From positions 3,906,001 through 3,970,000 of the forward strand of contig OZ024940.1 of assembly GCA_964017235.1 (NCBI GenBank): a stretch of DNA of 64,000 bases. The letters run 5' to 3'. The notes beneath the pieces are model-generated. The model worked only from the letters and a program-made list of their open reading frames with translations, searched no databases and was not told the DNA's origin. This document shows, one piece after another, positions 1-64,000 of the stretch. A program made the position numbers and the translations under genes. Origin of the DNA: Sabellastarte sp. h YS-2021. Lineage: Eukaryota > Annelida > Polychaeta > Sabellida > Sabellidae. Position 1 is the first letter of the stretch. Every line of letters begins with the position of its first letter.

Positions 1-98
1 GATTCAGGTGCAGTCGTGTAAGGGCGCATCGTGATTCAGGTGCAGTCGTGTAAGAGCGCATTATGATTCAGGTGCGCAGCCATTTAAGAGCACATTAT
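1..98. repeat. 32-bp tandem repeat at window edge, about 3 copies
   Basis: Units beginning GATTCAGGTGC start at 1, 33 and 65. The first two are nearly identical and the third has diverged and is about a base longer. The array probably continues to the left of the window. No coding signal is seen. Confidence 0.8.
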
Positions 99-501
99 GA
101 ACTGGGGGTAGTCATGTTGAGTTGTGTACTATCAGGCGAGTTCTTCACTATGTTACAGATTAATGTGAAAATTACAAAATTTAAACTGACTTTATTTCTA
201 CATGCCCATTGTGATTTTTCAAGGCATTCTAATAAAGATTGCAATAAAATGGTCAATTTTTGTAACTTTTTATGAGAAATAGCACACTTAGAAAAATTCA
301 GAAAGATCCGCCTCACCTTTTGAGTATTGTCCACCAAAACGATTTAATTAAGTCGTTGAAACTATATTGACCACAGGACTTTTTGAGAATATTTTTTTTT
401 TGTCCAGAATACTAGTTGTTGACCAGCCAAACCAGCAGAAAAGCCAGTCCTCTATTTACTACCTTAAGCATTTATTGTCAGATCAAATAAACACATCCTA
501 C

Positions 502-675
502 CTCTATTCCTGGTCTGTAGAATGTAGCAAGACTTCCCCTGTGCTGGACACGTGACTGTGTTGGTCTCGCCGGTGATGTTTTGTGGCGCTGTGACGCATT
601 CGCTGGGACCTTTGGCGTCCTCCACTGCGTCAGTGTCGTACTGACAGAAGTAGCACTGTAGCTTGGCTTTAGGGT
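502..675 (-). CDS. Ly6/uPAR (LU) domain protein, N-terminal half-domain exon (partial gene)
   Basis: This minus-strand exon encodes the first half of an LU three-finger domain, a disulfide-rich extracellular fold usually GPI-anchored or secreted. It is bounded by an acceptor (CTTCAG) before 675 and a donor (GTAGGA) after 502. It starts and ends in phase 1 and carries about 57 full codons. The opening LQCYFCQY has the C-x-x-C start typical of LU domains, followed by CVTAPQNIT with an N-glycosylation site (NIT), then further cysteines in TCPAQGKSC. The exon at 4815-4654 has the matching CVTSPQNIT block, so the two are paralogous. The exon for the second half should lie before base 1. No separate signal-peptide exon was found between this exon and 2588. 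It may therefore be a second LU domain of the upstream gene rather than a separate gene. Confidence 0.72.
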
Positions 676-1129
676 CTGAAGTGAAGGCACAAACACTAGC
701 ATTACTGCGGGTTTTAGTTCTACACAACCAGTTAATGTTTTCAAACTCAACTGATAGCCTCCGTGCCCCTCAGACTGACTATTTTCGGGGACATCAATTG
801 AATTTTGATATATATTTCACTTATTTCATAGTTTGGTCCTTTTTAAAGCAATGTTGGCATATAATGTACAAAATTAAACAGAATGACACGGGCTGTGTAA
901 ACAGCAATATTTTGTTGTTCTACCTGCACACATAGAAGTAAATTAAGTTTTAAAATATTTTAAAATATTTCCTTTGATCTCAATTAACCTCGGTCAATAG
1001 AATGTGTCGTCATGGCCTGAGATTGATTGAAATGTCTTTAAATGGCAATATATCCATATTTAGCACTACCATGGTTTAATTTCAATACAAACTTGGCAGA
1101 ATTATTTCCAAAAAAGTGAGTATGTATAG

Positions 1130-2280
1130 TAAATATGTATTTGGAATTCCGTATAGTGTATTTTGAATTCCAAATACATATTTGGAATTCCGAATAGGGT
1201 AATAGGGAATACCCTATTCGGAATTCCAAATACGTATTCGGAATTCTCAATACATATTTGGAATTCCGAATAGGGTATTTGGAATTCCAAATACATATTT
1301 AGAATTCTGAATAGGGTATTTGGAATTCCGAATAGGGTATTTGGAATTCTGAATACATATTTGGAATTCTGAATAGGGTATTTGGAATTCTGAATACATA
1401 TTTGGAATTCCGAATAGGGTATTTGGAATTCTGAATACATATTTGGAATTGTGAATAGGGTATTTGGAATTCTGAATACATATTTGGAATTCCGAATAGG
1501 GCATTTGGAATTCTCAATACATATTTGGAATTCCGAATAGGGTATTTGGAATTCCAAATACATATTTAGAATTCCGAATACGTATTTGGAATTCCGAATA
1601 CTTATTTAGAAAACCGAATATGTATTTAGAATTCTAAATACGTATTCGGAATTCCAAATACCCTATTCGGAATTCCAAATATGTATTGAGAATTCCAAAT
1701 ACCCTATACGGAATTCTAAATAGGCTATTCGGAATTCCAAATACGTATTCGGAATTCCGTATAGTGTATTTAGAATTCCAAATACGTATTTGGAATTCCG
1801 AATAGCCTATTTGGAATTCCGTATAGGGTATTTGGAATTCTCAATACATATTTGGAATTCCGAATAGGGTATTTGGAATTCCAAATACGTATTTAGAATT
1901 CTAAATACATATTCGGTTTTCTAAATAAGTATTCGGAATTCCAAATATGTATTAGGAATTCCAAATACCCTATTCAGAATTCTAAATAGGCTATTCGGAA
2001 TTCCAAATACGTATTCGGAATTCCGTATAGTGTATTTAGAATACGAATTTCCAATACATATTTAGAATTCCGAATACGTATTTGGAATTCTGAATAGCCT
2101 ATTTGGAATTCCGTATAGTGTATTTGGAATTCTAGATATGTATTTGGAATTCTGAATAGCGTATTTTGAATTCCGTATATCATATTTGGAATTCCAAATA
2201 CGTATTTAGAATTCCAAATAGGGTATTTGGAATTCTGAATACATATTTGGAATTCCAAATCGGATATTTTGAATTTGGAT
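1130..2280. repeat. GGAATTCC-centred tandem array with alternating orientation
   Basis: About 1.15 kb consists of 20-21 bp units built around GGAATTCC or GGAATTCT, joined by blocks such as GAATAGGGTATTT and AATACATATTT. Two unit types alternate to give a dimer of about 41 bp. Unit orientation flips several times (near 1200, 1620, 1800, 1920 and 2040), giving long inverted repeats. Open frames across it are products of the repeat and are not genes. It lies inside the LU region. Confidence 0.93.
1588..1942. repeat. Near-perfect long palindrome inside the GGAATTCC array
   Basis: The left arm begins at 1588 with GGAATTCCGAATACTT and the right arm ends at 1942 with AAGTATTCGGAATTCC. Reading outward from a centre near 1765, the arms match almost base for base over about 165 bp each, including the distinctive non-repeat block AGAAAACCGAATATG. 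The match continues imperfectly past both ends. Confidence 0.85.
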
Positions 2281-2395
2281 GGCGGTTCCAGGCTTTTGTA
2301 ATATCTCCATGTACTATAGGACTCAAAGTGCTATATAACCCATCCGACTGTACAAGTACAGCCCAAGCTCTCAAGTTACTGATATTCCCCTAACT

Positions 2396-2530
2396 GAAAG
2401 ACAGGGGCTCAAGGATGACCATTTATCAATGTCTTTGAGGCTCTTTAGCCAGCCACACAGAACCGCCATTTTAAGTGGGTCATCCGAGCCACTATGTATC
2501 TGCCTATACCTGGGCTTTAACCCACGTCCT
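2396..2530 (-). mobile_element. tRNA-derived SINE, family B, fragment
   Basis: Shares the blocks CAAGGATGACCATTTATCAA, CCGCCATTTTAAGTGG and GAGCCACTATGTA with the copy at 15930-16123 and, more loosely, with 48480-48715. Read on the minus strand, the tRNA-like head precedes the GCCATTTTAAGTGG body. This copy lacks part of the head. Confidence 0.65.
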
Positions 2531-2587
2531 CTGTGTTCCTAAGCCACACTTTCAGCGTACACTTTAAATCTCTTCTAGGTTCCTCAC

Positions 2588-5343
2588 CCTTTGTAGTCGT
2601 ACTGGAGCCCGGCATGTGGGTGGTGGTGGCCGGAGCCTCGTTCTGGTCGTTGCACAGACTGGAGCTGCTGCAAATGCTCGCACACTCCCTCTCGTAGTCG
2701 TCCTCGGTGCATCCCTCCATCCTCTCGCCGCAGCCTCTCCTCAGGTGAAGGATTTCTCCATTGACTACAACAGACAGGTGTGGTTACATTGGATACTGTG
2801 TTAGGCAAACTTCATCAGTCGATTTTCCTTATTTTTTTAAGAAGAAGGGTAAACATTCCGTATAAAATGAGAAAAATATTGATTCTGATCAAAGTTTGCA
2901 GATAACAGAAAAACTACTTTTGAAAAGAAAACCTTCTCGCAGTAATTTTACATGAAAAGGGGAAAAAATAGTTAAATCACCCCTGCTTTCATTTGCTGTG
3001 TGTTCTAATTGGTAAATTAAAGCACTCTAACTGGTGATATTTGCTGAAATACACCCAACTACCATAGATCATACACGTATACTCGGAATTTTGGAACAAA
3101 AATCAAATACAGTTTCAGTTACATGTACACAAATTCAGCAAGATTGATCCACATTACACAGGTGTACCTGCTCATTTCACCATTACTAATCCCATTCTAA
3201 TTATGAGTCCCAGTTTTTCCCACAGATACAACCCTCTGGGCTTTTGTGCCACGACAGTGTTATTATCTTGAATGTCTCACCAGACGCCTGAGTATTTGGG
3301 GCAAAAAGAGCCAACTTAAGCCTGAGATTTGGCTTTGACCTTTGAGAGTTCACCCTTGGGCTATGTTTGTGAGAATCGTGTGGAGTTGGGAAGACATTCA
3401 ACCATTATGCAGGATGCTCCCAAAATTACTCGTAACATAATTTGCAGGAGCAATTCGCAAAAGTCACCGTTCATATTTTATTCCTTTTGGGGTTATGTCA
3501 TTTTACAAGGTTTGCACGTTTTGTAACTTATTCACAGGCTAATTCTTTACTGGTGTTTAACATATTATTCCTCTTTCTTTCAGGTTCCGTATCAAATTCT
3601 GTTGTCTTTTGGAGATTCTCTGATCCCTGAATGTATGCCAAATTATTAGTTAACATCAAGAGATCACCTTGGCAGTAGTTCCGATAACATTCCTTACAAT
3701 TAGTGATATTTCATCCCCCTTTCACACTGCAGGCTGTACATCCTGCGGTTAGAAGTTTTACTCAGAGGCGGAACCGTGCCCAGGTCACCCCATTTTGTCC
3801 GAGTTATTCACACTACAGGCAGATGGCCATTGATTGGACAGGGTTTTTTAACTGTCAGTAACAGTAGGATGACAGTACTACAAACGTTGGTCACCGAGAA
3901 GCAACCTCCATTAACCTTAACTCACCTTAGGTAGCCATCGGATGAACATGTGGCAAAACGACCAATACCTTAACTCACCTTATGTCGCCGTATTACCCCG
4001 AAAGACAACTGAATCACTACCTTATGTACACCGTGGACCACACCTTTGGTTACCGTAGTAAGAAATTCATATGCGCATGTGCAAAATCATGTGCGCATGC
4101 CCGTGGTACCGAAATCAGAGGGGGGAAATTTCATACATTTCGAAACTTACGAGGGATGCGTAAGGATTGGGACGGTTCGCCACTGACTCACAAGGTCGCA
4201 AACGGATGTCAGGCAGTGATCCAAGGACAGGGACATTTCACCAAATGCGGATTGCCGCAGGTGATAATGGTTGTAGTGTGAAAGGGGTATCAGGAACCTA
4301 CATGAAAAGGTTGTTTGGTGTTAACAGGAAGTTCCCAGGAACTGGTTCGAGAATGTCTGGGGACACAAAGTAATACAGAACAGCCCCTTAATGTCCCTGC
4401 AGCCATCAAACAAGAAACTAGGGGGCACTTGTAGAGTGCAGACCTCCACCAAAGCACCTTGCAAAAACTTGGGATAATTTTTTTGTATCCAGAATTTTTT
4501 ATCCAGATCTTTCCTAAAATGTTGTCTCTTCTTCTACCCACATGCAAAATTTTGAAATGATCTGTTCATTACTTTTGGAGGTATTTACAAACAGACAGAC
4601 AAGCTCACCCCAAAACATAACCTCCTGGTGGAGGTAATCAGACATGTACTCACAGACTGCAATCCTCTTTTCCACATGACAGATTTTGTACAGGTCACAC
4701 TTCACCTGGTTCTCCGTGCTGGTGATGTTTTGCGGGGACGTCACGCAGTTGTAGCCTTCCCTGCTGGGGTTATCATTGTACGCACAGGCATAGCACATGA
4801 ACTGGGCCTCCGTGGCTAAAATATAAGCAAGAGAGAAATAAATATTCAAAACCATTGATACCATAGGTTTTGTAAGAAACGTGAAGCTGGCCAGGCCATA
4901 TTTGGGTGAATTAAATAAAATGGTTGGATAACAGAGGTTAGGTCCTCCATGTGAGTTCAGCTCAAATTATATAAACCAACTCATAATGACCAGAACAGCA
5001 GTTTCATTTGTAAATATTTTAGAACTCCCCAAACAAGCTGTGACAAGGGGACATCCTAGAACCGCCATTATCCGACCTTCTGTCATCTCCAAATTCCGTT
5101 TTATGAACCAACTTCCACTCTCCGAAGTTTTATATTTTCCTTATTAAGTTCCTTATACTTAACCAACTCCTACATTTTATGACCCTTCTGTTATCCAAAA
5201 TACAATCTTATTTTTCAGTGTGGTCGGATAACGAAGGTTTTTACTGGCCATATATTGCAGTTAATTATCAGCTAACCAATTTACTCACCTCTCAGGCTTG
5301 CCAGGAGAACCACACAGATGTGCAATGTATGTATTATATCCAT
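2588..5343 (-). CDS. Ly6/uPAR (LU) domain cell-surface or secreted protein
   Basis: Three coding exons read right to left: 5343-5289, 4815-4654 and 2764-2588. Exon 1 begins at ATG 5343 and encodes an 18-residue signal peptide, MDIIHTLHICVVLLASLR, ending in phase 1 at a GTGAGT donor. Exon 2 (acceptor TTTTAG, donor GTGAGT) carries the LU start FMCYACAY and CVTSPQNIT with an N-glycosylation site, then KCDLYKIC. Exon 3 (acceptor TTGTAG, donor GTGAGG) carries RRGCGERMEGC, YERECASIC and the hallmark terminal Cys-Asn in SSLCNDQ, followed by a Thr/Ser-rich stretch (ATTTHMPGSSTTTK). All joins are phase 1, as in vertebrate Ly6/uPAR genes. Exon 3 also ends in phase 1, so at least one more exon is needed: either a GPI-signal exon not recognised here, or the LU exon at 675-502. 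Ligand and function are unknown. Confidence 0.8.
3716..4287. mobile_element. Non-autonomous TIR element, about 570 bp
   Basis: Bounded by inverted ends: CCCCTTTCACACTGCA at the left and its near complement TGTAGTGTGAAAGGGG at the right. No transposase frame is present. An internal block around 3990-4150 (GTGGACCACACCTT, AAGAAATTCAT) recurs inverted at about 43110-43300. It sits in the LU gene intron between exons 2 and 3. A target duplication is not clear. Confidence 0.65.
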
Positions 5344-7919
5344 CTTGCTATCACAACCATTGTTGTCAATGCACAACATACAATTTGCAAGATTCAATAG
5401 TTTCCAAACTAAAAGATTGATACTTTTTTCTACTGTTTAATTTACCCCACTTCTTTTTAATTTATTCCACTTAGTCTTACACTTGCTGGTAAAAAATTCT
5501 CATTGTTTTTTGTTAAAAAAATTGTATATTTATGTCACTGTATAATTGGTGAATTCCACATTTTCTTGAACGTGTGAAAATACGAAAGATACTTCAAGCC
5601 AAACCAATATGATATTAATGTCAGAACTGAAATGACATATTTTCTCTACAGGAACCAATGAAAGGTTCCTTTTTTCTGCTGTTTTCTGGTCTAATTTTAA
5701 CAAGTTTCAGTGTTTTCTTTAGTTAAAACAGTCAGGGCTTGTATCTGAGTAAAACATATCTGAAACCGTGTGGACTGTACAGGTCTTTAGTGTAGGTTTC
5801 CAAGTGTACGATTTGAGATCAGCGATTTATGGGGGAGATTTATTACATCGTAATTCCATCCATGTAGTTATATATGACAAAAATGAACAAATGAGAAATG
5901 ATTGACCAAATATGGCCAAAACTCCTTCTGAATGGGAAAAACTCGCAGAAACACCTTGTAAGACTTCAGAAATCTCTGTCACAATACTCACATCGACCAC
6001 TTGAAAACATGCACTTATTTCCGAACCTCTCTCATAAGATTTTGTATATCAACATCAGGTTTCAAGTGTAGATATGCAGTTAAACTGTTTTTAATACACA
6101 CAGACAACACTATTAAGATAAGCTGATACCATTCTATTCCAGTAAAACATGTGTTTATATTTATTAAATTCAATAAAACAATTTGAGATTCCTCCACTAA
6201 AAACACAGTAATTCACTTTGTTTTTGTTTGGGTTGGTGATGTATACAACAGACATAGGTCATGGTTTGCATCATTTTAACAACTTTAAACAAAGCGTACC
6301 AGCCAGGACATACACTCATGATTAACAAGACAGATTTTTATCATTGTTGACCTTTTGTCCCAAGATAGCAACATGATGTCAGTGTGAAAGCTTCAAAAAT
6401 CTGTCCAAAACATTCATCTCAGTGAGAACTACCTGTCACACTGCCCTGGTACAGTGTATTTCTGGCTCAGTTTAGAAGTCTGGTGATAAAGTTATCATGG
6501 AGCCTTAATGTGTCCATATACTTTGGTCACCGCTGTCGTGAGTAGAGAGATTTTTGGCATTAACACTCTCAGCAGAAAACTAGACCAGCTAGCTTTACCA
6601 AATTCGCAGGATATCTTCATTGGGAGGTAGGCTTCCCTGCGACTGAAATTAGCCTCATTCTGAAAAACAAGATGGCCACCCTGGGCGTTTCTTGGAAAAT
6701 TATCTACCTTTTTCTACTGGCTGGTTCTCATAACTTAAAGGTTGACCTCTTCAGAGGTGATATGTACAACGTATGTATGTGCACTCTAAAAGCATGCAGA
6801 CATTTGACCTTGAAGTTCTTCATTCAAGGTCATCCACAGGGTGCCCAGTGTAATGGACTTAAATAGTGTTTATATCTCCCTTATTATTGGTCCTGGAAGT
6901 TTGGTATGTGAAGCCAACCTATAGGAAATCATGGGTTGGGAATCTTCTGTTGTGGTCAGATTTGACCTTGGTCTCCTCCTTTAAGGTCAAGTGGGGATAG
7001 CCAAACTTAAAAGTGCTTATAACACACTTATTATTGGTCCTGGTGGTTTGCAATGTGAAACTAACCTATAGGAAATCATGGGCTAGGAATCTTCTGATGT
7101 GTTTAGATTTGACCTTGGGCCACTCTTTCAAGGCCAGGCGAGGGTAGCAAAACTTGACAGTGTTTATAACTCGCTTTATTGGTATAGTAGTTAACAAGTC
7201 TTTCATTTTATCAATGTGCTCTTACCTCTTGTCGTGGATTCATATCCATTTCATGGAATTCATGGAAGACCTGCCTTTTGGCATTACCTGAAAGGGATAT
7301 AGAATACCACCTTTTATTCAATACAGGGAGGCAATATGTATCTAAAACATTTGCTGTGCTAAGGGGTGGCATTCTTGCTGGGTATTTGGGTTGATATGTC
7401 AAATTTGGGGTTGGTTTTTTCCATGAAAGACATGACTGAAACACTTGTTCTATAATTTTCAGTGACAAAATTTGTTTGCAAAAAATATCACACCTTTACA
7501 TATTATGCCACTTGCCCTCATTCTAAATTGTAAGTACAGAAATACATGAGAGTTCAAGGGTTCAAGGGTTGGTAGCTTAACCATAGTTGGTCTGTCAGGA
7601 ATCATGTAAAGTTGTTTCCAAAACTATATTTTAAATAAAATTTTCCCCTTGCGTATAACATTATAATGACAGGTAAAAAGTTAGTACATTTCTTTTTTTA
7701 TCAATTCAGTGTTTCATGAAAGTGCCGTGCTTAATTTAAAAATAAGTTTTTAAAAATGCACAAATTCGACTGAACTCCATTAAGCCTTTAAAATTGAATG
7801 CTGTTTGTGCCAGCCTTTTTCGAATCAAGTGCATATTTTTGTCTCTGCACTTTAACGTGTTCAGTTAAACGTTTGGTTTTTCTTTAAAATATCTATTTGG
7901 TGTTTCGGGATAAATTATA
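5344..7919. other. Spacer between the LU gene and the RING gene
   Basis: No convincing exon was found apart from a doubtful signal-peptide-like frame at 6672. The interval separates minus-strand LU exon 1 from the plus-strand RING gene, so the two are transcribed divergently. It contains the tandem duplication at about 6864-7165 and AT-rich sequence. Confidence 0.5.
6864..7165. repeat. About 150-bp tandem duplication
   Basis: Two consecutive units share TTATTATTGGTCCTGG, AACCTATAGGAAATCATGGG and GAATCTTCTG-TGTG-TCAGATTTGACCTTGG in the same order at about 150 bp spacing. A partial third follows at about 7165 and a weaker match precedes at about 6780. The units have diverged. Confidence 0.8.
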
Positions 7920-8037
7920 ACACTTCGTAGTTCCGCGCAATAGTACTTTCCCTTTCGCAAAAACGAAATCCAAAATCGCACTTCCTTGTTTATGTGTTTA
8001 TGTAAACAAACTATCGAAACTGTCGATCTAGCACAAA
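7920..8037 (+). promoter_or_regulatory. Putative non-coding first exon / promoter region of the RING gene
   Basis: A locally CpG-containing stretch (GTTCCGCGCAATAG, TTTCGCAAAAACG) ends at 8037 in a consensus donor GTAAGT. The first coding exon starts with an acceptor (TTTTCAG) only two bases before its ATG at 9570, so an upstream untranslated exon is required. This is the best candidate seen. The transcription start is not defined and no TATA box is evident. Confidence 0.35.
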
Positions 8038-9569
8038 GTAAGTGCCAGTATAAATTAAAGTTAGAATATATTTTAATTTTCTACCCATGTTACGTTATGT
8101 GGTGTGTAAATACAAGTTGTCAATAGTTTTAGCTATCCACATCTCTTTTTTTATGACCATAACACAAGTTTAGCCATATTATCGCCCGATCAAGGGGTTG
8201 GTAAAACGAAAGTACTAAATTACGTGTGCTATGACTACGGAAGGTATCACATCTAAGTGCATAGCCTTTTAAGTTGGGAAGGGTTTATATAGACCTCTCG
8301 GTTTTTTAATAATACTTAGCCACTCAAGTTTGTCCGTTAGGTTTATTACAGTAAACTTGTCAAGAAGCATATATACAGTCTAATTATTGATATAACCGGG
8401 GAAGTTACTGCCTTGCTACCATTTATTGACAGATAGTATTAAACATGCATAACTCAGCAAGCAGTCACCTCCAAATCTAGTAAATCGGGTAGAATTGTCT
8501 CTCAATAGAAGAATTTCCAAATATATAGCCATTGCTTAAATATGAACATTATATTTACAGGTGTCAATAACTGGTACCCGGTGGTAATTGGTAGCAAGGT
8601 AGTAGGGGTGGCTCCTTATAAAAAGACAGCTTTTTCCACCTACTTTTCCCATCTGTGGTGGGTCTGCATCCAAACATAATTGCTACAAGAACTCCAAAAT
8701 GTACAAAAATATTGGATTAAAGAATGCTATTTCTTCAGCTTTAGTGTTTGTGTCCAAAAATATTTTAAATGTTAATTTTTTGCATCACAATAAAAAGAAG
8801 GATTAGCTTTGGAGAGATGCAAAATGTTTTAAAAGTGTTTTCTTAGACTATGACTGAATAAATCTTTAGTATATGGGACATCAATTATTGGTTTAAACAA
8901 AATGTAACTTTACTTAGTGCTGCTGTGGTGACTTGCCAACTTGAATTTCATATGGTTTATGGTCAAATCATGAATCTGTTTTATTCCAAAATTCAATTTC
9001 CAAAACTCAAGTATAAGTATAATAAATGCCAACCATATACAAATAAACCACTTACGTGTACTCACATAAAGTAATAAATATAACACTTTTTTGGTTATCC
9101 TTAAATTTATCTCTTATGACTCCAGACAAGATTTTCTCCATACAAAATATGACCTCATAATACTATAGTACACCATTTATTAACAGTCCAGTGCCCTTGA
9201 TCATCATTTTTTGAAAGTAAATGTGGCAAGTTTTGTTCCAAAATGGTTAAAAATAAAGATTATGAAAGAAGGCATACTACTGCCTGTTTGCTCAGGTTTT
9301 GTTTGAAAATATTGTTATTGACTCAAGTTAACTTGACAGCAGTGTATTAAACTCATGTTGATACTGCAATGGCTCACAGGAGCACTAGTTTAGGTTACAT
9401 TTATAAAGAAATGTGTAGAAATTAGGACCCAGTTTGTCCAAATAAGCGCCATGTTTTTGTCGGCATAGGTTTTCTCCAAAATAAAGTGGTCTCATGGTAC
9501 TAAATTGTCCAGATACATCTGCAGCATCCAAGGCAAATAATTGAAATTTTTACTTTACCTTTTTCAGTG

Positions 9570-12500
9570 ATGGCTGTTTATTCACCTACAGTTGATGATG
9601 AAGCATTAGCAAGAGCTTTACAGGTGAGATATACAGCTGTCTAGTCTTGTCAGGCATTTATGGTATTTTAATGTCTCTGAAAGCAGATATTAAGGTGTAA
9701 AAATTAAGTCTTGTACAGTATATTACTCTTGCTCAGTTTCAGAGCCTCTAAATGGCTGCATGTTGGCACAAAAATATTTACATAGTTTTCAAGGTCAGTA
9801 GAACAAAATTCATTGTTTCATAATAATAGCAAAAATTTTGCTTTATACTTTTTTTCACTGGCATCTGAAAAAACTTTAAAAATGTTTTCTTTCTATTTCT
9901 CTGAATAACTGTGTCTACACATCCTATTTGCATGTTCTTAAACATGATCTGCACTTGTTAAAATACATGAAACCCAGATTTTCATTGAACAGAATACAAA
10001 GATAAAATGAATTTTTATTGGTTCAGGCACAAAACGTACTACCTTGTCCAACGGTACAATCTCTATTACCTTGCCCAGGATAAAACCCCAGAACCTTCAC
10101 TCCAAAGTGCAGTCACAGAAACCATTTAGAATTTTCTGTATTTTAGTATGTAAGTAAGAAGCATTTATAAAGCACTGAAATTGATGTAACCATCGTCTGA
10201 GACGCTGATGTCCTAAAAGGGATAGTCCAGTTCAAGAAAGAGGTCAGTATCCATATTAGTATGTTTATGATATTTTTTGTATTTATTTATTCATTTTTTA
10301 ACCAGGAGCAAGAAGATGCTGAATGCCATAGTACAGATGAACATTTAGCCCAGAGACTGCAGGTAATGTACCTGGGTGAACCCTCCGTTAAATCTGTCGT
10401 CTTAAATTCAAGGAGCTGGATACAAAATTAGTAGCAGTTGAAAATGTTAGGGTATGTGAAAAGATGACCTGTGAAACAGGACATATATTATTGAAGGTAA
10501 ATTCACTGAAAGGGTCATGGAAATTCTCTCACACAATAGGGGATTTCTGATTGGGATTTTGTAGCTGCATAGCAATGTATTTTGTGGCAAGATCACTGTT
10601 TTAAGGTTGAGCGTTATTGAATATGATATGGTCATATAACTTTGTGTCACATAAATTATTTTAAACTGTAATATGTTAAACTTTAATGTATATATATATA
10701 TATATTGAAAGTCAGAACCATTGTTGACCAATACAGAAATATCAATATATTATCTTTGCATTCAGTCAAGTGTCTCAATCCAAAAAATAAACACATTTAC
10801 CCTCTCAACATGTAGGATAAATCTCGTCAAGAATTGCAGGAGGCAGATATGGTCGCGGCTGTTCGTCAGCAGAAACAAGAGGAGTGGGGCTTTCACAGTG
10901 TTCAGCGAGAGGACACAAAGTTTGCCATGTCGCTCTATAACGGGGAGGTGACAGGGAAGCTGCAGGTAGGGTCCAGTTTATTAACTTTATGTGCCATTTC
11001 AGCCGACAAATTAATAGAAAGTTCATCTTAGCATTGGACATTCACCAGATTGATTGTACGGGTCAAGGAGGGGGGAGGGGCGGGGGGTCTCAGTGGTGTA
11101 GCAGTTAGAGTGCTCACCTTCAACATCTGAGGTCGCCGGTTCGAATCCCAACCCCGGCACATCATGTTGGAAAGTTGTTACTTGCTGATGCCCGGTGGTT
11201 TACAGTGCAGAATCTTGACCAACTGGTATGCAATGGTTCCTCCACCCATAAAGTATCAGTCATCGTATGACCCTGGTTGTTGAATGTGACGTAAAACAAA
11301 ATAAATCTAAATCTACAGGACTACAGGTCAAAGCTGCAGTAGGCATCCCGTTCAAAAGTTGAGAATATATCGGGACAGGCTAGACATAAATGCAAACTGC
11401 AAAGAAAGAAACTCGAGTTAAACCACTATTATAAAGATGTATCCCCCCCATAGCTTCTTTATTAATCCTGTGCAACTTATCAATCATTGAAGTGCCAACT
11501 CGAGAGATGTGACCGATTCATTCGGTCACTGATTGCTTGTTAATCCTGTGTCTCCATGGTCCTGAGTGCTGACTCTTTTCCTCACTCCTGGATTTTGAAT
11601 GTATGAATTGGCACACTTGTCTGCTTTTGTTTACAGAAAAGGAGAACAATGGAGATTGAACACTATAAAATAATTCCAGTTTCAAAATCAGAAATGATAT
11701 TGTAAGATATTTAGAAATTAAAAAACGTAATTTTTAAGCTAGATAAATAAAAAAAAAAAAGTAAAAACTGTGCAATCACGAGTTCTACCCCTGTTGACCA
11801 GGGTTTTTTCTCACCACTATTTTGATATCAGATTTCAGACCTGTGGACATGGTTTCAAGGCTGCAGACCAAACGTCTTGATGAATTTTGAAAATCAAATG
11901 AGAAATGTTGTAGAGAAAAAAGACTTGAAGTTGTTCAGGTACATATACTCAGAGACCAGTGTAACAAACTACATTTTATCAATATTTTTTAGCCATCACT
12001 ATTTTCATAATCTGGTAGTTGTGTTGTTTTTTTAAGGATGAGATATGTGATGAAGAAATAGCCAAGCAATTACATGAGGCTGAACAGGAGTAAGTACAGT
12101 TAATGTATAAACATTTGTAAGGATCTTAACTGGCTAGAATATACTGAATTATAAAGACCAAAAGTGGCCAGGCAACCCAATTTGTGTACATTTATCTGAA
12201 GGGAAATAAATGGACAATCATTGATAATAGAAGAGAAAGTGATACAGACAAAATACTGTGTGATAAAAGGGTGTGAAAAAAATAATATTCATAATAGTAT
12301 TATGGACACCTAAAAGTAACCAGTCTTTATAATAGAAATAAAGTATTCAGGTTGGTACTTTATGACCTCTGTAAAAGAAGGAACTTTTGGCATAATGGAC
12401 TCTCACTACCATGCTCGTCCATTATCCACCCAAAGTCCAGCCATTTATAGAGCTGATAAAGCACTCGTCCTCAGACTTTACTTCTACAATAGGTCAGTGG

Positions 12501-15500
12501 TTACCAAAGATTTCTAGCAGACAATGTGAGTGATAATACAAGGTTTCTGTCCTTCTCCTTTTCAGCTTTATTTGAGATGCTATCTTTTGCCATACTGTGG
12601 TGTAAAATGTATAAAAATGTTTTAGCAAAGTACCTGTTTGTAGGTTTTTGGTAGCCTGTTTCCAGTTTGGTAGTCCCAGTTAACCTCAAACAGCAACTGC
12701 AATCATGTAAAATTTAATACATTTAGTCCTTCAAAAAAAAACCATGTTGATACTTTGTTTTCTTGTAATTTGTTTACCTTTCTGCAACATCCTATTAATT
12801 TGCTGAATTTCCAAGAACTGTTTTCTTTCCTTTCCTACAATGTACGCAAACATTTGTACTGCAAATAAACAGTTGACAGATATCTGATATTTGTATTTCA
12901 GCCAAAGGATATTGCAGATGCCTTCTGTAAAAGGCCCTCAGGGCATCTAGGTCTGCCCTGGAGCCATATTCTCTGATACTGCCCTCTCAAATCTGTTGTA
13001 CAAGTAGAAAATGTCTGTGTCACTTGAATTTCCATTTGAAATCCCATGTTTTATTTTTTGTGTAGAAATTCGGAGCAAACTACTTTTGTGGACATGGAAA
13101 TTGACCAATCAGACGCGGATATTCCCGACGGACAGGCAGACGAAGATTTTAAGTTCGCCTTAGAGGTCAATGATCGCGAAGTGGCCTGTCGGTTACAGGT
13201 AACAGAATCAACAGCATTTATGCAGGGTTAACTAGAGCTAAGTGTCATCTCAAATGAGAAGAAAAATGCTTCTAATTGTGCCATTATTCTCAGGTAACGA
13301 GGTCAGTTTAAATGGGAAAGGAAGTGACATAGTAGAACCTTAATTATTGGACAATCTATCATGGACCTCATGACTCCAAATATTTCATGCTATGTTAAAC
13401 CCACAGCAACAGTCTATTTAGGTTACTATTATAGTCCATAGACGGCCATTTAAATATTTTGACCTAGTTACAAGATTGATAATGAAAGTATTTCAAATGA
13501 TTCCATACTTCAGAGTTCACATTGTTCTATGTATCAAATAAAAAAATGTCCTTGTATAATTTTTATAAAATTCTTCAGCTGCTCAGACTGTGAGGCTCCG
13601 ATTTTGCTTTACAAAAAAAATCTTTCCTAGTCATTGTTATTCTTTCAGGTGGAGCTGGACAAAAAGGTGGCCGAAGCTTTAGCCAAGGAAGACCAATCTA
13701 CTGTAAATTCAGGGGACATGGGTCGCAACCCAGAAACCCAACCCATTCCAGATTTTGGGTACGTTTATTGGATTTCATCTCAATCATGGGGTGGTGCAAA
13801 GACACTCACTTGACACCCTTAAGGTTGTGGATATAAATGGATCATTTGCACGTGGTGGTTCAGTGGGAAACACCCTCACTTCTCAGCTCAAGGGTTCTGG
13901 GTTCACATCTAGGCCTGGACGATAACCGGTCAAACTACAGCTAATGAAGTGTAGGAAAATGTAGTAAAATTGAGAATTTTTAAATGTTATTATTGTTTAT
14001 TTTACATAAATTATATTTTAAAGATTTTAAAATCTCCATTTGGTTTTCAGAAGGGAAGTGGCTTTCCAGCCACCAAAACCACCTTTGGGTTGGGCCTTCC
14101 ACCAACGTAATGATGCCCACCGTGGAAACCCTAGAGCAAGACCAAACAACCGACCAAGAAATCGCCGAAATGAGGTAAATGTAACTTTAAAACCCCCAGG
14201 TAGATGGATAAAAGCCCAGTTTGACAAAATTCCTACACCAAACAGTTCCTAAACCTTGTGTACACCTTTCAAAAGGCTTTTTTGGCAGATATGAGCTTCA
14301 ACGCTAATTATGCAGAAATAAATGTTCTGGATACTAATGCGGAAGCAATTAGCATAAGTTGGTCACCGGATAGCTGCTTGTTTTAACTGATCAGTAAATA
14401 TTTCCAATGCAATGTTTTTTTTTTTGTAAAAAGAAAATATAAAAGATATAAATAAATAAGTAAATGAATAAATGAATAAAAAAAATATATTTCCAATGAA
14501 AAATTTTTGGAGAGAGAAATCGTAGACTGGGAACCAGACTGCAGGAAATACAGAAAACATCACATGCACGGTTACCCAGGATGTAAACAAACAATGCGGC
14601 AACTCCTAAGGTACTGAAAATTCATGTAAATTGTCAGGTAATTTGCAAATAAAAGTTATATTTTATACTTTTTAAATAAAAAAATATAGCGATAAAATGC
14701 TTCAATTTGATACACTTTAAGGTTTTAAGTCAAAACATTACATATCTAATGATCGTATGACCTATACTGAAACATGAAAACTGTTAACCGAGCCAACAAT
14801 ATCGGTGTTGACTAGTGCTTTGATAACCTTATATTCAGTTACCTCAGTTAATTGTTTCAGCCTTATCAGATACTACAGCTGCAAACTTATTTCCACGCCA
14901 TGCCCCCCCCCCCACCCACCCCCCACCCCCCCACCCACCCACCCAAAAACAAAAAAACACAAAAAAAATGTGTGTTTTTGTTTTTTTTACTTCAGGCTCG
15001 TGGAGGCCCCAGCAGGGAACAGGGTGACGGTGCAATAGAAATTCCTGACCCCGATGATTATGAGGTACACCCCCTCTTTTGTTATTATCTCCCCACCCCT
15101 GAGGGAGTAAATAGATGTGCAATTAATGACAGTAGATTTGAAGTTAGTCATGTTTTGTTGTCAGTTATGATATCAGACTGTGAAGCACTTGAAATCAATG
15201 GGGTGATTTTTTTTTTTTTTTTTTTTTTTTTTTAGGAAAGGAATTGATGAGAATCAGATTATATCAAAATAAAAATGTCCAGTATTCTCTAATTCTCCGT
15301 TTTCTCAGCTTTCTAGTAGTAAAGTCATTTGTTAAAATCTCTTCTATTTCTTGGAGGCTGTCAAACAAATAAAATCCAGTATTGTAATTTCCTGTCATAA
15401 GTTTGCGGAAATGTAGCCGGCCCCCATGCATCAACCACAAGTTAACATTGGAAAGTTTTCTTAAAATAAATTCAGGAAAATGAACTCCTTGTCTGCACCA

Positions 15501-17125
15501 TATATAGTCAGAATTTCAGGTATTTAACCAAACATGTTTAGGTTGCAGTTTTGATGGAATATTAGCCATGTAAAGAGGTAAATATGATGTTTTCGAGAGT
15601 CCATTCTTGACAATGTAAAGTGGGTTTCCACTTGTTTAAACTACAAACCAATCTAGAAGTCGTGTACCCGTATTGCATTTGGAACACTTCATCTGTATTT
15701 AACAGGCCAACTGGGAGCTGGCGGAGCGTTTAGGCGAGGTCAAGGACAGAAGCCTGCCCAAGGAGCAACAAGACGCCCTTCCAACCTGCAACTACACAGG
15801 TTAGAGGCTTGCCTAATACTTCTATATCGGCTAACAGAAGTCTATGTTATATTGTCATGTGGTCTAATGTCATTGATGTCCGCAAATGCATCATCAATCC
15901 AAAAATAAAACGCATACGGGGGTGGGGGTTCAGACAGAGGTTCAAGGATGACCATTTATCAACATCCTTGAGGTTCTTTAACCTGTCACTGGAGATAGGA
16001 CCCAATGACAGAGGACCGCCATTTTAAGTGGGCGTCTGAGCCACTATGTACCTACCTGATTGAACCCACGTTCTCTGTGTTCCTAGGAGAGTGTGTTACC
16101 CACCAGGCCACAGTGGCAGATGTACGAGACTGCTGAACTATTCACGTTTTTCTTCTTACCTTTCAGGAGGTGCTGCCAATAGTTCGGAGGAGGACAAAGC
16201 ATGCAAGATCTGCCTGGGCGAGTTTGAAGCGGGCGACAAGTTGAAGATACTTCCGTGTACTCACAAATACCACGACACCTGCATAGAAAATTGGTTTAAA
16301 GTGAGTTACAATGAAATATATATATTTACCTTCCCTCAAACTTGCTGTTGATATTCACTATGTTCTCCAGCATACCATATCAGGGGGCCATAAATTTATT
16401 TATTCAGTGTACCTTCTAGAACTTGATTCTGGGCAATTTTTATTTCGTTGGCCACAAGACCCGGGCTTTTGTTGAAGTCCACAGCTATAAGGAATATTTA
16501 GACTTTTTAAAACAAATAATGACAAATTTAATGCAATATCTGTGTAGGAAACAGGTAGCAGTAGTATTTCAGCTGTTAATGGATTTTAAGGCTAAGCCAA
16601 GAATTCGCCAGAGTGAAGATTTTTCCATTGATAAATGTGTTTTATTTAATGCTGGTTGAAAAATTGTTCGTCTGTTCCCCAGAGCCGTTAAAAGTGAGGT
16701 ATCCCCACCCAAAGTGTGAAAACGTCAACACTTTATCACAGTTTTCTCATTTGCTATTGGAGGGATTTCTCTCTTATCTTGTTTTTATCTTGCTAACATA
16801 CAAACAGAATGCAGTGATCACATAACTTCCTTAATGAACTGTACAATGAATCATTATTATAAACATAGAGGGCAAATAGGACACTGAAAGTCTAAAAATC
16901 ACCCCCCACGACCCTCCTGTACATTGAAAAAAAATAGAAATTTGTGTACTGTAATAAGCTATATGTAATTTTGGGTTTATGTTTTCTTTTGTACACATTA
17001 GAGTCGGCCGGCTGAGAGGATAAGCTTGTCTTAATTTCATTTAATTTTTGTTATTGTATTTTTAGACCAACTGCACTTGTCCCATTTGTAAGCTGGATGT
17101 GAAAGAAGAGCTCTCGAAAGCCTGA
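9570..17125 (+). CDS. RING-H2 E3 ubiquitin ligase with repeated A-x-x-L-Q motifs
   Basis: Coding exons: 9570-9623, 10306-10362, 10816-10965, 12037-12089, 13066-13198, 13649-13758, 14051-14174, 14996-15064, 15706-15799, 16167-16300 and 17066-17125 (TGA). They join in frame to about 345 residues. The C-terminal RING-H2 is complete: C294, C297, C312, H314, H317, C320, C331, C334, with W324 and the CPIC end. It should bind E2 enzymes and transfer ubiquitin. The N-terminal half repeats acidic A-x-x-L motifs like ubiquitin-binding MIU helices: DDEALARALQ (9-18), TDEHLAQRLQ (28-37), CDEEIAKQLH (91-100), NDREVACRLQ (140-149), KVAEALA (155-161) and ANWELAERLG (251-260). Four exons end exactly at L-Q before the donor. 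A Pro/Arg/Asn-rich basic segment spans 187-227. There are no membrane segments, so it is probably cytosolic or nuclear. I cannot assign an orthologue, and the ubiquitin-binding role is inference. Confidence 0.88.
11082..11314 (+). mobile_element. tRNA-derived SINE (family A variant)
   Basis: Carries an A-box-like head (CAGTGGTGTAGCAGTTAGAG) and a B box (GGTTCGAATCC), then a body ending GTGACGTAAAACAAAATAAATCTAAATC. The body matches the copy at 51106-51309 (opposite strand) and more weakly the main family A copies. It lies in intron 4 of the RING gene. Confidence 0.82.
13850..13935 (+). mobile_element. Fragment of a tRNA-derived SINE head
   Basis: CACGTGGTGGTTCAGTGGGA followed by GGTTCTGGGTTCACATC resembles the A- and B-box spacing of the family A head. 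No body follows. It lies in a RING gene intron. Confidence 0.4.
14903..14943. repeat. C/A simple repeat
   Basis: CCCACC-type low-complexity tract just upstream of RING gene coding exon 8. Open frames here are artefacts of composition. Confidence 0.85.
15930..16123 (-). mobile_element. tRNA-derived SINE, family B
   Basis: On the minus strand the head reads GTGGCCTGGTGGGTAACACA followed by a B-box-like GTGGGTTCAATC. The body then carries GGCTCAGACGCCCACTTAAA and ends GATAAATGGTCATCCTTGA. It is the most complete family B copy here and lies in the intron before the RING exon. Confidence 0.75.
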
Positions 17126-17848
17126 CACGAGGTCATTATACTGAAAGTGTACATTATGACTTACAGTTAGTATTTCCCTTGAACTCGGTTAACTTTAAGC
17201 CTCGAGGTGAAAAAACTAGCCCAGGGATCCTTTTTGGGAAAACAAACCTAAGTCTGGGCACCCATATTTGGTGTGAAGACTGTTTCATTGTTAGCCAATA
17301 TTTACATATATATAGTGGGACTTCTTTCATCCAACCAAGCTTGGAGAGTCCAATTGTGTTCAGAAAACAGAAAGGTCATAAAATAAAAGAGGTAGTTACC
17401 TCTACCAGGATGTTGTGTTTGTGAGTTTGTTCGTTAGTCTGCACTCCCAGTTACTCCAAAAGTAAAAAAAAACTCCTGAATTTTCTGGAACATTCCAGTG
17501 AGGGAGGTATGCAGGTATGCACGTCACGAGTGCTATCTGGTCTAGTATAAAATGATATGGAAATCCATATTTGGGAAAGTGGAAATGAGTTCATAAAGTG
17601 GAATGCATGGCCAATAGCATTATACCATCATTGCATTTAAAATGATTTCTCCTTTACAAAGTGTAACTTAAATTTGTGACTTCTAGGGTTGTGGCTTTCA
17701 CTTTAAATGTAGATTAACTGTTTTATACAAAAGTGATATTCCGTGATATTTGTGTTTATAGTATTACACTGTTTCTGTGCAATAATTAGCACCTTGTGAT
17801 ATTAGGAAATTAGACATTACAAATATCTCTGCACTGATTTGAGTTTCT

Positions 17849-17854
17849 AATAAA
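17849..17854 (+). promoter_or_regulatory. Candidate polyadenylation signal of the RING gene
   Basis: AATAAA lies 724 bases after the stop codon and is the first clear hexamer in the 3' flank. Another candidate lies near 18074. Confidence 0.4.
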
Positions 17855-18236
17855 GTATGTCTTTACTGAAATGAAAAAGTCTTTTGCTAGCGAGTTGAAA
17901 CTTTGTTGTACTTAAAGAAAAAGTGTGAACTTAGTGTGAGGTGTTTTTGAACTGACTTGAATTTAGTGAAGGTCAAAGGTCAGATGTTGTAAGTAAACAT
18001 TAATTCTGATGATTGAGCATTAATTTCTTGACACTGGAATGCTTATTTTTTAAATTATACTTTCTGATTGCAAATAAAATCAGCCTAAAGTTTGCCTGTG
18101 GTCATATAGTGTTTAAAATAATTAATGTTTATTGCAGATTAGTATTAATTTCTGAATCCTCCTATGCAATTTTTTAAATTGTATTTTACACCATTAATGT
18201 AAAAATAATTATGTATTAACTTCATTCCTATTAAGG

Positions 18237-18476
18237 AGGGGCCACGGTGGCAGAGTAGTAACACTCTCGCCTCCCACCTCTGCAGCCGGGGTTCGATCCC
18301 CGTCATGGCCGTAAGTGGGAAAGCTGGTAGTTGCTTGCCGTTGGTCGGCAGTTTACAGTACACAACCCTAGTGAACTCTATGTACTGGTTTCCTCTGCCC
18401 TTCCAACTACCCGTCGTGATATGACCTGTACAGTGTTGAAAGCGACGTAAAACCCAAAATAAATAAAATAAATAAA
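18237..18476 (+). mobile_element. tRNA-derived SINE, family A, full length with target duplication
   Basis: The head GGGGCCACGGTGGCAGAGTA and B box GGGTTCGATCC are followed by the body GCTGGTAGTTGCTTGCCGTT, CAGTTTACAGTACA and a tail of AAATAAATAAA. It is flanked by an exact 14-bp direct repeat, CATTCCTATTAAGG, at 18223-18236 and 18477-18490. This marks a fairly recent L1-type retroposition. Confidence 0.95.
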
Positions 18477-19154
18477 CATTCCTATTAAGGGAAATATCAG
18501 AAATTATATTTACATTTTTTTTCAGAAATTGTTTTGTTTCATTTGTTTATAAATAACAATGTTTGTTTTCTTTTTTTGGGTTATTTATATTTTTCTTTTG
18601 TTGACACATTTACATTCAAGATTGTCAAAAATTTAGCACTGTAGTGCTAAAACAAATGTGGTTTGTTCGGTGTTTCCTCATTTCTATAGTGATTATATAC
18701 TCATCCATCCACTGCATTATGTGTGTATGCATTTCTCTTTTAATACTCCTGAATTGTCACTGTAAAAATAAAATCTTAAAAGTGCTTCTTCTTTTGTCCT
18801 CTTTCTCTTCTATGCATTCCAGCTTTTACCTTTTCTTTTCAAGATCTAATATAATGACCCCAAGATCTAATTTATTCAGATTCTGAAGCCCTTAGGCTCT
18901 AGCATAACAGATTCTACACACAAAAAAAATATTAAAAACTTGAGGCTTCTGAAGTTGTTTGACAATTATGTCTGCTTTTACAATGTTAATGCAAATATGA
19001 AGTGGGGCTATGGTATGACCTGCTTAATGTTTTGAAAGTAATATAAAAAACAAGTATATGGAATTAAATCACAGATCAGAAAGAAAACAAAATGTTCTAC
19101 AGCTAAGACCACACTGTTACTGTCATTTTTAAAGTATAGCTTTGGTTAATGTAC

Positions 19155-19257
19155 TGTAAACTGCCGACCATCTTTCCCACATGCGATTCTGGGTTTGAAC
19201 TGCCAACCTCAGAGGTGGGAGGAGAATCCGTTCTCACTGCACCACCGTGGCTCCTAC
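19155..19257 (-). mobile_element. tRNA-derived SINE, family A, fragment
   Basis: On the minus strand this reads GCCACGGTGGTGCAGTGAGA, CCTCCCACCTCTGAGG and the start of the body up to CAGTTTACAGTACA. The rest of the body is missing. Confidence 0.75.
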
Positions 19258-19323
19258 ACCGTCTTCAAAGGAGTTACATTGTTGCATTTAGCAACACATT
19301 GACCTACAATGTTCCAGGTTCTC

Positions 19324-19983
19324 GGGCCTGGATTCACGAAAGGTCGTAAGTCTCAAATTTGATATTTTTGTCGCAAATCAAAGATTTGCTCAGATTGGAG
19401 ACCATTTGCTCAGCTGGGATTCACAAAAGATCTCAGGCTGAGATTTGGCCCAGATGTTGATCTCGAATCTTAGACTGCCTAGGGAGTGACTTAAGTTTTC
19501 ATAAAATAGAGTATATGTAGTTACAAGTCTCAAAACAAAATGAAAATTGCCAAGTATGACATATTTATAACTTTTATCACAAAAAACATGAATATATACT
19601 AAGAGTTTGTTTGAAAACAACAGTAAAACATTTACATTAGTAATTTACATGAATGGTTTGTTTTGCTGGTTTAATCAGTTATTTTGTATGCCAGTAAAAA
19701 TAGTAAAATGAAAACATTTTACTTGATAGAATATATTGTAAAATGTGAGTACATGTGTTACAACTGTAAATACAAATGTGTATGCTTCACACTAATCTCA
19801 ACAGAATGTTACATCGATTTTGATTGGTCCAGACTCAAAACATGTCTGACATTTTGGTCTCAGCTAAGATCCCTTTTGTGAATCTCAACTTTAACAGAAT
19901 CTCAGCTGAGACTAAAATCTCAGATTTGAGCAAAATCTCAGCTGAGATTTGGCGAAGACTTGAGACCTTTTGTGAATCCAGCC
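19324..19983. mobile_element. Foldback element, about 660 bp
   Basis: The ends are inverted: GGGCCTGGATTCACGAAAGG at the left and the complement of GGGCTGGATTCACAAAAGG at the right. The flanking interior is a degenerate run of CTCAGCTGAGATTTG-like steps, complementary between the two halves. The AT-rich centre has no transposase. It belongs to the same family as 21282-21999 and others. Confidence 0.8.
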
Positions 19984-20761
19984 CTTGGGTTTGATTACTC
20001 ATCAAACTTGAAGTGGGAAATTGGCTGTTTTCTGGTCCCCCATATTTTTATTGCAGAATATTTACTGTTGTACACTACCTTCCTCCATACAACTTGACAT
20101 AACATTGGCATATACCAATAGAATGTGGGCAGAGTTATTCTGTCAATTCATCCTCTTTAATATTTGTTAATAGTAGCATCCGATTGACCTGGGTTGAACC
20201 CATGGCTACAGACCTAGGTGACCAACTTGTCAAACCAGTTAAACACTATGGCTCATTGTGTGTTGAAAAACTTTGTCCCTGGAATGTAAGTTTTTCTTTA
20301 TTCTGTCAAAAAAAAAAGTCCTTGTCCTCTGCCTCACGGACCATTAAAAAAAGAAATCTTTGTCCTCTGCCTCACGGACCATAAAATCTGTATACCAGTA
20401 TAAATTGGTTCTTACCTCTTACAATACATTTATTCTTTTACACTTTAGATGAGATGATTCCTTTTGAATGTGAAAAGTTTTATGGATCCCTTCTCATCAT
20501 TACTTTACATTCCACAGGGAGATAATTGGAGTTACATAAGATGAAATTGTCTAATATGTTGTTATACAAGTTTAATTTTTTGTGTGATTCACCACACTAT
20601 TCTCATGCAAAACTGTTCCCTTCCAAAAGTGCCATCCATAAAAACCAAATAAGGGTTTTCACCGGGTACCTGACACAATCTCGCTTTAGCATCCACCTAA
20701 ATTCCGGTATTGAGTAGATTTTTGCTAAGACGTAGGCCTACACTCTCTGGAGGAAATCAAA

Positions 20762-23700
20762 ATGACCAATTCTTCAACTGCAGAAATTTTTTCAGCTTTT
20801 CAAAGCTACATTGACAAAGAACAGGACATCAGAGAAGTATGCTCAATTCTTAACGCTTTGCAGATCGTTCTGAAAACGCCAAACGCTATATTCTTGTATT
20901 ATCGCCCAGTAGGTATTCAATGAATGTTCTCCCGTATTGTGTTGTATTTTTTGCTTCTAAATAATTAAACTAAACGGTAGTTAGGTGGGTGTTAGCTGGA
21001 ATCTATCAAAATAAGAGCTATCAGGTCCTGGATTAGTGTTGCCTCCCCTGCCAATCGCAATAAGCATAAAAGTAGGAACTTTACCTGTCCTTTTTTCCTC
21101 GCCCGTATCCATGTCCGTTATTGCCCCTATCTGTGATACCCTAGATCATTTTGTATAAAACAGTGTGCTCACCTGATGAAACTTTTTCAGAAGTTAGCTA
21201 TTTTGTAATTTAATCTACTGAAAGTACTGAAGGAAATTCTAATTGTAACTCAGGGCCCGTATTCACGAAAGGTCTTAGCCAGGGGCCGGTTTCATGAAAG
21301 GACTTAAGTTTGGTCTCAGGCTCAAATCTGAGACTTTGGGCTCAAATATTGTAAATATTTTGCTGAGTCTGTGGACTCAGATTCAAAGCATTTCACAAAC
21401 AGGCTCAACTTGAGATTTGGCTCAGTCATGGGCTCAATTTTGAGCCCACCAAGGAGGTGTCTCAAATTTTGAGTCCAAAGTTTGTCATCCAATACTTGTG
21501 TATAAAGCAATATAATTTGCATGAAAATGAATTTGTTGAATCTTGAAATATTATATTTTTATCTTGCTTACTAATTACAACTACATATTCAATATTCATA
21601 ATAAGAAAAGTCAATGGAATTGACATGCTTTTTGATGTTGTCAAGTGACTAGTCTCAAGAGTGGACTCAAAGCTTAACTCAGTCTCAGTTGAGTCTCAAA
21701 CAATTGGCTTGGTTACCAATAATATTATATCAATTTTTTTTCATGTGTTATCAGTGTTAATGCAATCTAAATCGATAATGATGATGAAATAAATGCACTT
21801 GCATAAAAAACAAACCAAGGAAGCATCTTAAATGAAATTTAAAAGTTGAGACTATGACTTGAGACCAGTCTCAGCTGATCCACCTTTTGTGAAATCCATT
21901 TGAGCCAAAAACTCAGCCGAGACAAAAGTCTCAGATTTGAGACCCAGACTCAGATCTCAAAACTGATCTCAAACTGAGACTTTTCATGAAACCGGCCCCA
22001 GGGCTTAGGCTTAAAGTTGAGACTTTTGTCTCAAGTTTCTGCCCCAAAACTGCTAAGACTTTTGTCTTAGGCTTAGTGGTATTCACAAAGAATTTAAGAC
22101 CAGTCTTAGGCTTTGCCAAGGGCTCAACTTTAAGACTGGTTGGTAGTGGGCTTAAATTTGTAAAGAGGACTTATATATGGCCGCCATAAACTTTTCTCCA
22201 CTTCAAAATTTGAAAGGGCTGTAAATAAAGTTTAATTATATAGAACACCTCACTAAAGCAGTCTTTGGAAGTTTATATGTGGTAACAAGGTTTTCCATTT
22301 CAAAACAGTACTTTTCCTTAGATAACATGCATTAAATGAAGGATATATGGCACCAATAGTATAGTTTGAATAGAAAAGATAGGTCACATGACACAGAAAA
22401 CCACTGTGGTTATTTGATAATCTTGGACTTAGCTAAGTCACCCCTTGTGAATACGGTTTCAAGACAAAACTTAGCTGAGACAAAAGTCTTAACTTTAAGA
22501 CTGGATGTAAGCCTAAGACCTGGCTAAGTCTAAGACCTTTCGTGAATACCGGCCCAGAAGTCCAGTAATAATTTATTAATTGAATGATCCCAGTTTTGTA
22601 AATTGTATGTCTCATGTTTAAACATACACTGGTAAACAGAAAAGGTTTATGAATAAAGCTATCCACAAAAGATGTAATCCCCAGTTTGTTTGAGGATGAG
22701 ACCTAACTCAGTACACAGACAAAAGAGCCTAATCCACTTTGATATTGGGACAGTGACACAGGTATAATAACTGTCACGTAAAACAGGTATATTACCCTAG
22801 TAGAGGCAGATCTAGGGGTGGTGGATTGGAGGGGGCATGGACAGGGGGTGGAAAGGGTGGGGGTGGTGCGCCCTCCACGCCCCTCCCTAGATCTGCCTCT
22901 GTTTTAAACTTAAATTTGTGTGATTGAAAGATTTAAACTTGTGTTGGTCACGTGTCTGAGATGAATTATTGGGTCAGAGTTGAGGCTTTTTTTATCAGGA
23001 CATCCGCACTGCCACCAGAGATCTGGAACAAACAGCCCGGGAGATTCTGACAGTGATTCAAGGCATTCACCAGCCTGATGGGGTGAAACAATGTGAGTGC
23101 ATGACAAAGATTGTTATGTGGGTTTTTAGATGGAATTTTAACATTCATAGCAACAGTATCTTGGCTGTGCATGTGCATCAGTATTGAAATATTCTATGCT
23201 GTAAAATGCACCTTATATTGAATCAGCTATTGATTGCTCAATTTTGGAGATAAACTTAAATTAGTTTTCAGGTTATTTAAGCTAATCATAAATCTTAGAC
23301 AACCTGGCTGTGAATCCAGTTACATTTAGTGAAATATCAAAGAACAAATAGTTTAATCTACATGAGCATCGATAATTTACTTTAAAGGAAAGGTAAATCA
23401 ATACAATATTTTAATAAATAATGTGTTGCCATTTAATTGAAATTATTTTGAAATTGACACTTTTAGTGTTGACATTGAAGTTCAGTAAAATATATTGATT
23501 GTATTTTAATAAGAATATGATCCCTTTTCTGATATATATTGTGATTCCCCATCTAGATCCACATACACTAGTGGTTAAATTTGAATTGAATCTGTGGTAT
23601 TATGAAAGGCTCAACATAGATGCATATATTACCCCATTTTTACTTCTTTCTCATTCAGAGTTGGTATTGGTTTTAATTTTCCAAAGTTGGCTGGTTTTTC

Positions 23701-26700
23701 AAAAAAAAAAAAAAAAAACAATACCTGGTTTATTAAAATCATTAACAATGTGTACAAAAACTATAAATAATGCATATGGCCTTATGAAGTTAATGAAATA
23801 CATGTAGTTCTTTGGTCTAAAACAAGCCAAGCAAGTTTAAAAAACAAAACCTAATGTAACTTCCAGCCTGATAATGTTTCTCAAGATATATGCACAGATT
23901 TAACAAAATTTTACAAATATAGCCAAACTTTTCAAGAGGCTACTCAATCAGTTGACATATTATTTGACTAAAATATGTCACATTCCTTCTTATACTCATG
24001 ATATCAATCACATATTTGAATTTGTAATTGTTACACCTAGTTTATAGTATGTCTCGGCAATATTTTGAAAAGACAGTTGATGATATTACTAATTCACTAT
24101 GCAAAAGTCTCTGAGTCTGCCATTTTATTGTTAATCAACACCTCATTTTTCCTGTCATTATTTTATAGTGCCCTCGATCTGTGAGAAAGCCAAAGATGCT
24201 TTCTCAAAGGTGAAAACCCAGTTTGCAGAGCTGTCGCAAAAAGTACCAGAGAACCAATATTACAGGTAGTAATTCTGTCCTGTAGTTATCAGTGCTTCAA
24301 ATTTAGACCCATTAACAGACAGGATTTTTATTTTTATTTTTTTCGTAAAAAAAAAAATCTTTTAATCCATCAGTTTCTCTGTCTGAGAGTATTTCTCAAA
24401 AAAAAAATAAAAATAAAAAGATCTGGAATTTATTGGAATTCCTTCCAAACTCTGTTTTAAAAGTTGATTGAAATTATGGTCTTGTTTATCATCCAATGAC
24501 TTTAGTTGCAAAGTAGTGAGGGGTTATTATCATAAAATATGGAAAATTATTTTGAGCTTTTCTTCTCAGGCAAAGAAAAATAAATAAATACAATAACTTG
24601 AGTAATAAAATAGCCAGCATTCTTGCAACTGTTAAAACAATTCGGGAAAATTTTAATACCAGAAAAACATATCTGCTGTCTTGTTCTGTCAAATGTGAAC
24701 TATGTCTCTTTTTTGTTCCTGTGGAAGAATGACTTTGATATCTTACTATTGTTGAATTAGGATTTTGTCTGATATTGTGTCTCTATTGAGTCAATATGGT
24801 CTTGTATCTAGTACATGTACCTTTTGAATTGGGATTGTTCTGATTTCATTTTCCTCCTGAAATAGGTCTTTGCACCTTATCTGATATTATATTCCTGTGT
24901 TATTCTATGGAATTAGGACTTTGTGGTGTACGTTGTTCAATTTGATGAGAATTTTATTTTGACATTTTGTTTTTGTGTAGATTTCATGACCACTGGAGGT
25001 TTGTAATGCAGAGGTTTTGTTTCCTGGCGTCTCTGATTCAGTATCTGAAGCATGAGACTCTGTTGTCACGGGAACAGGCAGCTGAGATGCTAGGAGGTGA
25101 GGATTCTCAATGTAATCTAATCGGATACTTTTATAGCACCTATCACCAGCGATTGTAAAAGTCTCTTAAAGTAAGGTATTTTTCAAGGGAAAAAAAATAT
25201 GAAATAATGCTTGGGAGTTTTTTGCAAATAGACTTCTAAACAGTACTTCAGATAATATTTAGTCTTGGCAAGCGCTATGGATACAGCCTCTGGACTGGGA
25301 TGTATTTGCCACTATTTAAACATAATTCCATGGGGGTGATAAGTAAGGCTGGGACGGGTGCTAAAAACAGCCCAGAGTATCCGCACTCTGACAACTGGCC
25401 CGAATTCTAGTAAGCGCGAGATTTAGTACCTACCATCAGAAGTCTTCTGTAAACAAATGGTAACGAAACTTTTGTGAGGAAAAACGTTTTCTCTTTAACC
25501 AGAGATTATAGAATATGGAGTAAGTTATACGTTTTAAATCTAAAACCACAACTGCTATTGATATCATGTGGTAGAAATGTAGGATATTTTACACAAACGT
25601 TTTATTTCGTGGGCGATAATACAATATGCTGTGAATAATCAAGTAGTTATAACGGACTCGAGTCCTAGCAAAGACCGACTCGTCTATCGAGGCTTGAGTG
25701 ACCGTTCTCCGCCTAGTTGTAATGGAGAATTGCAAAGACTGAAGAACATAATAATAATAATAATAGTAGGATTTATATAGCGCAAAATTGATACAAATCC
25801 TCTAATGCGCTTGAGTCCAAGAAGGGAGAGTCCAGGGACAGGCATGGTTCGACATCTAAAAAGCACGTAGTGGAATTTCAGCATCAAGGTCAAACTCAGG
25901 TTTTGCTTGACAAATCTATGAATGTGTTAATACCTTTTGCATTGTCACTGAAAATTACTGAAATCTTTGGGGTTTTTTTTCAGTTAAGGTGGCCCGTCAA
26001 GATGGCTTTCATCTGGACTTGGACGACTATTTGATGGGTCTCTTACAAGTAGCCAGTGAATTGGTAAGGACAATACATAATACTGTTATGTTATAGGTGA
26101 TGAGGCAGTTTTCATTTGGTTTTGATAGAAATACCCAAAAGTCCATGCAATTTTTAAGAACCACTTTATAATAACCTCAATATTTAACGTACTTTTTCAG
26201 CAACCAAAAAAAAAACCTATAAATAAGTAAAATATGTCAAGCTATGTGTTTGTACTGGGAAGAATTGGGTTAATTAACACTTAAAATGATCTGGTAAAGA
26301 TGTTTCCCAATTAGATTACAACTTCGTGAACAATATTTTAAATATTTTCAAAATACCAAAGAGAAACCTTTAAATTTGCTAAATATCTAGCTCTGTTGGG
26401 GTTTCATGTTTTCATGACGTCAGTCACTGGCCAACCATGTGCTGGATTTTGTTCATTTTCTTGCCCCAGAGGCCATTTTGGATTTTTTTTTTTTTTTGAA
26501 AATGATATGACTACTTTACAATATCTACAGGGGGTCTGTTTTCTTGGAATGTATGTTAACATTCAATAATAAGTATATTTTCATTGCAAAAGCTTATTTA
26601 TGGCCCCGTCATACAAGACTTCCAATTCTCCAGGAATTCCAATTGTTACCAACTTTTCTAACTTTTTTTTCTTTTTTTCCATTGACCAGTATTAACCAGA

Positions 26701-27923
26701 TTAGGTTCCGGTATTAACATATCCTGTAAATCCAGTGTGTGTCACCAGTAGAATCGTGTGAATTGAAACAGGTGCAGGTATATTAGAACAAGAAACCTTC
26801 ATTTTAACTAGGGGGGAGAAATAATGCTCAGAAATGGAGTATAGTCTCATTTCATTATTTTTCAATTGACCGGTATTAACCGCCAATACTTGTTGGTTCT
26901 TTGTCAACCTTGTTTATAGTGCCTAAATCTCCACTACAAAGTAGGCTCGAAGTCTAAACACACAAGTAAGTATTCATAATTCACTGCACTGTAAACTCTA
27001 GTGTTGGGAGATCGCCGTGATTTTAGGGGTTGATGTTTGAATCGGAAAAACGTGAACAAAGATCAAGGAGTCAGTAGTGTGAACCAGACCCCCCCCCCCT
27101 CCCCCCCCCCCAAAAAAAAAAAATAATAATAATAATAATATTCAATAAAAACCAGGAAAATGGTTACAAATTATCACAAATATAACCAAAATATAACCTA
27201 AAAGTTTTTTTTTTTACAAACTTGTACCTCACTCCATGTTTTCTGTATCCTTGTTTGTGATTGGCTGATTTTATAATCACTGTGACATCAGTGAGAAAAC
27301 AGGTGTTTTCTGTTTACTTTTTTTTTTTTTTTTTTTTTTTTGCATCTATGGATACTTTTGTGATTTTAGCTTGTGAATCATTCAGATTTTTACAAAATAT
27401 TATTCCAGTTAGCGGTTTTTTGTCATCAAAAGGCTACAAAGAAATAAGTTTAGCAAATATCGGTTGTACTTAAATGTTACCTATCACTGATCGACAATGA
27501 GGCAGCGAGTGATAATACCAAAGTTTGCAAACTAGTAAATTCTATCTGAAAATGACCTCTAGGCACCATCTGAATATTTTATTTTAAAAGGGAATTTTAC
27601 ATGTGACAGAGCTTTACTTCAAGGAGTTTGACTATAGGTGTATCATTTGTTCCATTTGGTAGGTCTCATTTTCTTTTGTTTTCCAGTCCAGATTAGCTGT
27701 AAATGCAGTCACGTCTGGGGATTTCGGGCGGCCAGTAAGAATCGCCCAGTTTGTCGGCGAGTTGGACTCGGGATTCCGACTGCTCAATCTTAAAAACGAC
27801 TCGCTCAGAAAGAGATTCGACGGCCTCAAGTACGACCTGAAAAAAGTGGAGGAAGTGGTGTACGATGTGACCATACGTGGACTCAAACCCAAGACAGAGG
27901 GGATGCAGGTAGACCAATCATAG
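20762..27923 (+). CDS. TSN: Translin
   Basis: Coding exons: 20762-20836, 22999-23092, 24169-24265, 24981-25096, 25984-26063 and 27687-27923 (TAG). They give about 232 residues, close to vertebrate translin (228). Translin is an all-helical nucleic-acid-binding protein. With TRAX it forms the C3PO complex, which cleaves RNA (small-RNA passenger strands, tRNA processing); translin itself forms octameric rings. Recognisable blocks are the start EIFSAFQSYIDKEQDIRE, the LEQTAREIL helix, the basic RNA-contact segment RFHDHWRFVMQRF, FHLDLDDYLMGLLQVASEL, VTSGDFGRPV matching the reported GTP-binding region, and the signature GFRLLNLKNDSLRKRFDGLK followed by KKVEEVVYDVTIRG. The C-terminal tail (KPKTEGMQVDQS) differs from vertebrates. 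All splice phases agree. Intron 1 is about 2.2 kb and contains nested repeats. The start is the only in-frame ATG before the conserved N-terminus. Confidence 0.96.
21253..22555. mobile_element. Outer foldback element interrupted by a second foldback element
   Basis: The left end GGGCCCGTATTCACGAAAGG and right end CCTTTCGTGAATACCGGCCC are complementary. The segment 22140-22440 (TAGTGGGCTTAAATTTGTAA, GGCCGCCAT, ACCACTGTGGTTATTTGATA) is closely matched in the element at 39591-40126, showing a shared core. The inner element occupies 21282-21999. It lies in translin intron 1. Confidence 0.85.
21282..21999. mobile_element. Inner foldback element, about 720 bp
   Basis: Ends are GGGGCCGGTTTCATGAAAG and its complement CTTTTCATGAAACCGGCCCC. 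Subterminal runs of GAGACT/AGTCTC and CTCAGCTGAG-like steps pair with each other. The surrounding outer-element sequence resumes on both sides, so this insertion is the younger event. Confidence 0.85.
22802..22900. repeat. 99-bp hairpin with 15-16 bp perfect arms
   Basis: AGAGGCAGATCTAGGG at the left and its complement CCTAGATCTGCCTCT at the right enclose a G-rich then C-rich loop. It lies about 100 bases before translin exon 2. Confidence 0.8.
25344..25714 (-). mobile_element. hAT-like MITE, about 370 bp
   Basis: Matches the element at 57654-58035 in the opposite orientation: GGCTGGGACGGGTGC at one end, AGTACCTACCATCAGAAGTC, AAACAAATGGTAACGAAACT, and a terminal GACCGTTCTCCGCCTA. No transposase is present. 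The 8-bp flanks (GTGATAAG and GTTGTAAT) match only in part, consistent with an older insertion in a translin intron. Confidence 0.72.
25742..25880 (-). mobile_element. 3' part of a SINE ending in an ATT microsatellite
   Basis: Read on the minus strand, AAGCGCATTAGAGGATTTG and GCGCTATATAAATCC run into (ATT)n. This resembles the tail of the element at 40212-40540. The head is not recognisable. Confidence 0.5.
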
Positions 27924-29004
27924 ACACACTGGAGGGCATGGGAAAATGCTTGTTTTTAAGGCGTGTACGCGTCAAACCAGTACTAAGTAAGTCGATGTGA
28001 AAGGACTCAAAAATAGGGGGGAGGGAAGATGATCTATCGTGTCCATACAGAACTACAATGATTTAATGATTGAAGACCTTATGTAATGATTTTTAATTTT
28101 AAAGAAATTGTCCCATATTTTATTCGATCATTAGGTATGGTCGTCATAGAGCTCCAAATGCTTTTGTGCCTGAGGCAACAGTCACAGCAAACCTAGTACA
28201 CTGCCGAAAGGTTCCACATTGCTTGTGTTTAGTGCACAAATCTAAAAAGCACTTTAGTGACAGATAGTTGCTCCTCTGTTTTGTGTGAAATTAAGGCTTG
28301 TACCAAGATACAAAGCTAAGCAGTAGGTCTGTTTATATCTGATCTTTTTTTTCTTCACTCCCTTATGGCCCTATCACCTTAGACTGTATGTTTGCTGAAG
28401 ATTGAGCACTTTAAAAGTACTCCTTATATTTCATTGGAAGCCTTTAACTCAGTAACTAGGCACAATACTCAGTCAACACTTTTAGACCAAGACACCCTCA
28501 TGGATTTGATAGCCTTCACAACAGTGAGTCCCTATGCCAGCTGAAGTGAAGCATGAGAATTGAAAAGCATCAGAAAAGTCTCATTTGGCTTCACTTCCAG
28601 TTCTTGGAAGGCTTCTGTGAAAATTTCATATTTTTAATGGCACTTTAATAGGGGGGTAAATTGTTTGGCTGTGTGGATATTCATATTGAACGTAAAAATA
28701 TTTCAATGGATAAATATGGTAATTGGAAATGTTTTTTTGGTCACTTAATGTTCAGCTTAACCAAGTCAAACCATGTGGGTCGTGTGGGTTCATTGTACTT
28801 CTGTGATTTGTGGGGCTGAAATGGTGAGCTTATTGCCAGGTAGCCGCTTGATTTAGCCATCAACTAACCGGTTAAAAGTGTTTCTGTTGTATAGTATCTG
28901 GGTATGATGATGGTGTTTCATTAATGTAAACATTGGAAACAAAATGGCAGATATTGAGGTGCTATTAAGTTAGAAAATTCACACAGATTATTGTATAATC
29001 TGCA

Positions 29005-29010
29005 AATAAA
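29005..29010 (+). promoter_or_regulatory. Candidate polyadenylation signal of translin
   Basis: First clear AATAAA downstream of the translin stop, about 1.08 kb after it. No T/G-rich downstream element was tested. Confidence 0.3.
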
Positions 29011-29383
29011 CATCATATTCTATTTCTTTAGTGTAATGTACAGATAAAACAGCAAAAAAAAGAGTTAAATTGGCACCAGTTTAGGTTGCGACTTTAAATG
29101 TAAAGAAATGTAATGATCGTATAAAGTACAGTAAAATCGCATATTAGGCGATATACATATGGCTTGTTTGAATGGAGTGAATGTAATTGGAAGTGATATT
29201 TTTGTTCTAGTCTCTGGAGTTAAAAGAGTAATAACTAGTGTTATGAATTCTCATTTTTAAGGAACTTCACAGTTTTTGGAAACAATTTGTAAAGACACAA
29301 ACAATTTGTACAATAAAAGTAAACTGGAAAGTACAAGATTGTATTTTTGGAATACCATGACGAGGATGGACATACCTTTCCCA

Positions 29384-29783
29384 GGGGTTGGATTCACAAT
29401 CTTCTTTAACAAAACTGGGTTGGTTTTTAGTCTCCAATCTAATGTACTTTTTGTCCCAGCCGAGATTTCACAGTTACAGTTTCACAAAATAAATACGAAC
29501 TGAGACAAACCCTGACTGCAACAGCATAATTCAACTGATGATATTACTGTTTTGTGTTTTTAACGAAGTCATTCACAGAAAGTGAGAAATAAAACTGAAG
29601 TCATCCTCTAAGCATTCTTGGATTCTGGATAGTAATTAAGTCATAATTGAGTGTGAGACCTTATTGTGAATGGTGACTGAGGGATGGAAACATCTAGTCC
29701 CTCGTGAATCTTGGATTTATGAAAAAAGAACTTTGATCTGAGACTTAAAACATCTGAGATCTGAGACTTATGAATTCAGCTCC
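29384..29783. mobile_element. Degenerate foldback element
   Basis: The left end GGGGTTGGATTCACAA and right end TTATGAATTCAGCTCC are imperfect inverted ends, with subterminal ATCTGAGACTTA steps like those of 19324-19983. The interior has diverged. Confidence 0.5.
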
Positions 29784-29835
29784 TGAATGATCTCAAAAAT
29801 CTACAATAAAACATCCGTTGTCAGTTCTGTATTAA

Positions 29836-30063
29836 ATGGGGGGCATGGTTACACAGTGGTAACTCACTCGCCTCCCACGCTTGAGGTCGGTGTTTCAAAC
29901 CCTGAACCCTATGTGAGAAAGATAGTAGTTTCTTACCAATGGTTGACAGTTTACAGTACAGAACCTTGACCAACTGTATGTACTAGTTTCCTCTTCCCAG
30001 AAAACTATGCATTGTGATATGACCTATACAGTGTTTGAAGCAACGTTAAAACCCCAATAAATA
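29836..30063 (+). mobile_element. tRNA-derived SINE, family A, with target duplication
   Basis: Head GGGGGGCATGGTTACACAGT, B-box-like GGTGTTTCAAACC and the standard body end in AACCCCAATAAATA. It is flanked by CTGTATTAA at 29827-29835 and 30064-30072. Confidence 0.88.
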
Positions 30064-30093
30064 CTGTATTAACTGAATATTAAGAGGTGGACC

Positions 30094-30270
30094 AGTGCCA
30101 TACAATATACTTGAATTGCACCTCTGAAGTTGTTGGTTTAAATTCCTGGCCTGGAAAAAACTTGCTGCTGTCCATTAATGAGAAAGCTGGTAGTTGCTTG
30201 CTTATATGTCTGGTAGTTTACTCAAGCAGAATCTTTACTAACTAATATGTGCTGCCATTCTGCCGTTTAT
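30094..30270 (+). mobile_element. Diverged SINE family A copy
   Basis: AGAAAGCTGGTAGTTGCTTG and the following GTAGTTTACTCAAGCAGAAT align with the family A body. The head has diverged. It lies directly beside the better-preserved copy. Confidence 0.55.
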
Positions 30271-30899
30271 CCATCCTTTTTTGAAGTCCAGACAAATTTG
30301 CAGTTCATTGTGTGCCATGGAATTTCGAATGTCCAATGAAGTCTATGCTGGTTGGATTAAAAAACATCCAAGTCCAACATCCAACAGGATCCAAGTTGGA
30401 GGGGCTTTGGTTGCCGTGTGCCTAGTAATCAAGGCTGACGAGTGCTCCTTTGGTTGTCCTCTCAGTGGTTGCAGCTTTGAATTCAGGCTCTGGACAATAT
30501 GTGCAAAATACAGATTGGATGTCCTGGTGTCACCCCAGTTGACAAAAGTGTACCTGAAACAAAACTCCGACTCTCACCCCCTGGCAACATGTGGCAGGCA
30601 AAAATGATCCAAAGGGCCTGACTGAGTTTTTAGCAGCATGTGTTTTATAGCTTCCATCAGTCACCAACTAGTGTGCATGACTTTATTTTGTGCTTTTAAC
30701 TACACATCTTGACATGACCTACACAGTATGTTGAAAGTGAACCCAAGTCAAAGTGAAAAGCTATCACAAGAGAAACACACTTCCTTTACTGTGTGCAGTA
30801 AGAAGCATGTATAATGGCTGTTAAATACAGGTATATATTTGTACAACTGCTTTCATCAGAGAATTAAACCATCACACTCAAAGATAGTGGTGACCTGAA

Positions 30900-31070
30900 G
30901 TACCCATATATACTACAGAGATCTGAGATTACTGTTTAAATTCTGGCCCAACCTCAAGTGGAAAAGCTGGTATTTGTTTGCTGTTAGTTGGTAGTTTATG
31001 GTACAGAACCCTGACTGTACTGGATGTACTGGTTCCCTCCGCCCTTCTAACTATACCCAAACATGTCCTC
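30900..31070 (+). mobile_element. Diverged SINE family A copy
   Basis: TGGCCCAACCTCAAGTGGAA, AAGCTGGTATTTGTTTGCTG and GTACTGGTTCCCTCCGCCC follow the family A order. The 3' tail is lost. Confidence 0.6.
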
Positions 31071-34000
31071 AATACAAATAACATACTTATATAGGGGTTA
31101 AAAAAGAGAAAATTTATATATTGGAATAGGCTATACACATTTTGTCACATATTGCCACAACCTGGATCCAAACCCATAACCCTGTAGACGAGAAAAAAAC
31201 AATAGCCAGTCAAACTTATTCACCACTGGGTCATTTAAGACTTGAGTATTTTTTTAATCTGACCAGTACTTCACTGTTTAAATCAGGTGTAATACTGTAA
31301 CTTTGACTGAATCTCACCAACAGGAATTTTAAAACTGTAGTGGATTCAGCATTTCTTGCCACACATGATCAATTGAGGGCAAAGTCAATCGTTTACTCAA
31401 AAAAGTAATGCCTCAAATGTTCTTGCAAATTGCAAAAGACCCTGTAAAAAGATTTATGGAACCAATTTCCCCATAATACCATAAGATTAAAATTGTGGGT
31501 TTGCAATGAATTTTATAGGTTCCTGTGAGCTCATAAACTAACATAAAGACATGGAAGTAGATCTTGAAATACTGCTGCTTAATATGCATAAAAGTAGTTT
31601 CTGGCCCTTCACTATCAATGGATCAACATACTGGTGTAGACAGACTGATAAAATTGTCTCATATATTTAATTATGAAACAATATAGTAAGTATAAATAAC
31701 TTGAAATTACTAAATTTTGATTCAAATAACAACGAGGGCTTGTAAAACTTTTCCATTTATAGTTAATTTTGAATTTATCCGGTCAAATTGGGTCTTAGTG
31801 TTAACCGATTTTGCTTGCTCTGGTCAAAATCTCTTTCGGTGGAAGAGCAGACGATATTGGGAAAATCCCGGAAGTTCTATCTGTCAAAAAAAAAATCAGA
31901 AATGGAAATTTTATAATATTCCGTATACACAAACATTTCAACCCCAAAGCAGTTGTGAATAAAGCAGGGAGCTTCTAATGAAAGGTTACTGACAGTCAAT
32001 TTATTGTCAGAATCAGTATTATGGATAAACCAGGTCTGTGGATCTTTTATTTATTTTGATCCGGATTTTTCCCATCGCCGGATAGGATTTGTGCCCGCAA
32101 CGCGCGGCATTCTCCGACGATGTTCTGTGTATTGTTGCATACATTATGTATCCCACGACATTCAGTAACAGATACGTACCATCGACAGGGTGTTTGGGTA
32201 TGTTTATGTGGTATAGGTGTCAATTTATTGTGATCACAATTGGGAATCTGGTCATCTTGGCCCATTTGAAAGTCAACCACAACAGACTTCCCCCCTCCCC
32301 CTTGTAAACTCTGTTTTTAAGGTAGCTGGGTTAAAAGTTTCGTGTAAATCACTTGATCTTTAAGCAGACTTCTATGTATAAAAGATTGTTAGGAAACCCC
32401 ACAGAATACCATGCATAAGCTGATGTTTGTATGCATACATGAATATTAATTAAGTTATTTCCATAACCTATATGTAGTGGGCTGACTTTGAAATGGGCTT
32501 GATGTAAAATGGGGCTGAGATGTCCATAAAACTCTGAATTGCACATGGTTAACTTGGCTGTAACTTGATAAGATAAATTTATTTCAGTTCTCTACAAATC
32601 ATTATGATATTAACAGAGTACAAACAGAAAACAATACAATGAATACAAGTCACATTATAATTACAGAAAGTGGATAATAAAAAATAAATTGCCACCAAAC
32701 TGACCAAAATAAATGAACATCAAAAGGCTTTGCAGATTTCGGGTTTTTACTGGAATATGAATATAGGTAGCAGTAACTGGTATCTGGCAATAATTGATAG
32801 AGATATGCCATGAAGACCACCATGTTTAGTAGTCAGCAATGTTGCTTGAATTTTTGTCTTAATAATGAAAAATATTATCTAAGTTTGTTAACAGAACTTA
32901 AAAGTGTTATTATTACCCACATTGTGGGTGGTCGAAGGTAGAGATTATCAGTACTACTCGGGTCAATAAATTTTGTCACTGAGTGAATTTCATCACTAGC
33001 ATTCTATAAATTGCTCTCCATTGTGACAATATTTTTATATTGCTCTGACCTGAAATTTTAAAGGACATATGGTGAACTTCAGTGTCAAACTTCATTATGT
33101 ACTTTTCTATTTCCTTGCCAAGAAATGGTCCACTATTCCTCCGTCTATTTCTGATTGTAAAGGAACAATTGCTAAGGTTAGTGTGAAACCTATTTCTGAA
33201 GTATTTCAGTAATTGTTTAAGTCGATCGATTTCTACTACTGTTAAACAGTAGCTTTTTGTCTAAATGTAGAAGATTGGTGATGGAAAACTAAATTGTTCA
33301 AAGTTTGCATTTATATAATATACCTCATTAACATTTATCACCATTTTATATTGACATTATTGTGAGCTTGTTTCCTTAGAAATACCCATTGTCCTTGTAT
33401 GTACATAAATTTAACTGACTGGATTAAATGGTTGTAATGAAAGGTATGCAGTGTTAATATCTTTGGAAAAATTATTCCTGGCTGGGCCAACTGCTTGCAA
33501 AAGTTACTGGACTAAGTCCAGTGGACTTAATGATAAATATCTGTATTCATTGCCACAGCTCTATATGCCAGTAAACTAGAGTCAAGGTAACCGTGTCTAA
33601 AAATCCTGTTGCTTTTCAGCAACTGATTTGTATTCACAGGTATAAGTGGTTAATTTTTCTATGAAAAAGACCATTTTAGATTTTTTATTTTAATGGTTTA
33701 TACTATAGTACAACTCAGAGGCTCTAGAAGTTCAGCCCTATTTGAAAAAATTGGCACCTAGTTCTTACAGACTTGTCATCTTGATACAGAAAAAGACAAC
33801 AGAAACAGGCTACATGTATAGCTGTAATCCATTGATTGTAAATCTGTATTTCAGGCTTGCCTTAAGACTTGAAGTAATATAGGTGCTAAAATACAATTGT
33901 AACAATTAAAAAAACTTTGTCCAAGTAAAGAAACTCAATTATGAGAGATTTATTATGTTGCTGTGTGATACTAGTTAAGGGCTGGTGAAAGGCTATGTAA

Positions 34001-34596
34001 TAGTTCTGTTTGACAACAAGGAAGTCGTAGTTAATCCCCTGGCCTCATTTAATTGAAGTATTTATCCCTCTTTGGGGCTCTCTGGGGCTCACTCTTGTAG
34101 GGATCACATTTTTCTTGTCTCCAGACATTTACAAATTGTGGTCTACTGTAGTGAACTAAATGTATTTATGGTGACTTTGCTGCATGCCTATGAAGATTGA
34201 AACAAATTGGCCTTGCTTTTCAGATACTGAATAGCTGTTGTAAAACAGTTATAAATATAACCATCCAGATAAAAGGTTCCTAGAGGTTCCTCAATATTAC
34301 CCATCTGTACATAAACCACAGTTTTGGTTTTGATGCTTTTTCAGTTTAGAATGATTTACCTGATGATGTTCGTTCTGCCCCAACTCTTGCTTGTTTCAGA
34401 AAAAAGCTAAAATCTTATGTCTTTGATAAAAGCTTTTGCACCTTAGCATATCAACTATTCAGTGTCCCCTTGGTATGTACCTGGCTCTGTCTATGGAATG
34501 GTGGTTACTGAATTGGACCTCTTGTTGCCCTTAGAGTCTGCCTTAAACTAAATTTTTTAAGGGCACAGTTGTCCACAGCAGACGAAACAAGGGCAA

Positions 34597-34829
34597 AAGG
34601 GGTTTCGGTCTACTAGCGTGAGCTGCAAAGCCATCAGAGACACGAGTTGTGCACTGAAGCGGTCACCCATCCCAGTACTAACATAGCCCATTGCTGCTTA
34701 ACTTCAGTGATGAGACAGATACTCATCACGCTATGCCACAGTTCATGAAAGTCTGGAGACAAAAAAAAAAAAATGGAAAAAAAGTGATCTCTAGAAGCAC
34801 AAGCCTCGTTAGAGCTCGTACTTAAAAAA
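34597..34829 (-). mobile_element. 5S rRNA-derived SINE-like element
   Basis: On the minus strand this contains GAAGTTAAGCAGCAATGGGC followed by TTAGTACTGGGATGGGTGAC and CGC. This matches the 3' promoter half of animal 5S rRNA (GAAGCTAAGCAG, GGGCCTGGTTAGTACTTGG, ATGGGAGACCGC). The 5' half of 5S is replaced. The unit ends in a sequence read on the plus strand as GGGGTTTCGGTCTACTAGCG. An A-rich insert separates the head here. Confidence 0.78.
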
Positions 34830-35713
34830 TGACACATTCATCTTAGATGTGAGTGGCCAATATAAAGAATTCTATCTAAATGGAAACAGCACAATTAGTG
34901 GGTTTTTTTTTGAGTCAGTTATATATAGCAGGAAGGAGAATCTATCAGTTATTCTGTGTGAAATGTGTTTGGTTTTTTTGTGGGGTTTTTTTTTCAGGGA
35001 AACTACACATACACATTAGATGTACATAAGCATATATTACATAAACATATATTACTGCTTGTAAGTTGCAGGACTATTTATGATAGAATTTCCTGTGATA
35101 GTGAGTAGCTATGGATTGGCTTAACAAATCAATGTCCGTGAAGTAGCTACAGATTTCATAGTTTGAAGATATGTTTTTAAATTTGGCACAATGTGGTGTC
35201 TTAGCAGAAAAGTTTGAACGGACCTAAATGTAACCACAGAAAGAATTACCAAAAACTGATAAGGAAGACTCTGATTGAAAAGGTGATCGTAATGTTTCAC
35301 AACATATTTTACCTTGGATACCAGAATCTTACAGGTAATAAAATGCATCTGATTCAAATTTTTGTTTTTGCAAAGGGTTTTTGAATATTGCTGCCACTAC
35401 TGGTGAACTAATAATGACCATTTTGCATTTGCCGTACAAGTTTTGATAAAATGGAAGGTTTGTTGCCTCCAGGTTAATACAATTTTTTTTTAACTTTAGA
35501 AAAATGAAAACAGATTTATAGCTAGCATTGTAACTTGTACTGTAGTATGCATGTCCTACAGTTGCAATGTTTATTACTGATAATATCATGTGTAGGCTTC
35601 CTCAGGATTCTGGTGTAAATAAAAAGTCTTATTTATGGTTATAGGCAGTGAGTTTCTTGGAGATCTGATAAGTATTCATAGAATTGTACCGCTAGGACTT
35701 GAATTATATATAT

Positions 35714-35731
35714 ATTTCCCCCGGGGGAAAT
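35714..35731. repeat. Perfect 18-bp palindrome
   Basis: ATTTCCCCCGGGGGAAAT sits in a TA-rich stretch shortly upstream of the possible terminal exon at 35758. Confidence 0.85.
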
Positions 35732-35757
35732 AATTTATAAGTGTTACACACCCAGAA

Positions 35758-35967
35758 GTGATCACAATTGCTGGAAATTGTAATGGCATGTTCACACTTA
35801 ACCAGAGAAGCATAGTGGCATGTTCACACTTACCCGGAGAAACAGGGTTAGACAGCTTACACCAAGTGATACAGGAAACTGAAGAAATATGTCCACAAGA
35901 TGTTTTAAATTTACCTTTAACTTACGATGCCATGATGGAAACACAGATCGATCTAGTTCAAGCATGA
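35758..35967 (+). CDS. Possible terminal exon of an unidentified gene (weak)
   Basis: A frame of about 70 codons whose second half has protein-like composition (GLDSLHQVIQETEEICPQDV, then LNLPLTYDAMMETQIDLVQA) before a TGA. An AATAAA follows about 210 bases later, at about 36179. The first part includes a direct repeat of CATGTTCACACTTA. I recognise no domain, and no upstream exon was found. It could equally be chance. Confidence 0.2.
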   Translation: MITIAGNCNGMFTLNQRSIVACSHLPGETGLDSLHQVIQETEEICPQDVLNLPLTYDAMMETQIDLVQA

Positions 35968-37631
35968 CAGAATGTATTTCATTTAACTGGGAAATACAGA
36001 GAGATGATAGTGATTTGACGCATGTGTGATTTAGTAGTTTCCTCTGTTTGCAGTAAGGTTGTAAATGGAAAAAACAGTTTATCTGGTTGTCGGTTGGTTT
36101 TGTGGAAAAAAACCCAACAACCAGTCATAAACTTTTATTAGATGTAATTTTTTGTGTACTTTTTTCTGTCAAAGTTTCAATAAAATATTATTTTCTATTA
36201 TGTAAGGATAGAAATCTGATGGTATAATCTAGTTTTTTAACCTATGTACCTTTTACCAGCAAAAAGTACTACATTGTTTTCCTAAATTCATGAAGCTGTA
36301 TGCTTTGTAGTTTTTGAAGAGATTTTTCAAACAATTTCAAAACTGAATAATAGCCTGTTGTCTGCTGTTTTTTCCAAACCAGCAACTGGTTTTGACCATT
36401 TAATACCAACTGCAGTTCTAGTTTGCAGTAAGTATACCTAAAGTATATATGCTGGAGGAATGGTGGGTGGGACTGGGGTGTAGCTTTACAGCTTGGCTCA
36501 ATTTTAAACATACAGTACCCATAAAGAAGGTCCATTTGTTTAAGAATAAGGTGAACGTCGTGACCCAGGATTCACACACACATCGACTATAACTGTCCGT
36601 AGCAGTGGGAATAGGCCATAAACTGTCTGGGAAAGTCGACAACTGTGACCTTTACTGGGGATTGGTTCTATTCCAAGCAATCTGTTACTGTAACTTTGCA
36701 ATCTGTTACTATTACTGTACACTATGTTACTATTACTTTGCAATCTATAACCTCTGTGTCTTTCTGTTACATTTGCAAGTCAGTTAGTTGAAACTTTCGG
36801 GTGGCTTTGGCAGAGTTTGAATTTTTTGGGGAAAATTTCAGAGTATTTTTTAATAGTTTCACTTTCTCATCCAAGTGAATGGGAGTGTGGGGAGTTTACA
36901 GTGACTAACAGTATACAATCTTGACCAGATAGTATGCATTGTCTTCCTCCACCTCCCCACAACACATTAATATACCATCATACATTTTAAATGTTATATG
37001 GAAATCCTTGTTAATAAGAAGTATTTTTGTGGTCCTTTGATATTCCAGTCAACAAAGATGATCTTTTGTTTCATTACAACTTTGAATTCCAAGCCACCAT
37101 GTTAATTTCAATAAGAAAGGCCCTCCAATGGATTTAGTATTTACACCCAATTAAACTGGAATTTCTACTTTTGCGCACCAACTACATTCTGCCTAGTGTG
37201 TTATGATACATTTGTAACATACAACAGGAAAACACTTTCAGGAGATCTCTCTTAATATATAGAATTTTCTTTTGAGCAGAAATCAACATCAAAATCCTTA
37301 GAGAGTAATTTCCATTATTAAATTTTCCTATGATTTTAAGTCAGGTAGGACTTTCCTGAGGCCTCAATTTTCCACTGAACAAGTTGGCTTCTTTTAAAGG
37401 AGGAATTAAAACTATGACTAAAGATTGTAATAAAGAATGAGTTCGTTCTATTGGATCCAGTACAGTTCACTCTTCAAGGACCAGAAATACCCAGGAATTT
37501 CAGAGAACATATATTTCAACAAAAGAGGTTCTCTCAGGACATAATACTGAAGTCTGCTGTCTCTACAGGGGTTGAAATGTATTTACAGTAAAACGAGTGC
37601 TTGCTTAAGTTATAGATTTATTTTTTTGGTG

Positions 37632-37665
37632 GGGGGGTGGGGGTGGGGGGTGAGGGGGAGGTGCG
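37632..37665. repeat. G-rich low-complexity tract
   Basis: A run of G/T-G blocks in intergenic sequence. No other signal. Confidence 0.8.
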
Positions 37666-38527
37666 AGTCGATATTTGTGAAGTACAATACTTGCATTTAA
37701 TGAATATCACTGCATTTTGGTTTCTTTTATTCCAATGGGGTGGTGATTTCTTAAATAGGGGTTACAGATTTACTGTTGTACCATTGAATTCTATTGATTG
37801 GCAAGTGTTGAGATGAAGATTTTGTCTGCTGCTTGTTGAGATGCTAACAGGTGCCTGTCTTTGAATAACCATTATTACTGCCAAAAGTGGGGTTAGGTCA
37901 TTGGATGCTGTACCTTTGTTTGTCTGTTTGCAAAATGAATCAAGAAGTTATAGATGAATTTTGAAATAAATTTGCAAGAAATGTCAACAATGATACAAAG
38001 GCAAAAATGATTAAATTTTGGTGGTGATCTGGTTTTAGAGTTTGTTTGTCCGTCTGTCTGTCTCTGTGTTTCTCATTACTCCAAAACTAGTAAACTAGTA
38101 GTTAACCAAAGCAAGGAGCAATTAAATTTTGGGAAAGATCTGGATGATACTCTGGATATAAAAAAAAAATCCTATACTTTCAACAAAAAGTGCTATTTTC
38201 AGTGGTTTTTGGGTTGCTGTCTGAGACAATCATGGTCACGCTGTCCAATTGTGAGGGTTTAAACTAGAAAGCAGTATTTTGGTAAAAATTACTATATGGG
38301 GATACTCGACTGCTTGTAACGGTGGAGGCCTGTGCTCTGTGAGTGCTTTCTAGTTCACACATGGGGTTGGTGAAAGGTGAAAGTTCAACTTAAGGAAGCT
38401 GTATACTCGAATTGGCTTTCCGCTGACCTTTGCCTATTGTGAATGCTTGACCAACTCTGCTCAGTGGGACAGCCCGCTAAGCAGAATTTAACTTAAAGGG
38501 CTTTGGTTCTTTATGACTCAGGGCTGT

Positions 38528-39025
38528 TTTGAACACCAGCGAATATAAAAGATAGCACGTAGCACGAGTATTATATTGTTAATCTTCATGAGTGATATAT
38601 TTTTTTCTGTATATATCTAATGAGGGATATTTTAGTTTTATTATCCACCATTTTGCATGAGTTATGGCTTAAATAAATACATATTTCTAGAGAGAATGTG
38701 AAAAAGGCTGTCATATATACACAGACTCTATTGAATAAAAAAAACTTCAGTCTTCAACCTACGATTTCTCAGCCATTTCAGTATTGATTTTTATGCAACA
38801 AAATGGGCAGAAGCGCTGTGAAAAGATCTTTCTAATGATATATAACACATATTTGTAGGCTACATAGTTTCCGAGATATTAATAAAAACCCCTGAAGTTA
38901 TTGACACTGATTATCCATTATACAGAGACACTGTTGTACACACATAAAGAGAAATAGATCCCACTCTGTACATCTCCCTAAGTATAAGGGTGAAATATGG
39001 CTTGGATAATAAAAGTCTAATCTCC
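38528..39025. repeat. Dispersed repeat, copy 1
   Basis: Shares ordered blocks with 47035-47340 in inverse orientation (TTATCCACCATTTTG, TTTCTCAGCCATTTC, TTTTTATGCAACAAAA, GCGCTGTGAAAAGA, TTATTGACACTGATTATCC) and its right end with 50330-50462 in the same orientation. No coding frame or clear terminal structure was found. Confidence 0.72.
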
Positions 39026-39590
39026 CCCCTCAGAAAGAAATCTATCGTGCCAAACCTTTTTATTATTGAGTTCCCCGGTACTTGACACTGTAACAGTAAG
39101 CTCACTGGCTAAATAACTGCTGAAAAATCCCAGACATTTGTCACTGCTTCTGCTGAGAGTGGCCTCTGAATACTCGGGCTTAAATGAGTAGTGGTGGTGG
39201 AATGATGAAATGTGCACTGGATGAATGGTCGGTGACAGTTTGTGGCATTGTGGTCAGTCATTGTGAATAGTTTGACAAATCAGTTATATGACAGAAAACT
39301 TCTTTTCCACATACAAAAATTCCAAATATATTTATCATCATATTACATTCAATTTTTATACGTCAAACTGAGAGAGTTGTTTGATTAGTCTTTGTGACCA
39401 TAATTACAGGAAAATTGGTAATTTCGAAAGTGATTCTAAATGTCTGAAAACTTCATTATCAACCCAAAGTATTTCCAGATTGGATGTACACTCCTCCTGA
39501 AAGTATTTTGTAGTTTAACAATGAGCACCTCTTTTGTTTACTTCAGGTAACATTTACAGGGAATTGACTTAATCTAGGCCAGTTTTCTCT

Positions 39591-40126
39591 GGTGCTGATT
39601 TCACAAAGGGACTTAAGTCCAGATTTAGACTTAAATTTAAGACTTTGGTCGTAAATTTAGTCAACAGAATGTTAAGTCTGTGGTCTTAAATTTAGCGGAT
39701 TTTACAAATCAGCTAAGTCCATGAAATTGCTAAGTCAGTGGACTTAACTTTAAGTCTGGGAGGTAGTGGGCTTAAATTTTGTAAAGAGGACTTAAATATG
39801 GCCGCCATATACTTTTCTCCACTCAAAATTTGAAATGGCTGTAAATAAAATATAAATATACAGACCACCTCCTTAAAGTAGTCTTTGGGAAGTTTATATG
39901 ATGTAACAAGGTTTTCTGTTTCAAAACAGCACTTATCCTTAGATAAAATGCATCAAATGAAGAATATAAAAGGTCATATGACACAGACAACCACTGTGGT
40001 TATTTGATATTAGCTTTGTGAAATCCATTTCAGTCCCAGACCTAGCTAAGACCAAAGTCTTAGATTTAAGCCTCTGACTTAGTCAAGAACTTGGCTAAGT
40101 CTAAGTCCCTTTGTGAAATCGGCCCC
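39591..40126. mobile_element. Foldback element, about 535 bp
   Basis: The ends GCTGATTTCACAAAGGGACT and the complement of AGTCCCTTTGTGAAATCGGC pair with each other. Runs of GACTTAAGTC-like steps follow. The central 260 bp is the same as the core of the outer element at 21253-22555 (GGACTTAAATATGGCCGCC, ACCACTGTGGTTATTTGATA). Confidence 0.85.
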
Positions 40127-40211
40127 AGGGTTTTTCTTTGGTTTAAGGAGGTTTGATATCTAAGGACATTAGATGGTTTCATGATTGTAGTCTGTATTAA
40201 TGGGCCTTTTA

Positions 40212-40540
40212 TAATAATTATAATAATGATACTGGGCTGTTATATGGTGCTTTCTCTAATATTAGCTGAAAGCGCTTTACACAGTATTAGCCCAGCAAGG
40301 ATAGCTAGCCTTGGTAAATGGTAACCTTACCTATTGCTGCCATGCAATGGCGCAGAAGCCAGTATCCGTTATGGCTGGGTATCCACATTTTCCCCGGGGT
40401 GGAGAGAGAGGCACAGTCCAGGTTGACATCTTGCCCAAGGGTGTTACCCCACATAAAACAGCTGGCATCAGTGGGGATCGAACCCATGACCCTTGGATTA
40501 TGAGTCCAGCATCCTACCAACTGAGCTATATGAGACCCTG
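40212..40540 (-). mobile_element. tRNA-derived SINE with tRNA-Met-like head
   Basis: On the minus strand the head reads TATAGCTCAGTTGGTAGGAT, then CTGGACTCATAATCC (CAT anticodon position) and B box GGGTTCGATCCCC, like tRNA-Met. The acceptor stem does not close. The body contains AAAGCGCTTTCAGC and ends in an ATT-rich tail at about 40212. It is therefore a SINE and not a functional tRNA gene. Confidence 0.82.
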
Positions 40541-41584
40541 TAGGTCTGTAGCAGCAGTTTATATTGCATGCAGCTAGGTAGCGGGAAATTAAAAGAGAAG
40601 CTCAATGTATCTACCTTTACAGTAAGTTCTGCTGCTCAGGCTGCCGACAGCCTTTGCTATTAATAGGCACACGATAAAAAAAAAATTTACTGCAGAAAAT
40701 GAGTCAAGACTCTGAGAGCTACAGACAAGACAAAAAACCCAAACCCACGAATATCTGCCATACGCGGAAGTTATACTAAGGGGGGAATGGAATCATTATT
40801 GAGGACAATACTTAATTCTTGTTGAGAGTGCATAAAAACAAAAACAAAACAGCACATGTTGCTCGCGGGGTGCAGACAGACGGCGTAGGGTGAGGGGAGG
40901 GGGCCACAGTTTATGTGTGGGGCAAAAAGAAATATCTCAGTGAGATCTCTGAAATATGTTGAGGCTTTGAATATATGTATCCAGTATGTGTGGGTTTGGA
41001 CAATCTGTGTATTTTTAACCCTTTTTGGGGGGTTTTCAAAGTGGAATAATGATGTATAATAGATAGTAAAGATGAGTTTATCCTGAGAAAGTGAAAAGAA
41101 ATATAAAAACGACTGGATAATTGTGAAAAACCACAAGCCATCATTTTTCAAAATATTTCATACGGTTGAAATCTGTGACATGGAATTGGAGGGGACTCGC
41201 GGATATTTCTGCTTAAGCAGGTTTCCTGCAATTTGATATTTATTCCCAATTAGAAGAGAATTCTACTCACGATTGAGGCTTTAATTTTGATGCAATATTA
41301 TAGGAAGTTGTAGAAACCTGAGCAATTGAATGAGGTAATCTAGGGTCTGTGGACAAGATAGTACATGTCTATTATGTTGAATAGATTGCTTTTATGCAAA
41401 TTTCTGTGTATATATGTTACCAATGATATGTGAAGATGTGATGGAATACATTGATATGTACCGGTAGTTGTTTGGTTGAGATATCCAGGATAGAAAGACA
41501 GTTTAACTAAACCGGAAATCCTTGGATGACTGGCTGGAAGTTCAGGGGATATTAATCTCTTCCTCACAATGGAATTTACAACCA

Positions 41585-41672
41585 CCCCTCCTCAAGTGCT
41601 GAATGTTGAGGACCTGTCCCAATATATGACCCTGGCTGTTAACTGGGATGTCAAACCCCAAGTTTGACTTTG
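41585..41672 (+). mobile_element. SINE family C fragment
   Basis: GAGGACCTGTCCCAATATAT, GACCCTGGCTGTTAACTGGG and ATGTCAAACCCCAAGTTTGA match the 3' part of 59850-60005. Confidence 0.6.
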
Positions 41673-42652
41673 TCACAATCAACTTTAATAGAGTTTGACT
41701 CTAAATGTATCCTTCTGTTATTTAAAGGAGTGGATATCTCTGCCTTTACTTCAGATATGGAATTCTACTTACGGAGACCTCCACTTAGTGAGGTTTGGCT
41801 GTACATGGCAAGTGTCTCATGAATAATATGTACAAATCAAGGCATAGTATAACAGAGCCGATACTAAATACTGTCTGCCCTTTACTTTTAACAGGGCTAA
41901 CTCTGCTAAACAGAGTTTTATCTTAAAGGGGTTTCGACTGTATATGTCAAGTGTCTTGGCATGAATATACTAAGTAGGGATTGATTTATAGGGGGACATT
42001 ATTCTCTCGTATTTATTTGACTGGCAAGTAGGGGGAAAAGGTGTCACTGTAGACCCATGTACGGCGGGAGATGATTAAATTACATTGATTTCACACCATG
42101 AAGTACGAGACAGTGTATAAATTTTCCTACGTTGCAGTTTGAGTGACAGATAATACTTTTAAGCTTCTGTTTCCCTTATGCTGTCCACCGACATCTGATT
42201 ATACACAATCTACATTTCCATTTTTGCACTCCATTTAAGGCCAGTCTCACATCTTTACTCAATTGAAGTCAGATCTGTTAAGTATAAATTAAATTTAATA
42301 AAAATGACTGGATTAAGAATCGAGCGCAATTCCTGGCGTTGAAATTGTGTCAGAGTTTGATTTGAGGACCGATGAATATTAATGCATTGCTCCCTGTACG
42401 TGTTCAATAGGGCAAAAGGCTCTGTCAGGCTTCGATCTTTTAATTCCACAGAGCTCTTCCAAAATACACTCACAGTACAAGTGAACCTTGCTTATGGCAC
42501 CAGAAAATACTCCAGCTCAGAAATTCCAAGCCGTAGGCTAAATATCAAAATGGGAAAATGGTTTTCTTATACCCCATTCAAGCAACAGGCGATATAACAC
42601 GCAGTTATAGGCATTGGGCAAAACCTCCCCCTCCTTCAACTACTGTCTGAGG

Positions 42653-43048
42653 TAGGGGTGCAACTGAGCAGTCGACACTCGCCAGGCGAGGCAAATTTCA
42701 CGAAAATTCGATCCCAATTTTAAGAGTCGACTACTTGTGTGCATATAACAACTTATTGAAGTGGTTACGTTTTTTAGGAAATAAAAAATAAATAACATAC
42801 CATGCTGGTATTAAATTGCATAATCCACCATTTTTAACATAATATTAAGCATATTATATGATGAGATCAGCTAATTCAAGTGATTCAAAGCTTTTATCTT
42901 TATATTTTTGTTGTTTACGCCCGGAGCCGCCATATTGGATGTTGGTTCCTGTAATGGTGGATATTAAACTTTGCGAGGGCTCGATGTCGAGTCGATTTTT
43001 TTGTCCGCGAGCAATCGACCCGAATTATTTGTACTCATCACACACCTA
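42653..43048. mobile_element. hAT-like non-autonomous element, 396 bp, with perfect 8-bp target duplication
   Basis: Begins TAGGGGTGCAACTGAG and ends CATCACACACCTA. It is flanked by GTCTGAGG at 42645-42652 and 43049-43056. An 8-bp duplication and TAGGGGTG-type ends are typical of hAT elements. It has no transposase. Subterminal GTCGAC and TCGACCCG motifs occur on both sides. Confidence 0.9.
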
Positions 43049-43109
43049 GTCTGAGGTACGTATGCTACCTTGTGGCACAGTGGGGAAAAGTCCATTACCT
43101 TGCATTTCC

Positions 43110-43300
43110 TACGGAAGTTTTAAAATGTATAAAATTCCCGCCTCTGAATCTGGTACCTTGAGCAATGCACAGAGGAATGCAAAGCATGCACAGATGAATT
43201 TCTTGCTATGGTAACTGAAGGTGTGGTCCACAGTATATATAAGGTTGTGACTCGGTCGTCTTTCGGTGTGACACAGTGACATAAGCTGAGTGGAGGTAAT
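43110..43300 (-). repeat. Inverted copy of the core of the 3716-4287 element
   Basis: The complement carries CCGAAAGACGACCGAGTCAC, GTGGACCACACCTTCAGTTA and AAGAAATTCATCTGTGCATG, in the same order as 3990-4150. The terminal repeats are not conserved. Confidence 0.7.
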
Positions 43301-43560
43301 TGGATCAAGGTTGCATATGAACCTGGGATGGTAGTTCAAGGACAGTGTAGTGTCAATGATACACCAAACCTCGGAAGGTATTTGGAGGTGGTTCCGCTGT
43401 CGAGTAAAACCTCTAACCACGAGACATATCGCCTGTAGAAAGAATGGAGCATAAGGGTCCAATTTTGACTTGCACACAAACAGGATTTCTTCTAGCCAGA
43501 GGTTTCAGGTGAAATTTTAACCTATGTGGAAATTCCCCGTTAAGTAGATGTGATATGCTG

Positions 43561-43580
43561 CCCCCCCCCCCCCCCCCCCC
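43561..43580. repeat. Poly-C tract
   Basis: Twenty consecutive C residues. The length may be unreliable in assembly. Confidence 0.9.
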
Positions 43581-46500
43581 TTGGATTTCTATTTAATAGG
43601 CTTGAAATTTCATTTCACTATTTCAATAAAATGGGCTCGATTCTGGTACAAAATCCTTATTGTGCATCCTTGTTAGTGTATCTGGGATTCCTTTGTAATT
43701 TATAGAAGCATCGGCAGAACTTATAAATAGAATTTACAAGGAAAAACAACTGACTGACCTTTTCCTGGACTTTTTGAAGGGCGATAATAGTGTGATTTTT
43801 CTGCACAGAATCAGGACTCTATATTAGCATGCAGCCAGCTTACACAGCAATATATTTTCTTTTATCAGTCAGCCATATTGCTTGCAGATTGAATTTTGTT
43901 ATTTACAACTGGGAGTGCCAATTTGAAGGGTGTGCCAAATTAAGAAGCCAAGCAGTGCCAACTGTACTCGGAAAAAGTGACAAACTGTTGCAGTTTTTTG
44001 CCATTGACAGATCTGGGTGATACCTTTGCATGTGTGTGTGTGTTTTGTTTAGTCAAAGTGTCTGCGAGAGAGGGAGAGAGATGGATGGAAGCTATGGATC
44101 AATACTCTCAATACACCTAAATGTACTGGGCTACTCTGAGTACAGTGAGATGGGGGGAGGTGAGAAAACCCCGTCTACAGCGATATCCTGTGTAGCTAAT
44201 AGCAACAGCTGCTCATGGGGAAGTATTCAAGGTGGCATTAAAAGAGTGTTGTTGACTTGAAGTATGGCTGTAGTGAATATTGTTAAAATTGGGTTTTTTA
44301 TAGGGGTGGGGGGGTGGGGGGGCGAGGAATGTTTTAACGGAAAGGCCCCTGCTGTGTGGTGTAATTATTGATGAATGAATTGATACTGGAAATTACTGAA
44401 TGAAATGCCAACAGGGGAGATATTCATTTTTATGTGATTCGAATAAATTGTGTTTTGAAAGTTTTGTTTTATGGATTTTTCAAAATGTTTGGGATAGAAT
44501 TTTTGTTGGAAATTGTTAAAACAATGGATTTTTTTTGTTTCCGTTTATGTCAGTGATGAAACAAAGATTTCTGTGCAGTTTCTGATATCGTTTTGAAATT
44601 TCACAACGCTGGAAAGTGTGGTGAATTTCTGTGCTCGAGTATTCTCTCACAACTAAGGCTATGGTGAGGTACCTGGAAAAAGGAGCTGACTTTATTGAGA
44701 AACTCGGCATAAACTGGTGGACTGGGCACTGGTGAAACTATTAAAATGTTGGTTGTATTCATGAAATAATATGGGATGGGATGAAACCTGATATTCAAGC
44801 CAAATTGTCTGTATAATTTTCTTAAAACAATTTTTCTTAGGTTTACAGATATTTGACATTTTAAGTTGGACAACTTTGTTTAAAATATTGCCTAGATAAA
44901 GGGGACATTTTAGTTATCATTTAATAAGTATAACCTCAATTTAGTAGTATTGAGAGAGGGCTGAGAGGGGGGGGCGGATTTTGGGGTACACCAGAAAACA
45001 GAAAGGCCCCAGGGAACCATTGAAATTCACCCTATAATCTGGAATGCCTGTTTAAGGAGAAGTTTTTGTGCTGTCCCTTGGGATATCCCACCTTAACAGT
45101 AATACAAGCCAACAGTTATTCATAGGATGAAAAAGTTCATTAAATGTAAATTTTTTGTGCATTTGGTGTCATGTCTATAGGAATTTTGACAAACCCAGCT
45201 GGCTACTCAGGTACTTACATGACATCTGTGTTGAAATCCTCTGTTAAACCCTTATATACATTCAGACCAGTGTTACTGCTTTGATGTATGTATTAAGTGT
45301 GCGACACTTACCATAAGTATGTTGTGTTTACTTTTGGCATTACATTTAACAGAGGAATGGGAGAATTATGAATGACCTTGACCCTTCAACTTTAGAATTT
45401 AAGTGTCAAATAGTCAGTTACAACATAAACTTTGGATAGATAAAAATAACCTTGTACAGCTGGAAATGTCTGGGTCATGTGACTCGAGATTTGAGAAGTG
45501 ACTAAAAACTTGTGGATGTTACACTGTCAATGCAATCTAGGACATGAGCCTTCCAGGACTTGAATATCTGCCCGTTATTATCGGTGTGCCAAGAAACACC
45601 CTGAATGGTTCTGCCATGGCTAAAATGCCAAAGTACTGTGGCTTCATCCTTTAGGGAGGGAAGTTGTCAATTTTGATGGAAAATCTACTGTGTCCTGTAC
45701 AGGGTGAGACACATGTTGGCTCAGTAGTCATAAATAATACATTATAAACTATTTAACTTTCTTATACACCGTAGCGACTAAGGTTAAGATTGTAACGGCC
45801 TATACCCGAGATAGGATTCGATGCCAGACATACCTGATTACTGCAGACTCATACAAATAGCCACACAAGTCTTGCTGTTCAACACGTTAGGCTAATGAAG
45901 AATCCACCCAAGAAGTTCCAGTGTTAGTAGAGCTTGATATACACATATGTATATAAAAAAACTCTCACCTAATTGAAAAGGTGTAAGCTAGATGCACTGA
46001 GTGTGTTGATAAAGAAATTACTGTTAAATGATTGGATACCAAATGTGCAAGTGATGTAATCCTTTCTGATAAAACTTGTAAAATCTCAGCTGAGGAACTG
46101 TAAATAATTAACCGACAAGGTGTAACATGACATAATTATCAAGTTTCCACATGGCCGTTATTAAACCTTTGACCTAAAAATGGAAAATTGCGGACAAGAA
46201 TTTCATTTTGAAAAGGTGTAGATGTATAGTTATAAGAATGAGTAGCAAAGCCAAAGCTGCCACAGAAGATTTCAAAATGGCTGACATAACAAACTAGTAG
46301 CCACAAGGACCTAACCCTCTAGTGAGGGATATGACAATTTTGTTGAAAATCTACTCAAGTATTGTATGCAGGCCTGTGGTTAAGGACATTGAACCAAGGA
46401 CAAGTACTAGGCAAATTGCAAGTACAAGTACTGGTATCAAGACTACAGTAGCAGTACTTTTGACAAATTTCCAGTACTTTATGTAGTGTACAACTATTTA

Positions 46501-46709
46501 AAGTTTATAATGGATAATGTATTGAGGAATACAATATAAAACAAACATTCAGTGACTAATAGCGAGGTGAAAATCCATTCCATTTTTCTTGTTACACTTA
46601 GTAGCACGATAAAAATGCTGACTAACTTGTCTCAAATAATAAACTAGCAAGATCCACACCAATTTGAGAGAGAGAGATGTGTGATATCTGGCATGTATAA
46701 TGTCATAAA

Positions 46710-49700
46710 ATGTCGGAGACACCAAAGTACAAGGACTTGATCCTGCTGTCGGAGATCTACTCCCACATTCTGTACGGAGCTCCGGGAAAAGCCTGCGGGG
46801 GCGGCTGTTCACGGAAGTGCGAGTGGAAGGATTCCGGGTTCGGATCTGCCTACCGTAAGTGTCACGAGGGGATCAGTTTAAAATTGTTTGAAATCTATCT
46901 GGTCATAGATTTGAAGTCTCAAGACTTCTTCTTAGTCTTAGGCCTATATAAAGTAAGGTCCTCTGTCTTTTTGTTATCCGACCCACGCTGTATGTGACCT
47001 GTATAGAGGGATATATTGACTGGGATATATGTTTTGTTTACAACGGTTGCTCTGTACCATGGATAATTAGTGTCAATAATTTTCGTTTTTTTGCAGATAT
47101 CTCAGAAACTATGTAATGTACAAGTATTTATTATATATAATTAGAAAGGTCTTTTTACAGCGCTTCTGCTGGTTTTTGTTGCATAAAAATCCATGCAGAA
47201 ATGGCTGAGAAATTGCAAGTTAAAGACTGAGATTTTTATATTTGCTGGTGCCCATGTTTTTTAACAGCCCTTTTCCACTTTCTCTCTTTAAATATTGATT
47301 TATTTGACTCATAAATTACACAAAATGGTGGATAATAAATGTAAAACATCCCTGCTTGTTTATGTATATGTCATTCGGGAAGTTTTCCTATTTTAACATT
47401 TTCACAAATGAAATTTATAAAAGGGTGAAGCCCTATTTTGTAATATGGTCGGTTTGTGACTTAACTCTAATTCTGCTGCGTGAAGGGAACATACACCTTT
47501 GGAAGCATTATTTTGCTAAAAGTCTGGAAGTCTATTGTCAGACTTCAATTGTGAAAACTTTTGCCTTGGGTTTGTATTTTTGGCTCAGACAATGCTGGAG
47601 TATTTAGAGTGTTCCAGTGTTTGTTGTGGCTAAGAATTCACAAGTACAGAGATTAAATCTCAATCTCAAATCGGAGTTTGAGATCTCAGGTAAATTTTGT
47701 GATCAAAGCCTTACTCAACTGAGACTAGTCTGAGCCAAAAGCCTTCACTATTAAAGTACTTAAATCCTGTCAATTTAGTTTGTTTTTAACACACCTACTT
47801 TGGAGTCAAGATGGTTTACAAATATAAAAATAATAAAAATGATTGACACCAAAATTACTTTTCCTTTATAACCTTGAAGAAAAGATTACTGGTTGAGACT
47901 GAATAATTGACAGGAAAAGAAATTTTGTGCTCAAAACTCGAGACTCCACTTTGGTAGTCTGAAATTTGAACTCACGGCTCGGCCAAACCTCAAGTTGAGT
48001 TTCTTTGTGAATCACCCAAAGTGTTAAGTACTCGGGCCAAATATCCCAAAGTTTAGTCTTAGCCCAGGCTTAAGCCCTAATTTCATGAAATCGGTCCCAG
48101 GAATTATCATTCATTAACTGTTGTTAGTCATGGATATTGTAAAAAAAGAAGGATTAAACTGCCCCCAGGGGTTCAACCGGTGCAAGAAAAAAGCCCCCCC
48201 CAACCCCCCATGCATAGTCATCCTTGCTCATATTGGACCCTAGATTTTTGTGACATTGATGTGTCATGTGACTAATGCATGAAGTCTATGTTTCCAGAAA
48301 GGCACTATGTAACCTTCTGTTTATGATTTTTATTATTTCTAAATACACAAAGTTTAGGTGTGATTTTTTTTCAGTTACATTAAATTGCAAATTCCTGTCG
48401 TATGGTAACCAGAAATCGGATGTTTAAATACATTTTTTTTCTGCTCTGGGAAGGGAAAAAAATCACTATCATTAAAGGCCTGTATACATGAACAATGACA
48501 CAGAAGGACGTGAGTTCGAACCCAGGTACAGGTGGACACACAGTGATTCAGATAACCACTTAAAATGGTGATCCTTCCCTCTCGGTCACACCCACAATCC
48601 TGGATTACTGACCTTGATTAGATCCTCTGTCATTGGGTCCTGTCCTCAGTGGCAGGCTAAAGAACCTCAGGGGTGTTGATAAGTGGTCATCCTTGAGCCT
48701 TTGTCTTTCGGTCAGGGGAGTGTCAGTAGAGACAGCTGTATTTATGCCTTCTGTGTTCACAGTTACAGTGGAGTTAAGGGTCTGATCTGTGTTCACAGTT
48801 ACAGTGGAGTTAAGGGTCTGATCTGTGTTCACAGTTACAGTGGAGTTAAGGGTCTGATCTGTGTTCACAGTTACAGTAGAGTTAAGGGTCTGATCTGTGT
48901 TCACAGTTACAGTAGAGTTAAGGGTCTGATCTGTGTGAAACTTTTTTATGCCTGACCGAAACAAGAAGTGATTAGATTTTGGGAAAGATCCGGATAATAT
49001 TATGGATACCCCAAAAAATCCTGAATTTTCTAAAAGACCGCCCTGGTGGGGGTTTGTGCCCTACAAGTGATTTACAGTCATTACTGCAATAAAACTTGAC
49101 TCCAGTCTATTACTTTCCTGTTACTTTCTTTACTTTGTGGGGGGCAGAGTGGTAATGTTCACTGCCGTTTTGACCCCCAAGCCATTTAAAACGGCGGGGC
49201 CCCTGCCGTTTATATTCACTAGGTTTAAATAAGGGTTCTAAATGGCTGAGCCATTTAAAACGGCGGGCTCCAGCTGTCGGCCATTTTAACTCTTTTTCTA
49301 GCTATTACTTTGTTAATTATTGAGTTATTGTTTGTCTTCTGTGGGATACAAGTTTAATGTTTCATGACAATTATTTAATTTTTTTTCTTTCCATTGTTTG
49401 TCATTTAAGCGTAAAATTTAAAAAGTGAAATATTAAATAGCAGCAATATAATTATATAAATAAGGGCTGCTGACATCACTAGATATCACAGAGTTGTGAG
49501 TTGAAGCCTGAGGCAACAGGAACTTACTATAGGGTTACTGTAATCTTGGCCTATTACTAGAAATTGCTTGATATATGCACAATTACTGTGGCCAGCTTCC
49601 GGTGATAAAAGTCTGATTGTATTAAGAGTTTGTTGCTGGAAATTCCTAATGATACAGGAAAAAAAACGAAAAAATTTGTAGTTTTTGTCTGTTAATTGTA

Positions 49701-52700
49701 CAGATTATTGATAGCCTTGTGTAGGCTCCAAAGATATCAATTCATTGTCTAAGCGATTACTCCAGATAATAAAGTAGTCTGCTCTGTAAGAAGTACTCGA
49801 GAATACTTTTCACAGCCCCACCAGGTATAATAGGAAAACTTTTATTGGCCATTAGCATTGGGGGGGGGGAGATTGGGCGCTTAATATTGTCTGCCAAATA
49901 GACTGAATCCGGGATACCAAAAACGTTTTTGTTCCAGCATATTCCCAACCGCCAACAGGAAGTGAAATGTACCAAAACACGGCATTTTTCGTCAAAAACG
50001 CAGTGAAAACTACAAAAATAGTAGATGCAAATTTACAGTGTAAGTTGACATTTTTATTTAGCCATAGATATCGGTAACCCTGTTCCAAAACAAGAAATTT
50101 TGCCAATATTGATTGACTATGAATGACATATACAGAAGCAAGGCAGAAAGGGGTTTCGGTCTACTAGCGTAAGCCACAAAGCCACCAGAGACACGAGTAG
50201 TGCACTGAAGTGGTCGCCCATCCCAGTACTAACGTAGCCCATTGCCGGGAGTGATTTCTAGTAGCTCGAGTCTTGCTAGAGTTTGCACTTAAAAACATAT
50301 CACCAATGAAGGTGACAATATGACAGTATATGAGTGTGTATTGTTGACACTGATTATCCATGATTAAAAGGGTGCTGCTACATAGAAAAGAAATATATCC
50401 TGCTCTGTATATCCCCCCTGTGTAGGTTAGGTATGGCACGTGGTAGATAATAAAAATGCCTGGGTTACAAGTCTAACAAGAACCACATAAAAGATTGTTC
50501 CAAGCCTGGTCAAAAACTGGTGAGCCTTGTGGCGCGGCTAGTCTATATCCTCTCACTGTAAAGCCCTCCAGTGGTTATCAAATAAAGCATTACTCATACA
50601 CAGGCTTGGACATGTGGGTTTATTTTTTTCCAATATCCTGTTTTCTCTTTTATGTCCAATTTTTGTTAGTTTTCTTTTTTGTCTTGTGGAGATGGGAGGG
50701 GGATTTTAAGTGTCTCTTTCCGTGTACACAATATGTGGGTTGCATTATTTTGTGACAACGGCCTCTTGAGGTCTCCGGTCAAAGCCAGCTTAAAGGTTTG
50801 AATACACCATAGCGATCCGACCCAGCGAGACACGGGTCCTCTTTAAACCGGTGTAAAGACTTTCAGAATCATAACAGAAATGTGGAAGCTCTGGGTTGGT
50901 AGTCGCCAAATGGATCATGCTCAAGTTTACAGCTGTTTACACAACACTTGAGCCGAGTTTTGGCTCAACTTGAGCTGGAGGCCCTTTGTGAATAAAGCCT
51001 GGTCATTTTTAGCTAGGATTCTGTGGTATACACTGACAATACCCTCCAGTCCAGTAGACTTTGATGACATCCAGTCTCCCACCTCTCTTAGATTTAGAGT
51101 TATTTGTTGTCTTACGTCACATTCAACAGCCAGGGTCATATTACGACAGGTAGTTTACGGGTGGAGGAACCAGTGCATTCTAGTTGGTCAACATTCTGCA
51201 CTGTAAACCACCAGGCATCGGCAAGTAACTACCAACTTTCCAACATGAAGTGCCCAGCCGAGACTTGAACCAACGTCTTCCGAGTACTCAAACAACTACA
51301 CCACCGAGCCCCCTCCACCCCAAACCCCCACCCCGCGACCTCTCTTACATCCCTCAGATTCAAATTTAAATCCTACCTGTTCTCCAGAGCTTATCCACGT
51401 CAGCTTCTTGTTCTTCCTGGTCTCTCTATGATTGCTGACGTCTTTCCCGTCTCTCAATGTCTTATTTTTGGACCCTGACTAATCGATATGTGGCATTTTA
51501 GAATCTGCAGTTCACAAAGATTAAGGTCCATAAAAGTTTAATTAGAACTTGAATGATTCATCTAGATAAAAATAAATACATATTAAATGAAACTGTAGTC
51601 TTCTCTCCACTTTGTTTTTGTCATTTGGAGTATATAGATAAGAAATATCACACCATTTCTCAACTTTATATTATTGTCTCCAATCCTATCGTGACAATTA
51701 TGTACAAGCCTCATGTGTTTATAATGAGTTTATTATCCAGTCACTTGCCGTTCATCTCTCTGCTGGTGGACCATTCACCATTGATGGGGCCACGTGGTAA
51801 CCTACTCTCCTCACACCTCTGAGATCTATGGGTCAAACCCCAGACCTTATGTGGGAAAGCTGGTAGTTGCTTACGGATGGTCGGCAGTTTACAGTACAGA
51901 ACCTTGACCAACTCTATGTACTGGTTTACTCTTCCCACAAAACTACCCGTTGTGATATGACCTGTACAGTGTTGAAAGTGACATAAAACCCCAAATAAAT
52001 AAATAAACATTGACCTAAATTATAAACTCTAACCCATATGAGACTCCAACCAGGCTAGTGGTTGTGGTTGGATACAAATTATGTTTTTTTTTATTGTTTT
52101 AGTTGCAGTTTATTCTCTCTGATAAATTTTTTTCGTTTGGGGATCCAGTGCCTTTGAGTGCTTGGGTTTTGGTTGGAAGGAAGACAAAAGATATGGGTGG
52201 AAATACTTCCTTTTTGTATCTCAAACTATAGTTCAACAAAAGACTGCAGATATTGCAATGTACTGGAGCGTCTGTTAATATTGAGCAATTGTCTGTTGAG
52301 GATATAGGAAGTCCTATGTAACTTCTCAATTAACACAAGGGATATTTGGAAATTCTGTGCTTATATTGTGACAGTTTGTAGTCAGGACTTTTTTTGGATT
52401 TTTTTGGTTTTTTTCAGTTATTTTAGCCACTTGTGGAAGTGGGAAATTTGAATAAAATATGCATACAGAGTTAATTGAGTGTGAATAACAAAAGAAAATG
52501 TTCACTCTGGACAGAGGAATATATTTTAGTCAAGTAGAAATGGATTTAGTTGAAATCTGCTTAAAGTGGTTATTCCGGTGTGAATTTTTCAGGACTTATT
52601 TAATGTGTATTAAAATGATAATTTTATAAAATCCCAATAAGACTTAAGATTTTTATGAAATTTTGTTTCACCTTCCCTGCAAATGGATACTTTTGTTTCC

Positions 52701-55700
52701 ACAAGAAACAAAGTTGAGCCATAAAAACACAACATATCGGATATATTTCTGGAGACTTTTTTTTAGCCTAGAAACACAATGGTTCGACTTGGTGTTGATA
52801 TCAATAGTATTTCAAAGAAAGGTAAGTTAGCCAGTGTTCCCACAGTATCAACTGCCAACACTCACTTGTTGATAGACAACTCAAATTCAGTTTACCTTTA
52901 TTACAGGGAGTAAACATATATCGATATTTCAATGAAGCTTCTTCAGTTTCAGGTTCAATACCGAAAATGCTCATTTATAATATTGATTTAAATAATACCT
53001 CAGGAGGCTGTTTCCGAAAATTTGGGATTTTTTTGGGGGGGATATTCAGAATATGATCGAGATCTTTCCTGAAATGTAATCCGTTCTTCCTTTTCTACCT
53101 ACATAGAAAACTTTCAGAAATATCCATGTATGGACCGTTCCATAGGCCACGCCCACTTCCTGGTTTACGGTATTTTAGTTGTCTCCATGTCAGGCTTTGT
53201 ATTGCCTTCAGAGTTACTGCGAACACAGACAAACGCACCCAAAAAGAAAACCCTCCCAGTGAACGTAATAAAAGCCACCCCGATGGTGTAAGTAGTGAAC
53301 GAGTTAGATGCTAAGGCACTGGACTCTCGACTCTGTGGTCATGGGTTTGTGAATCCAGTTCATGACAGACATGTGGGATGATGCACTGAGTGACCTGTCC
53401 TCATATTTGACCTCGGCTTTTGAAAGGGACGCAAAACCAGAAGAGTGCCCTTCTCTTTATTCATGTGATACAGTATTATTTGTCTGGCCATTCTGAGGAT
53501 TTATGCAGGGGCCACGGTGGCGCAGTGGTAACACACTCGCCTCCCACCTCTGAGGTCTGCGGTTCAAACCCCGGACCTTATGTGGTGAAGTTGTTAGTTG
53601 CTTACCGCTGGTCAGCAGTTTACAGTACAGTACCTTGACCAGTTGTATATACTGGTTTCCACTGCCCACAAAACTACCTATCATGATATGACCTGTACAG
53701 TGTTGAAAGCAACATTAAACCCAACTAAATAAATAAATTTTGGTTTTGAGAAGTTTAAATCAAGTTGATTGTAACTCACTTGTTTAACAGTTTTTGTTTA
53801 CTTTTTTTTCTTTCAGAAGATGAAGTGGCCCGGATGCCCATGTGGAAATCTTACTGTGAGTAAATCTTCACTATGAAAGAGTGTTTGATTAACTGATGTA
53901 CAGACTTAACATAATAGTACTCTCTTTGGCTTAAATGTTGGTAGTTTTTCAATAAAATTCCATGCACAAATTGATATAATATGGGTTCATATCGATTAAA
54001 TTTTATATGAGAAAAGAATTGCTTTATTGTTTTTTTTTGTTAAAAATTACTTATTTAAACGTGGGATTAATAGAGTGATTGCAAAAAGTACTTGGTTATA
54101 AGTAGACGATAGCTGTAAGTGGGATGGTTTGCTAAGGGTAATTGGAAGGCCTAGTTTTAACAGACTCTGCTGTTTCTATCCGCTCGCCATTACAAGAAAG
54201 ACTTTCTCTGAAACTTACAGATATAACACCTCAAATGCTTTGTGTTTATAAAATGTTTCATGGTCTGTGGTTATAAACCACAAAGTCTTTGCCATGTTCC
54301 ACTACCAGACATAATAATGATAAAAAGTTTCACGATAAAACAAGACCTTTTCATCCTCTATGCTTTGCAGGGGGTTATTACAGAACAGACAGTCCATACT
54401 GAATTATACCATGGCTCTCAACCAATCAGATTCACTGCTGTCATATTTGAATGAAGGTTCTAGTTGTACAAAGCCTATCATAGCTATCTGACTGAGCTGA
54501 CAAGATTTGAAATTTGTCAGCAGAAACCCAATCTTGTTTATTATTCATTCGTGTAAAAAAGGATTTCTGTCCTCAAAATTGTTAACCTTTTTTCTTGTGG
54601 TAAACACTTGGTTGTCACCTCTGTGGGTCTGGGGTACAAATCCAGCTTATGGTCAGAAGTTTGACTCACTGAGGGTTTGTGCCAGGAACACAGTAGTGGT
54701 CAGACCGGTTCTGAAAAGAAAAACCGGTTTCCGGGGCTTTGAATCTGAACGAATTTTAGGATTTCGAAGGTTTGCACTAATATGGTATAAAATATAATCT
54801 GAACGTACATGAGCTATATTGTCAAGAGGACATATGTATTCACGAGATATTTTGAAGTTTATAAACTTCCATTTATCATGAATATATAGTGAAAAGGTAA
54901 GATGTTTTCCTCAAATTTATATGTTCTTTATTGTTTTGACGAAGTATTAACCAGTAGAAAGCCAAAAATAATGACGTTTTCAATAACCAGTACTTAAATA
55001 TTCTTCGAGGATTTTGTCATTTTTACCTAAACAAGTGAAATGCAGTGTGCTGGTTTACTGTTCACACCACTAGGACACACCACACCAACCAACTTTGACC
55101 TCTGAACTTTTCTGTTTTCTCTGCACTTTTTGTCTCTTACATGTTATATGTATCACCTCTCTGGTTATGAGGGTTTGACTACTAAGTGTGTACAATTTAC
55201 ACTCACTGGACTTTGAGTTCTGTGTGTGTGGGTTTGATAACCGTGTAAGGTTGACGTCTAAGTGTGCACAATTTACACTCACTGGACATTAACCTCCCTA
55301 TTTGTGGGTTTGAAACCAGTTCATGACAATATGTGGGATAATGCACTGAGTGACCTCTCCTGATATGTCACCTTTGCTCTTGAGAGGGAGGATCCCAACT
55401 TTGACCCTTAACCCTTTTTATTTCAGTGTACCATCTTCAACAGCAGGCACCGAAGCCCAAGAGAATCGTATCACAGAGAGAGGTGAGGGTTTTTTATGTT
55501 CTGTACCTTGGATTAACTTGAAATATGTGAATAATATGTATTCAGTCATGAACTAAAGTGATGAACACCAGTTGTTAAAAACTCATTGCATTGGCCAATG
55601 TTGCTCATTGTCGGCACAGTTTTAAAAGCGATACTTTTTGGTGTTGTCTCTTGGCAAAAGTGGAACAAAAATGATTTATTTGTGCTTGTTATGTGTAATT

Positions 55701-58700
55701 TAAACCTAGCATTTTAAATTAAAAAATATCCAAAAAAAAAAAAACATTATATGCAAGGCTGGCATCTTTATGAGTGGGTGTTGGGAAAACTTAAAAATAT
55801 TGAAAGAAACCCAACGACTCTGAAATTATAAAGTTTTATGATAGTTTTATCCTGTAATTTTCCAGATTTTATTTTTAACTTCCATGAGGATTTTGATGAG
55901 CATTTTTTTCTTCATAAATCCATCTCCTATAATTTGGCCACTTCAGTACTGGAACACAATCCTTTCAGTTATAATCCCAGCATCAGAACAGTTATACACT
56001 GGCTTGATACTGTTGTAAGAGAGATTGCTCTGACTGAATTTCAGATCACCAACAAGCCGCCGTTTTACGGGCGGGAGTACCACGGCGCCATCTCACGCGA
56101 AGACACCGACTTTCTGCTGACAATCGGTGGCGAGGGTAGCTACCTTATCAGAGAGAGCCAGCGAGCCCCTGGACAGTACACTCTGGCTATCCGGTGAGAT
56201 CAATAACGTAAAGTGACTGGGGGGGTGGGGAATATTTGGTACCCATCTGTAGGGTGATTAGGTTTATTTATATACTTGAAAATTTGCTGATTTTTGTGCA
56301 ATGCAAAACTAGTTAAAACCTATAATTTAAAGTCTAGTTTGTGCCCTCACGGCCTCGCTGTTAAACAGGACAGAAAACCCTAACCTTGCCTTAAGAGGCT
56401 TCACTGACTGAATGGTACTAGATATGATTAGACGTCTGCTGTGAAATTGATATGTGGGAACCCCCCCCCCCCTCCCCCCAACTTTACACATTGCAGACAT
56501 TTTGGGCTTATGTTGTATCTCATTTCAGGCTAGCATTGTTCAGTACAGATTGTTGAATACAACGTAAAACCCCTAACTTTGACCATTGACTTCTGTGTTT
56601 CCCTACAGGTTTGACGGCACCACCAAGAACTTTAAGCTGTACTACGATGGCCAGCACTACGTGGGTGAGAAGCGTTTTGACACGGTGCAGGACCTGGTGG
56701 CGGACGGACTCATCACCTTTTACCTGGAGAGCAAGGCTGCTGACTATATCGCCCAGCTCTCAAACCAATCCAACTACGCCGAGTCTCCGTATGTGGCTTA
56801 CAACACACTCAAGAAGAAGCAGCTGGCTGCCCCACGCACGGGCACCCGGTCCAAGCACAGGCACCACCACCATCACCACCACAAAACAGGGGAGAAGCAG
56901 GGTGAGGGGGAGGCTGGAGGTCAAGGTCACAACAACAGGGCTGAGAGAAGTGAGAGGTCACCCAGTGCAGGTGCCGACGGCAACCGTGTCTCAAAGAAGA
57001 CGTCGGCAAACATCCCTGTGGAGAGCCGAGTGTCGCAGATCCTGGAGAACCGGCAGGACGCCAATTTGAACATTAGCGTGTCAAAAGAAGGGGCTGCCCA
57101 AACATCGGGTCAGGTTGGAGGTAATGTTGCTGCTGTGGCACCTGGAAAGGTCGGGAATGTGGAGGCAACACAGTCATCCCAGCCTGTGGCCGAAGGGAAC
57201 AGAGCCGTCCACTCGAAAGCCCCGGAATCCACTTCAAAGGAGCACCACGACTACGCCAACCAAACCCAGATCAACCTCCACCGCCAGTCTCACTTAGAGG
57301 CTCAGGTAAGTGGCAATTTGCAGAGATTGACAGTTCTCATCCCAGTAAATAATCTTTGTGAATATTAGTGTTAAAGATGGGAAACCAGAACATTAGTTTT
57401 ATTTCTGGTTGTGAAATTGAATCACACAGATGTCAATATGGTACAACTTCCGATGGCCTGTTCAGTGCTTTAAAACTTCTACAGTTTAACCTGATATTTT
57501 ATCGAAACAGCTAAATATCAGTACATGTAGTTGAAAATCTTGCATTATGACTTGATATGGAGTGAAAAGAAAGTCGATTAACTTTATAATATCTTTCAAA
57601 TATCTTTCCTTTGTTAAATAATGGCTCCTGTGCACCTGCTTTAACATTTGCAGTAGGGCTACGAACGGTTACTCGAGCTTACTCGGATGAGTCGGATTTT
57701 GTTAGTACTCGAGTCCATTTTAACTACTTCATTACTCATAGCGTATATTGTATTATCACCCACGAAATGAACTGTTTGTGTAAAATATGCTACATTTCTG
57801 CATTTTTGCCACATAATATCAATAAAAGCTGTGGGTTTGGCTTAAAAACGTATAATTTGTTTCATATTCTTTAATACCTTGTTAACTAGAAGACATTTTT
57901 CTTCAAAAGTTTTGTTACCATTTGTTTATGAAAGACTTCTGATGGTAGGTGCTAAATCTTGTGATTACTTGAATTCGGGTCAGTTGTCAGAGTGCAGGTA
58001 CTCGGGGCTGTTTTTGTGCACCCGTCCCAGCCCTAATTTTCAGTGATAAGCAGATGAAAGACTCTGTTTCATTCATTTTAAAGCCTTAGAAAAACTAGTG
58101 AGAAGAATCTGAAGTTTTGTGATGCAGTAGATAAGCACTAAACCTGGCATTCTTATATCAAACCAAGGGGGGCCCACAGTGGCAGAATTGCAACACTCTC
58201 GCCTCCCACCTATGAGATTGGAGTTCGAATCCCGGCCCAACCTCAAGTGGGAAAGTTGGTAGTTGCTTACTGTTGGTCGGCAGTTTACAGTACAGAACCT
58301 TGGCCAACTGTATGTACTGGTTTCCTCTTCCCATAAAACTATTCGCCGTGATCTGACCAGTACAGTGTTGAAAGCAACGTTATTTTGTAAAACAAGATGG
58401 TCACTCGTAGTTTGTGCTTCTAGTTATAAAGACCATAGTTTATCTACAGTGAAATTCCTTTAAAATAGAACTCTGCTTAATTGAATTTCCATTGAAGTGG
58501 ATGTAAATATATATGTTACAGTCAATCTGTGAAACCAGTCATTACACATTTACTGATATACACCTATTTCAATGTTTTATGGATTTAAATTGTGATTTGT
58601 TGTAAATAAAATGTTCTGGTCTATGTATATTCTTTATCTATCTTAATTCAGCCATTACGTGTAATGACTGGACCTTATTTCCAGTCACTACGCGAAATGA

Positions 58701-60465
58701 CTGAAACTTTCAGTCGTTACGCGTAATGACTGGTTTCACAGATTGACTGTAACATATATATATATATGTAAATTATGAAATTATTAAAAAATTGTGAAAA
58801 CTTGTCCCCGTTCCTAGGGCCTGAGTGTGATTCTATATAAAATGGAATTTTACTTAATAGGAGTTAGATAAAGGAAGTAGTTTCACCGAAAAAGCGACGT
58901 TAAACCCAAATAAGTAAATATATCAAACCTATTCTTCTCCGTACTCGTAGGCAAGGAGAGAACAAGAGGCCTTAGCTCGGAAACAACAGCATCAACAACA
59001 GACCGAGGCGTCCGCCCCCACTGCCACCACTGGCCTTGCCCCACACACCCACAATGCTCAAGGGGGTGGGGCAGCAGCCCGCCACACGCATTTGGGCAGC
59101 CCGTCGGGTTCGAGCCCGGACGAAGTTGAAGGACAGGACGTGGGGCGTGTGACCTCCTCTACGAATACGGACGGCCCAGTAAGTTTTTAACATTAATTGT
59201 CTCCTGTTTGAATTTTTTAACAACTTGAGACTTTAGATGTGGCCTCCGCAGTCTTGTGGGTATAATTTTTTACTTTGGAGCACAAGGTCTTGCGTTTTAT
59301 CCTCAGTTAAAAGTAAGGATGGGTTGGTATGAAAAATGTGTACATCAGGTGGCCACCAATGTGAAACCGTTGTGAATCTGGGACTCCGTGTTTTAGTACA
59401 CCCTAATCAAACATGGACGTTTCCTGTCAATGAAATCGCAATAAAAGTCCCAAAATGCACACAATATGGGAGAAAAGCATGTAAGACATCTTCAGTTTCT
59501 GGTTTGTGTCCAGTATTTTAAGTTTCCCTTCCATTATATGTGTTGACAAGCGAGATTGAGGTTATAAAGTGTTGTCACTTATTTACCACAAAATTGCTAT
59601 TAAAGTCTGGAAATATACAAAAATAAGTGTGCAATTTCTTTAGATTTGGGGTTTCTTCTCAATATTTTAAGTTTTCCTTCCATTATATGTGTTTTCAAGT
59701 GAAGTGGTGGTTGGAAAATCTTGTCACGATATTTCAGTAAAATCCTCTTGATACCGAGACACCGGGCCTACCGACCCATCCCTAATTTTGATATTATCTT
59801 GAAAAATTTTAATACACTTATTTGGTCATATTAGATGCCAACTAAGGCCCTCGGGGCCTAGTGGGTCAGCAAGTCTGTCATCTGATCACAGGCTGTCGCC
59901 TCTGTGTGTGGGTTCAACTCCCACAAGTGGCAAATGCTGAGGACCTGTCCCAATATGACCCTGGCTAATGAACAGGATGTAAAACCCTAACTTTGACCTT
60001 AACCTAATTCTAGCTCAGTAAGATATTGCCTGTAACCTTTTTTATTTGTAAATTTTCTGAATAAATACAGTTGTTAGATATGTAGTTTCAAGGCATACTG
60101 GTGACCATGATTGTTTGTGAGGAAATCGAGTTTTCAGATTTTGTTGTTCATTTTTCTCTCTATCCATATTTTGTCAGTATATATATTTATATATTTGTGG
60201 CACTTTGCATGGCAGAAACTTTGGAATTTTTTTTTTTGCTTTCTATTTTGTACATAAGGTAGAAAAAGAAATGGGACAGTTGTCACAGTATGTGTAATTC
60301 ATCACTTTGGTTGGGGTGGGGGGTGGGGGTGGGGATGCAACCTTTAAAAGTAAGACAAAGTTGTCACTAATTGTGGTTATTTTTTTTATCAGGGTCGTTC
60401 AGAGGCGTAATGTAGACATGAAAATCACACGTGTGTAGAATGTCGGACAGATCAAGGACATAGAA

Positions 60466-60497
<32 letters not shown>

Positions 60498-63002
60498 GGT
60501 TCAATCACTCGTAAATTTTGAAATTGATGAATTTCACGAACTGTGGTGAATTTCCCGTAACTGGCTCTCTGTCCCAGATTGGTGTACACTTGTAATGATA
60601 GAAAAAAGAAAAAATTTGCAAATTTTGAAAAAAAATATACACGTGTATGTACTGTGTAATCGCCTTGACATAGGTTAGCAAGACCCCTTAAGTCCAACTT
60701 TGTTGAGTAGGATTTCCCTTTTGAAGTAGGAGTGAATATCACAGGGCTTTTTTTCCCCTAGTGGGTTAGCAGGTTCCTGTCACCTCAGCGTGTGTGTGGA
60801 TTTGACTCTCACAAGTGGCAAACTCTGAGGTCCTGTCCCCATATGACTGAGGGCCCGTATTCGCAAAGTGGATTAAGGAAAGATAATTGAAAAATTAGCT
60901 TTACGTAATCCAAAAATGGGATTACGATTAAGTTCAGTAGAGAAGTTAAGCTAATTTCGGAGAGGGATGAGTCGGTAGTGGGGGGATACCGGTAGACAAT
61001 TATACTGAAATACCGTGACCACTTTCAGAACCGGAATCTCGAATGTCAGCTAATATAATTATTGGGAAATGTAAAATAGTAAATACCAAATCTTAATCTG
61101 AAGAAAATATAAACTATTATCTCATTTTTCGCTAGATTTTAATGCATTTATTGTGATTTCTTTGAGAAAAACTGCCATGTTTTGGTTTATGCGAAATCAC
61201 TTCCTGTTTGTGGGTCTATTCGATTGGGGAAATGCTGAAACATGAACTTTTCCAGTATCCCGGAATCGGGACGGTTTTGCATTGGCGGAATCCCGAACTA
61301 GAAAATCTGGTACCGTCACACCCCTAATTTCGGACAAATTACCGGGTTTCATTTGTTTCAAAGCTGCGGATGAACTAGTTTAGATTTTCATGAATGGTCT
61401 GACCATGGTTAAAATTGCTGATTAGGACTATAGAGATTGACTTCCATTTAAAAGAGAATTCTATCTGACAAAGTTGGACTTAAAAGGGGGCAGATTGAGA
61501 CTGAGTAGTGTATGTTGACATTAAGTAGTAAATTGCATTTGTGAGTGAAGCAAACGCATTGGACTGGTTACTGCTCCCCACCATAATTTGGCACTTACCT
61601 GAAGTCAGCGCAGATACAAAGAAACAAGACTGAAAGGGGTTTATTTCGGTCTACTAGCGCGAGCTGCAAAGCCATCAGAGACATGAGTAGTGCACTGAAG
61701 CGGTGACCCATCCCAGTACTAATGTAGCCCATTGCTGCTTAACTTCAGTGATGAGACAGATACTAGAAGCTCGAGTCTGGCTAGAGCTTGCACTTAAAAA
61801 ATTAAATAATAAGTCACAGCCAATCAGTATCACCAGTACAAATAGAAAAGGATTGTAAGCTGTAATTTCATTGGTCCTGTGCTAATTTTGAGTGTGTTGA
61901 TTTTAAGTAGAAATTACATTATCACCCATTAGAAAGCGGTCTGAAAACTTGACTCAACTTGTTGGTGTATTTTTTTTGTGAAAAAGTCTGTTTATACTTA
62001 GGGGGCCACGGTGGCGCAGTTATAACACACTGGCCTCCCACCTGTGAGGTCTACGGTTCAAACCCCAGACCGTTTGTGGGGAAAGTTGCTAGTTGCTTAC
62101 TGTTGGTCGGCAGTACACTATCTACAGTACATTCTGTATAACTAGAACATATAATATCCACATTTGAAACATTTATAAACAATTCCAAATATGGTGACTA
62201 ACTGTATGTACTGCCATATTTGGTGCTTCCAGTTTGTTGACACTAAACATGAAAAAAAATGCTGAAATACGCAGATTTAGTTTATACGGTAACTATGTTA
62301 AATATTATGATGTAACACTGGAATTTGGGCAGGACATTAGGTGGGTGGCACTAATGATTATGGAATAGCTTTCAGACTTACATCTAGGTGGGAAACTCGT
62401 GTCATATGTCACGACCTGTCCTGGCTCAAACACCCAAGTACCTGGTGTGCAGTTTTTACACAGTAACTAAGTCAAATATCAGGATGTAAAGCTAGAATTT
62501 GGGCAGGACATTAGGTGGGTGGCACTTATGATAATGGAATAGCTTTCAGACTTACATCTAGGTGGAAAACTCGTGTCATGACATATAATAGTTATTGCAT
62601 TGTACAAACCTAGTCTTGTTGTTTGCAGCAAATCGCATTCATCATTTTCATGTATCTATATATATTTTTTAGTTTAAGTCGTGCCAGATTATGGCGGGGA
62701 GCCGTAGCTAAGCAGTAGCTTCCATATAAACTTGTGCATACATGTAAATATTGTGGATTTTTGTCAGAAAATATATATATCCATATTTTATTCTTTGCAC
62801 ACTAAATATTTTTTTGTCAAAAGCAAATTGCATGTCACTGTTATGTATGCTTTTAATGTGGGATTGATAAAAAAGTGGATTTTTTGGGTTATTATTTGTT
62901 TTTTTTTCTGTCTAGCCCAAGAGAGCCTCGCTTCCAGCCAAAGTCGATATCGAACGACAGAAAAGGGAAATCCTAGAAATGAAAAAACGTCATAACTTTA
63001 AA
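46710..63002 (+). CDS. Chimaerin (SH2 / C1 / RhoGAP family), 5' part; C1 and RhoGAP lie beyond the window
   Basis: Exons: 46710-46854 (first, or alternatively 52779-52821), 53817-53855, 55427-55482, 56045-56193, 56609-57305, 58951-59178 and 62916-63002. Phases agree throughout and give about 467 residues so far. Chimaerins are diacylglycerol-responsive GAPs that switch off Rac at membranes. The shared N-terminal block [20 protein letters not shown] matches the vertebrate WKSYLYQLQ segment. The SH2 domain runs from FYGREYHG through [10 protein letters not shown] (phosphotyrosine-binding Arg about 116), [16 protein letters not shown] and [20 protein letters not shown]. The next region is a long low-complexity linker with seven consecutive His, QQHQQQ and many Ser/Thr. 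It ends at EMKKRHNFK, where the C1 domain should begin in the next exon. This orthology is strong. Choice between the alpha and beta paralogues (CHN1, CHN2) is not possible, since invertebrates usually have one gene. Confidence 0.9.
47035..47340. repeat. Dispersed repeat, copy 2 (inverted relative to 38528-39025)
   Basis: Contains TTAGTGTCAATAATTTTCG, ATATCTCAGAAACTATG, ACAGCGCTTCTGC, TTGCATAAAAATC and AAATGGTGGATAATAAA as reverse complements of copy 1. It lies in the first chimaerin intron. Confidence 0.72.
47628..48101. mobile_element. Foldback element, diverged
   Basis: Left end near TTGTGGCTAAGAATTCACAA, right end CATGAAATCGGTCCCAG. Interior steps (AATCTCAATCTCAAATCGG, ACTCAACTGAGACTAGTC) match the foldback family style. 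Confidence 0.55.
48480..48715 (+). mobile_element. SINE family B, plus orientation
   Basis: B-box-like GAGTTCGAACCCAGG, then CACTTAAAATGGTGATCC, CTCTGTCATTGGGTCCTGTC, CAGGCTAAAGAACCTCA and GATAAGTGGTCATCCTTGAG follow the order of the 15930-16123 copy read on its own strand. Confidence 0.72.
48753..48932. repeat. 36-bp minisatellite, exactly five units
   Basis: Five units of 36 bp starting GTGTTCACAGTTACAGTG differ only at a G/A position. Because 36 is divisible by 3, both strands keep open frames (minus strand 12-residue unit [12 protein letters not shown]). This is not evidence of coding. Confidence 0.95.
50147..50296 (-). mobile_element. 5S rRNA-derived SINE-like element
   Basis: The minus strand carries CAATGGGCTACGTTAGTACT and GGGATGGGCGACCACTTCA, the 5S internal-promoter region, plus the same flanking unit as the 34597 and 61632 copies. 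The part equivalent to GAAGTTAAGCAG is disrupted. Confidence 0.72.
50330..50462. repeat. Dispersed repeat, copy 3 (partial)
   Basis: GTTGACACTGATTATCCATG, CCTGCTCTGTATATC and GATAATAAAAATGCC match the right end of 38528-39025 in the same orientation. Confidence 0.65.
51106..51309 (-). mobile_element. tRNA-derived SINE (family A variant)
   Basis: The minus-strand order is CTCGGTGGTGTAGTTGTTTG, GGTTCAAGTCTCGG, GAAAGTTGGTAGTTACTTGC, CAGTGCAGAATG, CCAACTAGAATGCACTGG, and GAATGTGACGTAAGA. It matches 11082-11314. Confidence 0.78.
51786..52008 (+). mobile_element. tRNA-derived SINE, family A
   Basis: Shortened head GGGGCCACGTGGTAACC, B-box-like GGGTCAAACCCC, complete body (GCTGGTAGTTGCTTACGG, GATATGACCTGTACAGTG) and tail AAATAAATAAA. 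The flanks CATTGAT and CATTGAC may be a decayed target duplication. Confidence 0.85.
52779..52821 (+). CDS. Alternative first coding exon of the chimaerin gene
   Basis: ATG at 52779 opens 14 codons, [14 protein letters not shown], and ends in phase 1 at a perfect donor (AAAG before GTAAGT). Joined to the acceptor at 53817 it reads on as [13 protein letters not shown], an N-terminus close in length to vertebrate alpha-2 chimaerin. An acceptor-like CTTTTTTTTAG ends at 52765, so it may follow an untranslated exon. If spliced after the 46710-46854 exon it would meet an in-frame TAG, so the two starts would be mutually exclusive. Confidence 0.6.
53290..53440 (+). mobile_element. SINE family C copy
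   Basis: tRNA-like head with GGCACTGGACTCTCGACTC and B-box-like GGTCATGGGTTTGTGAATCC, then TGCACTGAGTGACCTGTCC and GGGACGCAAAACC. Shares its 3' half with 55300-55412 and 59850-60005. Confidence 0.6.
53507..53739 (+). mobile_element. tRNA-derived SINE, family A, well preserved
   Basis: The best-kept head in the window: GGGGCCACGGTGGCGCAGTG, CTCGCCTCCCACCTCTGAGG and B box GCGGTTCAAACCCC, followed by the full body and AAATAAATAAA tail. It sits less than 100 bp upstream of the chimaerin exon at 53817. Confidence 0.93.
55300..55412 (+). mobile_element. SINE family C, 3' part
   Basis: TGTGGGTTTGAAACCAGTTC, ATGTGGGATAATGCACTGAG and the end CAACTTTGACCCTTAACC match other family C copies. It abuts the acceptor of the chimaerin exon at 55427. 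Confidence 0.6.
57654..58035 (+). mobile_element. hAT-like MITE, 382 bp
   Basis: Begins TAGGGCTACGAACGG and ends with the complement of TAGGGCTGGGACGGGTGC. Flanks are ATTTGCAG (57646-57653) and ATTTTCAG (58036-58043), an 8-bp duplication with one mismatch. Its body matches 25344-25714 in reverse. No transposase. It lies in a chimaerin intron. Confidence 0.85.
58166..58384 (+). mobile_element. tRNA-derived SINE, family A, 3' truncated
   Basis: Head GGGGGGCCCACAGTGGCAGA, B box GGAGTTCGAATCCCGG and the body through ACAGTGTTGAAAGCAACGTT are present. The AAATAAATAAA tail is lost. Confidence 0.88.
58505..58763. mobile_element. MITE-like element with long perfect inverted ends
   Basis: The left arm TATATGTTACAGTCAATCTG continues through TGAAACCAGTCATTAC (to 58545). 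Its exact complement runs from 58723 to about 58760. Further inward, CATTACGTGTAATGACTGG and CCAGTCACTACGCG pair partially. TA-rich flanks fit TA-targeting insertion, but this is not proven. Confidence 0.85.
59850..60005 (+). mobile_element. SINE family C, most complete copy
   Basis: Head GGGGCCTAGTGGGTCAGCAA, B-box-like GTGGGTTCAACTCCCAC, then GCTGAGGACCTGTCCCAATA, GACCCTGGCTAATGAACAGG and the end AAAACCCTAACTTTGACCTT. Confidence 0.72.
60300..60500. repeat. G-rich low-complexity sequence including a long poly-G run
   Basis: GGGGTGGGG-type repeats at about 60310-60335, and near 60467-60496 an almost uninterrupted run of about 30 G. The run length is probably unreliable. Confidence 0.85.
60750..60850 (+). 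mobile_element. SINE family C fragment
   Basis: CTAGTGGGTTAGCAGGTTCC, GTGTGGATTTGACTCTCAC and CTGAGGTCCTGTCCCCATAT match 59850-60005. It ends at the GGGCCCGTATTCGCAAAG start of a foldback-like sequence. Confidence 0.62.
60962..61326. mobile_element. hAT-like MITE, 365 bp, with perfect 8-bp target duplication
   Basis: Starts GAGGGATGAGTCGGTA and ends TACCGTCACACCCCTA, which are imperfect inverted ends. Flanked by ATTTCGGA at 60954-60961 and 61327-61334. It interrupts an older sequence beginning GGGCCCGTATTCGCAAAG at 60851. Contains no transposase. Confidence 0.88.
61632..61800 (-). mobile_element. 5S rRNA-derived SINE-like element, most intact copy
   Basis: On the minus strand the order is CAAGCTCTAGCCAGACTCGA, CATCACTGAAGTTAAGCAGC, AATGGGCTACATTAGTACTG, GGATGGGTCACCGCTTCAG, then the family tail. 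The GAAGTTAAGCAG, TTAGTACTGGGATGGG and CCGC blocks are the 5S rRNA internal control region with few changes. Confidence 0.82.
62000..62127 (+). mobile_element. tRNA-derived SINE, family A, truncated
   Basis: Head GGGGGCCACGGTGGCGCAGT, B box CGGTTCAAACCCC and body to TTACTGTTGGTCGGCAGT. It then passes into ACAGTACATTCTGTATAACT, a sequence from the 75-bp repeat at the window end, in place of the normal body. Confidence 0.85.
62279..62583. repeat. Tandem duplication, about 174-bp offset
   Basis: GAATTTGGGCAGGACATTAG, GTGGGTGGCACT and AATAGCTTTCAGACTTACAT occur twice in order in the same orientation, with only a few differences. Located in a chimaerin intron. Confidence 0.88.
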
Positions 63003-63594
63003 GTTGGTTTGCTTTTTGTGTGTGTATATCTTCAGTTGCACAGTACACGGGTGCCGTTGATATTTAACCAAATTTGCCGTGGATTTTCCATGCAAGTGAA
63101 ACCCTTGTACAGTAGTTGGGACCATTAATACCCTGTTTCCACTCATTAACCTGCCTCCCAACTACCCTGATCATGTAGTCCCCAAAATAGTCTTATTGGT
63201 CGTATGACCTATCTTTGTAGTCTTAAAGGCTGGGTGTGTAATTGCAGTGTTCGTGGACCCTTATGACATTTGTAAACATGTTTGAAAACCTCAAAGAACT
63301 CCAGAGATGTGACCGATTCATTCGGTCACTGATTGCTTGTCAGACATGTTTGAAAACCTTGATGGTGGAGCAGTTCTGTTCCCACTAGTCATCTTTTCAG
63401 TTTCAAGGCAGTTGTAAGTCTTAATGGTTCTGCAATTTCTTCTCTATGACGTTAAATATGTACTATAATAATGCATCATTTCAACCGAGAGGATAAGTCA
63501 TTGAGGTCCAAATCACATGGTTTGTCCACTTTCTTGGCAATTTTCAACACAGAGTTTTACGTCGGCTAGGTCCTGCGGTAACTCCCGAAACTGG

Positions 63595-64000
63595 AAGTGG
63601 TGTATAACAAGAACAACCAATATCCATAGGATTTGGTTCTAGTTAATAGTAGTTATGGCTGACTGCCAATTTATACAGTAGACTCTGTATAACTAGAACC
63701 TCCAATATCCACAGGATTTGGTTCTAGTTATGGCTAAATTCCACTATGTACAGTGGACTCTGTATAACTAGAACCTCCAATATCCACAGGATTTGGTTCT
63801 AGTTATGGCTAACTTCCACTATATGCAGTAGACTCTGTATAACTAGAACCTCCGATATCCACAGGATTTGGTTCTAGTTATGGCTAACTTCCACTGTATA
63901 CAGTAGATTCTGTATAACTACAACCTCCAATATCCACAGGATTTGGTTCTAGTTATGGCTAACTTCCACTATGTACAGTACATTCTGTATAACTAGAACC
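63595..64000. repeat. 75-bp satellite or minisatellite reaching the window end, about five units
   Basis: Each unit has CTCTGTATAACTAGAACCTC, AATATCCACAGGATTTGG, TTCTAGTTATGGCTAACTTC and CACTATGTACAGTAGA. TAACTAGAACC and GGTTCTAGTTA within a unit are inverted copies, so each unit can fold as a hairpin. The first unit is diverged and the last is cut by the window. Confidence 0.93.

Follow-up and report, generated by a model that had tools for sequence, protein, structure and literature searches.

Does a RING ubiquitin ligase gene of the annelid Sabellastarte sp. also encode, upstream of its catalytic domain, an array of motifs suited to binding the ubiquitin that it would transfer? In the 64,000-nucleotide stretch of DNA that we analysed (the window), sequence-based assembly yielded 11 coding exons between 9570 and 17125 of the forward strand that splice in frame into a protein of 345 residues, the length anticipated by the original prediction (Table 1). 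All ten introns are of the GT-AG type, with continuous phase throughout, and the acceptor of exon 1 lies two bases 5' of the ATG, which implies a further exon upstream. The gene had been placed at 9570..15799; the exons in that range are supported by the sequence, but the RING itself (16202-17089) lies beyond it.

Table 1. Positions in the window of the coding exons, conserved modules and MIU-like cores.
Feature	Position	Strand	Residues	Remarks
Coding exon 1	9570..9623	+	1-18	L-Q end, phase 0
Coding exon 2	10306..10362	+	19-37	L-Q end, phase 0
Coding exon 3	10816..10965	+	38-87	L-Q end, phase 0
Coding exon 4	12037..12089	+	88-105	Phase-2 end
Coding exon 5	13066..13198	+	105-149	L-Q end, phase 0
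Coding exon 6	13649..13758	+	150-186	Phase-2 end, like exon 4
Coding exon 7	14051..14174	+	186-227	Linker rich in proline/arginine/asparagine
Coding exon 8	14996..15064	+	228-250	Final ...DYE within YEELL motif
Coding exon 9	15706..15799	+	251-282	Remainder of YEELL and pre-RING linker
Coding exon 10	16167..16300	+	282-326	Bulk of RING-H2
Coding exon 11	17066..17125	+	327-345	Includes stop; final two zinc-binding Cys
MIU-like core 1, DEALARAL (Ala14)	9597..9620	+		Motif scan
MIU-like core 2, DEHLAQRL (Ala33)	10336..10359	+		Motif scan
MIU-like core 3, DTKFAMSL (Ala74)	10912..10935	+	70-77	Asn-Gly two residues on
MIU-like core 4, DEEIAKQL (Ala96)	12049..12072	+		Motif scan
MIU-like core 5, DFKFALEV (Ala136)	13145..13168	+	132-139	
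MIU-like core 6, DREVACRL (Ala145)	13172..13195	+		Motif scan
MIU-like core 7, DKKVAEAL (Ala157)	13658..13681	+		Motif scan
YEELL, part 1	15047..15064	+	245-250	5' of splice junction
YEELL, part 2	15706..15750	+	251-265	Contains the previously listed motif 251-260
RING-H2 finger, part 1	16202..16300	+	294-326	Pfam, ligand spacing
RING-H2 finger, part 2	17066..17089	+	327-334	Pfam, ligand spacing

The YEELL-RING module and its relatives

The C-terminal part of the protein belongs to a recognisable type. Its RING matches Pfam zf-RING_2 with an E-value of 2.3e-13, the nearest solved chains are those of RNF38 (1.4e-14) and RLIM (2.7e-14), and the ligands of residues 294-334 are spaced C-2-C-14-C-1-H-2-H-2-C-10-C-2-C, as in a canonical RING-H2 finger. 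Residues 245-265 match the YEELL motif, a 21-residue element whose consensus we took from an excerpt of PMC5764321, at 10 of the 13 specified positions, with D for S/T/N, N for L/M and W for L/T/I as the three departures; a score of 10 was reached anywhere in one of 3,000 whole-protein shuffles. The junction of exons 8 and 9 falls inside this motif, after Y-E and in phase 0, and a figure legend in the same excerpt reports a splice junction for all aligned A. thaliana and human sequences (PMC5764321). Two paralogues in the same genome, an RNF38-like gene on C6 (one exon of which matches solved RNF38 at 5.5e-26) and a gene on C8, have the phase-0 intron after Y-E as well. Over the YEELL-RING module the protein is identical to the C8 paralogue at 38 of 79 positions and to the C6 gene at 29 of 79; it differs from both in an additional phase-1 intron between YEELL and RING. 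These features point to a single-subunit RING-H2 E3 of the YEELL ("CTL") class, that of RNF38/44, RNF111/165 and plant BIG BROTHER. With the RNF38/RNF44 class in particular it shares the type and spacing of the RING-H2 finger, a YEELL motif just upstream, a junction inside that motif and a RING near the C terminus, and it departs from that class in its N-terminal MIU-like cores.

Upstream of the YEELL-RING exon of the paralogues (29.3 kb on C8, 29.6 kb on C6), no array-like exons were recognised. The strict motif occurs there three times and twice, respectively, and a looser motif combined with splice signals twice and not at all, with none of these judged alike; the looser scan recovers only three motif places in the array-bearing gene itself. 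Searches of the animal's 1.79-Gb genome recovered the N-terminal array at this locus and no second copy of it. Judging by titles and abstract openings, none of the papers listed in our literature searches describes a CTL-class RING with an MIU array, and we know of no RING ligase with so many MIU cores.

MIU-like cores in the N-terminal half

Within residues 1-186 we observed seven copies of D-x-x-h-A-x-x-h (h, hydrophobic), in which the Ala and the Asp at Ala-4 are invariant. In 20,000 shuffles the number of copies averaged 0.09 and never rose above 2. When the whole window was translated in six frames and stop-to-stop stretches of 18 or more amino acids were kept (87,362 residues), the motif matched 13 times, and seven of these matches lie in exons of the RING gene, all on the forward strand. 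By their look, the cores at Ala14, 33, 96 and 157 may be the strongest and those at Ala74, 136 and 145 the weaker ones. Five of the seven acidic motifs listed in the original prediction (residues 9-18, 28-37, 91-100, 140-149 and 155-161) fit this pattern, whereas two fail: motif 79-87 has Gly at the required Ala, and 251-260 has Asn at the required Asp and is better explained by YEELL. The Asp of motif 155-161, residue 153, stands just outside the range then given, and cores 70-77 and 132-139 were absent from that list, yet lie inside the two exon ends that had been aligned with one another. As far as sequence can tell, the proposal that the RING ligase bears numerous MIU-type cores is upheld.

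The comparison with MIUs is also apt: Asp and Ala, the two positions that do not vary among the cores, are those whose importance has been reported there. In MINDY-1, the L415A/A416G substitution reduces the capture of polyubiquitin. Asp and Ala of MIU helices are reported as ubiquitin contacts (PMC6910952), and for RNF168 the excerpted texts of PMC5766498 and PMC2699339 report that D175/D446 and A179/A450 matter and that their mutation weakens or abolishes ubiquitin binding.

A profile of six cores without the YEELL row ranked the MINDY-1 MIU first among 177,635 PDB sequences, at a weak E-value of 0.38, with designed coiled coils close behind; the Ala136 row was left out because alignments misplaced that core. 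With the four strongest cores, MINDY-1 came seventh among the 18 matches listed (E 1.6). Our first profile had seven rows, which included residues around 251-260 and omitted the Ala145 core, and it placed MINDY-1 and Rabex-5 within the best five of the nine PDB matches listed; the reversal of this set returned no MIU and, weakly, the UIM of RAP80 (E 5.3). We rejected the Rabex-5 matches as support, as they are gone from both profiles without the YEELL row. That row and Rabex-5 have W-E-L-A-E-R-L in common and the row probably caused the matches, although the remaining rows of those profiles also differ. A comparison with UIM models had been proposed as well, and Pfam UIM was not among the families reported to E 10, in a search whose filter removes the majority of matches beyond an E-value of about 0.1. 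The exon 3 and exon 5 ends alone gave no profile match in the PDB, and phmmer gave none for residues around 251-260. A sequence search with residues 1-186 returned two weak calcineurin B-like chains only (E 0.22 and 0.25), and the NCBIfam search chance matches only.

Single-sequence structure models, both of low confidence, gave a helix across the motif of the exon 3 peptide and a beta hairpin across the motifs of the exon 5 peptide (pLDDT 65). Chou-Fasman helix averages for eight cores range from 1.06 to 1.26 compared with 1.05 for all windows, which is suggestive only.

Possible functions of the array

We lean towards the view that the gene product is a ligase of the RNF38/44 class in which up to seven MIU-like cores form a multivalent array. 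The cores would be helices, each weakly holding the Ile44 patch of ubiquitin, and the combined avidity of several could retain polyubiquitin chains or targets that are ubiquitylated more than once. The RING, some 130 residues downstream beyond a basic linker, would load an E2 and attach more ubiquitin, so that the protein may act as a reader-writer on targets already marked, like RNF168. The hairpin modelled for exon 5 argues against this view, as do the weak E-values to MIU structures with designed coiled coils close behind.

The main rival is a coiled-coil role, in which the N-terminal repeats would form coiled coils or helix bundles through which the ligase oligomerises and the RINGs could pair, and ubiquitin binding would be absent or incidental. 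We regard it as unlikely, although several lines of evidence favour it. Residues 8-107 give a weak collinear match to Pfam CCDC50_N (14.7 bits, E 0.036, for residues 1-109 alone; 10.1 bits, E 0.97, when the whole protein is scanned) that stays below the 27-bit cut-off of the family. CCDC50_N was matched by none of six residue shuffles and by one of three exon-order permutations; residue shuffles match other Pfam families at up to 17.3 bits, which weakens the argument from CCDC50. A local alignment to residues 1-130 of CCDC50 scores 86, a value reached in one of 1,000 shuffles, and the human N terminus itself scores 162 bits to CCDC50_N and has four D-x-x-h-A-x-x-h-Q motifs. Designed coiled coils such as CC-Hex2, with E-I-A-K-S-L-K-E, recur among the profile matches. 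The N-terminal fragment of CCDC50 presumably contains four motifs of the D-x-x-h-A-x-x-h shape. In the excerpted text of PMC13059773, association of this fragment with ubiquitin was undetectable by co-precipitation from cells and the authors suggest a role in oligomerisation, which favours the coiled-coil role and counts against an MIU array. Other observations tell against coiled coils: the distances between successive Ala residues (19, 41, 22, 40, 9 and 12) include no multiple of seven, and an invariant Asp at Ala-4 is not in itself required by a coiled coil. Furthermore, the genome has distinct CCDC50-like exons on C3 near 16,900,464 (21.3 bits, E 0.31, below the cut-off), with an intron placed differently relative to the first motif. 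Given this separate gene, whose orthology we judged by eye, we rejected the RING gene as the CCDC50 orthologue.

It is improbable that the motifs bind ubiquitin but serve self-control, recruiting ubiquitin-loaded E2 such that self-monoubiquitylation shuts or retargets the enzyme. Self-monoubiquitylation of this kind has been described for other ubiquitin-binding proteins, and the idea draws on the same MIU-core evidence as a reader array; the sequence gives no preference for self over targets, however, and in our judgement the array is bigger than such use requires. That the exons were misjoined, with RING and motif exons deriving from different transcripts, is highly improbable in view of the ten GT-AG introns in continuous phase, the concentration of the window's motif matches in these exons on one strand, and the way in which the DYE of exon 8 and the start of exon 9 complete YEELL at a junction also present in two paralogues.

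Known proteins resemble the proposed multivalent ligase in part. RNF168, as described in the excerpts that we drew on, combines a RING with MIU motifs of identical Asp-Ala core spacing, but has two MIUs (171-188 and around 446-450) against seven cores here; it also has a UMI and LRM modules, and its RING is N-terminal, whereas that of the present protein is C-terminal. CCDC50 (Ymer), with four motifs of the same form in its N terminus, is not known to have a RING. The MIUs of MINDY-1, which stand in tandem, and of Rabex-5 have the same short D-x-x-L-A-x-x-L-Q core, but MINDY-1 is a deubiquitinase and Rabex-5 a Rab5 exchange factor, each with fewer than seven motifs. If the array does bind ubiquitin, the protein would be a compact natural ligase that reads and writes one mark, possibly with a built-in count of sites, and removing it core by core could reveal what lets such an enzyme sense chain length or density.

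Exon ends and the probable growth of the array

The array was probably multiplied, at least in part, via duplication of exons together with their introns. The last 19 residues of exon 3 are similar to the last 19 of exon 5, and the reported alignment of EDTKFAMSLYNGEVTGKLQ with EDFKFALEVNDREVACRLQ indeed has 9 of 19 identical positions. This pair has the top score among the 11,175 ungapped 19-residue pairs of residues 1-186, and the score was equalled in one of 500 shuffles. The internal exon duplication proposed from it is supported for exons 3-4 and 5-6, on the similarity of the exon pairs; exons 4 and 6 alone do not align significantly (869 of 5,000 shuffles score as high). The gene offers a look at a possible route by which ubiquitin-binding motifs multiply. 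We consider only tentatively the fuller proposal that an RNF38/44-class ligase grew a seven-module reader array by repeated exon duplication and gauges chain length or density before extension.

As previously noted, the exons ending at 9623, 10362, 10965 and 13198 close on L-Q at a phase-0 donor, which places four of the five L-Q pairs of the protein at such donors. This coincidence has a probability of 4e-4 when any xAG codon is allowed to precede a phase-0 intron and of 0.007 when only CAG is, and the splice consensus CAG/gt accounts for the L-Q ends in part. Four introns lie directly 3' of an L-Q that closes a core or a degenerate core.

Gene structure and the YEELL-RING module

The gene comprises 11 coding exons on the forward strand, read from the DNA and joined by script into a 345-residue product; GT-AG borders and continuous phase in all 10 introns make it, by its sequence, a well supported gene. 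The original prediction, at 9570–15799, ends short of the RING. Since a splice acceptor lies 2 bases 5′ of the ATG, an additional upstream exon is likely.

Coding exons of the predicted RING-H2 ligase gene (window positions)
Feature	Position	Strand
Coding exon 1	9570-9623	+
Coding exon 2	10306-10362	+
Coding exon 3	10816-10965	+
Coding exon 4	12037-12089	+
Coding exon 5	13066-13198	+
Coding exon 6	13649-13758	+
Coding exon 7	14051-14174	+
Coding exon 8	14996-15064	+
Coding exon 9	15706-15799	+
Coding exon 10	16167-16300	+
Coding exon 11	17066-17125	+

Residues 293–335 match Pfam zf-RING_2 (2.3e-13), with zinc ligands at residues 294–334 spaced C-2-C-14-C-1-H-2-H-2-C-10-C-2-C, and the closest solved chains are RNF38 (1.4e-14) and RLIM (2.7e-14). 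What defines the CTL class of RING-H2 ligases (RNF38, RNF44, RNF111, RNF165 and BIG BROTHER) is a YEELL motif of 21 residues preceding the RING; per a figure legend, a splice junction crosses this motif in every human and A. thaliana sequence aligned there (PMC5764321). Residues 245–265 match 10 of the 13 specified YEELL positions, a score of at least 10 being reached anywhere in 1 of 3,000 whole-protein shuffles, and the exon 8/9 junction falls directly after the Y-E. The same phase-0 junction is found in the host's RNF38-like gene on C6 (N-Y-E/A-L-L) and in a paralogue on C8 (D-Y-E/G-L-L), the upstream exon of each having been chosen by sequence out of several candidates with Y-E or F-E before GT; both also have a phase-0 donor inside the RING at the place matching that of the window gene, as read from the DNA. 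The C6 exon matches solved RNF38 at 5.5e-26, with RNF13 the next family (6.8e-11). Identity of the window protein over the YEELL-RING module is 38/79 with the C8 paralogue, 29/79 with the C6 gene, 30/68 with a C11 ORF and 17/65 with an RNF126/115-like ORF. Residues 251–260 had been predicted to be ubiquitin-binding; given the YEELL fit and the junction common to C6 and C8, they are best interpreted as the CTL-class YEELL segment and not as an MIU by descent.

Upstream of its RING, the 543-residue single ORF of locus L020 on C11 reads YELLLRLDERVKPKT, and it is apparently a further YEELL-like ligase. Among the 149 genome RING matches listed, 59 fall in a 236-residue open frame present on many contigs (for example L010:1396-2106, C3:117772484-117775483, and L011). 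One copy has a Pfam-confirmed RING, and the one pair compared with flanks is 99.87% identical over 3,000 bases; from this spread and identity, the frames look like a recently spread repeat bearing a RING gene.

MIU-like cores and internal duplication

The protein holds seven copies of the strict motif D-x-x-(hydrophobic)-A-x-x-(hydrophobic), at Ala14, 33, 74, 96, 136, 145 and 157, with Asp at Ala-4 in every core; an eighth h-A-x-x-h, at Ala256 within YEELL, has Asn in its place. Shuffles of residues 1–186 held 0.09 motifs on average and 2 at most, none of 20,000 reaching seven, and 7 of the 13 matches across the whole window (87,362 residues in six-frame stop-to-stop stretches, each 18 residues or longer) lie inside this gene's exons. 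The conserved Asp and Ala matter because published MIU contacts and mutants involve them. In MIU helices, the N-terminal Asp bonds to ubiquitin Ala46/Gly47, while the Leu8/Ile44/Val70 pocket takes in the central Ala (PMC6910952). Among mutants, binding is no longer detectable for RNF168 D175A and D446A (PMC5766498) and markedly reduced for A179G/A450G (PMC2699339), and MINDY-1 L415A/A416G captures less polyubiquitin (PMC4942677). Motif 79–87, also proposed as ubiquitin-binding, has Gly for the central Ala and, by analogy with these mutants, resembles an inactivated MIU.

The proposed exon duplication is supported for exons 3-4 and 5-6. At their ends, exons 3 and 5 share 9 of 19 residues, the top of 11,175 ungapped 19-residue pairs within residues 1–186 (equalled in 1 of 500 shuffles), and the likeness continues across exons 3-4 and 5-6 with a local score of 58 (0 of 5,000 shuffles as high; shuffle maximum 56). 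The part after the junction, exon 4 against exon 6, is non-significant alone (869 of 5,000 as high). The 3′ border phases of the two pairs agree (0, then 2) and the 5′ phases are unequal. Exons ending in L-Q partly reflect the CAG/gt donor consensus (P = 4e-4 among xAG codons and 0.007 among CAG codons). The introns cut directly after L-Q without flanking a module, a placement that would fit exons copied together with their introns.

Ubiquitin reading or oligomerisation

The product is most likely a reader-writer ubiquitin ligase, in which the N-terminal array would hold polyubiquitin or densely ubiquitylated targets through many weak contacts and the RING would add more ubiquitin to them. From the architecture and residues observed, we infer helices, ubiquitin binding, avidity and activity on primed targets. 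Among the open-licence papers listed in literature searches, none was seen to describe a CTL-class RING combined with an MIU-like array. In the main rival reading, the array would form a coiled coil or serve in oligomerisation. When six cores were made into a profile (the Ala136 row was left out because the aligner misplaced that core), the MINDY-1 MIU came top among 177,635 distinct PDB sequences, though at E 0.38, and most of the matches after it were designed coiled coils, which favour the rival; with the four strongest cores, MINDY-1 was 7th of the 18 matches listed (E 1.6). The reversed profile of the initial seven-row set found no MIU, and RAP80, whose UIM runs inverted relative to an MIU, appeared at E 5.3. 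Pfam UIM gave no listed match to the protein. Matches to Rabex-5 disappeared from profiles built without the YEELL row and were not counted. Single-sequence AlphaFold2 models disagree on helicity: exon 3 was modelled as helices 3–28 and 30–41 (exon numbering) spanning the Ala74 core (pLDDT 68), and exon 5 as a beta hairpin over the Ala136 and Ala145 cores (pLDDT 65); these three cores are questionable members of the array.

The CCDC50 N-terminal fragment carries four motifs shaped like these cores. The strongest evidence against the reader-writer reading, which also backs the oligomerisation rival, is that this fragment's ubiquitin interaction was reported to be undetectable by co-precipitation (PMC13059773).

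As for the window gene being CCDC50 itself, its N terminus bears a weak resemblance to CCDC50_N, scoring 10.1–14.7 bits (cut-off 27), compared with 162 bits for the CCDC50 N-terminal sequence. In the host genome, CCDC50_N has a single sub-threshold match, at C3:16900464-16900595 (21.3 bits, E 0.31), which by eye looks like the host's own CCDC50; the exon upstream reads ...EDGVLANRIQDEE, and its intron follows Q-D-E-E versus L-Q in the window gene. Given this separate gene with its other intron site, the window gene is probably not CCDC50.

Against the 1.79-Gb assembly, where the window is C21:3906001-3970000, the whole protein gave 28 matches (E up to 1); those starting before residue 245 were the gene's own exons, and matches elsewhere were confined to the YEELL-RING part, residues 246–341. 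With residues 1–167, all six matches up to E 10 were the gene itself, in an exon-by-exon search that is insensitive to short exons and so could miss remote array copies. Upstream of the YEELL-RING exon, the strict motif occurs three times in 29.3 kb on C8 and twice in 29.6 kb on C6, and when splice signals are required alongside a looser motif the counts are two and zero, respectively; none of these was judged similar to the window gene's exons, an absence weakly supported because the looser scan recovers only three motif places in the window gene itself.

Other features of the window

Downstream of the RING gene, 20763-20840 and 23000-23095 (+) read as first exons of a translin-like gene (56 joined residues; Pfam Translin E 0.003, below cut-off). 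Two foldback elements look like MITE-type insertions: 19324-19984, with inverted ends 19325-19353/19956-19984 (86% complementary), and 21234-22574, with ends 21234-21278/22530-22574 (82%) and a nested inverted pair 21279-21304/21977-22002 (88%). Two similar small Cys-rich ORFs at 464-769 and 4514-4966 (-), CYFCQYDT...CVTAPQNITGETN and CYACAYND...CVTSPQNITSTEN, lack any Pfam match with E of 0.01 or less and are perhaps tandem secreted three-finger-like proteins. An ORF at 55832-56197 (+) carries an SH2 domain (Pfam 9.1e-9) and resembles chimaerin; for a second ORF, at 56583-57368 (+), Pfam listed nothing with E of 0.01 or less. Tandem arrays lie at 1132-2275 (20-bp-based unit, about 55 copies), 48750-48936 (36-bp unit, 5.2 copies at 99%) and 63650-64000 (75-bp unit, 4.7 copies, reaching the window end).
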